Below, piece after piece: positions 1-64,000 of a DNA stretch of 64,000 nt (the stretch's first letter is position 1; each line of letters opens with the position of its first letter). Origin of the DNA: Rhodopseudomonas palustris HaA2 (GTDB lineage Bacteria > Pseudomonadota > Alphaproteobacteria > Rhizobiales > Xanthobacteraceae). The stretch lies in contig NC_007778.1 in NCBI RefSeq assembly GCF_000013365.1, positions 682,001-746,000 of the forward strand. The letters are read 5' to 3'. Both the position numbers and the translations under genes were made by a program. The notes under the pieces are model-generated. The model ran no database searches and had not been told where the DNA came from. It was given only the letters and a program-made list of their open reading frames with translations.

Positions 1-377
1 ATGGCGAGGCCGGCGCGATCGTCCGGTTCGGCCGCGCGCTGTCGACCACCTGGGGCCCGACGGTGATTCGCCCCGGCGTGTCGGGCGCGAACTTCGTCAG
101 CCCGGATCCGGATGCACCGTTCTGGGGCTTCTCGCTGTTCGGCGGCGCCCAGGCCCGCGGCGTCGCGCGCAACATCTTCCTCGACGGCAACACCTTCAGC
201 AGCGGCCTGCATGTCAGCCGGGACGCCTTCGTCTACGATCTCGTCGCCGGCGCCGAAGTGTTCAACCAGGCCGGCTTCCTGGCCTCGCTGAGCTGGGTCC
301 GCCGCTCGCGCGAATACACCACGCAGACCCGGGCCTATTCGGACTACGCGTCGCTCGCGCTGGCCTATCGTTTCTGA
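1..377 (+). CDS. LpxR-like outer-membrane lipid A deacylase (DUF2219), C-terminal part
   Basis: The reading frame is open from the window edge (first full codon at base 3) to a TGA at 375-377, so only about the last 124 residues are visible. They read as alternating hydrophobic and aromatic strands ending in ALAYRF, the terminal Phe typical of outer-membrane beta-barrels. The segment with NIFLDGNTF, together with an earlier W-G-P motif, resembles the LpxR/DUF2219 family, which removes the 3'-acyloxyacyl group of lipid A. The catalytic N-terminal part lies outside the window, so activity cannot be judged. An unrelated autotransporter-like barrel is a less likely alternative. Confidence 0.6.
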   Translation, partial: GEAGAIVRFGRALSTTWGPTVIRPGVSGANFVSPDPDAPFWGFSLFGGAQARGVARNIFLDGNTFSSGLHVSRDAFVYDLVAGAEVFNQAGFLASLSWVRRSREYTTQTRAYSDYASLALAYRF

Positions 378-555
378 CGATCGCGTTTCTGCACGGCGGG
401 CGGCAGTGGCGACGCCTGGCGCTTCGTCCGTTGCCGCATCCATGTCATCTTCCGCTGCGCTACTCCGCCGCACCGGCGCCGTGGTTTCGTCGGAAACTGC
501 GGTCGCCGACGGGCGTAGTTCGTCCACGGCCTCGCGCCGAACCGGAGGAATTCCC

Positions 556-1290
556 ATGTCATTGCTGTCCCGACGCCGCCTGATCGTCTCCGCGACCGGA
601 TTCGCCGCTGCCGCCATGGCGGCGCCGCGCGCCGCCTTCGCGCAAGCGGCCGCAACGCCCGCCGGTCCGTTCACGCTGCCGCCGCTGCCCTATCCGGCCG
701 CGGCGCTGGAGCCGCATATCGATGCCAAGACGATGGAGATCCATCACGGCAAGCATCACCAGGCCTATGTGAGCAATATGAACGGCTTCGCCAAGGACCA
801 TCCGAAGCTGGCGCAGATGTCGGTGCCGGACGTGCTCGGCAAGCTCGGCGACGTGCCGGAGGCGATCCGCACCGGCGTGCGCAACAATCTCGGCGGTCAC
901 GCCAATCACACCATGTTCTGGCAGATCATGGGCCCGAACGGCGGCAAGCCGAGCGGCGAGGTCGCGGCCGCGATCGATCGCGATCTCGGCGGCATGGACA
1001 AGTTCCAGGCCGATTTCAACGCCGCCGGCGGCAAGCAGTTCGGCTCCGGCTGGGTGTTCGTCACGGTGGGCAAGGACGGCAAGCTCGCGATCGAGGCCCG
1101 GCCCAATCAGGACACGCCGCTGATGGACGGCAAGCGCGTGCTGCTCGGCAACGACGTCTGGGAACACGCCTACTATCTCAACTACCAGAACCGCCGCGCC
1201 GACTATCTGAAGGCGTGGTGGAACACCGTGAACTGGAGCAAGGTCGGCGAGCGCTACGCCGCCGCCAAGGCCGGTACGCTCGGCGTCTGA
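556..1290 (+). CDS. Exported Mn-type (Fe/Mn family) superoxide dismutase
   Basis: A 244-residue protein of the Fe/Mn superoxide dismutase family, which converts superoxide to peroxide and oxygen. The start at 556 is chosen because GGAGG lies 7 bases upstream; the frame stays open further upstream without family similarity. Residues 1-31 form a twin-arginine signal (SRRRLIV, then an Ala-rich stretch ending AFAQA), so the folded enzyme is probably sent to the periplasm by Tat. The metal ligands are visible as H63 (in MEIHHGKHH), H118 (in GGHANHTMFW), D200 and H204 (in NDVWEHAYY). GGHANH and NQDTPLM are features of Mn-type rather than Fe-type enzymes. Metal choice is inferred from motifs only. 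Confidence 0.93.
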   Translation: MSLLSRRRLIVSATGFAAAAMAAPRAAFAQAAATPAGPFTLPPLPYPAAALEPHIDAKTMEIHHGKHHQAYVSNMNGFAKDHPKLAQMSVPDVLGKLGDVPEAIRTGVRNNLGGHANHTMFWQIMGPNGGKPSGEVAAAIDRDLGGMDKFQADFNAAGGKQFGSGWVFVTVGKDGKLAIEARPNQDTPLMDGKRVLLGNDVWEHAYYLNYQNRRADYLKAWWNTVNWSKVGERYAAAKAGTLGV

Positions 1291-1309
1291 GCCGCCATCG
1301 CGCAAGCGC

Positions 1310-1335
1310 CCGGCGCGGTTGGCCGACCGCGCCGG
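1310..1335 (+). terminator. GC-rich hairpin after the SOD gene
   Basis: A perfect 10-bp inverted repeat (1310-1319 pairing with 1326-1335, 6-base loop) lies 20 bases past the superoxide dismutase stop codon. It has no T-run, so it is at best a weak or Rho-assisted terminator, or an mRNA 3' stabiliser. Confidence 0.35.
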
Positions 1336-1879
1336 CGTGCTCCCGCCGCCCGCGTCGTGCTCCCGCGATTCGCGCCGGCCACACCGTGCATCACGCCGCG
1401 CGCCACCGCGTGGTCACCGGATGCGATCGGACATGCCCGTGATACATCTTCGTCGGGTGCGTCATTTCCACACATCCCTGCTCCGGCCGGCGTCGATGTC
1501 GCACCGGCCGCGCACGCACGCCACGCGTGTGCAAACCTGTCTTTCGAGTTAATCCGGACGCCGCGAATTCGCCCGCTCGTCGCCCGCGTATTGTATTGCG
1601 GGTGTCATTCATTGGGGGTTTCGAGCGCCGGCGACTCCGATCGCCCCCGAATGGGTCGCATCCCTGAGTTGAGTCACGCAACGGAACGAGTCCGACCGGG
1701 TGCGGCAATGATTTCATTCGCTGAAATCGGCGATGCGACAATTGAGCAGTAGTCCATTTTCGGGACTAGGCGATCGTTAAGTCATCGTTGTGATAGTCGC
1801 GCTGCAGGTAGTCATCACCATTGCTTGCCACCGCTCGACGGTCCATCTGGCCGCCAGGTTCTCACAGAGGCTCTCCGCA
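1336..1879. other. Gene-poor interval before the chemoreceptor
   Basis: No convincing coding frame occurs here; open frames lack ribosome sites and family similarity. From about 1540 the composition becomes richer in A+T than the surrounding genes, consistent with a promoter region for the downstream chemoreceptor. A small hairpin (TAGTCC/GGACTA, around 1750-1768) is visible. I cannot pick a reliable -35/-10 pair. Confidence 0.4.
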
Positions 1880-3568
1880 ATGTTCTCGTTGTTCAAGCGC
1901 GCCGGCAATGCTCCGTCTCCCGCAGCGATTCTGGATGCGCTCAATCGCTCCCAGGCGATCATCGAATTCAATCTCGACGGCGTCGTGCTGAACGCGAACG
2001 AGAATTTCCTGGCGGCGCTCGGCTACTCGCTCGACGAGATCAAGGGCAAGCACCACAGCATCTTCATCGATTCGCAGGAGGCCAAGAGCGACGCGTATCG
2101 CCAGTTCTGGGCCGGTCTGAAATCCGGCCGATACCAGAGCGGAGAGTTCAAGCGGATCGCCAAGGGCGGCCGCGACATCTGGATCCAGGCCTCGTACAAT
2201 CCGGTGTTGAACACCGACGGCGAGCCGATCTGCGTGGTGAAATACGCCACCGACATCACGCCGGCGAAGCGGCGGGCGATGGAGGATGCCGGCAAGATCG
2301 CGGCGATCGGGCGCGCCCAGGCGGTGATCGAATTCGCGCTCGACGGCACCATCCTCGATGCCAATCCCGGGTTTCTCGGCGCGATGGGCTACACGCTCGA
2401 CGAAATCAAGGGCAAGCATCATTCGATGTTCGTCACGCCGCAGGAGCGCGCCAGCGCCGCCTATCGCGAGTTCTGGGCGCAGCTCAATCGCGGCGAATAT
2501 CTCGCCTCCGAATACAAGCGGATCGGCAAGGGCGGTCGCGAAGTCTGGATTCTCGCGTCCTACAATCCGATCCTCGACGACACCGGCCGGCCGTTCAAGG
2601 TCGTCAAATTCGCCACCGACGTCACCGCGCAGAAGCTCGAGACCGCCGACCTCGCCGGCCAGATCGATGCGATCGGCAAGTCGCAGGCGGTGATCGAGTT
2701 CGGCATCGACGGCACCGTCCTGGTCGCCAACGACAATTTCCTCCACGCGCTGGGCTACACGCTGGCCGAGATCAAGGGCAAGCATCATTCGATGTTCGTC
2801 GAGCCGGCCGAGCGCGACAGCGAGGCCTATCGCAGGTTCTGGGCGGAACTCGCCGCCGGCAAGTATCAGGCCGCGGAGTACAAGCGGATCGGCAAGGGCG
2901 GCAAGGAAGTCTGGATTCAGGCGTCGTACAATCCGATCCTCGATCTCAACGGCAAGCCGTTCAAGGTGGTGAAATACGCCACCGACACCACCCGGCAGGT
3001 GCTGATCCGGCTCGGCAACGAGCGGGTGCGCGGGATGATGGAATCGGTCGCCGCCGGCGCCGAGGAACTGAACGCGTCGGTGCGCGAGATTTCCGAGGCG
3101 ATGACAAAGTCGCGCGAGACGGCGCTGTCCGCGGTCGGCGAGGTCGACGCCGCCGACGGCCAGGCCAACCGGCTCAACGAGGCCGCGCAGGCGATGACCG
3201 GGATCGTCGAACTGATCGGCCACATCACCGGGCAGATCAATCTCTTGGCGCTGAACGCGACCATCGAATCGGCGCGCGCTGGCGAGGCCGGGCGCGGCTT
3301 CGCGGTGGTCGCCTCGGAGGTCAAGAACCTCGCCAATCAGGCCAAGCAGGCCACCGACAAGATCGGCGCCGAGATCGAGAATCTGAACGGCATTTCCGGC
3401 GACGTGGTCGGCGCGCTGGGCAAGATCAAGACCGCGATCCAGAACGTCAGCGAATACGTCACCTCGACCGCCGCCGCGGTCGAAGAACAGAGCACGGTGA
3501 CCGGCGAAATGTCGTCGAGCATGCAGCGCGCCGCCGCCGAAGCCGCCGCGATGGCGGCGGGCGGCTGA
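1880..3568 (+). CDS. Soluble methyl-accepting chemotaxis protein with three tandem PAS domains
   Basis: A 562-residue cytoplasmic chemoreceptor. The ATG at 1880 was preferred over the upstream open frame because MFSLFKR begins directly before the first PAS repeat. Three PAS/PAC units follow, each with the sequence EIKGKHHS, repeated at an exact 366-bp (122-residue) interval. They end in WIQASYNP or WILASYNP and VVKYATD or VVKFATD, typical of PAC segments. The C-terminal third is a chemoreceptor signalling coiled coil with the conserved hairpin tip [20 protein letters not shown], which binds CheA/CheW. No transmembrane segment or HAMP domain is visible, so it should sense internal cues such as redox state, through a bound cofactor that the sequence does not identify. 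Confidence 0.92.
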
Positions 3569-3601
3569 GCCGAGGGATCGCTGCCGCTCGCCGTATCGCG
3601 A

Positions 3602-4540
3602 TCAGGCTGCCGGCTGCGCCATGCTGCTGCGGCCGCCCACTCCCTCCCGCACCACCTCGCCCAGCGCTTCGAAGTCCTGGCGGCGCGGCGAGGTCTTGCG
3701 GAACGCCAGGCCGATGGTGCGGCCGGGCTGCGGCCGCCGCAGCCGCAGGAATTTCACCCTGGTGTCGCGGCGCTCGATCTCGGCGGCGATCTGCGGAATC
3801 AGCGTCACGCCGTAGCCGCCGGCGACCATCTGGATCACCGTGGTGAGGCTGGAGGCGCCGAACGTGGTGGTGCTGGTGCCGCCGATGGCGATGGCGCGGT
3901 TGCGCGCGGTGGCGCAGAACGCCAGCGCCTGGTCGCGCAGGCAGTGGCCGTCTTCGAGCAGGATCAGCCGCGACTGGTCGATCTCGTCGACCGCCACCGT
4001 CGCGGTCTCGGGCCGCGGGTCGTCGGCCGGCACCGCCAGCAGGAATTCGTCGTCGAACAGCGTGATCGCATCGAGCTCGCGGTTGCCGGCGGGCAGCGCC
4101 AGCAGGGCGGCGTCGAGTGCGCCGCTGCCGACCTCGGTGACCAATTGCCGGGTCTGGCTCTCGCGCAGCTCCAGCCGCAATTCGGGGTAGCGCTGCTGCA
4201 GCAGCGGCAGCAGCTTCGGCAGCAGATACGGCGCCAGCGACGGAATCACCCCGAGCGTCAGCCGGCCGGTCAGCGGCTGGGCGCGGTGGCGGGCGAAATC
4301 CACCAGATCGCGCGACGCCGTCAGCAGGTCCTCGCCGCGGCGGGCGATCTCGCGGCCGATCTCGGTCAGGAACACCTCGCCGGGCCGGCGTTCGACAACC
4401 TTGACCCCGAGCGTGCGCTCCAGATCGGCGATCTGCATCGACAGCGCCGGCTGGGTCACGGCGCAGGCTTCCGCCGCCCGGCCGAAATGGCCGAAGCGGG
4501 CGAGGGCGGAGAGGTAGCGGAGCTGACGGAGCGTCACCAT
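3602..4540 (-). CDS. oxyR: OxyR, peroxide-sensing LysR-type regulator
   Basis: A 312-residue LysR-family regulator divergent from katG. The N-terminal winged helix (residues 1-60, with ALARFGHFGRAAEA and QPALSMQI) is followed by the periplasmic-binding-like effector domain. Two cysteines in DGHCLRDQALAFC, at C200 and C209, match the C199/C208 peroxide-sensing pair of Escherichia coli OxyR in both spacing and context. It should therefore form a disulfide on H2O2 exposure and activate katG. A palindrome four bases upstream of its start codon (4544-4562) is a likely binding site and suggests autoregulation. Confidence 0.95.
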   Translation of the reverse strand: MVTLRQLRYLSALARFGHFGRAAEACAVTQPALSMQIADLERTLGVKVVERRPGEVFLTEIGREIARRGEDLLTASRDLVDFARHRAQPLTGRLTLGVIPSLAPYLLPKLLPLLQQRYPELRLELRESQTRQLVTEVGSGALDAALLALPAGNRELDAITLFDDEFLLAVPADDPRPETATVAVDEIDQSRLILLEDGHCLRDQALAFCATARNRAIAIGGTSTTTFGASSLTTVIQMVAGGYGVTLIPQIAAEIERRDTRVKFLRLRRPQPGRTIGLAFRKTSPRRQDFEALGEVVREGVGGRSSMAQPAA

Positions 4541-4543
4541 AGA

Positions 4544-4562
4544 CGATCAGATAATCTGATCG
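4544..4562. promoter_or_regulatory. Palindromic operator candidate for OxyR
   Basis: A perfect 19-bp palindrome around a single central base, with arms CGATCAGAT and ATCTGATCG. It contains a T-N11-A core (T4547, A4559), the classic LysR-type box. It sits immediately upstream of oxyR and 228 bases before katG. Assignment to OxyR is inferred from position and form. Confidence 0.6.
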
Positions 4563-4579
4563 GTATCCAAAATCAATTC

Positions 4580-6988
<2,409 letters not shown>

Positions 6989-7011
6989 GCGAAGCTGATA
7001 TCAAGACGCGA

Positions 7012-7038
7012 AAGGGCGGCCTCCGGGCCGCCCTTTTT
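7012..7038 (+). terminator. Rho-independent terminator of katG
   Basis: A perfect 10-bp stem (AAGGGCGGCC with GGCCGCCCTT) around a 4-base loop, followed by a run of T residues, starts 23 bases past the katG stop codon. Confidence 0.9.
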
Positions 7039-7064
7039 GCGTGGGTGGGTATCGAACTAACGCC

Positions 7065-7250
7065 GTGCCCGCGGCGCCCTCACCCCCGCCCTCTCCCGCA
7101 AGCGGGAGAGGGCGCGCGCCGCGGCCGTTGCGCCGCGTCGCCTAACTCATCAACGTCAGAAGCAGAGGTGTGGCCCCACCCCGACCGCCGCCGGACTCCC
7201 TCTCCCGCTTGCGGGAGAGGGCTGGGGTGAGGGTGAGCCGAGCACGGCGC
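7065..7250. repeat. Paired palindromic repeat, family A (copy 1)
   Basis: Two GC-rich palindromes, CTCTCCCGC joined by AA or TT to GCGGGAGAG, lie in inverted orientation at 7089-7112 and 7198-7221. Each carries a tail of the GGGGTGAGGG type that points outward, and the ends GCCGTGCCCG and CGAGCACGGC are near-complementary. The 80-base centre is unrelated to other copies. Similar units recur at 11221, 13269, 15941 and 34254. Confidence 0.85.
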
Positions 7251-7346
7251 CAATGACGAGTTGCGTAAGGTGGGCAAAGGCGCGCAGCGCCGTGCCTACG
7301 CGGACTCGTCGCGTCTGCTTTCGATCGGCGCCGCAACTCATCCGCC

Positions 7347-7446
7347 GTCATCTTGAGGTGCGAGCGCAGCGAGCCTCGAAGGATGGGCCGCTTGCACCCG
7401 TCGCTTCATCCTTCGAGGCGCGCAAGGGCGCGCTCCTCAGGATGAC
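7347..7446. repeat. Inverted repeat, family B (copy 1)
   Basis: About 100 bases framed by GTCATCTTGAGG and CCTCAGGATGAC, with internal CCTCGAAGGATG and CATCCTTCGAGG words, giving two mirrored hairpins. A second copy with the same frame words is at 14305-14429. It lies between the family A pair and the fabI stop codon, and it may serve as a bidirectional transcript end. No coding frame is supported here. Confidence 0.75.
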
Positions 7447-7470
7447 GGATGGGGCGTGGCAGCGCCGGCG

Positions 7471-8316
7471 CTACTCGCCCTTCGCGGCGCGTTGTTCGGC
7501 GGCGGTTTCGGCTTCGTCGACGGTCTTCAGCGCCTCGGGGTGCGGCATCGAGATGATGTTGTAGCCGGAATCGACGAAGTGCACTTCGCCGGTGACGCCG
7601 TTGGACAGCCCCGACAACAGATACAGCGCCGAACCGCCGACGTCCTCGATCGACACCGTGCGGCGCAGCGGCGCGTGGCGGAGCTGGTAGTTGAACATCA
7701 TCCGCGCATCCGCGATGCCGGCGCCGGCCAGCGTCCGCACCGGACCGGCCGAGATCGCATTGATGCGGATGTTGCGCGGGCCGTAGTCGGACGCGAGGTA
7801 GCGCACGCTGGCTTCCAGCGCCGCCTTGGCCACGCCCATCACATTGTAGTTCGGCATCACCCGGGTGGCGCCGCCATAGGTCAGCGTGATCATGGTGCCG
7901 CCGCTCTCCGGCATCAGCTCGGCGGCGCGCTTGGCGATCTCGGTGAAGGAGAAGCAGGAGATCACCATGGTGCGCGAGAAATTTTCGCGCGTGGTGTCGG
8001 CGTAGCGGCCCTTCAGCTCGTTCTTGTCGGAGAAGCCGATGGCGTGGACGATGAAATCGAGCCCGCCCCACTTCTCGTTCAGCGTCGCGAACACCGAATC
8101 GACGCTGGCGATGTCCTCGACGTCGCAGGGCAGCACCAGCTCGGCGTTCAGCGACTGCGCCAGCGGCTTGACCCGCTTGCCGAGCGCCTCGCCCTGATAG
8201 GTGAAGGCCAGCTCGGCGCCGTGCGCCGACAGCGTCTTGGCGATCCCCCAGGCGAGCGAATGATTGTTGGCGACGCCCATGATCAGGCCGCGCTTGCCCT
8301 GCATCAGTGATTGCAT
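7471..8316 (-). CDS. fabI: Enoyl-[acyl-carrier-protein] reductase FabI
   Basis: A 281-residue short-chain dehydrogenase fold enzyme that reduces enoyl-ACP with NADH in the last step of each fatty-acid elongation round. The nucleotide site begins near GVANNHSLAWGIA. The catalytic residues match E. coli FabI: Y147 (TYGG), Y157 and K164 (NYNVMGVAK). The FabI-type GVAN signature separates it from FabG. A second ATG four codons in (8304) is an alternative start. It is the last gene of the fabA-fabB-fabI cluster, separated from fabB by 195 bases that hold palindromic repeats, so it may have its own promoter. Confidence 0.97.
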   Translation of the reverse strand: MQSLMQGKRGLIMGVANNHSLAWGIAKTLSAHGAELAFTYQGEALGKRVKPLAQSLNAELVLPCDVEDIASVDSVFATLNEKWGGLDFIVHAIGFSDKNELKGRYADTTRENFSRTMVISCFSFTEIAKRAAELMPESGGTMITLTYGGATRVMPNYNVMGVAKAALEASVRYLASDYGPRNIRINAISAGPVRTLAGAGIADARMMFNYQLRHAPLRRTVSIEDVGGSALYLLSGLSNGVTGEVHFVDSGYNIISMPHPEALKTVDEAETAAEQRAAKGE

Positions 8317-8349
8317 GTGGTTCTCTGGCTCCGCCGCGCATTGGGCTTG

Positions 8350-8505
8350 CTCCCTCGCCCCGCTCTTGCGGGGAGAGGGTTGGGGTGAGGGGCTCTCCGG
8401 CCCGCGACTGCTGCTGGCGAGGTGAGGGCAGTGCCCGGCCCCTCACCCGACCTTCGCGCTGGCGCGCCAAGGTCGACCTCTCCCCGCGCAGGGCGGGGAG
8501 AGGTT
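8350..8505. repeat. Paired palindromic repeat, inward-tailed type, between fabB and fabI
   Basis: Left arm: a palindrome built on CCCCGCTCTTGCGGGG followed by GGTTGGGGTGAGGGG. Right arm: the mirrored tail CCCCTCACCC, an extra hairpin (GACCTT/AAGGTC), then a second palindrome. Unlike copy 1, the tails point toward each other, the same arrangement as in the DUF559 cassette at 51272-51730 but with no gene inside. Confidence 0.75.
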
Positions 8506-8511
8506 AAATAA

Positions 8512-9738
8512 TCACGCGTCCAGCCGCTTGAACACCAGCGTCGCATTGGTGCCGCCGAAGCCGAACGAATTCGACAGCACCGCGCCGAGCTGGGCGTTGT
8601 CGATCCGCTTGCGCACGATCGGCATGTCGGCGAAGGCCGGGTCGAGCTCGGTGATGTTGGCGCTCTCGCAGATGAAGCCGTTCTGCATCATCAACAGCGA
8701 ATAGATCGCCTCCTGCACGCCGGTGGCGCCGAGCGAATGCCCGGTCAGCGCCTTGGTGGCGGAAATCGGCGGGCATTTGTCGCCGACGCCGAACACGTTG
8801 CGGAGCGCCTGCAGTTCCGGCGGGTCGCCGGCCGGCGTCGAGGTCGCGTGCGGGTTGATGTAGTCGATCTTGATGCCGCCGGTGGTGGCGAGCGCCATCT
8901 GCATGCAGCGCTCGGCGCCTTCGCCCGAGGGCGCCACCATGTCGTAGCCGTCCGAGGTGGCGCCGTAGCCGATGATCTCGCCGTAGATCTTGGCGCCGCG
9001 CGCCTTGGCGTGTTCCAGCTCTTCCAGCACCAGCACGCCGGCGCCGCCGGCGATCACGAAGCCGTCGCGCGACACGTCGTAGGGGCGCGACGCGGTGGCC
9101 GGGGTGTCGTTGTACTTGGAGCTCATCGCCCCCATCGCGTCGAACAGCACCGACAGCGACCAGTCGAGTTCCTCGCAGCCGCCGGCGAACACCACGTCCT
9201 GCTTGCCCCACTGGATCAGCTCGTAGGCGTTGCCGATGCAGTGGTTGGAGGTCGCGCAGGCCGACGAGATCGAGTAGTTGACGCCCTTGATCTTGAACCA
9301 GGTGGCGAGCGTCGCCGACGCGGTCGAGCTCATCGCCTTCGGCACCGCGAACGGGCCGACGCGCTTCGGGCCCTTGGTCCGCGTGGTGTCGGCGGCCTCG
9401 ACGATGGTGCGCGCCGACGGGCCGCCGGAGCCCATCACGATGCCGGTGCGCGGATTGGAGATGTCTTTCTCCTCCAGCCCGGAATCGGCCAGCGCCTGTT
9501 CCATCGCGACGTGGTTCCACGCCGCGCCCTCGCCGAGGAACCGCATCGCGCGGCGATCCACCACGTCGGCCGGATTCAGCGACGGCAGGCCCTGGACCTG
9601 CGAGCGGAACCCCAGCTCGGCGTGCTTCTCGGCGCGGGTGATGCCCGACTTGGCGTCGTGCAGACTCGCCAGCACCTCCTGTGTGTTGTTTCCGATCGAT
9701 GAGACGATCCCCATCCCCGTGACAACAACCCGTCTCAT
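8512..9738 (-). CDS. fabB: Beta-ketoacyl-ACP synthase I, FabB
   Basis: A 408-residue condensing enzyme that extends acyl-ACP with malonyl-ACP and is needed with FabA for unsaturated fatty acids. The Cys-His-His triad is visible at C161 (SSACATSNH), H297 ([11 protein letters not shown]) and H334 (TGHSLGATG), aligned closely with C163/H298/H333 of E. coli FabB. The start at 9738 ([10 protein letters not shown]) is preferred because GAGG stands five bases upstream and it matches the family start; an in-frame ATG at 9753 would add five residues. The gene lies 66 bases after fabA in the same direction, so the two are probably cotranscribed. Confidence 0.96.
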
Positions 9739-9804
9739 GCTCGCCTCGTTCATTGCTTGTCGTTGGTCGAACCGGGACGGCTCGAACGGATTTCGGTGCT
9801 TAGC

Positions 9805-10335
9805 CTAGACGGCAGGCTGAACTGCGGCGTCCTGCCTGAACAGACCGACTTTCAGATCCTTGGCGCGATAGAAAATCTCGCCGTCGGCCGCCATGGTTCC
9901 GTCGGCGATGCCGAGCCACAGTTTCGACCGCATCACCCGCTTGACGTCGATGTTGTACACGACCTTCTTGATGTTCGGCTGAACCTGGCCGGAAAATTTC
10001 AGCTCGCCGAGGCCGAGCGCGCGGCCGGGGCCGAGGCCGCCGGACCAGCCGAGAAAGAAGCCGACCAGCTGCCACATCGCATCCAGCCCGAGACAGCCCG
10101 GCATCACCGGATCGCCCTTGAAGTGGCAGGCGAAGAACCACAGGTCCGGGTTCACATCCAGCTCGGCGCGGATCAGCCCCTTGCCGTGCTCGCCGCCGCT
10201 GTCGTTGATCTCGGTGATGCGGTCGAACATCAGCATCGGCGGCAGCGGCAATTGCGCGTTGCCGGCGCCGAACAGTTCGCCGCGGCCGCAGGCCAGCAAG
10301 TCTTCGTAATCGTAGCTGGAACGACGGTCCTGCAT
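9805..10335 (-). CDS. fabA: 3-hydroxydecanoyl-ACP dehydratase/isomerase FabA
   Basis: A 176-residue hot-dog-fold enzyme that dehydrates 3-hydroxydecanoyl-ACP and isomerises the trans-2 product to cis-3, the branch point to unsaturated fatty acids. The active-site pair H71 and D85 ([20 protein letters not shown]) matches H70/D84 of the E. coli enzyme. The start at 10335 ([10 protein letters not shown]) is preferred over the longer open frame because AGAGG precedes it and the family begins here. It leads the fabA-fabB-fabI cluster and is divergent from irr, a common arrangement in Bradyrhizobium relatives. Confidence 0.96.
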
Positions 10336-10536
10336 GCAGCTCTGCCTCTTCAGTTTCCCGGACTCCGGCCGCGACAGGGCTGCTCCAGCCCCCGCGATCG
10401 AACGGTCGGCGCCCGCCCGTTCCTTGTGCAACGGCGGGTGCGCGGCGGTGTCTAACATAGGCACATGACCGGTCAAAGCGGCACCTCCGTATTCCTCCTT
10501 AAGTCAAACGTCCGAGGGGTTCTAGTTGCGAGGCGC

Positions 10537-10565
10537 TTGCACGCTATTGGAATGCTTCCTATAGT
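10537..10565 (+). promoter_or_regulatory. Predicted sigma-70 promoter of irr
   Basis: TTGCAC (10537-10542) and TATAGT (10560-10565) are separated by exactly 17 bases, placing transcription start near 10572, about 23 bases before the irr start codon. Both hexamers are close to consensus. Confidence 0.7.
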
Positions 10566-10594
10566 CAAAAGATCGAACATAGAGGATTGCGGAC

Positions 10595-11083
10595 GTGGAT
10601 ATCGGTGATCGTGCGACATATTCGAGAGAGGACCATGTGACCTCGGCGCATGCTGTCGAGCCTCACCTCAATGGTTGCCCTTGGCATGACGTCAACGAGA
10701 TGCTGCAGTCGGTCGGCCTGCGTCCGACCCGTCAACGCATGGCGCTGGGCTGGCTGCTGTTCAGCAAGGGCGACCGCCATCTCACCGCGGAAATGCTGTA
10801 CGAAGAGGCCAGCCAGGCCAAGGTCCCGGTGTCGCTGGCGACGGTCTACAACACGCTCAACCAGCTCACCGATGTCGGCCTGCTGCGTCAGGTCAGCGTC
10901 GACGGCACCAAGACCTATTTCGACACCAACGTCTCGGCGCACCAGCACTTCTATCTCGAGAACAACCACGAGCTGATCGACATTCCGGATCAGCACGTCG
11001 CGCTGCGGTCGACCCCGGAAGTCCCGGACGGCTACGAAATCGCCCGCGTCGACGTCGTGGTCCGGCTGCGCAAGAAGTCCTGA
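10595..11083 (+). CDS. irr: Irr, heme-responsive iron regulator of the Fur family
   Basis: A 162-residue Fur-family regulator that controls heme synthesis and iron genes under iron limitation. It begins with GTG at 10595 with AGAGGA eight bases upstream. This start puts the heme-regulatory Cys-Pro motif (GCPWHD) at C28, close to its place in Bradyrhizobium japonicum Irr. A GTG at 10637 is an alternative that would still retain the motif. The winged helix covers roughly residues 35-105 (LRPTRQRMALGWLLF, ATVYNTLNQLT). The histidine cluster reads H116-Q-H118 and H125, where I recall three consecutive His in B. japonicum. Irr is normally degraded when heme binds. Confidence 0.95.
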   Translation: MDIGDRATYSREDHVTSAHAVEPHLNGCPWHDVNEMLQSVGLRPTRQRMALGWLLFSKGDRHLTAEMLYEEASQAKVPVSLATVYNTLNQLTDVGLLRQVSVDGTKTYFDTNVSAHQHFYLENNHELIDIPDQHVALRSTPEVPDGYEIARVDVVVRLRKKS

Positions 11084-11220
11084 GCGGTCTGTTTCGAGCT
11101 ATTCCAGAAGAGATTGTGACGTCCTCGTGACTTCGTAGGGGTCGGCAGCGGCGCATGGCGCCGTGCCTGCGTTTTAGGCAGACGCCCGCCGTTCCGAGCC
11201 GCCGACTCCGCCCCCGTCGC

Positions 11221-11410
11221 GCCCCCACCCCAACCCTCCCCCGCAAGAGCGGGAGAGGGAGCGCGCCGTGCGCGTTGCCGCGTGTGGAGGTCGCCGCGAG
11301 TCGCAGCCTGCTCCCTCTCCCGCTTGCGGGAGAGGGCCGGGGTGAGGTCGCCGCGAGTCGCAGCCCGCTCCCTCTCCCGCTTGCGGGAGAGGGGTGGGGT
11401 GAGGGCGACG
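11221..11410. repeat. Family A palindromic repeats, three copies including a 57-bp tandem duplication
   Basis: The interval between irr and the SH3-domain gene holds one copy in one orientation (11221-11277) and two copies in the other (from about 11288 and 11345). The latter two repeat the same 57 bases, including GGTCGCCGCGAGTCGCAGCC and the palindrome. A third partial start of the unit appears near 11404. No gene is supported between 11084 and 11438. Confidence 0.8.
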
Positions 11411-11438
11411 CGAGTCGCAGCCTCGCGCGACAATCAGC

Positions 11439-11963
11439 TCACTTCACCTGCTCGTCGGCGTAGACGCCCCACAGCCGCTGCTTCTCGATCCAGCCGTCGA
11501 AACCCTGGCCGGCGATCCGGCACCAGACCGCGTCGCAGCGCTTGATCTGCGCCACCACGCCGGCCTGCAGCCGCGCCGCCACCGCGCTGTCGGTCGAGGC
11601 GCTCTCATACAGCGTCGCCAGCTCGTCCTTGTCCTTCATGGTGATCACCGCGGTGCGGCGGCCGGACAGCAGCGAGTGATACACCCAGCCCTCGGCGCCT
11701 TCCGAATCGCGCACCCGCCGCCAGTTCTCGAACTCGGCGGTGATCTCCACCGGCAGCCCGGCGCGGGTGTAGACCCAGGCGACGTCGTTGTCCTTGGTCG
11801 GGCCGATCCGGACGTTGACGTGATCCGACTTGAGACTGACGTAGCGCGGCACCGGCAGGCCGCTGGTCGACAGCGGCGAATCCTTCGCAGCGAATGACGG
11901 CGCCGCCACACCTACCATCGCACCTGCGAACAACAATCCTGCGATCGGTTTCGTCAGCTTCAT
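11439..11963 (-). CDS. Exported bacterial SH3-domain protein
   Basis: A 174-residue protein with a signal peptide (MKLTKPIAGLLFAGAMVGVA, cleavage after PSFAA) and an SH3-like region of the SH3_4 type (about residues 35-100: VNVRIGPTKDNDVAWVYTRA, then GWVYHSLLSG). A second SH3-like segment follows (about 115-165, ending GWIEKQRLWGVY). Such domains usually bind cell-wall or protein ligands in the periplasm; the partner cannot be read from the sequence. The start at 11963 is supported by GGAG seven bases upstream; the longer upstream frame lacks a signal. It is divergent from the 2-hydroxyacid dehydrogenase gene. Confidence 0.85.
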   Translation of the reverse strand: MKLTKPIAGLLFAGAMVGVAAPSFAAKDSPLSTSGLPVPRYVSLKSDHVNVRIGPTKDNDVAWVYTRAGLPVEITAEFENWRRVRDSEGAEGWVYHSLLSGRRTAVITMKDKDELATLYESASTDSAVAARLQAGVVAQIKRCDAVWCRIAGQGFDGWIEKQRLWGVYADEQVK

Positions 11964-12248
11964 CGACACGCTCTCCACTCGAATGATGTGCGCGGCCGCT
12001 TCGATGAAGCCCCAAAGGTCCCTGTCCCGGGGTCCGTTTCCCGGGGTCCTTGTCTTGGCGCGGTCTTCTGCTAGAGAAGGCCGCAAGGCATCCGGTAACC
12101 CCAAGGTGGTGAAGGGACCGATCGGAAGGGACTTGGCCAAACAGACTTGGCCGACTTGGCCCCCTGCGGTCGCGCTGCAGCGGGAGTGTCGAACAGCTGG
12201 GTTAATGCGGACTAAACAGTCTCGCCAGACTCGTCAGAGAGCGGTTGA

Positions 12249-13250
12249 ATGTCGGTGAAGAAAAAGCCTCTGGTCGTCGTCACCCGCAAGCTTCCGGACT
12301 CGATCGAAACCCGGATGCGTGAACTGTTCGACGCGCGGCTCAATCTCGACGACGCGCCGATGTCGGCCGAGCAGCTCGCCGACGCCGCGCGCACCGCCGA
12401 CGTGCTGGTGCCGACCGTCACCGATTCGATCACCAGCGAGATGTTGAATCAGCCCGACTGCAAGCTGCGGCTGATCGCGAATTTCGGCAACGGCATCGAC
12501 AATATCGACGTCGCCGCCGCCCATGCCCGCGGCATCACCGTCACCAACACGCCGAAGGTGCTCACCGAAGACACCGCCGACATGACGATGGCGCTGATTC
12601 TCGCGGTGCCGCGCCGGCTGATCGAAGGCGCCGCATTGCTCACCGACGGCGGCGAATGGCCCGGCTGGTCGCCGACCTGGATGCTCGGCCGCCGTCTCGG
12701 CGGCAAGCGCCTCGGCATCATCGGCATGGGCCGGATCGGCCAGGCGGTGGCGCGCCGCGCCCGCGCCTTCGGGCTGCAGATCCATTATCACAACCGCAAG
12801 CCGGTGGCGCCGCGGATCGCCGACGAACTCGGCGCGACCTATTGGGATTCGCTCGACCAGATGCTGGCGCGGATGGACATCATCTCGGTGAACTGTCCGC
12901 ACACGCCCGCGACCTTCCATCTCTTGTCGGCGCGCCGTCTGAAGCTGGTCCGCAAGGACGCCTTCATCGTCAACACCGCGCGCGGCGAGGTGATCGACGA
13001 GGAGACGCTGACCCGGCTGATCGAGAGCGGCGACATCGCCGGCGCCGGCCTCGACGTCTACGAGCACGAGCCCGCGGTCAATCCGAAGCTGGTGCGCCTC
13101 GCCAAGCACGGCAAGGTGGTGCTGCTGCCGCATATGGGCTCGGCGACGATCGAAGGCCGCGTCGAGATGGGCGAGAAGGTGATCATCAACATCCGCACCT
13201 TCCTCGACAACCACAAGCCGCCGGATCGCGTGCTGCCGGGGATGCTGTAG
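12249..13250 (+). CDS. D-isomer-specific 2-hydroxyacid dehydrogenase (glyoxylate/hydroxypyruvate reductase type)
   Basis: A 333-residue NAD(P)-dependent enzyme that likely reduces glyoxylate or hydroxypyruvate to glycolate or glycerate. The Rossmann motif GMGRIG is at residues 159-164. The catalytic Arg, Glu and His are visible as R245 (NTARGEVID), E274 (YEHEP) and H295 (LPHMGSATIE). An HNRK sequence after the second strand has a basic residue that often marks NADPH preference, but this is inference. Length and domain order are normal for the family. Formate, phosphoglycerate or lactate dehydrogenase of the same fold are less likely alternatives. Confidence 0.88.
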   Translation: MSVKKKPLVVVTRKLPDSIETRMRELFDARLNLDDAPMSAEQLADAARTADVLVPTVTDSITSEMLNQPDCKLRLIANFGNGIDNIDVAAAHARGITVTNTPKVLTEDTADMTMALILAVPRRLIEGAALLTDGGEWPGWSPTWMLGRRLGGKRLGIIGMGRIGQAVARRARAFGLQIHYHNRKPVAPRIADELGATYWDSLDQMLARMDIISVNCPHTPATFHLLSARRLKLVRKDAFIVNTARGEVIDEETLTRLIESGDIAGAGLDVYEHEPAVNPKLVRLAKHGKVVLLPHMGSATIEGRVEMGEKVIINIRTFLDNHKPPDRVLPGML

Positions 13251-13268
13251 CCGCGCTCGACTCCACCG

Positions 13269-13431
13269 CCGTGCCCGCGAGCCCTCACCCCAACCCTCTC
13301 CCGCAAGCGGGCGAGGGGGCTCGCCGTGCGCGTTGCTGAGTTTGAGACTGAACAAAACCATTCGAACCGCATGCGGCCGGACTCCCTCTCCCGCCTGCGG
13401 GAGAGGGCTGGGGTGAGGGCGACGCGGGCAG
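13269..13431. repeat. Paired palindromic repeat, family A
   Basis: Two inverted palindromes (around 13294-13318 and 13383-13407), each with outward CCCTCACCCC or GGGGTGAGGG tails, as in the copy at 7065. Termini GCCGTGCCCGCG and CGACGCGGGC again mirror each other. It fills the space between the convergent dehydrogenase and moeB-like genes. Confidence 0.8.
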
Positions 13432-13452
13432 TGAGTCCGCAATACCGTCCCC

Positions 13453-14250
13453 TCAATGCGCGCTGAGATCGACGATGCGCGCCATATCCCCGTTCAGCGG
13501 ATTGGCCGGATCGCGCGCATAGCGCAGCGTCTCGAATCGCATCGCGCGGGCGTCGATCATCAGCAGCCGCCCGACCAGCCCCTCGCCGAAGCCGACGATT
13601 TCGCGGATCGCCTCCAGCGCCATCATCGAGCCGAGCAGGCCGGCGAGCGCGCCCATCACGCCGGCCTCCTCGCAGGCCGGCACCGTGCCGGGCGGCGGCG
13701 CTTCCGGAAACAGGCAGCGATAGGTCGGGTTGGGCTCGCCCTGCGCATTTTTCTCATGCGCCCGGATCGTGGTCAGCGAGCCGTCGAATTGGCCGAGCGC
13801 CGCGGTGATCAGCGGCTTCTTTGCGATGAAGCAGGCGTCCGACACCAGATAGCGCGTGGCGAAATTGTCCGAGCCGTCGAGCACCAGGTCGCAATCGCCG
13901 ATCAGCCCCAGCGCATTCGCGGAGGTGAGATGCGTCGGATGCGGCACCACCTGCACATGCGGATTGAGCGCATGAATTCGCGCCGCCGCGCTGTCGACCT
14001 TGCGAGCGCCGACATCCGGCGTGGCGTGGATCACCTGGCGCTGCAAATTCGACAGCGACACCACATCGTCGTCGACGATGTGCAGCGTGCCGACGCCGGC
14101 GGCGGCCAGATACATCAGCACCGGCGCGCCGAGCCCGCCGGCGCCGACCACCAGCACCCGCGCGCGCCGCAGCGCCGCCTGCCCCGGCCCGCCGACCTCG
14201 CGCAGCACGATATGGCGGGCATAGCGTTCGAGTTCCTCGGCGCTCAGCAT
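13453..14250 (-). CDS. moeB: MoeB/ThiF/HesA-family adenylyltransferase
   Basis: A 265-residue E1-like enzyme that adenylates the C-terminal glycine of a small sulfur carrier such as MoaD or ThiS, for molybdopterin or thiamine synthesis. The nucleotide-binding loop GAGGLGAP and the catalytic Cys in ACEEAGVMG are present. The start at 14250 (MLSAEELERYARHI) was chosen because the upstream extension is translated repeat DNA. The paired CxxC zinc motifs of E. coli MoeB are missing: only one Cys stands at YRCLFPE and the C-terminal CxxC is absent. Which carrier it serves is unclear, since no moa or thi genes are adjacent. Confidence 0.78.
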   Translation of the reverse strand: MLSAEELERYARHIVLREVGGPGQAALRRARVLVVGAGGLGAPVLMYLAAAGVGTLHIVDDDVVSLSNLQRQVIHATPDVGARKVDSAAARIHALNPHVQVVPHPTHLTSANALGLIGDCDLVLDGSDNFATRYLVSDACFIAKKPLITAALGQFDGSLTTIRAHEKNAQGEPNPTYRCLFPEAPPPGTVPACEEAGVMGALAGLLGSMMALEAIREIVGFGEGLVGRLLMIDARAMRFETLRYARDPANPLNGDMARIVDLSAH

Positions 14251-14304
14251 GGTCGGGTGGTGTCCTTCAACGTCTGTCGTCGTCTTCGTTTCCGCGCCCA
14301 CCTC

Positions 14305-14429
14305 GTCATCCTGAGGAGCCGCGGCGAAGCCCGACAGGGCGAAGCCGGGGCGTCTCGAAGGATGGGCCACGTGCTCCGTCGCCGCATCCTTCGAGGCGCG
14401 CCGAAGATCGGCGCGCGCCTCAGGATGAC
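14305..14429. repeat. Inverted repeat, family B (copy 2)
   Basis: Framed by GTCATCCTGAGG and CCTCAGGATGAC, with TCGAAGGATG and CATCCTTCGA inside. It has the same design as 7347-7446, lying in the divergent space between the moeB-like gene and the protease-like gene. Confidence 0.75.
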
Positions 14430-14545
14430 GACTCATGGCAGGAGGCCGGCCCCGAACATCGAACCCGGCGGCGATTGTTTCCGACCAAGCATCTATGGTT
14501 ATCTGCGCCGGACTCAACCGACGCGCGACACAAGGCGGAATTGTC

Positions 14546-15928
14546 ATGAGAACGATGCTGGCCGCAACCTTGATGATCGCGAGCGCCACCGGCCTCGCCG
14601 CGGCGCAGACCGCGCCGCCGTCCGGTGCCGTGCCCGCCGTCAAGCCGAAGCCGGTGGCGACCACGCCGGTTCGCCCGGCGCTGCAGACCCCGGCCGAGAC
14701 CGCGCAGGCGATGACGCCCGCCGAGCGCCAGGCGATCCAGTCGGATCTCGCCTGGACCGGCGACTACAACGGCGTCATCAATGGCGAGCCGTCCGAGCGC
14801 ATGGTCACGGCCATCAAGGCGTTCCAGAAGAATCACGGCGGCAAGCAGACCGGCGTGCTCAATCCGCAGGAGCGCGCCCAGCTCACCGAGGCCGCGCGAA
14901 AACTGCAGGGCAATGTCGGCTGGAAGCTGATCAGCGATATGGTCACCGGCGCGCGGCTCGGGATTCCGGCCAAGCTGGTGCCGCAGCAGACCTCCGACGC
15001 CAATGGCAGCAAATGGGCGTCGTCGACCGGCACCATCCAGATCGTGCTGGCGCGGCGCAAGGAGGCCGGAATCACCATCGCGAAACTCGCCGATCAGGAG
15101 AAGAAGGAGCCGGGCCGCAAGGTCGGCTACAGCGCGATCAAACCGGATTTCTTCGTGCTGTCGGGCACCCAGGGTCTGAAGAAGTTCTACATGCGCGGCG
15201 CCTTCAAGGATTCCGAGGTCCGCATTCTCACCATCCTGTACGATCAGGCCACCGAGGGCACGATGGAGCCGGTGGTGGTCGCGATGTCGAGCGCGTTCAA
15301 TCCGTTCCCCTCGGGCGCCCTGGCCGGTCCGCCGCCACGCAAAAAGGTCGAGTACTCGACCGGCACCATCGTCAGCGACGACGGCGCCATCCTGGCCGAT
15401 CGCGACGCGGTCGAGGCCTGCCAGTCGATCGTGATCGCAGGACAAATCGCAGCACACGGCAATGCCGACCTCGCCGCCACCGACAAGGCGCATGATCTGG
15501 CGCTGCTGCGGATCTATGGCGCGCGCGGCCTGAAGCCGCTGGCGCTCGGCAGCGGCGCGGCGAAAGCGTCGGTCGATGTCGTCGGCATCGCTGATCCGCA
15601 GAATCAGGGCGGTGGTTCGGCGGTCAGCGTCAGCAAGGCCGGCGTCACACCGGTCGGCAGCAATGGCGGTCTCGCGCTGGCACCCGCGCCCGGCCTCGGC
15701 TTCTCCGGCGCCCCGGCGCGTGACGCCGACGGCCGTTTCGCCGGCCTCGCGCTGCTGCGCCCGTCGGTCGTCGCCGGCGCAACCAACGGCGCCGTCGCGC
15801 CGCAAGCGGCGCTGGTGGATGCCGAGACGGTGCGTAAGTTTCTCGTGAGCAACGCCATCAAGCCCGCCACCGACGCGCCCGCCGACGCCAAGGCCAGCGT
15901 CGTGCGCGTGATCTGCGTGCGGAAGTAA
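14546..15928 (+). CDS. Exported protein with peptidoglycan-binding domain and degenerate trypsin-like domain
   Basis: A 460-residue protein with a signal peptide (MRTMLAATLMIASATGLAAA). A peptidoglycan-binding-1 style helical repeat spans about residues 50-110 (MTPAERQAIQSDLAWTG, IKAFQKNHGG). A middle region (120-270) of unknown fold follows, then a C-terminal trypsin-2-like domain (about 270-460). The latter keeps STGTIVSDDGAIL, an Asp in DLALLRI and the serine motif GFSGAPARDADGRFAGLAL. Where the catalytic His normally stands (T-x-x-H-V-V), the sequence reads ADRDAV, so protease activity looks lost. It is probably a periplasmic binding or scaffold protein. The start is the ATG at 14546, which leads directly into the signal. 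Confidence 0.8.
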   Translation: MRTMLAATLMIASATGLAAAQTAPPSGAVPAVKPKPVATTPVRPALQTPAETAQAMTPAERQAIQSDLAWTGDYNGVINGEPSERMVTAIKAFQKNHGGKQTGVLNPQERAQLTEAARKLQGNVGWKLISDMVTGARLGIPAKLVPQQTSDANGSKWASSTGTIQIVLARRKEAGITIAKLADQEKKEPGRKVGYSAIKPDFFVLSGTQGLKKFYMRGAFKDSEVRILTILYDQATEGTMEPVVVAMSSAFNPFPSGALAGPPPRKKVEYSTGTIVSDDGAILADRDAVEACQSIVIAGQIAAHGNADLAATDKAHDLALLRIYGARGLKPLALGSGAAKASVDVVGIADPQNQGGGSAVSVSKAGVTPVGSNGGLALAPAPGLGFSGAPARDADGRFAGLALLRPSVVAGATNGAVAPQAALVDAETVRKFLVSNAIKPATDAPADAKASVVRVICVRK

Positions 15929-15940
15929 CAACTATCACCG

Positions 15941-16137
15941 GCGCCGTGCCCGCGTCGCCCTCACCCCACCCCTCTCCCGCAAGCGGGAGAGAGAGTCCGG
16001 CCGCATCGCGGGGCGACTTATGAGAATGATCTCGATCGCTATTGGTGTTTGATGCAGGGCCTTACCCCGCGCACGGCGAGCCCCCTCTCCCGCTTGCGGG
16101 AGAGGGTTGGGGTGAGGGCGAGCCGAGCACGGCGCCG
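15941..16137. repeat. Paired palindromic repeat, family A
   Basis: Two inverted copies of the CTCTCCCGC/GCGGGAGAG palindrome with outward tails, framed by GGCGCCGTGCCCGCG and its near mirror CGAGCACGGCGCC. It occupies the space between the convergent protease-like gene and mutM. Confidence 0.82.
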
Positions 16138-16152
16138 GCGCCTTCGCCGCAC

Positions 16153-17034
16153 CTACGTCTGGCAACCCGAACACCAGAACGTCGACCGCCCGTTCTGCAC
16201 CAGCCGCTTCACCGTCCCATTGCATCCCGGCGTGCGGCAGCGCTCGCCTTCGCGGTCGTACACCGCGAAGGAATGCTGGAAGTAACCGAGTTCGCCGGAG
16301 GTCTGGCGGTGGTCGCGCAGTGACGAGCCGCCGGCCTTGATGGCGTCGCCGAGCACGGCGCGGATTGCATCCACCAGCCGCACGGCGCGATCGGTCGGCG
16401 CGCCTTTGCGGTCGGCCAGCGTCGACGCCTTCCTCTTCGGCGACAGATGCGCGCGCCACAGCGCCTCGCAGACATAAATGTTGCCGAGCCCGGCGACGAC
16501 GCGCTGGTCGAGCAGCGCCGCCTTCAGGCTGGTCTGCTTGCCGGCGCAGGCCCGCGCCAGCATCGCGGCGTCGAAGGCGTTGCCCAATGGCTCGGGCCCG
16601 AGCCCCTTGAGATGCGGCTCGTCGTCGATCGCGGCGCGCGCAAAGATCTTCATGAAGCCGAATCGCCGCGGGTCGTTGAAGATCACCCGCGCGCCGCTCG
16701 ACATCTCGAACACGACGTGATCGTGGGTGCGGTCCTCGCTGCGCGGATGGTGAAACTCGCCCGGCGTCGCGTCGCCGGCGCCGTTCACCACCCGGAACGA
16801 GCCCGACATGCCGAGATGCATCAGCAGCACGTCGCCGCTCGACAGATCGGCCAACAGATATTTGGCGCGGCGCCCCAGCCCGGTGATGGTCTGCCCGGTC
16901 AGCCGCGCGGCGAAGTCGGGTTGAAACGGAAACCGCAGATCGCAGCGGTTCGCCATCGCGCGGTCGATCCGGAATCCCTCCATGGCCGGCTGCAGCCCGA
17001 GGCGGACGGTTTCGACTTCGGGCAGTTCAGGCAT
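16153..17034 (-). CDS. mutM: Formamidopyrimidine-DNA glycosylase MutM (Fpg)
   Basis: A 293-residue base-excision repair enzyme that removes 8-oxoguanine and ring-opened purines and nicks the site. The mature N-terminus PELPEVE supplies the catalytic Pro2 and Glu3, and K58 matches the E. coli Lys57. NDPRRFGFM is the conserved DNA-intercalating region. The C-terminal zinc finger is complete, with cysteines in CRTPGC and FWCSGC. It is divergent from ubiE with 134 bases between. Confidence 0.97.
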
Positions 17035-17168
17035 GCTGGGGTCCCATAAGGCATTCAGGTGATAGCGCCTGCCGCCCCGGCGCGCTATATGGTCCGCCGC
17101 GGAGCGGCATTTCGTGTTCCGGGCGGCATCGCGCCCTGGAGAACCGTCCGTATGCAGGAGTTGAAGGC

Positions 17169-17930
17169 ATGACCGAGCCGGGCCAGACCACGCATTTCGG
17201 CTATCGCGACGTTCCGCTGCAGGACAAGCAGACGCTGGTCAACGACGTGTTCCACAGCGTCGCCAGCCGCTACGACCTGATGAACGACCTGATGTCGGGC
17301 GGCATGCATCGGTTGTGGAAGGACGTGATGATCACGACCTTGAACCCGCCGCGCGACGACCAGCCGTTCCGCCTGCTCGACGTCGCCGGCGGCACCGGCG
17401 ACATCTCGTTTCGCGCGGCGAAGGCGTCCGGCGCGGGCTTCCAGGCCACCGTCTGCGACATCAACACCGACATGCTCGAGGTCGGCCGCCAGCGCGCCGT
17501 CGAGCGCCATCTCGACGGCCAGGTCGAATTCGTCGAGGGCAATGCCGAGGCGCTGCAGTTCCCCGACAAGAGCTACGACGCCTATACGATCGCCTTCGGC
17601 ATCCGCAACGTGCCGCGGATCGATCTGGCGCTGAAGGAAGCCCATCGGGTGCTGAAGCCCGGCAGCCGCTTCCTGTGCCTCGAATTCTCCAGCGTCGACG
17701 TGCCGGGCCTCGCCAAGATCTACGACCTGTTCTCGTTCAAGGTGATCCCGCAGATTGGCCGCGTCGTCACCGGCGACGCCGAGAGCTATCAATATCTGGT
17801 CGAATCGATCCGCAAATTTCCCAAGCCCGCCGATTTCGGCGAGATGATGCGCGAGGCCGGCTTCGCGCGCGTCAACTGGCAGGTGTTGTCCGGCGGCATC
17901 GTCGCGCTGCATTCGGGCTGGCGTTTGTGA
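17169..17930 (+). CDS. ubiE: Ubiquinone/menaquinone C-methyltransferase UbiE
   Basis: A 253-residue S-adenosylmethionine-dependent methyltransferase that performs the C-methylation of 2-octaprenyl-6-methoxy-benzoquinol in ubiquinone synthesis. The SAM-binding motif [10 protein letters not shown] is at residues 69-78, and the family signatures [13 protein letters not shown] and [12 protein letters not shown] are present. Its stop codon overlaps the GTG start of ubiB by three bases, so the two are translationally coupled. Confidence 0.97.
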
Positions 17931-19501
17931 TCGCAGCACTCACTCATGTGGCGCGGCTCGCCCGCGCCGCCTTCGTGTTCGCGCGCGAGGGCGTGTTCGG
18001 CGTGGTCGATCCGTCGCTGATTCCGCCGGCCGGCCAATTGCCGGTGCGCCTCGCGCGGCTGATCGAGCGGCCCGGCGCCAAATCCGGCGCGCGGCTGTCG
18101 CGCGCGCTGACCCGGCTCGGCCCGGCCTATCTCAAGCTCGGCCAGTTCCTGGCGACGCGCCCCGACGTGGTCGGCGTGGCGATGGCGCGCGATCTCGAAG
18201 CGCTGCAGGACCGGCTGCCGCCGTTCGCGCAGGACGAGGCCGAGGCGGTGATCGCGGCGTCGCTGGAGCGGCCGATCGCGCAGGCCTTCGTCAGCCTGTC
18301 GCCGCCGGTCGCCGCCGCCTCGATCGCGCAGGTGCATCGCGGCGTCGTCGAGGTCGGCGGCGTGCACAAGCAGGTCGCGGTGAAGGTGCTGCGGCCCAAC
18401 GTGTCGGCGCGGTTCAGGCGCGACCTGTCGGATTTCTTCTTCGTCGCCGAGAAGGCCGAGATGTACTCGTCCGAGGCGCGGCGGCTGCGACTGGTCGAAG
18501 TCATCAACACGATGTCGCGCTCGGTCGCGATGGAGATGGATCTGCGGCTGGAAGCCGCCGCCGCCTCCGAGATGGCGGAGAACACCAAGGACGATCCGGA
18601 CTTCCGCGTCCCCACCGTCGACTGGGACCGCACCACGCACAACGTGCTGACGATGGAGTGGATCGACGGCATCCCGCTGAACGATCACAAGCGCCTCGCC
18701 GAAGCCAATGTCGACACCGTCGAGCTCGGCCGCAAGGTGATCCAGAGCTTCCTGCGCCACGCGCTGCGCGACGGCTTCTTCCACGCCGACATGCATCCCG
18801 GCAATCTGTTCCTCGACACCGAGGGGCGATTAGTTGCGGTCGATTTCGGCATCATGGGGCGGCTGCTGCCGAAGGAGCGGCGCTTCCTCGCGGAGATTTT
18901 GCTCGGCTTCATCACCCGCAACTATCGCCGCGTCGCCGAAGTGCATTTCGAGGCCGGCTACGTGCCGCCGCATCATTCGGTCGAGAATTTCGCGCAAGCC
19001 ATCCGCGCCATCGGCGAGCCGATCCACAATCGCCTCGCCGAAGAAATCTCGATGGCGAAGCTCTTGACGCTGCTGCTCGAGGTCACCGGCCTGTTCGACA
19101 TGCGGACCCGGCCGGAGTTGATACTTCTGCAGAAGACCATGGTGGTGGTCGAAGGCGTCGCGCGCAGCTTCGATCCGAAGCTCGACATCTGGAAGGTCGC
19201 CGACCCGGTGGTACGCGAATGGATTCAGCGCAACCTCGGCCCGATCGGCAAGGTCGAGGGCGTGCTCAGCGGCGCCGGCGAACTCGGCCACACGCTGAGC
19301 GGACTGCCGACCATCGTGTCGCGCGCCGTCACCGTGCTGAACCAGCTCGAAGGCATGACCAAGGACGGCCTCGTCCTCGCGCCCGAGACCATCGCGGCGA
19401 TCGGCCGCAACGAGCGGGGCCGCACCCGCGGGCGCACCATCGCGCTGTGGGTGATCGCCGCGACCTTCATCGGGGTGCTGATCGCGCTGTCACGGTTCTG
19501 A
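17927..19501 (+). CDS. ubiB: Ubiquinone biosynthesis protein UbiB (ABC1/ADCK kinase-like)
   Basis: A 524-residue atypical kinase of the UbiB/Coq8 family needed for ubiquinone synthesis. The GTG at 17927 is placed by the GTGA overlap with the ubiE stop; residues before it in the open frame are shadow translation. The inhibitory KxGQ motif (KLGQ, residues 70-73), the AAAS-type nucleotide loop ([10 protein letters not shown]), the catalytic [10 protein letters not shown] and the metal motif VDFGIMG are visible. A C-terminal hydrophobic segment ([17 protein letters not shown]) anchors it to the inner membrane. Confidence 0.96.
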
Positions 19502-19602
19502 CGGCATTGCAGGCATTTGATGACTGCAGTGAATGCGCTCTGCGATGACCGCATCGCGGTCGTATATTGCTTGCGTTGCCTGCATCCGCTAGTCTGCCGG
19601 CC

Positions 19603-21056
19603 ATGGCCAACCTGACGATCCGCAAACTCGACGACGCCCTCAAGGCCGAGCTGCGCCAGCGCGCGGCCGGCAACGGCCGCTCGATGGAAGATGAGGTTCG
19701 CGTCATCCTGCGCGACGCGGTCCACCAGCGCCACGGGTTTGCCACCAGTTTGCCGCAAGCCGGCGGCGCCGCCGCCGAGCCCGGTCCGGGTGACGTAAGT
19801 CCCGAAAATCAAACGGCTTTTGTCTCCGACCGCCCTTCGACCGCCCGCATCACGCTGATCGTCGGCGGCGGCATCGCCGCCTACAAGGCGATGGATTTGA
19901 TTCGTCGCCTGAAAGAGCGCGGCGCCGAGGTTCGCGTCGTGCTCACCAAGGCCGCACAGCACTTCGTCACGCCGCTCACCGCGAGCGCGCTGTCGCATCA
20001 GCGCTGCTACACCGATCTGTTCGACCCGCAGAGCGAGTTCGATGCCGGCCATATCAGGCTGGCGCGCGATTGCGATCTGATCGTGGTTGCGCCCGCCACC
20101 GCGGACCTGATGGCCAAGATCGCGAATGGCCACGCAGACGATCTGGCCACCGCGATCCTGCTGGCGACTAATCGCCAGGTCCTGCTCGCGCCTGCGATGA
20201 ATCCGCTGATGTGGGCCAACGCCGCGACCCGCCGCAATGTCGATCAGTTGAAGCGCGACGGCATCGTCCTGGTCGGCCCCAATGCCGGCGAGATGGCCGA
20301 GCGCAATGAAGCCGGCACCGGCCGGATGGCCGAGCCGGTTGAAATCGCTGCTGCCGCACAGGCACTTCTGGCGCCGCCGTCACCGCGTCCGCTGCTCGGC
20401 CGGCGCGTGCTGATCACCGCGGGGCCGACCCACGAGCCGATCGATCCGGTGCGCTACATCGCCAACCGCTCCTCCGGCAAGCAGGGCTACGCCATCGCCG
20501 CCGCGGCGGCCGCGGCCGGCGCCGAGGTGGTGCTGATCTCCGGCCCGGTCGATCTACGCGCCCCCGACGGCGTGACGCTGACGCGTGTGGAGTCCGCGCG
20601 CGACATGCTGGATGCGGTGGAAGCCGCGCTGCCCGCCGACATCGCGATCTTCGCCGCCGCCGTCGCCGACTGGCGCGTCGCCAGCGAAGGCGGTCAGAAG
20701 ATCAAGAAGGGCGAAGGCGGCCCGCCGCCGCTGCAACTCACCGAGAACCCCGACATCCTGGCGACGGTCGCGAAGCTCGGCGACGACCGCCCGCCGCTGG
20801 TGATCGGCTTCGCCGCCGAGACCGAGAATCTGCTCGCCAATGCCAGGTCGAAACTCGCCCGCAAGGGCTGCGACTGGATCGTCGCCAACGACGTCTCGGC
20901 CGCCGGCGGGGTCATGGGCGGCGACCGCAACACCGTGCATCTGCTGACGAAATCGGCCGACACCGTCGATGTGGAGTCGTGGCCTTTGATGACCAAGGAC
21001 GACGTCGCAACCGCGCTGGTCGCGCGAATCGCGCGAGAACTGGAAGTACACCAATC

Positions 21057-21060
<4 letters not shown>
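19603..21060 (+). CDS. coaBC: CoaBC (Dfp) with an N-terminal ribbon-helix-helix domain
   Basis: A 485-residue bifunctional enzyme of coenzyme A synthesis: phosphopantothenoyl-cysteine synthetase (CoaB) and decarboxylase (CoaC). Residues about 81-250 are CoaC ([30 protein letters not shown], and PAMNPLMW with the substrate-binding Asn). Residues about 260-485 are CoaB ([29 protein letters not shown]). The first 43 residues ([31 protein letters not shown]) are a ribbon-helix-helix fold like FitA-type antitoxins, joined by a 37-residue linker. CoaBC usually starts near residue 81 and has about 400 residues. An upstream TTG (19567) would add 12 residues. The dut start overlaps the stop codon (ATGA). 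Confidence 0.92.
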
Positions 21061-21515
<455 letters not shown>

Positions 21516-21695
21516 ATTTTGTGTCAAGCACGCGCGGATTCGTCAGCTGAAAATATACTTTCCTCATTTCGACCCGCGCGCCGGCGCCGTTCACGGTCTG
21601 GACTCTTACCCGCGGAGTCGCGAACAGGATAATGTCCAGCGATTCGGCGACGACGCTGGCGATCCGCGATCGCGCCGGATGGTTTGGGGCAATCC

Positions 21696-24209
21696 ATGTC
21701 GGACGTATTGGGGTCGATGCGTCGGACCTGCTTGTCGTGCACGTCGCTGGTGCGCGGCCTCGCGGGCGCTGGCCTGGTCACGGCATCGTCGCCGGCTTTC
21801 GCGGCTGACGATCCGCTCGCCGCGCTGACCTCCTGGATCATCGTCGATCTCAACCGCCACGAGCTGGTGACGCTGGCGATGGCGGTGTCGGTGCTCGGCT
21901 TCTCGGTGATGTCGGCGATCCTGCTGATGCGCACGCGGCAGCGCGCCGCCGCGCAGGAGGCGCGGTTGCGCGCCGAGGTGCAGACGCTGCAGGCCGAGTC
22001 CGATCGCTTCCGCGCCTTGCTGTTCGCCGAGCCGCAAGTGCTGATCTCGTGGTCCGCCGGCGACGACCGTCCGCAGATCAGCGGCGACATCGCGCTGCTG
22101 CTGCCGAACGACGCCCATGGCGGACAGCCGCAACGCGTGCTCGCGTTCGGAACCTGGCTGCCGCCCGAGCCGGCGCTGCAGATCGATCACGCCGTCGACG
22201 CGCTGCTCGACAAGGGCGAAGCCTTCCTGCTGCATCTGACGACGTCGACCGGACGCGCGATCGAAGCGATGGGCCGCGCCGTCGGCGGCCAGGCGATCCT
22301 GCGGATTCGCGAACTCTCGGGCGTCCGTCGCGAACTCGCCGACATGTCGCGCCGCTTCAAGATGCTGCAGGATGAAACCGACATGCTGCGCGGCTTCGCC
22401 GATGCCGCACCCTGGCCGATCTGGACCCGGCGCGCCTCGGGCGAACTCAACTTCGCCAATGCCGCCTATGCGCGGGCGGCCGATGCGAGCAGCCCGGCGG
22501 ATGCGGTCGGCCGCAATCTCGAACTGCTCGACAGCACCGATCGCGGCAATCTCGCGCGGGCGCTCGCCGAGGATTCCGAATTCGCCGCGCGGCTGCCGAT
22601 CGTGGTCGCCGGCGAGCGTCGTTACTTCGACGTCCGCGCGTTGCGGCTGAAGGGCGGCAGCGCCGGCATGGCGGTGGATTCCAGCGAGGCGGCGGCGCTC
22701 GGCGCGGCGCTGGTGCGGATGGCGGAGGCGCATCGCCGCACGCTCGATCAATTGTCGTCCGGCGTCGCGGTGTTCGACGCGCAGCGAAGGCTCGCCTTCT
22801 ACAACGATTCCTATCGCAAGCTGTGGGACCTCGACCGCACCTTCCTCGACAGCCATCCGGACGATTCGAGCGTGCTCGACCGGCTCCGCGCCGCGCGCAA
22901 GCTGCCGGAGGAACGCGACTTCCGGGAGTGGAAGAACAGGCTGCACGAGGCCTATCGGGCGGTCGAGGCCGACAAGGCGATCTGGTATCTGCCCGACGGC
23001 CGGGCCATCAGCATCGTCACCACGCCCAATCAGGAAGGCGGCGTCACCTATCTGTTCGACGACGTCACCGAAAGCCTCGATCTGCAGCGCCGCTACGGCG
23101 GGCTGATCGACGTCCAGCGCGAGACCCTCGACAATCTCAGCGAAGCGGTCGCGGTGTTCGGCAGCAACGGCTGCGCGCAACTGTTCAACCCGGCGTTCAC
23201 GCGGATGTGGAACCTGTCGCCGGAAGCGCTCAACGACCGGCCGCACATCGAAACCGTCGAGGCCTGGTGCCGGCCGCTCTACGACGACGACGCGAGCTGG
23301 CAGGCGCTGCGCGGCGCCATCACCGGGATCGACGACCGCAAACAGGTGGCGCTGAAGCTCGAGCGAAAGGACGGCACCGTGCTGTCCTGCAAGACCATGC
23401 CGCTGCCCGACGGCGCCACGATGCTGACGTTCCAGGACATCAGTGACACCGAGAATGTCGAGCGCGCCTTGCGCGAGCGTAACGAGGCGCTGGAGACCGC
23501 CGATCGCATCAAGATCGACTTCGTCCACCACGTCTCCTACGAGCTGCGCTCGCCGCTGACCACGATCATCGGCTTCGCGCATCTGCTCGGCGACCCGAGC
23601 ACCGGCCCGCTCAACGACAAGCAGTCGGAATACATCGCCTACATCACCTCGTCGACCAACGCGCTGCTGGCGATCATCAACAACATCCTCGATCTCGCCA
23701 GCATCGACGCCGGCGCGATGACGCTCAATCTCGGGCCGATCGAGATCCGCCGCACCATCGCGGCGGCGGCGGAGGGCATTCAGGACCGCCTCGCGCGCGA
23801 CCAGATCACGCTCGACATCGACACCGATCCGGCGATCGGCGAGTTCGTCGGCGACGAGCGCCGGGTCGTGCAGGTGCTGTACAATCTGCTCGCCAACGCC
23901 ATCGGCTTCTCGCCCAACGAGGCGACCGTGAAGCTGGTCGTCCGCAAGAAGGGGACGAACGTGGTGTTCACCGTGACCGATGCGGGTCCGGGCATCGCGC
24001 CGGCGCTGAAGGACAAGGTGTTCGATCTGTTCGAGAGCGATTCCCAAGGCTCGCGGCATCGCGGCCCGGGGCTCGGCCTGGCGCTGGTGCGCTCCTTCGT
24101 CGAGCTGCACGGCGGCAAGGTCGAGGTCGATTCGGTGGTCGGGCACGGCACCTCGGTGATCTGCGAATTCCCGATCGAGCCGGGCGCGCAGCGCAACGCC
24201 GCCGAATGA
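21696..24209 (+). CDS. divL: DivL-like PAS sensor kinase with tyrosine in place of the phospho-accepting histidine
   Basis: An 837-residue membrane protein. Near the N-terminus are a signal-like segment and a transmembrane helix (about residues 50-75), followed by a coiled segment. Several PAS domains fill about 120-590 (TDMLRGFADAAPWPIWTRR, SGVAVFDAQRRLAFYNDSYR, EAVAVFGSNGCAQLFNPAF). The dimerisation helix reads HHVSYELRSPLTTIIGF, where Y615 replaces the usual His, and an ATPase domain with NLLANAIGFSP, DAGPGIAP and GLGLALVRSF follows. This His-to-Tyr change and the position directly before tsaE match Caulobacter DivL, which controls CckA in the CtrA cell-cycle pathway. An upstream TTG (21684) is an alternative start. 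Confidence 0.85.
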   Translation: MSDVLGSMRRTCLSCTSLVRGLAGAGLVTASSPAFAADDPLAALTSWIIVDLNRHELVTLAMAVSVLGFSVMSAILLMRTRQRAAAQEARLRAEVQTLQAESDRFRALLFAEPQVLISWSAGDDRPQISGDIALLLPNDAHGGQPQRVLAFGTWLPPEPALQIDHAVDALLDKGEAFLLHLTTSTGRAIEAMGRAVGGQAILRIRELSGVRRELADMSRRFKMLQDETDMLRGFADAAPWPIWTRRASGELNFANAAYARAADASSPADAVGRNLELLDSTDRGNLARALAEDSEFAARLPIVVAGERRYFDVRALRLKGGSAGMAVDSSEAAALGAALVRMAEAHRRTLDQLSSGVAVFDAQRRLAFYNDSYRKLWDLDRTFLDSHPDDSSVLDRLRAARKLPEERDFREWKNRLHEAYRAVEADKAIWYLPDGRAISIVTTPNQEGGVTYLFDDVTESLDLQRRYGGLIDVQRETLDNLSEAVAVFGSNGCAQLFNPAFTRMWNLSPEALNDRPHIETVEAWCRPLYDDDASWQALRGAITGIDDRKQVALKLERKDGTVLSCKTMPLPDGATMLTFQDISDTENVERALRERNEALETADRIKIDFVHHVSYELRSPLTTIIGFAHLLGDPSTGPLNDKQSEYIAYITSSTNALLAIINNILDLASIDAGAMTLNLGPIEIRRTIAAAAEGIQDRLARDQITLDIDTDPAIGEFVGDERRVVQVLYNLLANAIGFSPNEATVKLVVRKKGTNVVFTVTDAGPGIAPALKDKVFDLFESDSQGSRHRGPGLGLALVRSFVELHGGKVEVDSVVGHGTSVICEFPIEPGAQRNAAE

Positions 24210-25723
24210 GCGACCCCGCGACATTCTCGGTCGCGCTCGCCAACGAGGCGGCGACGGCGCGGCTGATGGCGGACATCGCGCTGCTGATCGGCCCGGGCGA
24301 TGTCGTCACGCTGTCGGGCGATCTCGGCGCCGGCAAGACCGCCGCGGCGCGGGCGATGATCCGCTATCTGGCCGGCGACGATGAGCTCGAAGTGCCGAGC
24401 CCGACCTTCACGCTGGTGCAGAGCTACGACCTGCCGCCGTTCCCGCTCCTGCACGCCGATCTGTATCGCGTCGAGGATCCGTCCGAACTCGAGGAGATCG
24501 GTCTGTCGCCGCTGCCGGACGGCACGGTGGCGCTGATCGAATGGCCGGAGCGCGCGCCCGGCGCGATGCCGCCCGACCGCATCGACATCGCGCTCAGTCA
24601 TCGCCCGGCACTCGGCTCGATGGCGCGCGCCGCCGAGATCACCGGCCACGGCAAGGCGGCCGCGCAGGTCGAGCGGCTGGCGGCGCTGCGCAGTTTCATC
24701 GAGACGTCGGGCCATGCTGACGCCGATCGCCGCCACATGCCGGGCGACGCCTCGACGCGGTCCTATGCGCGGCTGGTCAAAGACGGCGCCTCGCTGATCC
24801 TGATGAACGCGCCGCGGCGGCCCGACGGGCCCGCTTTGTACGCCGGCAAGAGCTACAGCGCAGCCGTGCACCTCGCGGAAGACATCCGGCCGTTCGTCGC
24901 GATCGCGAACGGCCTGCGCGCGCAAGGCGTCTCGGCGCCGCAGATCCATCACGCCGATCTCGATTCCGGATTCCTGATCACCGAGGATTTCGGCACCGCG
25001 GGCTTCGTCGAAGGCTCGCCGCCCGTGCCGATCGTCGAGCGCTATCAGGCCGCGGCCGACATGCTGGCGGCGCTGCACGGCCAGTCGCTGCCCGATACGC
25101 TGCCGCTGCCGCACGGCGACTACGCGATCCCGGTGTTCGACACCGACGCGATGCTGATCGAGGTGTCGCTGATGCCGGAATGGTACCTGCCGGACCGCGG
25201 CGCCCCGCCCTCCGCCGCGCAGCGCGGCGAATTCGTCGCGATGTGGCGGCGCTTGCTCGACGGCATCGCCGGCGAGACGCGAACCTGGGTGCTGCGCGAC
25301 TATCACTCGCCGAATCTGATCTGGCTCGACGCGCGCAGCGACATCGCCCGCGTCGGCGTGATCGACTTCCAGGACACCGTGCTCGGGCCCGCCGCCTACG
25401 ACGTGGTGTCGCTGCTGCAGGACGCCCGCGTCGATGTGCCCGAAGCGCTCGAACTGGCGCTGCTCGGCCGCTACATCAAGGCCCGGCTCGCCGCCGAACC
25501 GGGCTTCGATCCGGCTGCTTTCGCGCGGCTCTATGCGGTGATGTCGGCGCAGCGCAACACAAGGCTGCTCGGCACCTTCGCGCGGCTCAACCGGCGCGAC
25601 GGCAAGCCGCAATATCTGCGCCACCAGCCGCGGATCTGGACCTATCTGGCCCGCTCCCTGGCGCATCCGTCGCTGGCCGAGTTCCGCGCCTGGTATCAGG
25701 CCAATGTGCCGGCGCCGTTCTGA
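24206..25723 (+). CDS. Fusion of TsaE (tRNA t6A factor) and AmgK (MurNAc/GlcNAc kinase)
   Basis: A 505-residue two-domain protein. Residues 1-160 are TsaE, the ATPase of the t6A tRNA-modification complex, with Walker A GDLGAGKT at 38-45 and the family motif SPTFTLVQSY. Residues about 175-505 have the aminoglycoside-phosphotransferase-like fold of AmgK, which phosphorylates MurNAc and GlcNAc at the anomeric position: GDASTRSYARL, catalytic LRDYHSPNLIWL and metal-binding VIDFQDTVLGP. MurU, the next enzyme of the same recycling route, is encoded 0.6 kb downstream. The start overlaps the divL stop (ATGA). Such fusions are known in alphaproteobacteria. Confidence 0.9.
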   Translation: MSDPATFSVALANEAATARLMADIALLIGPGDVVTLSGDLGAGKTAAARAMIRYLAGDDELEVPSPTFTLVQSYDLPPFPLLHADLYRVEDPSELEEIGLSPLPDGTVALIEWPERAPGAMPPDRIDIALSHRPALGSMARAAEITGHGKAAAQVERLAALRSFIETSGHADADRRHMPGDASTRSYARLVKDGASLILMNAPRRPDGPALYAGKSYSAAVHLAEDIRPFVAIANGLRAQGVSAPQIHHADLDSGFLITEDFGTAGFVEGSPPVPIVERYQAAADMLAALHGQSLPDTLPLPHGDYAIPVFDTDAMLIEVSLMPEWYLPDRGAPPSAAQRGEFVAMWRRLLDGIAGETRTWVLRDYHSPNLIWLDARSDIARVGVIDFQDTVLGPAAYDVVSLLQDARVDVPEALELALLGRYIKARLAAEPGFDPAAFARLYAVMSAQRNTRLLGTFARLNRRDGKPQYLRHQPRIWTYLARSLAHPSLAEFRAWYQANVPAPF

Positions 25724-25834
25724 TTTGAAAGGTCGAATTTACGTCTTGTTAGTCGGGCTTTCGCTAGGGTCGGCCTCCGTAGTCTTCCCAGGAACGGCAT
25801 GCCGTTGCCGCTGTTTCGGGGCGAGGGATGAGAG

Positions 25835-26149
25835 ATGGCTGGCGAACGTAACAAGGACGGCCGCGTCGTGTTCGAGCGCGGCATCCGGGCGCAGATGATG
25901 GCGATCGACGGCACCTGGCGCCGTCCGTGCATGCTCGAGGACGTCTCCGAGACCGGCGCCAAGCTGACCATCGAGGGCTCGGTCGAAGGGCTGAACCTCA
26001 AGGAATTCTTCCTGCTGTTGTCGTCGACCGGCCTGGCCTATCGCCGTTGCGAGCTGAGCTGGGTCAATGGCGATCAGATCGGCGTCAGTTTCCTCCGCCA
26101 CGACAAGAAAAAGAAACAGGCCGCCCGCAGCCCGGCCACGGTCGCCTGA
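25835..26149 (+). CDS. PilZ-domain protein
   Basis: A 104-residue single-domain protein. The PilZ hallmark (D/N)xSxxG appears as DVSETGA, and an Arg-containing N-terminal segment (FERGIRAQ) may give the RxxxR half of the cyclic-di-GMP site, though the spacing is not canonical. It ends in a basic tail (DKKKKQAARS). Preceded by GAGGGATGAGAG and a 14-bp palindrome at 25793-25806. Such proteins relay cyclic-di-GMP signals to motility or surface functions, but the target is unknown here. Confidence 0.8.
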   Translation: MAGERNKDGRVVFERGIRAQMMAIDGTWRRPCMLEDVSETGAKLTIEGSVEGLNLKEFFLLLSSTGLAYRRCELSWVNGDQIGVSFLRHDKKKKQAARSPATVA

Positions 26150-26336
26150 CCGGCGTCTTCTGCCCGACATGACTGCGCCGGTTCGCCGCGCGCGGCTGCC
26201 CCTTCGGCGGATGTCGCATCGGCGTCATGGTTCGTGAATACCCAAAGATCGCCAAGATGAGCGCCGATAGACCGGCTGGTGCTGCGTGATACAATCGATT
26301 CGCACCGAGCCGGTCGGGTCCCAACAACGAGCGACG

Positions 26337-27059
26337 ATGTCCGTTCAACCTTCAAAAGCGATGGTTCTCGCCGCTGGTTTGGGCCTGCGGATGCGCCCGC
26401 TCACCGACCACATGCCGAAGCCGCTGGTGTCGGTCGCCGGCAAGCCGCTGCTCGATCACGTGCTCGACCGGCTCGCCGATGCCGGCGTCGCCGAGGCCGT
26501 GGTCAACGTGCATTATCTCCCCGACCAGATCATCGATCACACCGCCGCGCGGAAAAGCCCGCGCGTGATCATTTCGGACGAGCGCGACGTCGTGCTCGGC
26601 ACCGGTGGCGCGGTGGTGAAGGCGCTGCCGCTGCTCGGCGAGGCGCCGTTCTATCATCTCAACGCCGATACGCTGTGGATCGACGGCGTCCGGCCGAATC
26701 TGGCGCGGCTGGCCGATGCGTTCGATCCGGCGCGGATGGATATTCTGCTGCTGATGGCGCCGACCGCCGGCAGCATCGGCTATGCCGGCAAGGGCGACTT
26801 CGCCATGGCGGCCGACGGCACCTTGAGCAAGCGCAAGGAGAACGAGGTGACGCCGTTCGTCTATGCGGGCGTCGCCATCATGCAGCCCGCGATCTTCCAG
26901 GACGCGCCGCAAGGCGAGTTCTCGCTGACGACGCTGTTCGACCGCGCCGCCGCGCAGCAGCGGCTGTTCGGGCTGCGGCTCGACGGCGTCTGGATGCATG
27001 TCGGAACTCCGGACGCGGTCGCCGCGGCCGAGCGCGCCTATCTGGCCAGCGTCGCGTGA
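26337..27059 (+). CDS. murU: N-acetylmuramate-1-phosphate uridylyltransferase MurU
   Basis: A 240-residue nucleotidyltransferase. The signature MVLAAGLGLRMRPLTDHMPK binds the nucleotide, and NADTLW and GTGGAVVKAL are also conserved. MurU makes UDP-MurNAc from MurNAc-1-phosphate, completing the AmgK-MurU cell-wall recycling path that bypasses fosfomycin-sensitive MurA. The ATG at 26337 is preferred over the GTG at 26286 because the family starts here. A glucose-1-phosphate or mannose-1-phosphate transferase is the main alternative, made less likely by the nearby amgK domain. Confidence 0.87.
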   Translation: MSVQPSKAMVLAAGLGLRMRPLTDHMPKPLVSVAGKPLLDHVLDRLADAGVAEAVVNVHYLPDQIIDHTAARKSPRVIISDERDVVLGTGGAVVKALPLLGEAPFYHLNADTLWIDGVRPNLARLADAFDPARMDILLLMAPTAGSIGYAGKGDFAMAADGTLSKRKENEVTPFVYAGVAIMQPAIFQDAPQGEFSLTTLFDRAAAQQRLFGLRLDGVWMHVGTPDAVAAAERAYLASVA

Positions 27060-27130
27060 CGCGCCGCCCGGCACCTCCCGTGCCGGTCCGCCGCATGCCA
27101 TGATCGCCTGATCGCCGAATCAGGATTGTC

Positions 27131-30100
27131 ATGCGCGTTTTCAGTGTCCCGCCCTCCGCGCCGTTTCTGCGCACGACGATCGAAGCGCTGGTCGATGGTC
27201 GACTGATCGAGGGCTTCGACGCGCGGGCCAAGCCCGAGCGCCTCGCCGAGGCGACGCTGTATCTGCCCACGCGTCGCGCCGGCCGCCTCGCGCGCGACAT
27301 CTTTCTCGACGTGCTCGGCACCGACGCGGTGCTGCTGCCGCGAATCGTTCCGCTCGGCGATGTCGACGAAGACGAACTGGCGTTCGCGCAGGCCGCGACC
27401 GGCGCGGCCGATCTCGACATTCCGCCGGCGCTCGACGGACTGCCGCGGCGCCTGCTGCTGGCGCAACTGATCGCCGCCTGGGCCAAGGGCCTGCGGCCCG
27501 GCGATCCGCAGCAATCGCCGCTGGTGGTCGGCGGCCCGGCCTCGACATTGGCGCTGGCGGACGACCTGGCGCGGCTGATCGACGACATGGCGACGCGCGG
27601 CGTCGACTGGGCCGCGCTCGACATGCTGGTGCCGGATGCGTTCGACCGTTACTGGCGGCTGACGCTGGATTTTCTCAAGATCGCCGGGCAGTGGTGGCCG
27701 CTGCATCTGCGCGAGACCGACCGCATCGAACCGGCGGCGCGGCGCGATCTGTTGATCGAGGCCGAAGCGGCGCGGCTCGCGGCGCATCGCGGCGGCCCGG
27801 TGATCGCGGCGGGCTCGACCGGCTCGATGCCGGCGACCGCGCGCCTCCTGCACGCCATCGCCCAATTGCCGCACGGCGCCGTGGTGCTGCCCGGCCTCGA
27901 CACCGAACTCGACGAAGCCGCGTGGCAGATGATCGGCGCCGTGCACGACAAGCAGGGCAAGCTGATTTCGCCGCCGTCGCCGAACCATCCGCAATTCGCG
28001 ATGCACGGCCTGCTGGCGCGGATGGGGTTGGAACGACGCGACGTCCTTCGCCTTGGCGAAGGCGAGCGTCACGGCCGCGAGGTGCTGGCCTCCGAGATGA
28101 TGCGGCCGTCATCGGCGACGGCCGCGTGGCACGACCGGCTCGCCGATCCTGCTATCGACCAACTGATTGGCGACGGCACCCATGGCCTGACGCTGATCGA
28201 GGCGCCGAACTCCGAGATCGAGGCGCTGACGATTGCGGTCGTGTTGCGCGAGGCACGCGAGCGTGGCCAATCCGCCGCGCTGGTGACGCCGGACCGCGCG
28301 CTGGCGCGCCGCGTCGTCGCCGCGCTCGGCCGCTGGAAGCTGCCGGTCGACGATTCCGGCGGCGATTCGCTGATGGATACCCAGGCCGGCATCTTCGCCC
28401 GGCTCGCCGCCGAGACGGCGTTGCACGGCTGCGAGCCGGCGACATTGCTCGCTTTGTTGAAACATCCGCTGCTGCGGCTCGGCCGCGCCGCTTATGGCTG
28501 GCGGTCTGCGATCGAAACGCTCGAGCTGGCGCTGCTGCGCGGCACGCGGCCGGCGGCGGGTACCGAGGGACTGGCGAAGGAGTTCGCGCGCTATCGCGCC
28601 GAGCTGACCAAGTTGAATAGTGGCGAACTCAGTGCGCTGCATCGCGCCGAGCCGCGCGCCCGGCTCGGCGACGAGGCGCTCGACGAAGCTCACGCGCTGA
28701 TCGTGGCGTTGCGTGCCGCGCTGGCGCCGCTGGAGAGCGTCGGCGTCGAGCCGATCGATCTGTGTGCCTTCGGGCAGCGTCATCGCGCCGTGTTGATCGC
28801 GCTATCGATAGATCACGACGACAATGCCGTCGCGTTTGAAGGGCCGCAAGGATCGGCGCTGCTGAAGGCGTTCGACGATCTGGCGGAAGTCGAGCCGCTC
28901 AGCGGCGTAATGGTGCCGCCGCATGACTATCCCGAATTGTTCGAGACCGCCTTCAGCGACCGGATCGTGCGCCGGCCCGAACTCGCCGGCGCGGCGCTGC
29001 GGATCTACGGCCCGCTCGAAGCGCGGCTGACGCAGCACGATCGCGTCGTCCTCGGCGGCCTCGTCGAAGGCGTCTGGCCGCCGGCGCCGCGGATCGATCC
29101 GTGGCTGTCGCGGCCGATGCGCCACGAGCTCGGGCTCGATCTGCCCGAGCGCCGGATCGGCCTGTCGGCGCACGACTTCGCGCAACTACTCGGCGCGAAT
29201 GAAGTGATCCTCAGCCACGCCGCCAAGGTCGGCGGCGCGCCGGCGGTGGCGTCGCGGTTTCTGCACCGGCTCGAAGCGGTCGCCGGCAAGGCGCGCTGGA
29301 GCGACATCAAGGCGCGCGGAGCGACTTATCTGGACTACGCGCTGGCGCTGGATCGGCCCGACCAGGTGACGCCGATCGCCCAGCCGGCGCCGAAGCCGCC
29401 GCGCGAGGCCCGGCCGCTGAAGCTGTCGGTCACCGCGATCGAGGACTGGCTGCGCGATCCCTACACGATCTACGCCAAGTTCATTCTCGGCCTGTCGGCG
29501 CTCGACCCGGTCGACATGCCGTTGTCGGCGGCGAATCGCGGCTCGGCGATCCACGAGGCGCTCGGCGACTTCACCGAGCGTTTCCCCGATGCGCTGCCCG
29601 ACGATCCGGCGGGCCTCCTTCGCGAGATCGGCGAAAAGCACTTTGCACCGCTGATGGATCATCCCGAGGCGCGCGCGCTGTGGTGGCCGCGCTTCGCCCG
29701 CATCGCCGCGTGGTTCGGCAATTGGGAGCAGGGGCGGCGCGCCGACGGACGCCGCGTGTTCGCCGAGCGCGACGGCAGCCTGTCCATCCCGCTCGACGGC
29801 GGCCGCAATTTCGTCCTGACCGCGCGTGCCGACCGGATCGAGCATCGGCCCGACGGCAGCTACGCGATCCTCGACTACAAGACCGGCAATCCGCCCAGCA
29901 GCAAGCAGGTGCGGCTGGGGCTGTCGCCGCAATTGACGCTGGAAGCCGCGATCCTGCGTGACGGCGGTTTCCAGGACATCGACGCCGGCGCGTCGGTCAG
30001 CGAGCTGATGTACGTCAAGCTCAGCGGCAACTCGCCGCCGGGTCGCGAACTACCCGTGAAGCTCGCGGTGGGCAACGAAACCCCGCAATCTCCCGACGAC

Positions 30101-30277
30101 GCCGCGATCGAAGCCCGCGCCAAGCTCGCGGCGCTGGTCCGGCAATTCGACGACGAGGCCCAGCCCTATCACGCACTGGTGCTGTCGATGTGGACGCAGC
30201 GCTACGGCCGCTACGACGATCTGGCGCGGATCAAGGAATGGTCGGCCGCCGGCGGCGCCGGGGAGGAGCGGCGATGA
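27131..30277 (+). CDS. addB: Double-strand break repair protein AddB (alphaproteobacterial type)
   Basis: A 1048-residue subunit of the AddAB helicase-nuclease, which processes double-strand ends for RecA. The N-terminal region matches the alphaproteobacterial AddB family (TLYLPTRRAGRLARDIFLD) and has no intact helicase Walker A. The C-terminal RecB-like nuclease carries the catalytic D915 and K917 in AILDYKTGNPP. addA follows with an ATGA overlap, so the subunits are made together. Confidence 0.95.
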   Translation: MRVFSVPPSAPFLRTTIEALVDGRLIEGFDARAKPERLAEATLYLPTRRAGRLARDIFLDVLGTDAVLLPRIVPLGDVDEDELAFAQAATGAADLDIPPALDGLPRRLLLAQLIAAWAKGLRPGDPQQSPLVVGGPASTLALADDLARLIDDMATRGVDWAALDMLVPDAFDRYWRLTLDFLKIAGQWWPLHLRETDRIEPAARRDLLIEAEAARLAAHRGGPVIAAGSTGSMPATARLLHAIAQLPHGAVVLPGLDTELDEAAWQMIGAVHDKQGKLISPPSPNHPQFAMHGLLARMGLERRDVLRLGEGERHGREVLASEMMRPSSATAAWHDRLADPAIDQLIGDGTHGLTLIEAPNSEIEALTIAVVLREARERGQSAALVTPDRALARRVVAALGRWKLPVDDSGGDSLMDTQAGIFARLAAETALHGCEPATLLALLKHPLLRLGRAAYGWRSAIETLELALLRGTRPAAGTEGLAKEFARYRAELTKLNSGELSALHRAEPRARLGDEALDEAHALIVALRAALAPLESVGVEPIDLCAFGQRHRAVLIALSIDHDDNAVAFEGPQGSALLKAFDDLAEVEPLSGVMVPPHDYPELFETAFSDRIVRRPELAGAALRIYGPLEARLTQHDRVVLGGLVEGVWPPAPRIDPWLSRPMRHELGLDLPERRIGLSAHDFAQLLGANEVILSHAAKVGGAPAVASRFLHRLEAVAGKARWSDIKARGATYLDYALALDRPDQVTPIAQPAPKPPREARPLKLSVTAIEDWLRDPYTIYAKFILGLSALDPVDMPLSAANRGSAIHEALGDFTERFPDALPDDPAGLLREIGEKHFAPLMDHPEARALWWPRFARIAAWFGNWEQGRRADGRRVFAERDGSLSIPLDGGRNFVLTARADRIEHRPDGSYAILDYKTGNPPSSKQVRLGLSPQLTLEAAILRDGGFQDIDAGASVSELMYVKLSGNSPPGRELPVKLAVGNETPQSPDDAAIEARAKLAALVRQFDDEAQPYHALVLSMWTQRYGRYDDLARIKEWSAAGGAGEERR

Positions 30278-33200
30278 GCGGCCCGCGCAGCATTCCCGAT
30301 CAGGCGCGCGAGCGGCAGATCCTCGCCTCCGATCCGTCCGCCTCGGTGTTCGTCTCGGCCAATGCCGGCTCCGGCAAGACCCACGTCCTTGTCCAACGGG
30401 TGATCCGGCTGCTGCTCGACGGCGTGCCGCCGGAGCGCATCCTGTGTATCACCTTCACCAAGGCCGCCGCCGCCAACATGGCGGAGCGCGTCTTCACCAC
30501 GCTCGGCCGCTGGGTGACGCTCGACGACGCCGCGCTGACGGCCGCGATCAAGGCGACTGGTATCAAGTCGGTCGGGCCGTCTCTTTTGGCGCAGGCGCGA
30601 AAACTGTTCGCCTGCGCGCTGGAGACGCCGGGCGGGCTCAAGGTGCAGACCATCCACGCGCTGTGCACCCGGCTGCTGCAGCAGTTTCCGTTCGAGGCCA
30701 ATGTGCCGGCGCGGTTCAGCGTCCTGGACGATCGCGACCAGGCCGAATTGATGCAGCGCGCCAGCCTGGCGGTGTTGCTGCAGGCCGCCGCCGCGCCGGA
30801 CAGCGCGGCGGGACGCGCGCTGGCGTTGGCGATGACCAGCGCGGCGGATATCACCTTCCGCGAGGTGGTGCAGGAAGCCTGCATGAGCCGCGATCGGTTT
30901 CTCGGCTGGATCGCCCAGGCCGGCGGCGTCGACGGCGCGATGGCGCAGCTCTCGGTCACCCTCGGCGTCGCGGCGGAGGATGATTGCGACGCCGTCGAGC
31001 GCGACATCGTCGACGGCCCGCATCTGCCGCGCGCGCGATGGACGGACGGCGCCACCATATTCGACGGCGGAAGTAAGACGGATCACGATCAGGCGCAGCG
31101 GCTGCGCGATGCGCTGGCGGCAAGCGACACCGCGCAGCTCGAGAAGTATCTCGAACTGTTCTTCACCAAGGAAGCCAAGCTGCGCAAAAGCTTCGCGACT
31201 AAGAAGATCGCCGACCCCATGCCCGGGTTCGCTGAGGATCTCAAGCGCGAGGGCGCGCGGCTCGAAGGCCTGCTGGAGCGTCGCCGCGCGCTGCTGATGC
31301 GCGAGCGGACGCGGGCGCTGCTGGTGATCGCCTTCGACGTCGCCGAGCGCATCCGCCGCGAAAAGCAGGAACGCGGGCTGCTCGATTACGACGATCTGAT
31401 CGACAGGACGCTGCAGATGCTCGACAGCGGCGCGTCGAGCTGGGTGCATTTCAAGCTCGACCGCGGCGTCGATCACGTGCTGATCGACGAGGCGCAGGAC
31501 ACCAGCCCTAAGCAATGGGACATCGTCGCGCATCTGATCGCCGAATTCACCGCGGGGGAGGGCGCGCGCGAAGGAATCAAGCGCACGGTGTTCGCGGTCG
31601 GCGACGAGAAGCAGTCGATCTTCTCGTTTCAGGGCGCGGTGCCGAAGGAATTCGCCGAGCGCCGCGATCTGTTGCAGCGCCGTTTCCACGGCGCCGGGCT
31701 CGCCTTCGAGAAGGTCAGTTTCAACTACTCGTTCCGCTCCGGCGCCACCATCCTGCAATCGGTCGATCACGTGTTCCGCGATCCCGACATCTATCGCAGC
31801 ATCCACGCCGATACGAGCTATCCGCTGCACGAGGCGCTGACCGACGCCGGCCCCAGCCTGATCGATCTGTGGCCGCTGGAAGTGCCGGACGACAAACAGG
31901 AGATCGAAGGCTGGCGCGCGCCGTTCGATGCGGTGTCGGAGACCAGCCCCGAGGTGCGGCTGGCCGACAAGGTGCGGGCCGAGATCGCGTCGCTGATCGC
32001 AAGCGGCACGATGACGGGGCCGCGCGACGACCGTCGCCGGCTGCGCTATGGCGACGTGCTGGTGCTGGTGCGCCGGCGCGGTTCGGCGTTCGATGCGGTG
32101 ATCCAGGCCTTGAAGCGCGGCGGGATTCCGGTCGCCGGCGCCGACCGGCTGAAGCTGACCGAGCACATCGCCATCATCGACCTGATGAATCTCGCCGATG
32201 CACTGCTGCTGCCGCAGGACGATCTGGCGCTGGCGGTGGCGCTGAAGAGCCCGCTGTTCGGGTTCGACGACGACGATCTGTTCCGGCTGGCGTGGCGGCG
32301 CAAGGGCTCGCTGCGCGCCGCGCTGCGCGACAAGGCGGCCGGCGACGCGAAACTAACAGCCGTGTTGCATCGTCTCGATACCTGCGCGGAGCAGTCGCAG
32401 GCCGAGACGCCGTTCGGCTTCTACGCCTGGCTGCTCGGCGGCGACGGCGGCCGCGCCCGCATCCTGCGCCGGCTCGGGCCGGAGGCCAATGACGCGCTCG
32501 ACGAGTTTCTCGAACTGGCGCTGAGTTTCGAGCGCAAGCAGCCGCCGTCGCTGCAGGGCTTCGTCGCCTGGCTGCGCGCCGCTGACACCGAGATCAAGCG
32601 CGACATGGAAATCTCGCGCGACGAAGTCCGCGTCATGACCGTGCACGGCGCCAAGGGGCTGGAAGCGCTGGTGGTGTTCCTGGTCGATACCACCTCGTCG
32701 CCGGCCGATAGCCAGCGGCTCAATCTGATCCGATTGCCTGGCGGCAATGCGCAGCCGGGCGCGCCGTCTGCGATGGTGTGGGCCGGCCGCAAGGCCGATG
32801 ATCCGCGCGCGGTCGAGCAGGCCCGCGCCGCGATGATCAGCGACACCGAGGACGAGTATCGCCGGCTGCTCTATGTGGCGATGACGCGCGCGGCGGACCG
32901 GCTGATCGTCGGCGGCTGCATGCCCGGCAATCGCAACGATGTCCGCGCGCTGTCCTGGTACGATCTGATCAGCAAGGGGCTGGAGAATTCAGGTCTGGCG
33001 ATGCGCGCGGTGCCGCCGCCGGACGGCGCGGTAAAGCGCTATTGCCGTCCCGAGGACGAGGTCGTCGAAACCGCCGCGCCGGACGAAACGCCGGCCGCCG
33101 CGCCGCTGATCCTGCCGAACTGGCTGCACCGATCGGCGCCGGCGCTGCGCGCGCCCGACAACCTGCTGCGCCCGTCCGATGCCCACGACGCCGATCACCG

Positions 33201-33759
33201 TCGGCTGCGCCGCGGCGAATCCGAGGCGCAGCGCCAGCGCGCGCTGCAGCGCGGCACGCTGGTGCACCGTCTGCTGCAGTCGCTGCCCGATCTGCCGGCG
33301 GATGCGCGCGCCTCCGCCGCGGCGCGTTATCTCGCCCGCAATGCGAAGGATTGGAACGACGAGGACCGCGACGCGCTCGCCGCGCGGGTGCTGCAAGTGA
33401 TCACCGCGACGCGCTTTGCGGTGGTGTTTGCCCCGGGTAGCCGCGCCGAGGTGCCGATCGCCGGCCGGCTGCAGCGCCATGGCGAGCCGGTGCTGGTCTC
33501 GGGCCAGATCGACCGGCTGGTGGTGACCGACGCCGAGGTCCTGATCGTCGACTACAAGACCAACCAGGTGCCGCCGCGCAGCCTCGCCGAAACGCCGCCA
33601 GCCTATCTGCGCCAGCTCGCGCTGTATCGGGCGGTGCTCGCCAGGCTTTATCCCCAGCGTCCCGTCAGGGCCGCGCTGCTGTGGACAGAAGCGCCTGAAA
33701 TCATGGAGATTTCAGCCTCTGCGCTGGACGCGGAGCAGGCCGCGTTGACGGTGGCGTGA
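30274..33759 (+). CDS. addA: ATP-dependent helicase-nuclease subunit AddA
   Basis: A 1161-residue UvrD/Rep-type helicase with a nuclease domain. Walker A AGSGKT is at residues 31-36, Walker B is in DHVLIDEAQDTSPKQW, helicase motif III appears as GDEKQSIFSFQG, and later motifs VMTVHGAKGLEA and RRLLYVAMTRA are present. The C-terminal nuclease has D1093 and K1095 in LIVDYKTNQVP. The start at 30274 follows from the overlap with the addB stop; earlier residues in the frame are shadow. Confidence 0.96.
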   Translation: MSGPRSIPDQARERQILASDPSASVFVSANAGSGKTHVLVQRVIRLLLDGVPPERILCITFTKAAAANMAERVFTTLGRWVTLDDAALTAAIKATGIKSVGPSLLAQARKLFACALETPGGLKVQTIHALCTRLLQQFPFEANVPARFSVLDDRDQAELMQRASLAVLLQAAAAPDSAAGRALALAMTSAADITFREVVQEACMSRDRFLGWIAQAGGVDGAMAQLSVTLGVAAEDDCDAVERDIVDGPHLPRARWTDGATIFDGGSKTDHDQAQRLRDALAASDTAQLEKYLELFFTKEAKLRKSFATKKIADPMPGFAEDLKREGARLEGLLERRRALLMRERTRALLVIAFDVAERIRREKQERGLLDYDDLIDRTLQMLDSGASSWVHFKLDRGVDHVLIDEAQDTSPKQWDIVAHLIAEFTAGEGAREGIKRTVFAVGDEKQSIFSFQGAVPKEFAERRDLLQRRFHGAGLAFEKVSFNYSFRSGATILQSVDHVFRDPDIYRSIHADTSYPLHEALTDAGPSLIDLWPLEVPDDKQEIEGWRAPFDAVSETSPEVRLADKVRAEIASLIASGTMTGPRDDRRRLRYGDVLVLVRRRGSAFDAVIQALKRGGIPVAGADRLKLTEHIAIIDLMNLADALLLPQDDLALAVALKSPLFGFDDDDLFRLAWRRKGSLRAALRDKAAGDAKLTAVLHRLDTCAEQSQAETPFGFYAWLLGGDGGRARILRRLGPEANDALDEFLELALSFERKQPPSLQGFVAWLRAADTEIKRDMEISRDEVRVMTVHGAKGLEALVVFLVDTTSSPADSQRLNLIRLPGGNAQPGAPSAMVWAGRKADDPRAVEQARAAMISDTEDEYRRLLYVAMTRAADRLIVGGCMPGNRNDVRALSWYDLISKGLENSGLAMRAVPPPDGAVKRYCRPEDEVVETAAPDETPAAAPLILPNWLHRSAPALRAPDNLLRPSDAHDADHRRLRRGESEAQRQRALQRGTLVHRLLQSLPDLPADARASAAARYLARNAKDWNDEDRDALAARVLQVITATRFAVVFAPGSRAEVPIAGRLQRHGEPVLVSGQIDRLVVTDAEVLIVDYKTNQVPPRSLAETPPAYLRQLALYRAVLARLYPQRPVRAALLWTEAPEIMEISASALDAEQAALTVA

Positions 33760-33853
33760 GCGCGCTTGACCCCGCCCCGGCGCGTTCATACGTTGAATTC
33801 AGCTCCCCGGCGCGATTCCCGCTGCGCCATCATCCGCATTCACGAGGGTTCCC

Positions 33854-34174
33854 ATGGCCGTAGGCAAGGTGTCAGACGCCGATTTCGAAGCTGAAGTTCT
33901 CAAGGCGCAGGGCCCTGTGGTGGTGGATTTCTGGGCCGAGTGGTGCGGCCCCTGCCGCATGATCGCTCCGGCGCTGGACGAAATCTCCGGCGCGATGGGC
34001 GACACCGTCAAGATCGTGAAGCTCAATGTCGACGAGAGCCCGGTCACGGCGTCGAAATACGGCGTGATGTCGATTCCGACGCTGATGATCTTCAAGGGCG
34101 GCGAGATGGCCTCGCGCCAGGTCGGCGCCGCGCCGAAGGCCAAGCTGCAGCAGTGGATCAGCTCGGCGGTCTGA
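33854..34174 (+). CDS. trxA: Thioredoxin
   Basis: A 106-residue cytoplasmic thioredoxin with the redox motif WCGPC in FWAEWCGPCRMIAP and the cis-proline loop SIPTLMIFKGG. It transfers electrons from thioredoxin reductase to targets such as ribonucleotide reductase. It lies 94 bases after addA, an arrangement shared with related alphaproteobacteria, and is followed by a strong terminator. Confidence 0.97.
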   Translation: MAVGKVSDADFEAEVLKAQGPVVVDFWAEWCGPCRMIAPALDEISGAMGDTVKIVKLNVDESPVTASKYGVMSIPTLMIFKGGEMASRQVGAAPKAKLQQWISSAV

Positions 34175-34197
34175 GCCGCGCCTGACGAACGTTCTGC

Positions 34198-34223
34198 AAC
34201 GGCCGGCTCACGCCGGCCGTTTT
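34198..34223 (+). terminator. Rho-independent terminator of trxA
   Basis: A perfect 10-bp stem (AACGGCCGGC with GCCGGCCGTT), 4-base loop and a short T-run, 23 bases past the trxA stop. Confidence 0.88.
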
Positions 34224-34253
34224 GCGTTAGAGGGCCGGGTGCACTCCGCCTAA

Positions 34254-34330
34254 GCCGTGCCCGCGTCGCCCTCACCCTAGCCCTCTCCCGCAAGCGGGAG
34301 AGGGTTGGGGTGAGGGCGCCACGAGCACAG
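34254..34330. repeat. Family A palindromic repeat, single-hairpin form
   Basis: One CTCTCCCGCAAGCGGGAGAG palindrome carries mirrored tails on both sides (CCCTCACCCTAG and GGTTGGGGTGAGGG). It looks like a paired copy whose centre has been lost. It lies between trxA and the convergent phosphoesterase gene. Confidence 0.8.
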
Positions 34331-34371
34331 CGGGAGCGACTGCTATCCGCCAGTAGACAAAGACACAGGTC

Positions 34372-35121
34372 TCAGGCGGCCGGCTTGACCCATCCGCTCG
34401 CCAGCGTGTCGGCATAGGCCGCCATGCCGTTCTGTCGTGCGAGTGCGGCCATCGCGGCGTGGTCATAGGGGATCAGGCGAAGCGAGACCTGCCATTCGCC
34501 GTCGCGGCGATCGAGGATCGCGTAGCTCGCGTCGGGCGTGCCGGTCTGCATCAGATGCGGATAAGGCAGCTTGTCGCGATAGCCGGGGCAGCCGGCGCTG
34601 CCGGGATTGACGATCAGGCGGCCGTCGCGCAGCCGCACCGCGCGCGGGATATGGGTGTGGGCGCACAGGATCAGCGACTGCGCGATGCCTTCTGCGCCAG
34701 CCTCGATCGCGGCAAGGTCCGACATCCGGATGGCGCCGTCCGGGTTCACGGTCTCGAGCCAGTAGGTCTCGTCGTTGCTCGGCGTCGCGTGGCAGAGAAA
34801 CACCTCGCCGTCGAGCACCCGCGTTGCCGGGATGGCGCGGAGCCAGTCGAGATGCTGCGCGTCGAGCTGATCGAGCGCGATCTTGTCCCACGCTCCCATC
34901 TCGTCGCGCGGGCGATCGAGCAGATAGCGATCGTGATTACCGAGCACCACCGTCATGTCGAGCGCCATCAGCATGTCCAGCGTCCGCCGCGCGTCGAGCG
35001 GGCCGCTCGCCATGTCGCCGAGGCAGACGAGGTGGTCGACGCCTTGCCGGCCGATGTCGGCCAGCACCGCCTCCAGCGCCGCGTAGTTGCTGTGCATGTC
35101 GGCGATGGCGGCGATCCGCAT
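34372..35121 (-). CDS. Calcineurin-like metallophosphoesterase
   Basis: A 249-residue protein with the full set of metallophosphoesterase motifs: D8 and H10 (ADMHSNYAAL), GDMASG, GNHD, the histidine in LCHATPSND, and CAHTHIPR. It resembles the YfcE/diadenosine-tetraphosphatase-like group of bimetal enzymes; the substrate cannot be deduced. It follows folC by 21 bases in the same direction and could be read from the trp-acc-fol operon. Confidence 0.85.
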   Translation of the reverse strand: MRIAAIADMHSNYAALEAVLADIGRQGVDHLVCLGDMASGPLDARRTLDMLMALDMTVVLGNHDRYLLDRPRDEMGAWDKIALDQLDAQHLDWLRAIPATRVLDGEVFLCHATPSNDETYWLETVNPDGAIRMSDLAAIEAGAEGIAQSLILCAHTHIPRAVRLRDGRLIVNPGSAGCPGYRDKLPYPHLMQTGTPDASYAILDRRDGEWQVSLRLIPYDHAAMAALARQNGMAAYADTLASGWVKPAA

Positions 35122-35142
35122 GTCGTCTCCTTTTTGCTTTTG

Positions 35143-36489
35143 TTAGTTCGGCGGCGTGCCGTTGAGGCTGAGCACATGGCCGGCGAGATACAGCGAGCCG
35201 GTGATCAGGATACGCGGCGGCAGTTCGTAGGCAAGGCCTGCGATTCGGCGCAGAGCCGCCGCGACATCGTCGGCGAGCTCGACCCGCAGGCCGAGCGCAC
35301 GCCCTGCCTCCGCGAGTCGGTCGGGGAGCATCGCGCCGTCGCGATCGGGGATCGGCACGGCGATGAGATGGCGCGTCAGCCCGGTGAAATTGGCGAGGAA
35401 CGCGCCGGCGTCCTTGTTGGCCATCATGCCGGCGATGATCACCAGCGGCCGCGATACCCGCTCTTCGAGATCGCCCAGCGCGGCGGCGGCGACGCGGCCA
35501 CCATCGGCATTATGGCCGCCGTCGAGCCACAGCTCGCAGCCTTGCGGCGCGTCATCGAGCAGTGTGCCCGACGTCAGCCGCTGCATCCGCGCCGGCCATT
35601 CCGCGGCGAGCAGCCCGGCCTGATAGGCGGCCTGATCGATGGCGAAGCGCTGCTGCGCGCGCAGCGCCGCGATCGCCAGCCCGGCATTGTCGATCTGATG
35701 CCGTCCGAACAGCTTTGGCGCGGTGAGGTCCATCAGGCCGCGCTCGTCCTGATAGGCGAGGCGGCCGTGTTCGAGTTCGACATGCCAGTGCTGGCCGCGC
35801 GCGTGCAGCGGCGCGCGCAGCCGCTTGGCCTCGCGCTCGATCACCACCATCGCGTCGTCGGGTTGCTCGGCAACGATCACCGGCGCGTCGCGGCGGATGA
35901 TGCCGGCCTTTTGGGCGGCGATCTCGGCGAGCGTCGGCCCGAGAAATTCGGTGTGATCGATCCCGATCGGCGTCAGCACGCAGGCGAGCGGATGCGCGAT
36001 CACATTGGTGGCGTCGAGCCGGCCGCCGAGGCCGACTTCGAGCAGGACCACGTCGGCGGGATGCTGCGCGAACAGATACAACGCCGCGGCAGTCTCGATC
36101 TCGAACAGCGTGATCGGCGCGCCGTCATTGACCCGCTCGCAATGCGAAAGCGCGTCGGCCAGCTCTTCGTCGCTCACCAGCACGCCACCGCCCGGCCGCC
36201 CCAGCCGGATGGTCTCGTTGACGCGCACCAGATGCGGCGAAGTGTAGGCGTGGACGCAGAGGCCCGCGGCTTCGAGAATGGCGCGGAGAAAGGCGAGGGT
36301 GGAGCCCTTGCCGTTGGTGCCGGCGATATGGATCACCGGCGGCAATCGGCGTTCAGGGTAATCCAGCGCCGCCAGCAGCCGTTCGATTCGGCCGAGCGTC
36401 AGATCGATCTGCGCGGGATGCAGTCGCGCCAGGCGCGCGCGGAGGTCGCCGACCGAGGCTGACGGCTTTGGCGTTGTCGCTGCGCTCAC
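35143..36489 (-). CDS. folC: Folylpolyglutamate synthase/dihydrofolate synthase FolC
   Basis: A 448-residue Mur-ligase-fold enzyme that adds glutamate to dihydropteroate and to folates. The ATP loop is [11 protein letters not shown], and [24 protein letters not shown] and LDGGHNADG are conserved. The GTG start at 36489 overlaps the accD stop codon (GTGA), which fixes the start. The accD-folC order is a classic proteobacterial pair. Confidence 0.95.
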
Positions 36490-37454
36490 GCCTGCGGCGC
36501 GGCCGGCGGCGGCGCCGGCTCGGGCGGCGTCGCCACGATCTCGGTCGCGACGGCCTCGATATCCTGGGCATCGTCGTCGACGACGGCCGGCTCTTCGACG
36601 GCGGGCAGCGGCGTCTTGGTCAGGATCCGGCACAGCCGCGCCAGCGTCGGGCGCAGCTCGTGGCGGTGCACCACCATGTCGACCATGCCGTGGTCGCGCA
36701 GATATTCGGCGCGCTGGAAGCCGTCCGGCAGCTTCTCGCGGATGGTCTGCTCGATCACCCGGGCGCCGGCGAAGCCGATCAGCGCCCCGGGCTCGGCCAG
36801 CTGGATGTCGCCCAGCATCGCGTAGGAGGCGGTGACGCCGCCGGTGGTCGGGTTGGTCAGCACCACGATGTAGGGCAGCCCCGCCTCGCGCAGCAGCTGC
36901 ACCGCGACGGTGGTGCGCGGCATCTGCATCAGCGACAGGATGCCTTCCTGCATCCGCGCGCCGCCGGAGGCCGCGAACATGATGAAGGGCGCGTGCTTCT
37001 CGACCGCGAGCTCGAGGCCGCGGATGATCGCTTCGCCGGCCGCCATGCCGAGCGAGCCGCCCATGAAGTCGAAATCCTGCACGGCGGCGACGACGCCGAG
37101 GCCTTCGAGCTTGCCGTAGCCGACCTTCACCGCGTCATGGGCGCCGGTCTTGGCGCGGGCATCCTTGATGCGGTCGACATATTTGCGCTCGTCGCGGAAT
37201 TTCAGCGGGTCGGCGGTCACTTCCGGCAGCGCTACATCGTACCAGGTCTCGTTGTCGAACACCGACCGCAGCCGCGCCGTCGCGCCCATGCGCATGTGAT
37301 AGTTCGAGCCGGGAATGACGAACTGGTTCTGCTCGACGTCCTTGTAGAACACCAATTGTCCGGTATCCGGACATTTGATCCAGAGATTCTCCGGCGTTTC
37401 GCGCCGCAGGATGTTGCGGATCTTGGGACGGACGACGTTGGTCAGCCAGTTCAT
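36486..37454 (-). CDS. accD: Acetyl-CoA carboxylase carboxyltransferase subunit beta AccD, zinc finger degenerate
   Basis: A 322-residue crotonase-fold subunit that, with AccA, transfers the carboxyl group from biotin to acetyl-CoA. The core is normal ([50 protein letters not shown]). The N-terminal four-cysteine zinc finger is altered: KCPDTGQ keeps one Cys, and the second pair reads [10 protein letters not shown] where CPxC is expected. The C-terminus is rich in Pro, Ala and Glu. It lies 108 bases after trpA. Confidence 0.95.
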
Positions 37455-37562
37455 GATGGTCTCCGCGTCGCCCCCGGAAGGGCGTCGCCAGGGTCATTGC
37501 ACTGTCGGGATATGGCGGCGGACAACGGCTCCGTCCAGACCATGGCCCGAATTGATGACTGC

Positions 37563-38398
37563 CTATTCGGCAGCCTGTTGGGCGCCGCGCACCCCGGCCG
37601 CAAGCGAGGCGACCAGATCCGCGACGGCCCCGACGGTCGCCTGAGTGGCGCGATTGTCGGTGTCGAGCGTCTTCTGCAGCGCGTCGATCAGGGCCGATCC
37701 GACCACCGCGCCGTCGGCCTGTGCGGCGATCGCGCGCGCCCCCTCGGGGGTGCGGATGCCGAAGCCGACGCAGACCGGCAGGTCGGTGTGGCGCTTGATC
37801 CGCGCCACCGCGTCGCCGACCGCGACCGAATCCGCCGAAGCCGAGCCGGTGATGCCGGTGATCGACACGTAATAGACGAAGCCCGAGGTGTTGGCGAGCA
37901 CCGCCGGCAACCGCTTTTCGTCGGTGGTGGGCGTCGCCAGCCGGATGAAATTCAGCCCGGCCTTCATCGCCGGCAGGCACAGCTCGGCGTCTTCCTCGGG
38001 CGGCAGATCGACGATGATCAGCCCGTCGACCCCGGCCGCCTTGGCGTCGGCGAGAAACGCGTCGACGCCGTAGATGTAGATCGGATTGTAGTAGCCCATC
38101 AGCACCACTGGCGTAGTGGCGTCGTCCTTGCGGAAGTCGCCCACCAGCTCGAGCGTCTTGTGCAGCGTGGTGCCGCCGTGCAGCGCGCGCAAGCCGGCGG
38201 CCTGGATCGCCGGTCCGTCGGCCATCGGGTCGGTGAACGGCATGCCGATCTCGATGATGTCCGCGCCGGCCGTGGGTAGCGCCTTGAGCAGCTGCAGCGA
38301 GGTGGCGAGGTCGGGATCGCCCGCCATCACGAAGGTGACGAAGGCCGGGCGGCCTTCGCGCTTGAGCTGGGCGAAGCGGATGTCGATACGCGTAGTCA

Positions 38399-38399
<1 letters not shown>
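37563..38399 (-). CDS. trpA: Tryptophan synthase alpha subunit TrpA
   Basis: A 278-residue TIM-barrel enzyme that cleaves indole-3-glycerol phosphate to indole. The catalytic Glu and Asp are in [16 protein letters not shown]. Phosphate-binding glycines appear in [10 protein letters not shown] and DGAVVGSAL. The start at 38399 overlaps the trpB stop (ATGA), giving tight coupling of the two subunits. Confidence 0.97.
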
Positions 38400-39613
<1,214 letters not shown>

Positions 39614-39614
39614 G

Positions 39615-40271
39615 TCAGGTCATCGTCTCTTCGCTGGCGCGCGTGGCGCGGATGAAGCTGCGGATCAATTCGGAATCTTTGACGCCGGGCGCCGTCTCGA
39701 CGCCGGAGGACACGTCGATGCCGCCGGCGCGCGTCACCCGCAGCGCCTCGGCGACATTGCCGGGCGTGATGCCGCCGGACACCATGTACGGGACCGGCAG
39801 TGCGAGGCCGCTCAGCAGCGCCCAGTCGAACGGCACGCCGAGACCGCCGGGGCGGAGCGCGTCCTTCGGCGGCCGCGCGTCGAACAGGATGCGATCGGCT
39901 GCGGCGGCGTAAGCGGGCAGCGCCGCCAGATCATCAGCGGTGGCCACCGCCACGGCCTTCATCACCGGCAGCCCGAATGTCTGCCTGATCGCGCGAACCC
40001 GCTCGGGGCTTTCCTTGCCGTGAAGTTGCAGCAGATCCGGCGCGAGCGCGTCGACGACGTCGCGCAGCAGCGCGTCGCTGGCGTCGACCGTCAGCGCGAC
40101 TTTCGCGGCGCGGCTGCCGACCTGGTCGCCGAGTGCGCGCGCGAGGTCGAACCCGACATGACGCGGCGAGGCCGGAAAGAACACGAAGCCGACCATGTCG
40201 GCGCCGGCCGCGACCGCCGCTTCGAGCGTGTCGCGGGTCGACAGGCCGCATATTTTGACGACGACGGACAT
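39615..40271 (-). CDS. trpF: Phosphoribosylanthranilate isomerase TrpF
   Basis: A 218-residue TIM barrel that carries out the Amadori rearrangement in tryptophan synthesis. The catalytic Cys lies in [12 protein letters not shown] and the Asp in [14 protein letters not shown]. The start at 40271 fits the family N-terminus; the longer open frame upstream has no similarity. First gene of the trpF-trpB-trpA-accD-folC run. Confidence 0.96.
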
Positions 40272-40327
40272 GGGTTCGCGATCGGGGTTCGGCCGGCGAC
40301 GAGGGGAGCCGGCAACACGACGGTGTT

Positions 40328-40717
40328 CTACAGCGCCGCGCTGGCCTTGTCGCGCCTGCCGGAGGCGGAACCCTGTTCCAGCAGCAGCATCCGCTTCGGC
40401 TCGCTTGGCGTCGGGGCGACGATGCTGGCGCGCAGATTGGCGAGCTGCGTCTTGGCCTCGATGGCTTCGGCCTGATGCCGCCGCGCCGCGCGCCGCCAAT
40501 GCCGCTGCCGGAACCAGGTAGCGATCCCGCCGGCGATCACGCCCAGGATCGCGACGCCGATGATGAGGACGAACAACGGCATCTGCACGGTGCCCATCGG
40601 ATCGCTGACATCGAGCGGATCGAACGACACCGAGACGAGATGGCGGTTGGCGACCGCGAAGACGATGAAAATCAGTCCGAGCGGGATCAGCACCAGGGCT
40701 GTCAGAAACTTCTGCAT
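40328..40717 (-). CDS. lapA: LapA-family (DUF1049) inner-membrane protein
   Basis: A 129-residue protein with two N-terminal transmembrane helices (FLTALVLIPLGLIFIVFAVA and PLFVLIIGVAILGVIAGGIA) and a basic, coiled cytoplasmic tail, as in LapA/DUF1049. In E. coli, LapA and LapB adjust LpxC turnover and lipopolysaccharide synthesis; no lapB is seen here. The ATG at 40717 replaces a longer TTG start. It follows ihfB closely on the same strand, the usual rpsA-ihfB-lapA neighbourhood. Confidence 0.82.
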   Translation of the reverse strand: MQKFLTALVLIPLGLIFIVFAVANRHLVSVSFDPLDVSDPMGTVQMPLFVLIIGVAILGVIAGGIATWFRQRHWRRAARRHQAEAIEAKTQLANLRASIVAPTPSEPKRMLLLEQGSASGRRDKASAAL

Positions 40718-40756
40718 GTCGTTCTCGCTCGCCTTGCTCAGCAAACGGGCGTCGCG

Positions 40757-41062
40757 TTACGCGCCGGTATCAGTGTCGCCGGTCTCGCGGTTCAGCCGTT
40801 CGCGCATTTCCTTGCCGGTCTTGAAGAACGGCACGCTTTTCTGGTCGACCGGAACATGCGCGCCGGTCCGCGGATTGCGGCCGGCACGCGCCGGCCGATG
40901 CTTCACCGAAAACGCGCCGAAGCCGCGCAACTCGACCCGATCGCCGCGCGCCAGCGCGTCGACGATCTCGTCGAGGATCGCGTTGACGATGTTCTCGACG
41001 TCCCGCTGGTAAAGGTGCGGGTTGTGCTCGGCGATACGCTGAACGAGTTCGGATTTGATCAT
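40757..41062 (-). CDS. ihfB: Integration host factor beta subunit
   Basis: A 101-residue DNA-bending protein ([17 protein letters not shown], then [22 protein letters not shown] with the beta-arm and its tip proline). With IhfA it forms IHF, which bends DNA at promoters, notably those served by sigma-54 (rpoN is also in this window). HU would be the alternative; the LVQRIAE and [12 protein letters not shown] wording favours IhfB. Confidence 0.94.
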
Positions 41063-41234
41063 CGAGGGTGTGGTCCGTGCGTGCGGACCGCCATTTCCTT
41101 GAAAATACTGTGAACTGTCAAGACGCTAAATCAAATGAGGCGGGCTGGACAAAGTCGTCCGGCGGTGCTCGCACGATGCGGCTCGCGCTCATCCGCCGGG
41201 GTCGAAGCCGTGCGACGCCGGCCACCGATCGTCG

Positions 41235-42200
41235 TCAGCGGGTGCTACCCGGCACCCACAAAGCGAGCATGCCGTCGAGGCCCAGATGCATCGCGCCGGA
41301 CTGCTCCACCTGTCGGGCGATCACGCCGAGGCCGAGCGCATCGAGCGTGATCGACGCTGCGGCCCGCAGAAATGTCAGGTCGCCGAATTGCGGCGACAGC
41401 TTGAAGTCGCGCACCGGCAGGCCGCTCTTGACCCGCTTCTCGGTTTCGAGCCACGCCACCGCGGTCTTCTCGTCGCCGAGCTGATCGATCAGCTTCAGAC
41501 CCACCGCCTGTCGGCCGGTGAAGACGCGGCCGTCGGCGACGATGCCGAGCTGATCGTCGTCCATGGCGCGGCGCTGCTTCACCAGATCGCGAAACCACGC
41601 GTAGGAATCCCGCACCAGCGATTCCAGCGCGGCGCGCGCCTCGGGGCTGGTCGGCTCGAAGCCGTTCGGCGCGGCCTTCAGCGGCGACGACTTCACCTCC
41701 TCGACCTTGACGCCGACCGTCTTCATCAGTTCGGAGACGTTCGGATACTGAAACAGCACGCCGATCGAGCCGACCAGCGAACTCTGCTGGGCGATGATGT
41801 GATCGGAGGCGAGCGCGGCGATGTAGCCGCCCGACGCCGCCAGGCCTTCGACCACGACCACCATCGGCTTCTTGGCCTTCAGCCGCATCAGCGCGGTGTA
41901 GAGTTCTTCCGAGCCGGCGGTGGTGCCGCCCGGCGAATTGATGTGGACGATCACCGCGGCGCTGTTCGACTTCTCCAGCCGCTCCAGCGCCTCGACCCGT
42001 TCGGAGTTGCTGCGGATCAGTCCGTCGATCTTGATCCGCGCGATCGAACCGGAGGTCGTGAGCGCGGGGCCCGCCGGCGACACCATCGCGCCGACCGCGA
42101 TCACGGCGCCGATCGCGACCAGAACCGCGGCGACCCGCCAGAACGTCAGCTTGCGACGAATGCGGCGGCGATCGACGATCACATCGGAATCAAGCGACAT
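41235..42200 (-). CDS. sppA: Signal peptide peptidase SppA (S49 family)
   Basis: A 321-residue membrane-anchored serine protease with one transmembrane helix (about residues 20-40). The nucleophile is S123 in GLAASGGYIAA and the general base is probably K175 in KSSPLKA. This short form, with a single catalytic repeat, assembles into an oligomer that clears cleaved signal peptides. It lies downstream of rpsA in the same direction. Confidence 0.93.
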   Translation of the reverse strand: MSLDSDVIVDRRRIRRKLTFWRVAAVLVAIGAVIAVGAMVSPAGPALTTSGSIARIKIDGLIRSNSERVEALERLEKSNSAAVIVHINSPGGTTAGSEELYTALMRLKAKKPMVVVVEGLAASGGYIAALASDHIIAQQSSLVGSIGVLFQYPNVSELMKTVGVKVEEVKSSPLKAAPNGFEPTSPEARAALESLVRDSYAWFRDLVKQRRAMDDDQLGIVADGRVFTGRQAVGLKLIDQLGDEKTAVAWLETEKRVKSGLPVRDFKLSPQFGDLTFLRAAASITLDALGLGVIARQVEQSGAMHLGLDGMLALWVPGSTR

Positions 42201-42430
42201 GGAGATTCTCCGGCGGAAGACTATTCACGGTTTTCAAAGGGGATCGTTGATTTCCCGTGACGGGAATACATCAATTGCGCCCCAATTTGAAGAAAACAAG
42301 GTGCGGGCGACGCGACGATCCGGTTTCCGCGCGAGGCCTTTCCTTCGTCATGGCCGGACCTGTCCCGCATCGACGTCTTTGCGGCGCGGAGTCCGTCAGG
42401 TCGTGGGCGTGGTGGTCGGCGATGGCGCGA

Positions 42431-42467
42431 GACAAACAGAAAGGGCCCCGGCGATGCCGGAGCCCTT
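42431..42467 (-). terminator. Terminator of rpsA
   Basis: On the minus strand a 12-bp stem with one mismatch (42441-42452 with 42456-42467) around a 3-base loop is followed by TTTCTGTTTG, 26 bases past the rpsA stop codon. Confidence 0.8.
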
Positions 42468-42492
42468 GATGCTGTGAGCGGTAAGCCCGAGC

Positions 42493-44190
42493 TTACTTGT
42501 CGCGCTGCTTGAGCGCGGTGCCGAGAATGTCGCCCAGCGTCGCGCCCGAATCGGACGAGCCGTACTGTGCGATGGCTTCCTTCTCTTCCGCGACTTCCAG
42601 CGCCTTGATCGACACCTGGACCTTGCGGGCCTTCTTGTCGAACTGGATGACGCGGGCGTCGACCTTCTCACCGACCGCGAAGCGTTCGGCGCGCTGGTCG
42701 TTGCGATCGCGGGCCAGCTCCGAGCGCTTGATGAAGGTGGCGAAGTCGGTGCCGACGATCTGTACGTCGATGCCCGATTCCTTCACGTCCAGCACTTCGC
42801 AGGTCACGATCGCGCCCTTCTTGACGTCGCCCGGCTCGGCGAAGGGGTCGCCTTCGAGCTGCTTGACGCCGAGCGAGATGCGCTCCTTCTCGACATCGAC
42901 GTCGAGGACGATGGCCTTGACCATGTCGCCCTTCTTGAAGTTGTCGATCACCTGCTCGCCCGGCTGCTTCCAGTCGAGGTCGGAGAGATGCACCATGCCG
43001 TCGACGTCGCCGTCGAGGCCGAGGAACAGGCCGAACTCGGTCTTGTTCTTGACTTCGCCTTCGACGGTCGAGCCGACCGGATACTTCTCGACGAACACTT
43101 CCCACGGGTTGCGCATCGTCTGCTTGAGGCCGAGCGAAATCCGGCGCTTGACCGAATCCACTTCGAGCACCTGCACTTCGACTTCCTGCGAAGTCGACAC
43201 GATCTTGCCGGGGTGCATGTTCTTTTTGGTCCACGACATCTCGGAGACGTGGATCAGGCCTTCGATGCCCGGCTCGAGCTCGACGAACGCGCCGTAGTCG
43301 GTGATGTTGGTGACGCGGCCGGTGAAGCGCGCGTTCAGCGGGTACTTCGCCTCGATGCCCTGCCACGGATCGTCCAGCAGCTGCTTCATGCCGAGCGAAA
43401 TGCGGTGGGTCTCGTGGTTGATCTTGATGATCTTGACCTTGACGGTCTGGCCGATCGTCAGCACTTCGGTCGGGTGGTTGACCCGGCGCCAGGCGATGTC
43501 GGTCACGTGCAGCAGGCCGTCGATGCCGCCGAGGTCGACGAACGCACCGTAATCGGTGATGTTCTTGACCACGCCGTCGATCACCTGACCCTCTTCGAGG
43601 TTCTGCACCAGCTCCTGGCGCTGCTCGGCGCGGGTCTCTTCGAGAACCGTGCGGCGCGACACCACGATGTTGCCGCGGCGGCGGTCCATCTTCAGAATCT
43701 GGAACGGCTGCGAGTTGTTCATCAGCGGCGCGACGTCGCGGATCGGACGGATGTCGACTTGGCTGCGCGGCAGGAACGCCACGGCGCCGTCGAGGTCGAC
43801 CGTGAAGCCGCCCTTGACCTGGTTGAAGATGACGCCGAACACCTTCTCGTTGCCCTGGAAGGCCTTCTCGAGCTTGCCCCAGCTCTCTTCGCGGCGCGCC
43901 TTGTCGCGCGACAGAACGGCTTCGCCGAGCGCATTCTCGATCCGGTCGAGGAACACTTCGACGGTGTCGCCGACCTTCAATTCGCTGTCACGGCCGGGTC
44001 CTGCGAATTCACGCAGCGCCACGCGGCCTTCGGTCTTCAGGCCGACATCGATGACGGCCATGTCCTTTTCGATCGCGACGACGATGCCCTTGATGACGGA
44101 GCTTTCCTGCAGATTGCCGCCCGCAAAGGACTCGTCGAGCATCGCGGCGAAATCGTCGCGGGTCGGATTGTAAGTATCAGTCGAGGCCAT
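42493..44190 (-). CDS. rpsA: 30S ribosomal protein S1
   Basis: A 565-residue protein with six S1 RNA-binding repeats, recognisable by repeated phrases such as VKNITDYGAFVDLGGIDGLLH, VTNITDYGAFVELEPGIEGLIH and VKNKTEFGLFLGLDGDVDGMVH. It delivers mRNA to the ribosome. The gene stands downstream of cmk in the same orientation, a nearly universal pair, and has an AT-poor 296-base leader with two palindromes. Confidence 0.98.
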   Translation of the reverse strand: MASTDTYNPTRDDFAAMLDESFAGGNLQESSVIKGIVVAIEKDMAVIDVGLKTEGRVALREFAGPGRDSELKVGDTVEVFLDRIENALGEAVLSRDKARREESWGKLEKAFQGNEKVFGVIFNQVKGGFTVDLDGAVAFLPRSQVDIRPIRDVAPLMNNSQPFQILKMDRRRGNIVVSRRTVLEETRAEQRQELVQNLEEGQVIDGVVKNITDYGAFVDLGGIDGLLHVTDIAWRRVNHPTEVLTIGQTVKVKIIKINHETHRISLGMKQLLDDPWQGIEAKYPLNARFTGRVTNITDYGAFVELEPGIEGLIHVSEMSWTKKNMHPGKIVSTSQEVEVQVLEVDSVKRRISLGLKQTMRNPWEVFVEKYPVGSTVEGEVKNKTEFGLFLGLDGDVDGMVHLSDLDWKQPGEQVIDNFKKGDMVKAIVLDVDVEKERISLGVKQLEGDPFAEPGDVKKGAIVTCEVLDVKESGIDVQIVGTDFATFIKRSELARDRNDQRAERFAVGEKVDARVIQFDKKARKVQVSIKALEVAEEKEAIAQYGSSDSGATLGDILGTALKQRDK

Positions 44191-44331
44191 TTGTTCTCCA
44201 GATGCGGATGTCGCCGGCAGTTCGGTTGAGGGACGTCTCGCGCGCGCAGTGTCAGGGGTCCGCGAACCTGACGACCGCCCTGCAAATCATTGCGGAGCGG
44301 GCCGGCAGCATGCCTGCACGGTCGAGCCGTT

Positions 44332-44350
44332 GATCCGATGTGATCGGATC
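44332..44350. promoter_or_regulatory. Palindrome in the rpsA leader region
   Basis: A perfect 8-bp inverted repeat GATCCGAT/ATCGGATC around 3 bases, about 140 bases upstream of rpsA. It may be an operator or a leader hairpin used in S1 autoregulation. Function is not shown. Confidence 0.35.
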
Positions 44351-44395
44351 GAGAAACTGTCATTCCAAGAAACGCGGGGCGCAGAACGAGAACGA

Positions 44396-44414
44396 CAGGC
44401 CTCATTGAGGCCTG
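44396..44414 (-). terminator. Hairpin between cmk and rpsA
   Basis: A perfect 9-bp inverted repeat around one base (CAGGCCTCA/TGAGGCCTG) lies 72 bases past the cmk stop codon. On the minus strand the following bases are only moderately T-rich, so it may attenuate rather than end transcription into rpsA. Confidence 0.4.
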
Positions 44415-44486
44415 GGCGTTGTGCGTTCGACCATCTGTACAGAACCGTGGAGCGGGCGTTCCTCCAATGACGGCGTCGTTTGGTCC

Positions 44487-45125
44487 TCAGACCCGACGCC
44501 GGCCCGCTCGAACGGCCTCGACAATAGCGATGGCGGCCCGGACGCCGCCTTCTATATCCAAATTGGAATTATCGAGCAAGACTGCATCCGGCGCTTGTTT
44601 CAGCGGGGCGGCGCTGCGGCCCTTGTCGCGTTCGTCGCGCCGCAGGATGTCGGCCAGGATCACCGCCTCATCCGCCGGCTCGCCGCGCGCCTGCGCCTCG
44701 AGCGCCCGGCGGCGCGCGCGGACCCCGGGATCGGCGACGACGAAGATTTTCACGTCGGCGTCCGGGCAGATCACGGTTCCGATGTCGCGGCCGTCGAGCA
44801 CGGCACCCGGCGGTTCGGCGGCGAATTGCCGCTGGAAGCCGACCAGCACCTCGCGGACCTTCGGATAGGCCGAAATCACCGAGGCGGCGTCGCCGACGGT
44901 CTGGCTCTTCAGCGCCGGATCGCCGAACAGGCCGGGATCGAGCCCCTGCGCGGCGGCGATGGCCTGCGCCTGGTCGGTCAGGTCGGCGCCGCCATCAAGC
45001 AGCGCCTTGGCGACCGCCCGGTAGATCACGCCGGTGTCCAGGTGCCGGAAGCCGTAATGCGCGGCGAGCCGCTTGCCGAGCGTGCCCTTGCCGGAGGCGG
45101 CCGGTCCGTCGATGGCGATGATCAT
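44487..45125 (-). CDS. cmk: Cytidylate kinase
   Basis: A 212-residue nucleoside monophosphate kinase that phosphorylates CMP and dCMP. It begins directly with the P-loop region [13 protein letters not shown], followed by [12 protein letters not shown] and [16 protein letters not shown], all typical of Cmk. It is usually adjacent to rpsA and, as here, near aroA. Confidence 0.96.
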
Positions 45126-45297
45126 GCTGTCTTCAGCCCTTCAATAAGCCGCAGCGCGGCGCGGCTGCTCTTCAACACGTCGGATAGAGGGATTTCAAGC
45201 GGCGCGGTTTGCAGCTTGCTGCCGGCCGATATAAACCCGCGAGCCGCGGAAATCAGCCCAGCTTGCCGCGACCAGATTTGCCCGGACAATCCTCGGT

Positions 45298-45972
45298 ATG
45301 GCCACTCCTGCTTTCGTCAAACGCATCCTGAGGAGCGACGCTTTCCAGTGGGCGGCGGTGATTCCGGCCGCGGCCTATTTGCAGCTCGTGATGTGGACCG
45401 GCCGGTTCGACCGTGCGCCGTTTCCGATTGCCGAGCCGTACATCCTGGCGATGTGGCACGGCCGGCTGAACATGCTGCCGATGCTGCGCAATGGCGGCAA
45501 GCCGATGATCGCGCTGATCAGCGGTCATCGCGACGGCCAGATCATCAGCAAGGCCGGCGCCGTGTACGGGATCCAGACCGCGGTCGGATCGAGTTCCAAG
45601 GGCGGCATGCGGGCGGCGCGCGAGATGCTGCGGCTGGCGCGTGACGGCCACAGCCTGTTCGTGACGCCCGACGGCCCGCGCGGTCCGCGCATGCACATCA
45701 ACAATGACGGCATCCTGGACCTCGCCCGGCTCACCGGGCTGCCGATCCTGCCGGTCGCCGTCAGCATGCAGCGCGGCAAGCTGCTGCGGAGCTGGGACCG
45801 GCTGCTGCTGCCGGGCCTGTTCTCGAAGATCGCGATCCGGTTCGGCGAACCGATCGTCGTCGATGCCGATGCCGATCGCGCCGAGCTCCGTGCCCGGCTG
45901 TCGGCGTCCCTCACCGCCGCGCAGCAGGAGACCGACCGGCTGGTCGGCCGCGTGCCGGTCGAGCCGGCGTAG
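45298..45972 (+). CDS. Lysophospholipid acyltransferase-family protein (DUF374)
   Basis: A 224-residue protein with an N-terminal hydrophobic segment. MWHGRLNMLPML holds a histidine in the position of acyltransferase motif I, and VTPDGPRGPRM is the DUF374 signature. The family transfers acyl groups, probably in lipid A or phospholipid metabolism at the inner membrane; substrate unknown. It is divergent from cmk and convergent with aroA. Confidence 0.8.
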   Translation: MATPAFVKRILRSDAFQWAAVIPAAAYLQLVMWTGRFDRAPFPIAEPYILAMWHGRLNMLPMLRNGGKPMIALISGHRDGQIISKAGAVYGIQTAVGSSSKGGMRAAREMLRLARDGHSLFVTPDGPRGPRMHINNDGILDLARLTGLPILPVAVSMQRGKLLRSWDRLLLPGLFSKIAIRFGEPIVVDADADRAELRARLSASLTAAQQETDRLVGRVPVEPA

Positions 45973-45982
45973 AGGCTGTGGG

Positions 45983-47320
45983 TCAGCCGAATTCGGCGCC
46001 GAGCCTTTGCATCATCGGGACGAAATCCGGGAAGCTGGTGGCGATGAAGGCGGTGTCGTCGACCCTGACCGGCTTGTCGGCGGCCAGCCCCATCACCAGC
46101 GCCGACATCGCGATGCGGTGATCCATGTGGGTGGCGACCAGCCCGCCGCCCGGGACGTGGCCTTTGCCCTCGACGATCAGATCGTCGCCCGAGATCTCGA
46201 CCGTCACGCCATTGACCCGCAGCATCGCCGCGGTCGCTTCCAGCCGGTCGCTTTCCTTGACCCGCAGCTCGTGCAGGCCGCGCATGATCGTGGTGCCCTC
46301 GGCGAAGGCGGCCGCGACCGCCAGCACCAGATATTCGTCGATCATCGACGGAGCGCGCTCCGGCGGCACTTCGACGCCGCGCAATTGCGAGCCGCGGATG
46401 CGGAAGCGCGCCATCGGCTCGCCGGCGTCGCCGCGGGTTTCGCTCTCCTCGATCAGGCCGCCCATCTCGCGCAGCGTGGTGATCAGGCCGGTGCGCAGCG
46501 GGTTGGTCATCACCTCGGTCAGCACCACGTCGGAGCCCGGCACGATCAGCGCCGCGACCATCGGGAACGCCGCCGAGGACGGGTCCGCCGGCACCACCAC
46601 CGGCGCGCCGCGCAGCTCGGGCTGCCCGGTCAGCGAAATCTTCCGGCCATGGGGGCCTTCCGGCTCGGTCACGACCGTGGCGCCGAAATGCTGCAGCATC
46701 AGCTCGGTATGGTCGCGGCTGGCCTCGGCCTCGATCACGGTGGTGACGCCCGGCGCCGACAGGCCGGCGAGCAGCACCGCGGATTTGATCTGCGCCGAAG
46801 GTACGGGGGTGCGGTAGGTGATCGGCAGCGGGTCGCGCGCGCCCTGCAGCGTCAGCGGCAGCCGGCCGCCGTCGGCGCTCTGCGTCACCCGGGCGCCCAT
46901 CTGCTCCAGCGGATCGACGATCCGGCGCATCGGCCGCGAGCGCAGCGAGGCGTCGCCGTCGAAGGTGGCGATGATCGGCGAGCCCGCCACCGCGCCCATC
47001 GCCAGCCGGCAGCCGGTGCCGGAATTGCCGAAATCGAGCGGCGCCGCGGGCGGCGCGAACCCCGCGACGCCGACGCCGTGGACGCTCCAGGCGCAATCGC
47101 CGGTGCGCTCGACCTGCGCCCCCAGCGCCCGCATCGCCCGGGCGGTGTTGAGCACGTCCTCGCCCTCGAGCAGGCCGGAAATCCGGGTCTCGCCGACCGC
47201 GAGCGCGCCGAGAATCAGCGCCCGGTGGGAGATCGACTTGTCGCCGGGGACGCGGGCGGTGCCGCTCAGCGCCGCGCTGAGGCGCGCTTCGAGCGGCGCG
47301 GTATGGTCGGAATGGCTCAA
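45983..47320 (-). CDS. aroA: 3-phosphoshikimate 1-carboxyvinyltransferase (EPSP synthase), class II-like
   Basis: A 445-residue shikimate-pathway enzyme joining phosphoenolpyruvate and shikimate-3-phosphate. The start is a TTG at 47320 with AGGGGA nine bases upstream; longer frames would overlap the divergent FYDLN gene. Motifs resemble the class II (CP4-type) group: [21 protein letters not shown] and RDHTE. The residue matching CP4 Ala100 is Gly ([10 protein letters not shown]), and the expected N-x-T-R motif reads NPLR. Substrate-binding RSRPMRRI is intact. Glyphosate response cannot be deduced from this alone. Confidence 0.94.
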
Positions 47321-47468
47321 GATTTCGGGTCCCCTGCGCGCCGGGCGCCTGATCGAAGGCGGCCGCGCGCAGCGCGCAGCGGTCGCTCCCGCATAAACCG
47401 CTATTGACAGCGGCGTGGCAACTAGCCAAGTGAAGCACCGTTTTTCAAGAAATCCCAAGGTTGCACAA

Positions 47469-47873
47469 GTGGCGAAATCCGATCTCGGAACCAAACGCAT
47501 TTGCCCGGTGACTGGCAAAAAGTTCTACGATCTGAACAAGACTCCGGTGATCTCGCCCTATACCGGCGAAGTCGTGCCGATCGCGCCGGTGGTGGCATCG
47601 CGCAGCCGGGCCGACGCGCGCTCCGCCGCCGCGCCCGCCGCCGCCGAGGCCCCCGAGGCGATGGAGGCCGAAGAGCTGGTGTCGCTCGAGGAGGCCGATG
47701 CCGAGGAGAAGACCGGCAAGGTCAAGGCCATCGTGCCGGAGTCGGAGGACGACATCGAAATCGACGAATCGATCGAGGACGACGACGATTCGACCTTCAT
47801 TGCCGACGAGGAAGAAGGCGATGAAGACGTCACCGACATCATTGGTGACGTTTCCGGCGATGAGGAGACTTGA
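47469..47873 (+). CDS. FYDLN acid-domain protein (TIGR02300 family)
   Basis: A 134-residue alphaproteobacterial protein of unknown function. It starts at the GTG at 47469 with AAGG eight bases upstream ([20 protein letters not shown]), and the conserved [20 protein letters not shown] segment gives the family its name. The remainder is strongly acidic (Asp/Glu runs, residues 60-134), likely disordered. The single CP motif could bind metal only if paired with another protein. It is divergent from aroA and is followed by tRNA-Ala. Confidence 0.9.
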
Positions 47874-47940
47874 GATCGTCGCCGATCTGTGATCAACGAA
47901 TGCCGCGCGCGGTGATTTGTCCGCGCGCACCCAGGCTTCA

Positions 47941-48016
<76 letters not shown>

Positions 48017-48115
48017 GCCTTCGCTTGCTTCGCAAGCTACGGCTCGGCAAGCTTGTTTCATCCCCGATGCTCCCAAGTAACGATTCAGGCAAAGCCTCTC
48101 GCCAACCGCGGCAGG

Positions 48116-48300
48116 TCCCCTCTCCCGCTTGCGGGGGAGGGCTAGGGTGGGGGCGACGCGGGCACGGGCTTCGCGCATCGAAGCATCAGTCAAGGCGACG
48201 CGGTGACAAGCGGCCAGGCGCACAATCGCGTGCGCACTGCCTGTCGCGCCCCCACCCCAACCCTCCCCCGCAAGAGCGGGAGAGGGAGCTCGCCGTGCAT
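48116..48300. repeat. Paired palindromic repeat, inward-tailed type
   Basis: Left arm CCCTCTCCCGCTTGCGGGGG with tail GGCTAGGGTGGGGGCG. Right arm has the tail GCGCCCCCACCCCAACCC and then the mirror palindrome. The tails point inward across an 80-base centre, as in the DUF559 cassette at 51272-51730. It lies between tRNA-Ala and the CoA-transferase gene; no gene is supported from 48017 to 48402. Confidence 0.78.
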
Positions 48301-48402
48301 TTTGGGGAGCGCGCCGTGCGCTTTGAAGGGCCGCGCATTTGCCAAGAAGCGCCTCTGACCGGTAAGTTCACCCTCCCGCAAAGCTTCAATAAGAAAGCCC
48401 TC

Positions 48403-49608
48403 ATGACTCCTGCACTGTTGCCCGGCGCCATTGCCGGTTTGCGCGTGATCGATCTGTCGCGCGTGCTCGGCGGCCCGTATTGCACCCAGATTCTCGCCGA
48501 CCACGGCGCCGACGTCATCAAGGTCGAGCCGCCCGCCGGCGACGAGACCCGCGATTGGGGCCCTCCGTTCCACGACGACGACGCGGCGTATTTCATCGGC
48601 ACCAACCGCAACAAGCGCTCGATCGGTCTCGACCTCGCCTCCGAGGGCGGCCGCGCCGTGCTGATGAAGATGCTCGAAGACGCCGACGTCATGATCGAGA
48701 ACTTCAAGCCCGGCACGCTCGACAAATGGGGCATCGGCAACGACGTGCTGCGGGCGAAATTTCCGCAGCTGGTGCATTGCCGGATCTCTGGCTTCGGCGG
48801 CGACGGTCCGCATGGCGGCCATCCCGGCTACGACGCCATCATCCAGTCGATGGTCGGGCTGATGGAATCGACCGGGACGCCGGACAGCGGCCCGACCCGC
48901 ATCGGCGTGGCATTGGTCGACATGGCGACCGGGCTTTACGCCTGCACCGGCATCCTGATGGCGCTCTTGGAGCGGCAGAAGTCGGGGCTCGGGCAGTTCG
49001 TCGAGGCGACGCTGTTCGAAACCGGCCTCGCCATCATGCATCCGCACGCGGCGAACTTCTTCATTCACGGCAAGCCGCCGGCGCGCACCGGCAACGAACA
49101 TCCGAATCTCTATCCGTATTCGGTGTTCGCGGCGCGGGACGGCAACATCTTCATGGGCGTCGGCAATGACGGCACCTTCCGCAAGCTGTGCCGCGAACTC
49201 GGCAGGCCAGAGCTGGGAACCGATCCGCGCTTCGCCCGCAACCGCGACCGCGTCGAAAACCGCCTGGCGCTGCGCGCGGAGCTGGAGGCGATCCTGACCC
49301 AGCACGACGCCGAGCCGCTGTGCCGCAAGCTGCTCGCCGCCGGCCTGCCGGCCGGGCCGGTGCAGGCGATCGACAAGGCGCTGGCCAGCGAGCACGTCAA
49401 GGCCCGCGGCGATATCATCGAGAAGGACTGGTACAAAGGCATCGCCTCGCCGATCCGGTTCGACCGTACCAAGGCCAGCCTGCGCCACATTCCGCCGACC
49501 TTCAGCCAGCACGCCGGCGAGGTGCTCGGCGAATTCGGCTACACGCCGGACGAAGTCTCGAAGCTCGTCGCCGACGGCATCGTCAGCGGCCCCGAACGCA
49601 AGCGCTGA
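48403..49608 (+). CDS. CoA-transferase family III (CaiB/BaiF-type)
   Basis: A 401-residue enzyme that moves CoA between carboxylic acids through an aspartyl-CoA intermediate. The N-terminus (GLRVIDLSRVLGGPYCTQIL, DHGADVIKVEPPAGDETRDW) and the catalytic Asp in VALVDMATGLYA are typical. Substrate unknown; formyl-, succinyl- or carnitine-type transfer are all possible. The start at 48403 is chosen because the preceding open frame is only tRNA and repeat DNA. Confidence 0.88.
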   Translation: MTPALLPGAIAGLRVIDLSRVLGGPYCTQILADHGADVIKVEPPAGDETRDWGPPFHDDDAAYFIGTNRNKRSIGLDLASEGGRAVLMKMLEDADVMIENFKPGTLDKWGIGNDVLRAKFPQLVHCRISGFGGDGPHGGHPGYDAIIQSMVGLMESTGTPDSGPTRIGVALVDMATGLYACTGILMALLERQKSGLGQFVEATLFETGLAIMHPHAANFFIHGKPPARTGNEHPNLYPYSVFAARDGNIFMGVGNDGTFRKLCRELGRPELGTDPRFARNRDRVENRLALRAELEAILTQHDAEPLCRKLLAAGLPAGPVQAIDKALASEHVKARGDIIEKDWYKGIASPIRFDRTKASLRHIPPTFSQHAGEVLGEFGYTPDEVSKLVADGIVSGPERKR

Positions 49609-49675
49609 TCCGCGAACTGCGGGCGCTGCGGCGCCCGCAGCCGTCGCCGCGCAGGCTGATGGGCGCGGCCAAGTC

Positions 49676-49750
49676 TGCTGCAAACCAGTGTGCTGCAAAC
49701 CAGTGTGCTGTAAACCAGCGTGCTGCAAACCGGTATGCTGCAATGCAGTG
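49676..49750. repeat. Five tandem 15-bp units
   Basis: Five head-to-tail copies of TGCTGCAAACCAGTG, two identical and three with one to four changes, lie downstream of the CoA-transferase gene and ahead of the ugpB promoter region. As the unit is a multiple of three, the frame stays open, but no start or family similarity supports a gene. Confidence 0.88.
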
Positions 49751-49833
49751 CGCCGCACCCGCCGTCCCCGCATCAGTCTTTATTCTTGGTTGGTCGGGTG
49801 ACCGCTTTCCCCCTACGCTCTGGCCGCTGTATA

Positions 49834-49851
49834 CGGTCATGTGTCTGTCAT
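49834..49851 (+). promoter_or_regulatory. Pho-box-like site upstream of ugpB
   Basis: CGGTCAT and CTGTCAT are 11 bases apart (start to start) with GTGT between, nearly the PhoB consensus of two CTGTCAT halves separated by four bases. It lies 56 bases before the ugpB start. Phosphate control of ugp genes is known in other bacteria; here it is inferred. Confidence 0.6.
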
Positions 49852-49906
49852 CCTGCGCTGCTAACGCGCGCCACACGAAGATGACGGCCAAACTGGGAGG
49901 CTCTCG

Positions 49907-51232
49907 ATGACTTTTCGTTTGAAAGCTCTGACCGCTGCGATGGCGACGACGATCGCCGCCACGCTGCTGATCGCGCCGGCGCAGGCGGCGACCGAGATCC
50001 AGTGGTGGCACGCCATGACCGGCGGCAACAACGATGTCGTGGTCAAGCTCGCCAACGACTTCAACGCCGCGCAGAGCGACTACAAGGTCGTCCCGACCTA
50101 CAAGGGCAGCTACGCCGACACCATGAACGCCGGCATCGCGGCGTTCCGCGCCGGCAACGCCCCGCACATCATGCAGGTGTTCGAGGTCGGCACCGCCACC
50201 ATGATGGCGGCGACCGGCGCGGTGAAGCCGGTCTACAAGCTGATGCAGGAGACCGGCGAGACATTCGATCCCAACGCCTACCTGCCGGCGATCACCGGCT
50301 ACTACTCGACCTCCAAGGGCGAGATGCTGTCGTTCCCGTTCAACTCGTCCTCGACGGTGATGTGGGTCAATCTCGACGCGCTCAAGAAGGCCGGGATCGC
50401 CGAAGTTCCGAAGACCTGGCCGCAGGTGTTCGAGGATGCCAAGAAGCTGAAGGCGGCCGGCTACGCCACCTGCGGCTTCTCCACCGCCTGGGTCACTTGG
50501 GTCAATCTCGAGCAGCTCTCCGCCTGGCACAATGTACCGCTGGCCAGCAAGGCCAACGGCCTCGACGGCTTCGACACCAAGCTGGAGTTCAACGGCCCGG
50601 TGCAGGTCAAGCATCTGGAGACGCTGATCGAGCTGCAGAAGGACAAGACCTACGATTATTCCGGCCGCACCAACACCGGCGAGGGCCGCTTCACCTCCGG
50701 CGAGTGCCCGATCTTCCTGACCTCGTCGGGTTTCTTCGGCAACGTCAAGTCTCAGGCCAAGTTCGCCTGGACCAACGCGCCGATGCCGTACTACCCGGAC
50801 GTTGCCGGCGCGCCGCAGAATTCGATCATCGGCGGCGCCTCGCTGTGGGTGATGGGCGGCAAGAGCGCCGACGAATACAAGGGCGTCGCCAAGTTCCTCG
50901 CCTTCCTGTCCGACACCGACCGTCAGGTCGCGGTGCACAAGGCGTCGGGCTATCTGCCGATCACCAAGGCGGCCTACGAGAAGGCCAAGGCCGACGGCTT
51001 CTACAACGACCAGCCCTATCTCGAGACCCCGATCAAGGAACTGACCAACAAGCCGCCGACCGAGAATTCCCGCGGCCTGCGGCTCGGCAACATGGTTCAG
51101 CTCCGCGACGTCTGGGCCGAGGAAATCGAGCAGGCGCTGGCCGGCAAGAAGACCGCCAAGGAAGCGTTGGATGCAGCCGTCACCCGCGGCAACGTGATGC
51201 TGCGGCAGTTCGAAAAGACCGCGGTGAAGTAA
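49907..51232 (+). CDS. ugpB: sn-glycerol-3-phosphate ABC transporter substrate-binding protein UgpB
   Basis: A 441-residue periplasmic protein with a signal peptide (ending APAQA) and family features IQWWHAMTGGNND, FPFNSSSTVMWVN and GGASLWVMGGKS. It captures glycerol-3-phosphate or glycerophosphodiesters for UgpAEC. GGGAGG precedes the start. The next transporter gene is 524 bases away because a small DUF559 cassette is inserted between them. Confidence 0.95.
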   Translation: MTFRLKALTAAMATTIAATLLIAPAQAATEIQWWHAMTGGNNDVVVKLANDFNAAQSDYKVVPTYKGSYADTMNAGIAAFRAGNAPHIMQVFEVGTATMMAATGAVKPVYKLMQETGETFDPNAYLPAITGYYSTSKGEMLSFPFNSSSTVMWVNLDALKKAGIAEVPKTWPQVFEDAKKLKAAGYATCGFSTAWVTWVNLEQLSAWHNVPLASKANGLDGFDTKLEFNGPVQVKHLETLIELQKDKTYDYSGRTNTGEGRFTSGECPIFLTSSGFFGNVKSQAKFAWTNAPMPYYPDVAGAPQNSIIGGASLWVMGGKSADEYKGVAKFLAFLSDTDRQVAVHKASGYLPITKAAYEKAKADGFYNDQPYLETPIKELTNKPPTENSRGLRLGNMVQLRDVWAEEIEQALAGKKTAKEALDAAVTRGNVMLRQFEKTAVK

Positions 51233-51271
51233 GCACTCCGCAACCTGCACCACCGTCATGGGTGGGCTCTT

Positions 51272-51730
51272 CTCCCCTCCCCCCGCTCTTGCGGCGGGGA
51301 GGGGTCGGGGGTGGGGGGTGCCCCAGGCACGAACGCTGATGGCACGCACAGTCGACCAGCGGATCCAACGAGCCCGGAGTTTCCGTCGAAATCCGACGGA
51401 CGCCGAGCGCAAGCTGTGGCAGCGCCTGCGTCGACCGGGCTTTGCCGAGGCCCATTTCCGCCGGCAAGCGACGATCGGCCCATACTTTGCGGACTTTGCC
51501 TGCCATGCCCTCCGACTGGTCATCGAAATCGACGGAGGCCAGCACGCCGGATCGAACTCCGACGTCGTTCGAACGGGCTATCTCGAGGCCGCGGGCTATC
51601 GCGTGCTCAGGTTCTGGAATAACGATGTTCTGAACAACATCGACGGCGTCATGCAGATCATCGTAGACGCCGTGCGCGCGGCGCCCCCCACCCCCGACCC
51701 CTCCCCGCCGCAAGAGCGGGGGGAGGGGAG
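51272..51730. mobile_element. DUF559 cassette with 47-bp perfect inverted ends
   Basis: A 459-bp unit whose ends, 51272-51318 and 51684-51730, are exact reverse complements over 47 bases. Each end itself contains a palindrome (CCCCGCTCTTGCGGCGGGG) plus a GGGGTCGGGGGTGGGGGG tail. The only gene inside encodes a DUF559 protein. The unit splits ugpB from ugpA. No target-site duplication is evident. Arms resemble the gene-less repeats at 8350-8505 and 48116-48300, which have the same inward-facing tails. Confidence 0.7.
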
Positions 51731-51734
51731 CTGA
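51339..51734 (+). CDS. DUF559 protein (Vsr-like endonuclease fold)
   Basis: A 131-residue protein starting [19 protein letters not shown]. The DUF559 core follows: [32 protein letters not shown] and [13 protein letters not shown], then [15 protein letters not shown]. The Asp of ADF, the Glu-Ile-Asp and the GGQH sequence fit a PD-(D/E)XK-type catalytic site related to very-short-patch-repair endonucleases; activity is not demonstrated for this family to my knowledge. The last 16 or so residues ([16 protein letters not shown]) are encoded by the right inverted repeat, so the stop lies four bases past it. It interrupts the ugp operon in the same orientation. Confidence 0.85.
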
Positions 51735-51756
51735 TCATGCTCAAGCAGTCCGCACG

Positions 51757-52638
51757 ATGCTGAAGAACGCCGTCTTTCAATCCAAATTCCTGCCCTATTG
51801 GCTGGTGCTGCCGCAGCTCGCGGTGGTGCTGGTGTTCTTCTATTGGCCGGCGCTGCAGGCAGTGGCGCAGTCGTTCCTGCTGCAGGATGCGTTCGGGCTG
51901 TCGACCACTTTCGTCTGGTTCGAGAATTACCAGGAGCTGCTGGCCGACCCGGACTACTTCAGCGCCATCCTGCGCACCTTCGTGTTTTCGGTCCTGATCG
52001 CGGTGTCGTCGCTGTCGCTGGCGCTGCTGCTGGCGGTGATGGCCGACCGGCCGCTGCGCGGCTCGATGTTCTATCGCACCCTGCTGATCTGGCCCTACGC
52101 GGTGGCGCCGCCGGTGGTCGGCGTGCTGTGGATCTTCATGCTCAACCCCTCGCTCGGCGTGATCGCCCACGGCCTGCGCGCGATCGGCGTCGACTGGAAC
52201 CCGCTGCTCGACGGCAACCAGGCCGCGACGCTGATCATCCTCGCCGCGGCGTGGAAGCAGATCTCCTACAATTTCCTGTTCTTCCTCGCCGGGCTGCAGG
52301 CGATCCCGGGAAGCGTCATCGAGGCGGCGGCGATCGACGGCGCGCGGCCGATGCGGCGGTTCTGGACCATCGTGTTCCCGCTGCTGTCGCCGACGATCTT
52401 CTTCCTGATCGTCGTCAACATCGTCTACGCCTTCTTCGAAACCTTCGGCATCATCGACACCATGACCCGCGGCGGCCCGGCCAAGGCCACCGAGACGCTG
52501 GTCTACAAGGTCTACAGCGACGGCCTGCTCGGCGGCAATCTCGGCAGCTCGGCGGCGCAGTCGGTGATCCTGATGGGCATCGTCATCGCGCTCACCGCGT
52601 TCCAGTTCCGCTTCGTCGAACGCAAGGTGAACTACTGA
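51757..52638 (+). CDS. ugpA: Glycerol-3-phosphate ABC transporter permease UgpA
   Basis: A 293-residue inner-membrane permease with about six transmembrane helices (the first [19 protein letters not shown]). The EAA loop that contacts the ATPase is [20 protein letters not shown]. Its stop codon shares one base with the ugpE start. The preceding DUF559 cassette ends 26 bases upstream, so transcription from the ugpB promoter must cross it. Confidence 0.95.
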
Positions 52639-53486
52639 TGGTCGAGCACCGCAGATTCGGAAACCTGCTGCCGCATCTGATCCTGTGGGTCGGCGTGCTG
52701 ATCGTCGCGTTTCCGGTCTACATCGCCTTCATCGCCTCGACCCAGGACAATGCCACCATCGCCAACGGCCAGATGTCGCTGCTGCCGGGCGGGCATTTCC
52801 TCGAGACCTACTACAGGACGTTGTTCGTCGGCAGTTCGGGTACCACCCGCGAGCCGGTCGGCACCATGCTGTTCAATTCCTTCGTGATGGCGATGCTGAT
52901 TGCGGTCGGCAAGATCGCGATCTCGCTGATCTCGGCCTATGCGATCGTGTATTTCCGGTTTCCGTTCCGGATGACGATCTTCTGGCTGATCTTCATCACC
53001 CTGATGCTGCCGGTCGAGGTCCGGATCTATCCGACCTACAAGATCGTTGCCGACCTCAATCTGCTCGACAGCTATGCCGGGCTGACGCTGCCGCTGATCG
53101 CCTCGGCGACCGCGACGCTGCTGTTCCGGCAGTTCTTCATGACGGTGCCGGACGAATTGCTGGAGGCATCGCGGATCGACGGCGCGGGGCCGTTCCGGTT
53201 CTTCTGGGATACGCTACTGCCGCTGTCGCGCACCAATATGGCGGCGCTGTTCGTGATCCTGTTCATCCTCGGCTGGAACCAGTATCTGTGGCCGCTGCTG
53301 ATCACCACGCGCGACGATATGCAGACGATTCAGATCGGCATCCGCAAGATGATCGTGACGTCGGACGCGCTGACCGAATGGCCGGTGGTGATGGCGACCG
53401 CGGTGCTGGCGATGCTGCCGCCGGTCGCGGTGGTGGTGCTGATGCAGAAACTGTTCGTGCGCGGACTGGTCGAGACGGAGAAGTAG
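52638..53486 (+). CDS. ugpE: Glycerol-3-phosphate ABC transporter permease UgpE
   Basis: A 282-residue partner of UgpA with six predicted membrane helices and the EAA loop [20 protein letters not shown]. The start overlaps the ugpA stop by one base (TGATG), and ugpC follows four bases after its stop. Confidence 0.95.
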
Positions 53487-53490
53487 CATC

Positions 53491-54585
53491 GTGGCCAACG
53501 TCGTTCTCCGCAACGTCCGCAAGACATATCCGGGCGGCTTCGAAGCCATCAAGGGCGTCGATTTCGAGGTCGGCGACGGCCAGTTCTGCGTGCTGGTCGG
53601 GCCCTCCGGATGCGGCAAGTCCACGCTGCTGCGGATGGTGGCGGGGCTGGAGACGATCACGGCCGGCGAGATCGACATCGGCGGCCGAATCGTCAACCAG
53701 ATCGAGCCGGCCGATCGCGATATCGCGATGGTGTTCCAGAACTACGCGCTGTATCCGCATATGAGCGTCTACAACAACATGGCCTACGGCCTGCGCAATC
53801 GCGGCATGCCCAAGCCCGAGATCGACGCGCGGGTGCAGGAGGCGGCGCGGATTCTCGAGATCGGCACCATGCTCGACCGCAAGCCGCGGCAACTCTCCGG
53901 CGGCCAGCGCCAGCGTGTCGCGATGGGCCGCGCCATCGTGCGCCAGCCCAAAGTGTTCCTGTTCGACGAGCCGTTGTCCAACCTCGACGCCAAGCTGCGG
54001 GTGGCGATGCGGGTCGAGATCCGCAAGCTGCAGCGCCGGCTCGGCACCACCGCGATCTACGTCACTCACGACCAGCTCGAGGCGATGACGCTGGCGGATA
54101 TTCTGGTGGTGATGAACGCCGGCGTCGTCGAGCAGATCGGCTCGCCGCTGGAGGTCTACGCCCGTCCGGCGACGACCTTCGTCGCCTCCTTCATCGGCGC
54201 GCCACCGATGAACCTGATGCTGCTCGACGCCGAGGGCGTCCGCGCCCGGTTCGGCAACGCCGCGACCGGGGCCGGCATTCTCGGCGTCCGCCCCGAGGAC
54301 CTGGTAATCTCACGGGAGCCCGCAGCGACGGACGGGCTGTCGCTCGACCTCACCGTCGAGGCGATCGAGCGGGTCGGGCCGGAAACTTTCATCTACGGGA
54401 CCCGGTCGCGCGCTGGCGACCCGACCGCGGTCAGTTCCAAGCCGGGAGAACTGCCACCGGACGACATCATCGTCCGGGTCCCGGGCCAGGATGCGCCGGC
54501 GATCGGCGATCACATGTTTGCCACGGCTTTGCCGCAACACCTGCATTTGTTCAGTGCCGACGGAAGGCGCCGGATCGAGCTCTGA
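53491..54585 (+). CDS. ugpC: Glycerol-3-phosphate ABC transporter ATP-binding protein UgpC
   Basis: A 364-residue ATPase with Walker [10 protein letters not shown], signature [14 protein letters not shown], Walker [13 protein letters not shown] and H-loop [11 protein letters not shown]-terminal TOBE-type regulatory region follows ([10 protein letters not shown]), which in E. coli UgpC receives feedback from phosphate metabolism. It starts with GTG at 53491 and ends the ugpBAEC operon. Confidence 0.95.
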
Positions 54586-54628
54586 GCCCTTCGCCTAACC
54601 CACTGGCGAAATTCGTTGTTTCGGCCTT

Positions 54629-54657
54629 CTTGAACGCGCGTGCCGGATTGCCCATAT
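54629..54657 (+). promoter_or_regulatory. Predicted heat-shock (RpoH) promoter
   Basis: CTTGAA (54629-54634) and CCCATAT (54651-54657), 16 bases apart, match the sigma-32 pattern. The predicted start near 54664 coincides with the first base of the RNA thermometer. Confidence 0.7.
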
Positions 54658-54664
54658 TGGCTGT

Positions 54665-54739
54665 GACCGGACGGCGAGGTGCCGCACGGTCAGGGGTGCC
54701 GTAAGGACCCCCTCAAAGTCGCTTCGAGAGGACTTTGTG
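54665..54739 (+). promoter_or_regulatory. ROSE-type RNA thermometer before the Hsp20 gene
   Basis: Three consecutive hairpins can form: 54665-54691 (GACCG/CGGTC outer stem), 54692-54713 (AGGGG/CCCCT) and 54714-54737 (CAAAGTC/GACTTTG). The last one buries the ribosome site GAGAGGA (54726-54732) against a TCGCT sequence, which fits the UYGCU motif with a bulged G found in rhizobial ROSE elements. Melting at heat shock should free the site for translation. Confidence 0.75.
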
Positions 54740-55165
54740 ATGTCTCGTGTTCCCACGTTATCAAGTCCCTTTCTGCTGGGATTCGACGAGATCGAGCGTG
54801 CGCTCGACCGCGTCGTGAAAGGTGCCGACGGGTATCCTCCCTACAACATCGAGCGCTGCGAGCGCGGCAATGGCGATCCGGAACGACTCCGGATCACGCT
54901 CGCGGTGGCGGGTTTTACCCGTGATCAACTCGATGTCACGATTGAGGAAAATCAACTCGTCATCCGGGGCCGGCAGCAGGATGACAAGACCCGGCAATAC
55001 ATCCATCGCGGCATCGCCGCGCGACACTTCCAGCGCACCTTCGTGCTGGCGGAAGGGATGCAGGTGCTGGGCGCGGATTTGAAGAACGGGTTGTTGTCCG
55101 TCGATCTGGTCCGGCCGGAGCCGGAGCGGGTCATTAAGACAATCGCCATCACGGAACATGAATAA
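54740..55165 (+). CDS. Small heat-shock protein, Hsp20 family
   Basis: A 141-residue chaperone (MSRVPTLSSPFLLGFDEIER start) with an alpha-crystallin domain from about residue 40 (YNIERCERGNGDPERLRITL, GFTRDQLDVTIEENQLVIRG) and the dimer-region motif DLKNGLLSVDLVRPEPE. It binds unfolding proteins. The ATG at 54740 is preferred over the GTG one codon earlier because of spacing to the buried GAGAGGA. A DUF1150 gene follows 50 bases later. Confidence 0.95.
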   Translation: MSRVPTLSSPFLLGFDEIERALDRVVKGADGYPPYNIERCERGNGDPERLRITLAVAGFTRDQLDVTIEENQLVIRGRQQDDKTRQYIHRGIAARHFQRTFVLAEGMQVLGADLKNGLLSVDLVRPEPERVIKTIAITEHE

Positions 55166-55215
55166 TGGAACGAGTAGCGGACTCGACCGCTTAGTCTGAC
55201 AGAGGAGTCGAGACC

Positions 55216-55482
55216 ATGACTGGAATGGGCACAAATCACGACAATGCCAGCGTCACGCCGGAAGCGCTGGCGCATCTGGGCGAAGGTCATATCGCCTATG
55301 TGAAGCAGATTCGTTCGGAGGATGTCCCCGGGCTGTTCCCGCAGGCGCCGCATATCGCGCCGGGCATCAAGCTGTTTGCGCTGCATTCGGCCGACGGCAC
55401 GCCGATCATGCTGACCGACAGCCGCGAATCGGCGGTTGCCAATGCCTGGAGCCAGGAGCTGCAGGCCGTCAGCGTTCACTGA
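55216..55482 (+). CDS. DUF1150 protein
   Basis: An 88-residue protein of unknown function (MTGMGTNHDNASVTPEAL, GEGHIAYVKQIRSEDVPGLF, IKLFALHSADGTPIML). DUF1150 genes commonly follow Hsp20 genes in alphaproteobacteria, suggesting a role in the heat-shock response. AGAGGAG stands 9 bases before the start. Confidence 0.87.
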   Translation: MTGMGTNHDNASVTPEALAHLGEGHIAYVKQIRSEDVPGLFPQAPHIAPGIKLFALHSADGTPIMLTDSRESAVANAWSQELQAVSVH

Positions 55483-55631
55483 ACGCTGACGTTCGCATTG
55501 CGCGACGCGGGCGCCCGGCGACGGGTCCCGCGTAGGCGGCCCGCATCGATACTGCCCCGCGTGCGCTCGAGCCGGCGCCGATCTTCCGCAATGCTGAATG
55601 GAATCCCGAGCAGCCGCGGTGCGGCCGCGAA

Positions 55632-56093
55632 CTATGCGGCCGTAGCGGGCGGCAGCGCCAGCACCGAGTAGATCGCCTGCGCGTCGCGGGAGGCGCGCAA
55701 CTTCTTGGCGACATCCTGGTCGCGGAGCAGGCGGGCGATCCGCGCCAGCGCCTTGAGATGGTCGGCGCCGGCCCCTTCGGGGGCCAACAGCAGAAAGATC
55801 AGATCGACCGGCTGGCCGTCCATCGCTTCGAAATCGATCGGGCGTTCCAGGCGCGCGAACAGGCCGTACAGCCGCTCGAGCTTCGGCAGCTTGCCGTGCG
55901 GAATCGCCACACCGTATCCGACCGCGGTGGTGCCGAGCTTCTCGCGCTGCAGCAGGACCTCGAACACCGAGCGTTCGTTCTGGCCGGTGAGTTCCGCGGC
56001 GCGCGCAGAGAGTTCCTGCAGCGCCTGCTTCTTGCTGATGACTTTCAACGCCGGGATAACGGCCTCGGGCGCGACCAGATCGGTAATCGTCAT
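55632..56093 (-). CDS. ptsN: Nitrogen-regulatory PTS enzyme IIA (PtsN)
   Basis: A 153-residue EIIA-Ntr protein. The phosphorylated His is H66 in GYGVAIPHGKLPKLERL. It receives phosphate from NPr and influences potassium transport and nitrogen-related regulators; it transports no sugar. It lies after hpf on the same strand, within the conserved lpt-rpoN-hpf-ptsN order. Confidence 0.94.
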   Translation of the reverse strand: MTITDLVAPEAVIPALKVISKKQALQELSARAAELTGQNERSVFEVLLQREKLGTTAVGYGVAIPHGKLPKLERLYGLFARLERPIDFEAMDGQPVDLIFLLLAPEGAGADHLKALARIARLLRDQDVAKKLRASRDAQAIYSVLALPPATAA

Positions 56094-56367
56094 GCGGCGT
56101 TCCGAGGATGTGATGTGCGGTCAGTGTGAAATAGGACAGGGGGAGGCGGCGTCAAGCTCGAATTCCAGAGGTCCGCCGAGCTGTTCCGTAGCTTGGGGAA
56201 AACATCCCTGAAATCATCAACCTAGCTAATCTACCATCCCTGCCAGCGGTCGCAAACTCCGGCCGTTCCGGACCGGCGTCGGAAGGCGGCGGACCATAGG
56301 CAGAGGCGTCGGCGGGCGTCAATGCCCGATCTCGCCGCAACCTCCGGCCGGCTCCGCCGCCGCTCCG
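56094..56367. other. Interval between hpf and ptsN
   Basis: No supported gene. It presumably holds the ptsN promoter; an AT-richer stretch lies at about 56190-56240. I see no clear terminator after hpf. Confidence 0.4.
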
Positions 56368-56976
56368 TCAGGCCGCGGCGCCGTTCAGCGCCGGCGGATC
56401 GATCCAGCCGATGTTGCCGTCGGCGCGCCGGTAGATGATGTTGACCCGTCCCGAACTGCCATGAAGGAACACCAGCACCGGGGCGCCGGTGAGGTCGAGT
56501 TCGACCACGGCTTCGCTCACCGAGAACCGCTTCATCGCGGTGGTGGCCTCGGCGATGATCACCGGGTTGTAGGCGTCCTCGTGATGTTCCTCGTCGCCGG
56601 GCGCTTCGATGATGTAGCTCGGCATGTCCACCGGCGCGGTCAGTTCGGCCAGCGCGCTGGCCTCCGCATGCGCCTTGCGCGCGGATCGATCCTTCAGCCG
56701 GCTCTTGTAGCGACGCAGTCGCTTCTCGATCTGCAGCAGCGCCTGATCGGCGCTCGCATAGGCATCGGCGGCGTTCGATTCGGCTTCCAGCGTGATGCCG
56801 GAATCGAGATGCAGCGAGCAGTCGGTGCGGAAGCCGAAGCCGTCCTTGCTCAGCGTGATGTGGCCCGAATAATTGCCGTCGAAATACTTGCGCAGCACTT
56901 CTTCGGTGCGCTCGCTGACGCGGCCGCGCAGGGCTTCGCCGACGCTGATGCTTTTGCCGGAGACCCGAAAAGTCAT
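56368..56976 (-). CDS. hpf: Ribosome hibernation-promoting factor, long form
   Basis: A 202-residue protein with an N-terminal S30AE domain (residues 1-105, MTFRVSGKSISVGEALRGRV, FDGNYSGHITLSKDGFGFRT) and a C-terminal dimerisation domain (VVELDLTGAPVLVFLHGSSG, GWIDPP) joined by an acidic linker. The long form dimerises ribosomes into inactive 100S particles during stationary phase. The start at 56976 is the family start; the upstream frame has no similarity. It follows rpoN by 55 bases. Confidence 0.94.
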   Translation of the reverse strand: MTFRVSGKSISVGEALRGRVSERTEEVLRKYFDGNYSGHITLSKDGFGFRTDCSLHLDSGITLEAESNAADAYASADQALLQIEKRLRRYKSRLKDRSARKAHAEASALAELTAPVDMPSYIIEAPGDEEHHEDAYNPVIIAEATTAMKRFSVSEAVVELDLTGAPVLVFLHGSSGRVNIIYRRADGNIGWIDPPALNGAAA

Positions 56977-57031
56977 GGGATGCCTCGTTTCGTCCTTGGG
57001 GGTAATGACAGTAGTCCGAGCAGCGGCGTAA

Positions 57032-58672
57032 TCAAGCCGGAGCGGTGTCGCGGGACCGATCGGCGGGCGCCGCCAGGGCCGTGCCGAGCATGCTCTGCTT
57101 GTCGCGCCGCCGCTGCACCGACGACGGGATCCGCATCGCCTCGCGATACTTCGCGACGGTGCGGCGCGCAATCTCGATGCCGGCTTCGCGCAGCCGTTCG
57201 ACGATGGTGTCGTCCGACAGGATGGCGGTCGGCTCTTCGCCGTCGATCAACTGCCGGATGTGATGGCGCACGGCTTCGGCCGAATGCGCCTCGCCGCCGT
57301 CGGCGGAAGCGATCGAAGCGGTAAAGAAATACTTGAGTTCGAACGTGCCCCGATTGGTCGCCATGTATTTGTTGGCGGTCACGCGCGATACCGTGGATTC
57401 GTGCATCTGGATCGCGTCGGCCACCGCCTTCAGATTCAGCGGCCGCAGATGCGCGACGCCGTGGGTGAAGAAGCCGTCCTGCTGGCGCACGATCTCGGTC
57501 GCCACTTTCAGGATGGTGCGGGCACGCTGGTCGAGCGCGCGCACCAGCCAGGTGGCGTTCTGCAGGCAGTCGGAGAAGTACGACTTGTCGCCGTCCTTGC
57601 GGATCGTCTTCGACAGTTCGGAGTAATAGGACTGGTTGACCAGCACCTTCGGCAGCGTGTCGCTGTTGAGTTCGACCAGCCAGCCGCCGTCCGGGCCGGG
57701 GCGGACGAACACGTCCGGCACCACGGTCTGCACCCGCGACGATGCGAATTTCAGACCCGGCTTCGGGTCGAGATGGCGGATTTCGCCGATCATATCGGCG
57801 AGATCCTCGTCGTCGACGCCGCAGAGCTTGCGGAGGCTGGCGATGTCGCGCTTGGCGAGGAGATCCAGATTCTCGACCAAAGCCTGCATCGCCGGGTCGA
57901 ACCGGTCGAGTTCGCGCAACTGGATCGCCAGGCATTCGGCCAGCGAGCGCGCGCAGATCCCCGGCGGATCGAAGGTCTGCAGAACGGCGACGACGGCTTC
58001 GACTTCGGCCTGGGTGGTGCCGAGACGCTCCGCGGCGTCACCGAGGTCGGGCGGCAGATATCCGGCGTCATCCACGAGGTCGATCAGATATTGGCCGATC
58101 ATGCGCTGCGACGGCGCGGTGAGCGCCACCGCAAGCTGCTCGGCGAGGCGATCGGCCAGGGAGGTTTCGGCGGCGACGAAGGCCTCGAGATTGTAGCCCT
58201 CGTCGCTGGAGGCGCCGCCGCCCCATTCGGTGTAGGAGGCTGGAGCCGCGTCCTGCGCGGCGCGGGCGGCGGCCTCGGCCGGCTCTTCCGGAAACACGTT
58301 TTCCATGCCGGTATCGAGCGTCTGCTCGATCTCGCTGCGGCTGCCGAGGTCGCGGTGCATCCAATCCTCGGCGCCCGGCTCGAACGAGTCGCTGCCGACG
58401 CCGTCGGAGAAGTCAGAGCCGTCTCCGCTGCTCTCGCTCCCGCCGAAATCGTCGCCGCTGGCCTCGGCGCGCTCCATCACTGCCTCGCCGGCGACCGGCG
58501 GTTCGGCGTTGTCACTGGCCCGGTCCAGCAGGGGGTTTTTCTCGAGTTCGTCCTCGACGAAGGTCGCGAGGTCCAGATTCGACAGTTGCAGCAGCTTGAT
58601 CGCCTGCATCAGCTGCGGCGTCATCACCAGCGACTGTGACTGTCGGAACTCGAGGCGTTGAGTTAGTGCCAT
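57032..58672 (-). CDS. rpoN: RNA polymerase sigma-54 factor RpoN
   Basis: A 546-residue sigma factor. Region I is Gln-rich (RLEFRQSQSLVMTPQLMQAI), region II is acidic (Asp/Glu/Ser-rich, about 60-125), and region III carries the core-binding and helix-turn-helix parts and the RpoN box ARRTVAKYRE. It directs transcription of nitrogen-fixation, nitrogen-assimilation and similar genes with enhancer-binding activators. Confidence 0.97.
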   Translation of the reverse strand: MALTQRLEFRQSQSLVMTPQLMQAIKLLQLSNLDLATFVEDELEKNPLLDRASDNAEPPVAGEAVMERAEASGDDFGGSESSGDGSDFSDGVGSDSFEPGAEDWMHRDLGSRSEIEQTLDTGMENVFPEEPAEAAARAAQDAAPASYTEWGGGASSDEGYNLEAFVAAETSLADRLAEQLAVALTAPSQRMIGQYLIDLVDDAGYLPPDLGDAAERLGTTQAEVEAVVAVLQTFDPPGICARSLAECLAIQLRELDRFDPAMQALVENLDLLAKRDIASLRKLCGVDDEDLADMIGEIRHLDPKPGLKFASSRVQTVVPDVFVRPGPDGGWLVELNSDTLPKVLVNQSYYSELSKTIRKDGDKSYFSDCLQNATWLVRALDQRARTILKVATEIVRQQDGFFTHGVAHLRPLNLKAVADAIQMHESTVSRVTANKYMATNRGTFELKYFFTASIASADGGEAHSAEAVRHHIRQLIDGEEPTAILSDDTIVERLREAGIEIARRTVAKYREAMRIPSSVQRRRDKQSMLGTALAAPADRSRDTAPA

Positions 58673-58841
58673 GGCGGCAGGAACGATCCAAGTTGGTCCG
58701 TTTCTTGCTTACGCCTTTCCGCGGCTGATGTACACGCCTTGACGAATTGGAAATTCGGAGTAGGGGGCCACCAGCGGCGATCCAGCGCGGGGCGAGCAAG
58801 GCAACGCAAGCATGCCGCGTCGGTCCCGAAACTGCAACCGC

Positions 58842-59804
58842 TTACAGGCGGAATTCTTCGCCAAGGTAAAGCCGCCGGACGTCGGGATTGTTGACGATTT
58901 CTTCGGGGCTGCCCTCGGTGAGGATCTCGCCGGCATAGACGATGTAGGCGCGGTCGGTGAGGCCGAGCGTTTCGCGGACGTTGTGGTCGGTAATTAGCAC
59001 CCCAATACCACGATTGGTCAGGTGTCGGACCAAATCCTGAATATCGCCGACGGCGATCGGGTCGATGCCGGCGAACGGCTCGTCGAGCAGCATGTAGTTG
59101 GGACGGCTCGCCAGCGCGCGGGCGATTTCGACGCGACGACGCTCGCCACCGGACAGCGCGATCGACGGCGATTTGCGCAAGCGTTCGATATTGAACTCGT
59201 GCAGCAGATTGTCGAGTTCGGCCTCGCGCTTGCGCTTGTCCGGCTCGACCGCCTCGAGCACCGCCAAAATGTTCTGCTCGACATTCAGCCCGCGGAAGAT
59301 CGAGGCTTCCTGCGGCAGATAGCCGATGCCGAGGCGGGCGCGCTGATACATCGGCAGCTTGGTGACGTCGTGGCCGTCGAGTTCGATCGCGCCGCGGTCG
59401 GCCTTGATCAGCCCGGTGATCATGTAGAACACGGTGGTCTTGCCGGCACCGTTCGGTCCGAGCAGGCCGACCGCTTCGCCGCGGCGGACATAGATGCTGA
59501 CGCCGCGCACGATCTTGCGGGTGCCGAAGCTCTTCTCGACGCGATGCACCGCCAGGTAGCCGCTATGGCTTTCGCGTCTCTGGGCCGCCGCGGCAGCCGG
59601 CCGGCGCGGACGCGGCTGGGCCGGCGTGGAAGCGAGCGGCGCATCGTGTCCGGCCGCCCGCGCGATCGGCGGTGCGTCGCGCACCGGCGCGGTCAGCAGG
59701 TCGCCGACGTCGCCGCGCAGCGCGGTAATGTCCGCACGCGGGCGCCCGAAGCCCGAAGGTTGTTTCGGGGCGCGCCGACGGAACATGCCGAGAAGATCCA
59801 CCAT
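58842..59804 (-). CDS. lptB: Lipopolysaccharide export ATPase LptB with N-terminal extension
   Basis: A 320-residue ABC ATPase that powers lipopolysaccharide extraction by LptFG. Walker A GPNGAGKTT, signature LSGGERRRVEIARAL, Walker B MLLDEPFAGIDP and the family motif YLPQEASIFRGL are intact. LptB is usually about 240 residues; here roughly 80 extra N-terminal residues, rich in Pro, Ala and Arg, precede the domain (which begins near SGYLAVHRVEKSF). The ATG at 59804 lacks a strong ribosome site, so a start further downstream (for example 59786) cannot be excluded. Confidence 0.94.
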   Translation of the reverse strand: MVDLLGMFRRRAPKQPSGFGRPRADITALRGDVGDLLTAPVRDAPPIARAAGHDAPLASTPAQPRPRRPAAAAAQRRESHSGYLAVHRVEKSFGTRKIVRGVSIYVRRGEAVGLLGPNGAGKTTVFYMITGLIKADRGAIELDGHDVTKLPMYQRARLGIGYLPQEASIFRGLNVEQNILAVLEAVEPDKRKREAELDNLLHEFNIERLRKSPSIALSGGERRRVEIARALASRPNYMLLDEPFAGIDPIAVGDIQDLVRHLTNRGIGVLITDHNVRETLGLTDRAYIVYAGEILTEGSPEEIVNNPDVRRLYLGEEFRL

Positions 59805-59861
59805 GTCGCTACCGATCAGGCCCTGCCGGGCACCGCACCATTGTTCGAAGCCATTGCGCGG

Positions 59862-60521
59862 TCATTTCTTCTGGCCCGCCGTCGGCGGTCCGATGCCGAG
59901 CGGTCCGCCAGCGCCGCTGCCCGACGATTGGAACAACCCCTGCACGCGGCCGCTGTTGGATTCGACCCGTGACACGCCGGTGGTCATGTCGACGATCAGC
60001 CGGTCGCCGCGGACCACGTTTTTGGCCTGGGTCAGCACGACGTTTCCGAGCATCGTCACTAGATTGGTCTTGGTGTCGAACACCGCGCTGTCGCCGGTCA
60101 CCACCTGATCCTTCTGGGTGACGACGACATTGCCCTTGGCTTCGAGCCTGCGGATCGCCGAGGCGCCGCCGGGGCCGGGCGTGGCCGCCGGCATCGTCTT
60201 GCGCTTGGCCTGCGGCTTGGCGGCAGCGTCGGGCTGATCCTGATCGTAGAACACCACGAGGCTCTTCGACGTCATGGTGGTGTCGCCCTGGATCACCTTG
60301 ACGCTGCCGGCGAAGGTCGCCTCCTTCTTCTTGTCACGGACCTCCAGCGTGTCGGATTCGATCTGGATCGGCTGGTCCTTGTTCTGTGAGAAACCCTGCA
60401 TCGCGTTCGGCACGCCCTGCACCGCGCTTTGCGCCCAGGCTCCGCCACAGGTGGCGCCGGCGAGGAAGGCTGCGCCGCAGATCGCGACGATGCGGCAGAG
60501 CTGGAAGCCAGCAGCGGTCAT
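59862..60521 (-). CDS. lptA: Lipopolysaccharide transport periplasmic protein LptA
   Basis: A 219-residue periplasmic protein with a signal peptide (ending GGAWAQS) and an OstA/LptA beta-jellyroll (PIQIESDTLEVRDKKKEATF, GSVKVIQGDTTMTSKSLVVF, ARGDRLIVD-like repeat NVVRGDRLIVDMTTG). It bridges LptC to LptD across the periplasm. The ATG overlaps the lptC stop codon (ATGA). Confidence 0.92.
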   Translation of the reverse strand: MTAAGFQLCRIVAICGAAFLAGATCGGAWAQSAVQGVPNAMQGFSQNKDQPIQIESDTLEVRDKKKEATFAGSVKVIQGDTTMTSKSLVVFYDQDQPDAAAKPQAKRKTMPAATPGPGGASAIRRLEAKGNVVVTQKDQVVTGDSAVFDTKTNLVTMLGNVVLTQAKNVVRGDRLIVDMTTGVSRVESNSGRVQGLFQSSGSGAGGPLGIGPPTAGQKK

Positions 60522-61285
60522 GGGCGATTCGCGTCGCGCTGGCGCGGGGTGGCCGGCGATGGTTTGGCTTTCGCCGCCGGATCGGCCTTCGGCGCCGAGG
60601 CCGGCGTCGGCTGCGCCGCGGCCGCCTCGGCAGATGCCGGCATGGCGGTGTTGTCCAGGTTCATCACCACTCCGCCCTCGAATCGGATCACGTCGCCTTT
60701 CTCGGTAATCCGCAGCCGCTGGCCGCGCAACGTGCCGCCGAGCCATTTGACGTCGACCGGCTCGTCGGACGCCACGGTGCCCTTGCTCATGTCGATGTCG
60801 GCCTGGGTCATCCAGGCCTCGCTGCCGGTCGAGGTGCGCAGATAGACGTCCTTCTGCAGATTCAGGAGTTGCGCCTTGGTGTTGAATTTGCCGTCGCGCG
60901 CCTCGATCAGCACGGTGGATTGATCGTCGCTGACGACCTTGGCCCGCAGCGTATGCAGGTCGACATGGTCCTGGCTGGTCAGATCCTGCGTCGCCGACCG
61001 CGCCCACATCTCGTAGGGCCGGCCGTCGTCGGTGAAGCCGGCCATATGCGGCGATTCCATTGTAATCTTGGTTCCCGACACCACCAGATCGCCGACCTCG
61101 AGCGGTAGTTTCGACAGCAGGCGAAACGGGTTGAACAGCGAGATCGCAATGATCGCGGCCATCGACAGCGCCACCACCAGCGGCACAGCGATCCGCAGCG
61201 TCCGCACCAGCCGGCTATGGCGCGCCGCTGCCGCGAAGCGCACCTCCATGCCGGCCTGATAGGATGCCGCCTGAACCGAAGCCAC
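60518..61285 (-). CDS. lptC: Lipopolysaccharide export protein LptC
   Basis: A 255-residue bitopic protein: one transmembrane helix (IAVPLVVALSMAAIIAISLF) and a periplasmic LptC domain (KITMESPHMAGFTDDGRPYE, AKVVSDDQSTVLIEARDG). A Pro/Ala-rich tail from about residue 220 is longer than in E. coli LptC. It begins with GTG at 61285, with GGGAG six bases upstream. Confidence 0.9.
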   Translation of the reverse strand: MASVQAASYQAGMEVRFAAAARHSRLVRTLRIAVPLVVALSMAAIIAISLFNPFRLLSKLPLEVGDLVVSGTKITMESPHMAGFTDDGRPYEMWARSATQDLTSQDHVDLHTLRAKVVSDDQSTVLIEARDGKFNTKAQLLNLQKDVYLRTSTGSEAWMTQADIDMSKGTVASDEPVDVKWLGGTLRGQRLRITEKGDVIRFEGGVVMNLDNTAMPASAEAAAAQPTPASAPKADPAAKAKPSPATPRQRDANRP

Positions 61286-61527
61286 CGCTGCTCCCGCCTG
61301 GTGCCGAGCCCGGCCTCATGGGCCGGGGTTCGAGCCCTGCTGTCTCACTCTCGCGCTCCCGGATTTGGGACCGGCCGGGGTAAACCGGCGCGGGGAGCAA
61401 CCCCAGATAGTCACAAACGCCGCGACAGGCGAGGGGACACCGGCGTCCGGTCGATCAAAACTCCATCAGGACGAGGAGTATGACCGAAACGGGGCGGGCC
61501 TTGCCCGTCGGCGAAGGCCCGATTTCC

Positions 61528-62142
61528 TCAGGAATGCGCGAAGATGTCCTCTTCGCTCCAGCCGCCGAGGTCGAGTCGGGCGCGGTGCGGCAGGAATCCG
61601 AAGCAGGCCTGCGCCAGCTCGGTTCGGTTCTCCCGCGCCAGCATGGCGTCGAGCTTGTCGCGCAGCGCGTGGAGATGAAGCACGTCGGAGGCGGCGTAAG
61701 CGAGCTGGGCGTCGCTCAGCGTGTCGGCGCCCCAGTCGCTGGATTGCTGCTGCTTCGACAGATCGACGTTGAGCAGCTCGCGCACCAGGTCCTTCAGGCC
61801 GTGCCGGTCGGTGTAGGTCCGGGTCAGCCGCGAGGCGATTTTGGTGCAGTACACCGGTTGCGGCATCACCCCGAGCGCATTGGAGAGCGCGGCGAGATCG
61901 AACCGCGCGAAGTGGAAGATCTTCAAGATATTCGGGTCGCCGAGCAGCTTCTTCAGGTTCGGCGCATCGCTGTGCCCCTGCGGGATCTGCACCACGTCAG
62001 CGCTGCCGTCGCCGTTCGATAATTGCACCACGCACAATCGGTCGCGATGCGGATGCAGCCCCATCGTCTCGGTGTCGATCGCCACGGAATCATTGTAGCG
62101 GGTGAGATCCGGCAGATCGCCGCGATGCAGGCGGATCGTCAT
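61528..62142 (-). CDS. rnd: RNase D-like 3'-5' exonuclease (DEDDy)
   Basis: A 204-residue exonuclease with the DEDD catalytic set: D23 and E25 (AIDTETMGL), the Asp in HFARFDLAAL and the Tyr/Asp of YAASDVLHLH. It lacks the HRDC domains of E. coli RNase D, as is usual for this short alphaproteobacterial form next to lptC. It probably trims structured RNAs. Confidence 0.9.
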   Translation of the reverse strand: MTIRLHRGDLPDLTRYNDSVAIDTETMGLHPHRDRLCVVQLSNGDGSADVVQIPQGHSDAPNLKKLLGDPNILKIFHFARFDLAALSNALGVMPQPVYCTKIASRLTRTYTDRHGLKDLVRELLNVDLSKQQQSSDWGADTLSDAQLAYAASDVLHLHALRDKLDAMLARENRTELAQACFGFLPHRARLDLGGWSEEDIFAHS

Positions 62143-62307
62143 GGTGGGGCAAATCCTCGGAATTGAAATCGGGCGTTGAAGGAGGGGCCGGAACCGGCCT
62201 CGAATCGCCTGCTCAACCTATCGCCGCGACCGGCGTGAGGCGAGCGCGGCGCTGATCCTGCGGTGAGAATCATCGGGCTCGGCATTAGCTTCAGGGCATT
62301 GGGCGAG

Positions 62308-62394
<87 letters not shown>

Positions 62395-62541
62395 CCGGGC
62401 GGGTTGATAGGGACCCGATACGGAAATGTCAAATTGCTTCGCGGCTCCAATTCCGCTGTACAGCGAAAGGTTGATGCCGTAACGCGAAACCGCCAGAATG
62501 CAGGCGTTCCGGCGCTTCGTTTCTCCACAGGATGACCCCGC

Positions 62542-63507
62542 ATGACTTCGAATATCGACACCCTCGTCACGGTTTTCGGCGGTTCGGGCTTCATCGGCCG
62601 CCATGTGGTCAGCGCGCTGGCCCGTCGGGACTACCGAATCAGGGTGGCGGTGCGGCGGCCGGAGCTCGCCGGGCATCTGCAGCCGCTCGGGCGGGTCGGC
62701 CAGATCCATGCGGTGCAGGCCAATCTGCGCTACCCGGCCTCGATCGAGGCGGCGATGCGCGGCGCCCATGTGGCGATCAATCTGGTCGGCATTCTGGCTG
62801 AGGGTGGTGCGCAGAAATTCGATGCAGTTCAGGCCGAGGGCGCAGCTTCGATCGCCAAGGCCGCCGCGGCCGTCGGCGCGCGGATGGTGCATGTCTCGGC
62901 GATCGGCGCAGATGCGGCTTCGCCGGCGCGCTACGCCCGCTCCAAGGCGGCCGGAGAGCAGGCGGTGCTGGCCGCGGTGCCGACCGCCACCATTCTGCGG
63001 CCATCGGTGGTGTTCGGCCCCGAGGATCAGTTCACCAATCGCTTCGCGTCGCTGGCGCGGATGTTGCCGGTGGTGCCGCTGGTCGGCGCAGAGACCAAGC
63101 TGCAGCCGGTCTATGTCGGCGATGTCGCGACCGCGGTCGCCGAGGCCGTCGACGGCAACACCAGGCCGGGCGCCACCTACGAGCTGGGCGGCCCGGAGCA
63201 ACTGACGATGCGCGAGATCATCGAGATCATCCTCGAAACGATCGATCGCCAGCGGCTGTTGCTGCCGCTGCCGTTCGGGCTCGCCAGTCTGCAGGCGATG
63301 CTGCTGCAATTCGCGCCGGGCGATCTCAAGCTGACGCCGGATCAGGTCGAGCTGCTGAAGGTCGACAACATCGTGTCGGAGGCCGCCAAGAGCGCCGGGC
63401 TGACGCTGCAGGGCCTCGGTATCACGCCGGATTCGATGCAGGCGATCGTGCCGTCCTATCTCTGGCGCTTCCGCAAGACCGGCCAGTTCGCGCGCAAGAA
63501 CGCGTGA
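62542..63507 (+). CDS. NDUFA9-like NAD(P)-binding protein (complex I-associated, atypical SDR)
   Basis: A 321-residue extended short-chain dehydrogenase fold with TVFGGSGFIGRHVVSALARR as the nucleotide loop, HVSAIGADAASPARYARSKA with the degenerate active site, and LRPSVVFGPEDQFTN. It matches the complex I NDUFA9 subunit family, which in alphaproteobacteria may assist assembly or quinone-related steps; the exact role is unknown. It precedes convergent uppP. Confidence 0.87.
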   Translation: MTSNIDTLVTVFGGSGFIGRHVVSALARRDYRIRVAVRRPELAGHLQPLGRVGQIHAVQANLRYPASIEAAMRGAHVAINLVGILAEGGAQKFDAVQAEGAASIAKAAAAVGARMVHVSAIGADAASPARYARSKAAGEQAVLAAVPTATILRPSVVFGPEDQFTNRFASLARMLPVVPLVGAETKLQPVYVGDVATAVAEAVDGNTRPGATYELGGPEQLTMREIIEIILETIDRQRLLLPLPFGLASLQAMLLQFAPGDLKLTPDQVELLKVDNIVSEAAKSAGLTLQGLGITPDSMQAIVPSYLWRFRKTGQFARKNA

Positions 63508-63557
63508 CGAGGCGCGCGTGACGACCCGCGCGTGACGATCGCGGCTTTGCGCCGCGA

Positions 63558-64000
63558 TCAGCGGCCCATCGCCAGCGCGATCAGGCCGAGCGTGCCGACG
63601 ACGACGCGCCACCACGCGAACAGCTGGAAGCCGTGACGGGTGACGTAGCCGAGGAAGGTCTTCACCACGATGATCGCGGTAATGAACGACACCACGAAGC
63701 CGACCGCCACGATGGTCATGTGGTCGGTCGTCAGATCGGCGCGGCTCTTGTAGAGGTCGTACACGAAGGCGCCGACCATGGTCGGGATCGCCAGAAAGAA
63801 CGAGAACTCGGCGGCGGCGCGCTTGTCGGCGCCGAACAGCATCGCCGCCACGATGCTGGCGCCGGAGCGTGACACGCCGGGGATCATCGCCACGCATTGC
63901 GCGCATCCGATGTAGAAATACATCAGCACCGGGAACGTCGTGGCATCATGGTGGCGCGGCTTCAGGTCGAGCTGATCGACCCACAGCAAGACGGCGCCGC
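63558..64000 (-). CDS. uppP: Undecaprenyl-diphosphatase UppP (BacA), C-terminal part
   Basis: The frame is open through the right window edge, so about the last 147 residues are seen. It has four hydrophobic helices and the catalytic PGVSRSGASI motif in IPGVSRSGASIVAAM. The enzyme releases undecaprenyl phosphate for cell-wall synthesis and confers bacitracin tolerance when overexpressed. The N-terminal part lies outside the window. Confidence 0.94.
   Translation of the reverse strand, partial: GAVLLWVDQLDLKPRHHDATTFPVLMYFYIGCAQCVAMIPGVSRSGASIVAAMLFGADKRAAAEFSFFLAIPTMVGAFVYDLYKSRADLTTDHMTIVAVGFVVSFITAIIVVKTFLGYVTRHGFQLFAWWRVVVGTLGLIALAMGR

Follow-up and report, generated by a model that had tools for sequence, protein, structure and literature searches.

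A small gene lies between a ugpB-like and a ugpA-like transport gene of Rhodopseudomonas palustris HaA2, and its two ends are exact inverted copies of each other. This raises the question of what kind of unit the gene and its ends form, and whether the ends belong to the gene. The locus was examined in a window of 64,000 nucleotides (contig NC_007778.1, positions 682,001 to 746,000), the remaining genome, 16 Rhodopseudomonas genomes, and wider sets of loci and genomes, numbered here with L and G, respectively. The first-pass annotation of the window had proposed a self-contained mobile or selfish unit that follows the logic of REP/RAYT systems with another protein. Our results support this proposal, with mobility derived from sequence comparison. 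Triplex repeats have been known from E. coli since the 1990s, were subsequently recognized in hundreds of genomes, and have lacked an explanation throughout. The arms of the unit, as judged from their sequences, are members of this known BoxC/PIT intrastrand-triplex class, which the first-pass annotation had not recognized.

The cassette comprises 459 bp (51272..51730), with 47-bp perfect inverted arms around one DUF559 gene. Direct comparison of 51272-51318 with the reverse complement of 51684-51730 gave 47 identities in 47 letters, exactly as annotated; extended to 60 nt, the arms are 93% identical. The left arm (51272..51318, plus strand) consists of a hairpin at 51274-51304, with the stem CCCCTCCCC / GGGGAGGGG, and a mirror tag on the gene side, GGGGGTGGGGGG, at 51307-51318. 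The right arm (51684..51730, minus strand) is its exact reverse complement, with the tag at 51684-51695 and the hairpin at 51698-51728. A motif scan recovered the arms at 51275-51316 and 51686-51727. The two hairpins fold at -21.9 and -21.2 kcal/mol, values equalled by 0 of 200 dinucleotide shuffles; the first-pass annotation had described the arms as themselves palindromic.

The gene (51339..51734, plus strand) encodes 131 aa from the ATG at 51339. Its assignment to DUF559, a single small gene for a Vsr-like PD-(D/E)XK nuclease, was confirmed by a PF04480 match of 7.6e-36 (122.7 bits against a curated cut-off of 20.6), and the protein has the restriction-enzyme-like fold with a conserved acidic/His site. 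It matched the vsr model with 16 bits only and MTES_1575 below the cut-off, and gave no Y1_Tnp match. An alternative in-frame ATG at 51258 would yield 158 aa by reading through the left arm, and the right arm encodes the last ~18 residues of the protein. The arm within 51684-51734 is translated into a 15-residue protein tail; such tails probably give rise to spurious protein ends when GC-rich genomes are annotated. The neighbouring genes, ugpB-like upstream (49907..51232, plus strand) and a ugpA-like permease downstream (51757..52638, plus strand; the anchor for finding the junction in relatives), bear names from the first-pass annotation. The Rfam search gave four matches, none near the gathering score of its family, and PADLOC gave weak matches only for a defence role of DUF559.

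The association of DUF559 genes with arms was then counted. HaA2 has seven DUF559 genes, six of which lie between paired inverted arms (frames of 123-200 residues; arms of 22-47 exact nt, with a sequence particular to each pair); the seventh, in a 419-residue frame, has no arms. The 16 Rhodopseudomonas genomes contain 2 to 9 DUF559 matches each, spread over about ten sites. In this genus set, from which the long-frame HaA2 gene and other long-frame or partial matches were omitted, 58 of 61 single-domain loci are armed at a local inverted-repeat score of at least 16 (armless: L238, L243, and L244; the score of L016 is inflated by a contig fold-back). A wider sample was composed of top-scoring matches and a hand-picked spread of others, with no random draw. 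Arms were detected at 119 of its 170 loci (3 of 173 were dropped for short flanks) and in 1 of 337 control windows 1 kb away. By group, the counts were 33/34 for HaA2 plus the genus, 16/30 and 23/38 for the class, and 15/28 and 32/40 for the phylum. Among 80 named loci, 3 of which were dropped for short flanks, 59 of 77 are armed against 0 of 286 control windows; without four loci already sampled, this becomes 57 of 73. Thus most of the sampled genes have such pairs, and 51/170 and 18/77 loci have no detectable paired arms. Related genomes are not independent of one another in these counts. In plasmid-collection records, 5 of 9 DUF559 loci reach the arm threshold; E. coli ycjD, a Neisseria gene, and two cyanobacterial genes fall below it, most with single or degenerate arms.

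The arms share one anatomy: a pyrimidine strand, a loop, a purine strand, a short linker, and a purine tag that normally lies towards the gene. This tag mirrors the purine strand of the stem (as its reverse, not its complement). Mirror and direct copy can be distinguished only in stems that differ from their own mirror image. In 107 arms, the mirror fitted better in 60 and the direct copy in 9, with 38 ties (per locus 38 to 6, 19 ties). These stems had been trimmed after a first test with untrimmed stems (56 to 14, 51 ties, 121 arms). When tags were swapped among loci, the own mirror match was reached by 0 of 1000 swaps and the own direct match by 687 of 1000. The named loci gave 45 to 4 with 20 ties in 69 arms (42 to 4, 20 ties, 66 arms without the four overlapping loci), and swaps reached the own mirror match in 0 of 1000 and the own direct match in 405 of 1000. 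A tag that is a direct copy, serving as an alternative hairpin partner, was rejected, as the own direct match is no better than a swapped one. The mirror match is 0.80 on the gene side and 0.62 on the outer side. In these tests related loci are not independent, and one A-to-T place is widely common to the arms. When the mirrored stem is aligned with the tag, counting arms that have no more than two mirror mismatches, G corresponds to G in 625 of 633 cases and A to A or T in 141 of 144. This matches the purine-motif triplex code of G.GC, A.AT, and T.AT triads (general knowledge, also PMC4666352). The arms therefore present the full BoxC/PIT/TM order of Y strand, loop, R strand, linker, and mirror third strand, together with its triad rules. 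Chance or base composition as the source of the arms was ruled out by control windows, cross-locus pairs, and swapped tags.

A protein-blind scan was performed for pairs of strict triplex motifs in inward orientation at a spacing of 200-1000 bp. With the first settings (loop of at most 12 nt, gap of 250-900), the window cassette had escaped the scan, and neither the window nor relatives gave an inward pair; loops of up to 14 nt and gaps of 200-1000 were allowed thereafter. In 1.46 Mb (464 kb of HaA2, 800 kb of the alphaproteobacterium G027, and 200 kb of relatives), 12 inward pairs were found, 11 of which enclose DUF559. The twelfth is a gene-less twin adjoining a cassette with similar arms (L425:11750-12605, in G027). 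Its 259-bp interior is without DUF559 and lies 18 bp from the intact cassette, and it resembles a non-autonomous derivative. With relaxed settings, all six DUF559 domains of the HaA2 stretches were recovered with no false pair, and one or two extra pairs around other DNA appeared in the 800 kb of G027, where 5 of 6 DUF559 domains lie within inward pairs. The stretches were picked to contain known DUF559 genes and hence test specificity, not overall frequency. At the named loci, with the narrower settings (250-900 bp), 40 of 40 inward pairs enclose DUF559, in two cases a second, non-query gene.

The association was also seen between genomes. Of 289 alphaproteobacterial genomes, 21 contain at least 10 copies of GGGAGAGGGNNGGGGTGAGGG with one mismatch allowed. 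A strong DUF559 match (E at most 1e-20) is present in 19 of these 21 and in 67 of 289 overall (odds ratio 43, p 1e-11); genomes rich in DUF559 genes owe a few of their copies to the cassette arms themselves. Among genomes of at least 3 Mb, 17 of 18 repeat-rich ones have a strong match. In the whole set, 37 of the 57 genomes with at least one copy have one. Seven genomes have at least 4 copies without a strong match (G026, G057, G159, G217, G218, G245, with fragments only, and G246); among these, G057 has 35 copies and G159 has 12. Y1_Tnp, the RAYT domain, is not associated with repeat number in this set (5/21 against 58/289, p 0.58), an imperfect control since PF01797 can miss divergent RAYTs. 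Repeats driven by RAYTs were rejected weakly on the same grounds.

Repeats without a gene occur in the window as well (core coordinates; no strand assigned except for the single arm). Units of two arms with tags outward lie at 7077..7233 (absent at this place in G012, with a 62-bp gap), 13282..13419 (present in G012, absent in G010), and 15958..16118 (present in G010, doubled in G012, absent in G005, with a 32-bp gap). A single arm lies at 8371..8391 (plus strand; absent at this place in G010 and G012), a unit of three arms at 11222..11405, one hairpin with a tag on either side at 34269..34316, and two arms with tags inward at 48133..48269. The presence of such units thus varies between close species. 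The ugp arms had been said to resemble these repeats. The common design is there, but the ugp core has no close second place in the genome, where only its two arms and one match with 2 mismatches were found. At L357 (~11527-11899 in G010), orthologous to ~7040-7255 of the window, a RAYT-like gene (Y1_Tnp below the cut-off, E 0.0018) is accompanied by GTAG-type repeats; here, two different repeat systems occupy one intergenic place, the window having a gene-less triplex unit.

The commonest arm type in HaA2 is that of a cassette site designated site 0, with 108 copies against 1 for a control. Among 100 listed copies of the 108, the only inward pair of at most 1.5 kb encloses a DUF559 gene, and of 12 neighbouring pairs of at most 250 bp, 7 have tags outward and 0 inward. 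A cassette is present at site 0 in 14 of 16 species, of one type in 13 and of a different one (39-44% identical) in G001. Repeat copies number 11 in G003, 18 in G001, 40 in G005, and 40-148 in the other 13 genomes. Few repeats had been predicted where the usual site-0 cassette is missing, which was only partly borne out; genomes of that kind retain 11-40 copies, and the pattern fits other sites too.

The ugp junction itself was compared among the 16 Rhodopseudomonas genomes. The place beside ugpA holds the cassette in 7, other gene-less palindromes in 5, which by eye resemble CGTC-tagged REPs, and a short 74-bp spacer in 2, the most distant of the set. In the remaining 2 the contig ends at the junction, and in G009, which bears the cassette, it ends before ugpB. 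Junctions without a cassette therefore exist, in both forms. The statement that ugpB and ugpA normally abut is correct only in part. The ugp copy looks like an old resident held at one site with losses rather than a recent jump. An inverted cassette in G009 was rejected as a sign of movement because of a fold-back at the end of that contig; it is other cassette copies that give evidence of movement.

Twenty same-genome cassette pairs from 16 genomes were compared, and in 4 the resemblance spans both arms and the gene while the flanks are unrelated (G201, 79% over 676 bp; G480, 86% over 589 bp; G289, 74%; G106, 66%). Three of them were inspected at their ends: similarity breaks off at the outer hairpin base or no more than about 17 nt from it, and by eye no target-site duplication was seen. 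A single gene-less arm in G480 (L154:2600-2750) is 97% identical to the arms of two nearby cassettes. In Rhodopseudomonas species, the glyQ-glyS gap is the site of one or the other of two unrelated cassettes, with proteins down to 46-47% identical, and several species retain arm relics of the other type beside the present cassette (relics assigned by eye). Close relatives yielded no clean empty site of an inserted cassette. The glyQ-glyS gaps of G001 and G003 were rejected as empty sites, with a 1287-bp gap; that of G003 contains another gene, presumably Fic-like from a motif. At non-orthologous sites, nuclease similarity and arm similarity are correlated (Mantel r 0.24 for 57 of the 61 genus loci and 0.20 for 76 wider loci, 0/2000 each); loci that fell short of the arm score, or whose arms reached 75 or 80 nt or more, were omitted from these sets. 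The sequences show that gene and arms are copied and replaced in one block whose limits lie at or near the hairpin bases, that paired inward arms predict DUF559, and that nuclease and arm sequences co-vary.

Three Deinococcus species have DUF559 in different gaps of the hpa operon, with tags outward. On the Deinococcus plasmids (L267, L268, and L272), the gene is antisense to the operon and the triplex arms face outward. DUF559 relatives of the window protein occur in 44 of 72,556 plasmid records, 36 of the 44 typed non-mobilizable and many of megabase size, and DUF559 occurs in 3 of 50,697 phage records. Two phage loci were inspected and have no hairpin arms of BoxC/PIT type (L274 has an inverted-repeat score of 16, from an A/T-rich match). 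DUF559 adjoins a BREX PglX gene on a plasmid of Synechocystis sp. B12 (L270) and a DUF1156 gene in Picosynechococcus (L271), where the arms are degenerate hairpins or C/G hairpins of another type.

In E. coli, the DUF559 gene is ycjD, located about 370 bp before fabI with a BoxC-class motif in between. This motif is present in 5357 of 5426 E. coli genomes, at a median of 14 places each, and ycjD in 3365 of 5426; arms persist without ycjD. A strain with a longer ycjD end has a more intact right arm, including the tag (L366/L368), and the K-12 right arm beside ycjD is apparently short of about 12 nt. YcjD had been assigned to the PD-(D/E)XK superfamily by 2005 (PMC1189080, in the text available), and between sapF and fabI, ycjD alternates with an efflux operon (available text of PMC12817139). 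According to the available text of Holder et al. (2015; PMC4666352), the BoxC, PIT, or TM motif occurs in more than 260 genomes, with 23 copies in E. coli MG1655. The E. coli motif forms an intrastrand triplex in vitro, and no stable triplex was seen in vivo. The same text presents the motifs as orphan repeats with neither a link to flanking genes nor mobile-element activity nearby, and it reports neither promoter nor terminator activity for PIT/BoxC elements. The words 'ycjD', 'DUF', and 'nuclease' (at word start) are absent from that portion of the article. None of the papers listed by searches of open-access full-text literature links DUF559 with BoxC/PIT repeats. BoxC/PIT repeats and the DUF559 family are each known; their pairing appears to be new.

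We regard it as probable that the arm-gene-arm cassette is a selfish unit and that DUF559 is the dedicated nuclease of BoxC/PIT triplex repeats, acting on paired ends. Mobility of the cassette is likely, and we infer cleavage and transposition by the DUF559 system, both from sequence. An arm would become single-stranded during replication or repair, and the strand would fold into the hairpin with its third strand. The Vsr-like enzyme would then cut at the folded arm, and host repair would fill the break with a copy of the unit or of gene-less arms. Since PD-(D/E)XK enzymes have no rejoining activity of their own, the host would have to join the ends. Kinship with the fold of homing endonucleases and the lack of a visible target duplication make cut-and-repair a better fit than a DDE transposase. 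The available text on Caulobacter VsrA, a DUF559 protein tied to DNA damage, SOS, and cytosine methylation (PMC12907096), fits an enzyme of this family that may damage DNA in the cell; it also makes a host role for DUF559 possible.

Such a host role, in which the nuclease serves maintenance (Vsr-like repair, or removal of triplexes and hairpins) and the arms are control elements or binding sites kept by selection, not mobility, draws on the Vsr-like fold, the VsrA report, and the presence of a cassette at site 0 in 14 of 16 species, 13 of them with one type. We consider it distinctly unlikely, given the several matches per genome at about ten sites, the exchange of unrelated cassettes at one site, the same-genome copies with unrelated flanks, and PIT/BoxC elements lacking promoter or terminator activity in the text cited above. 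It is also unlikely, though less so, that the repeats are host or independent selfish elements spread otherwise (or by replication slippage), beside which DUF559 settles or hitch-hikes. Repeats without a strong DUF559 in G057, G159, and other genomes, repeats that persist in E. coli without ycjD, and the third or so of DUF559 loci without paired arms would be expected of hitch-hiking. Arms that are paired, inverted, locus-specific, and co-varying with the protein would not, nor would inward pairs that enclose almost only DUF559, or copies that terminate at or near hairpin bases.

A different question is which structure would be recognized. The four G runs in GGGAGAGGG..GGGGTGAGGGG could form a G-quadruplex, with the mirror look as their by-product. 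This is very unlikely in view of the asymmetric stems GGGGGAAGG / GGATGGGGG and GGGAGAAGG / GGATGAGGG, which retain mirror order, some of their runs being without three G, and of the tag swaps, which never reproduced the own mirror match and often the direct one. A homing variant is possible though doubtful. In it, cutting of gene-less arms by the nuclease would let homologous repair bring in a copy of the cassette, in the manner of a homing endonuclease that has no intron; such copying into older arms ranks close behind the selfish unit acting on its paired ends. It conflicts with the orientation of the listed site-0-type copies: the close gene-less pairs have outward tags or at least none inward, whereas cassettes have tags inward. 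Most such pairs are thus not simple empty sites.

Beyond the selfish cassette itself, we lean slightly towards a broader proposal, in which a transposon-like class powered by DUF559 has BoxC/PIT repeats as its ends and as its gene-less offspring. The class would extend over Pseudomonadota, Deinococcota, and probably other phyla, and E. coli ycjD would be a resident member in decay. DUF559, a family of small nucleases whose label is still 'unknown function', thereby becomes a candidate protein partner for the triplex repeats, and the link opens the question to tests in E. coli K-12 and Rhodopseudomonas. If true, it would define a new kind of selfish DNA, one with an enzyme other than a transposase and an end that is not B-DNA, possibly explain unstable repeat sites, and provide a biological setting for triplex DNA in cells. 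It would also be the first mobile system known to us with ends defined by a DNA triplex.

Several known systems share features with the cassette. A DDE insertion sequence or MITE would be expected to show a target-site duplication at its ends; none was apparent by eye at the copy ends of the three cassette pairs. The Vsr mismatch nicking endonuclease and Caulobacter VsrA are related in fold, but the window gene reaches only its 16-bit vsr match and its neighbours are transport genes. I-Bth0305I (3r3p), of the EDxHD homing endonucleases, has a homologous catalytic fold, with a sequence similarity of only E 0.53. The cassette differs from these enzymes by its inverted structured ends, and no intron or intein was seen. 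Self-copying of the EDxHD kind into an empty target fits the cassette turnover at glyQ-glyS, where no clean empty target was seen. CGTC-tagged REPs look similar to the palindromes in the ugpB-ugpA gap of other species; their sequence differs from the cassette arms, and the available text of PMC3733652 reports them without a transposase partner. REP/RAYT systems (REPINs) come closer, with a small nuclease gene between inverted hairpin repeats and gene-less repeats of the same design elsewhere. Their gene-less spread is seen for the site-0 arm type and absent for the ugp arms. RAYTs are HuH Y1 enzymes with GTAG-tagged repeats, whereas the cassette combines a PD-(D/E)XK enzyme with triplex repeats. 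The GTAG tag is absent from the window arms, which carry the mirror purine tag, and the HaA2 genome gave 0 matches to PF01797, a model that misses divergent RAYTs. The cassette works like REP/RAYT but is not a member, having another enzyme and another repeat. With BoxC/PIT/TM motifs it shares the purine-strand hairpin followed by a mirror third strand and the intergenic, multi-copy, widespread occurrence; those motifs have been described as orphan repeats, whereas here they are the paired ends of DUF559 genes.
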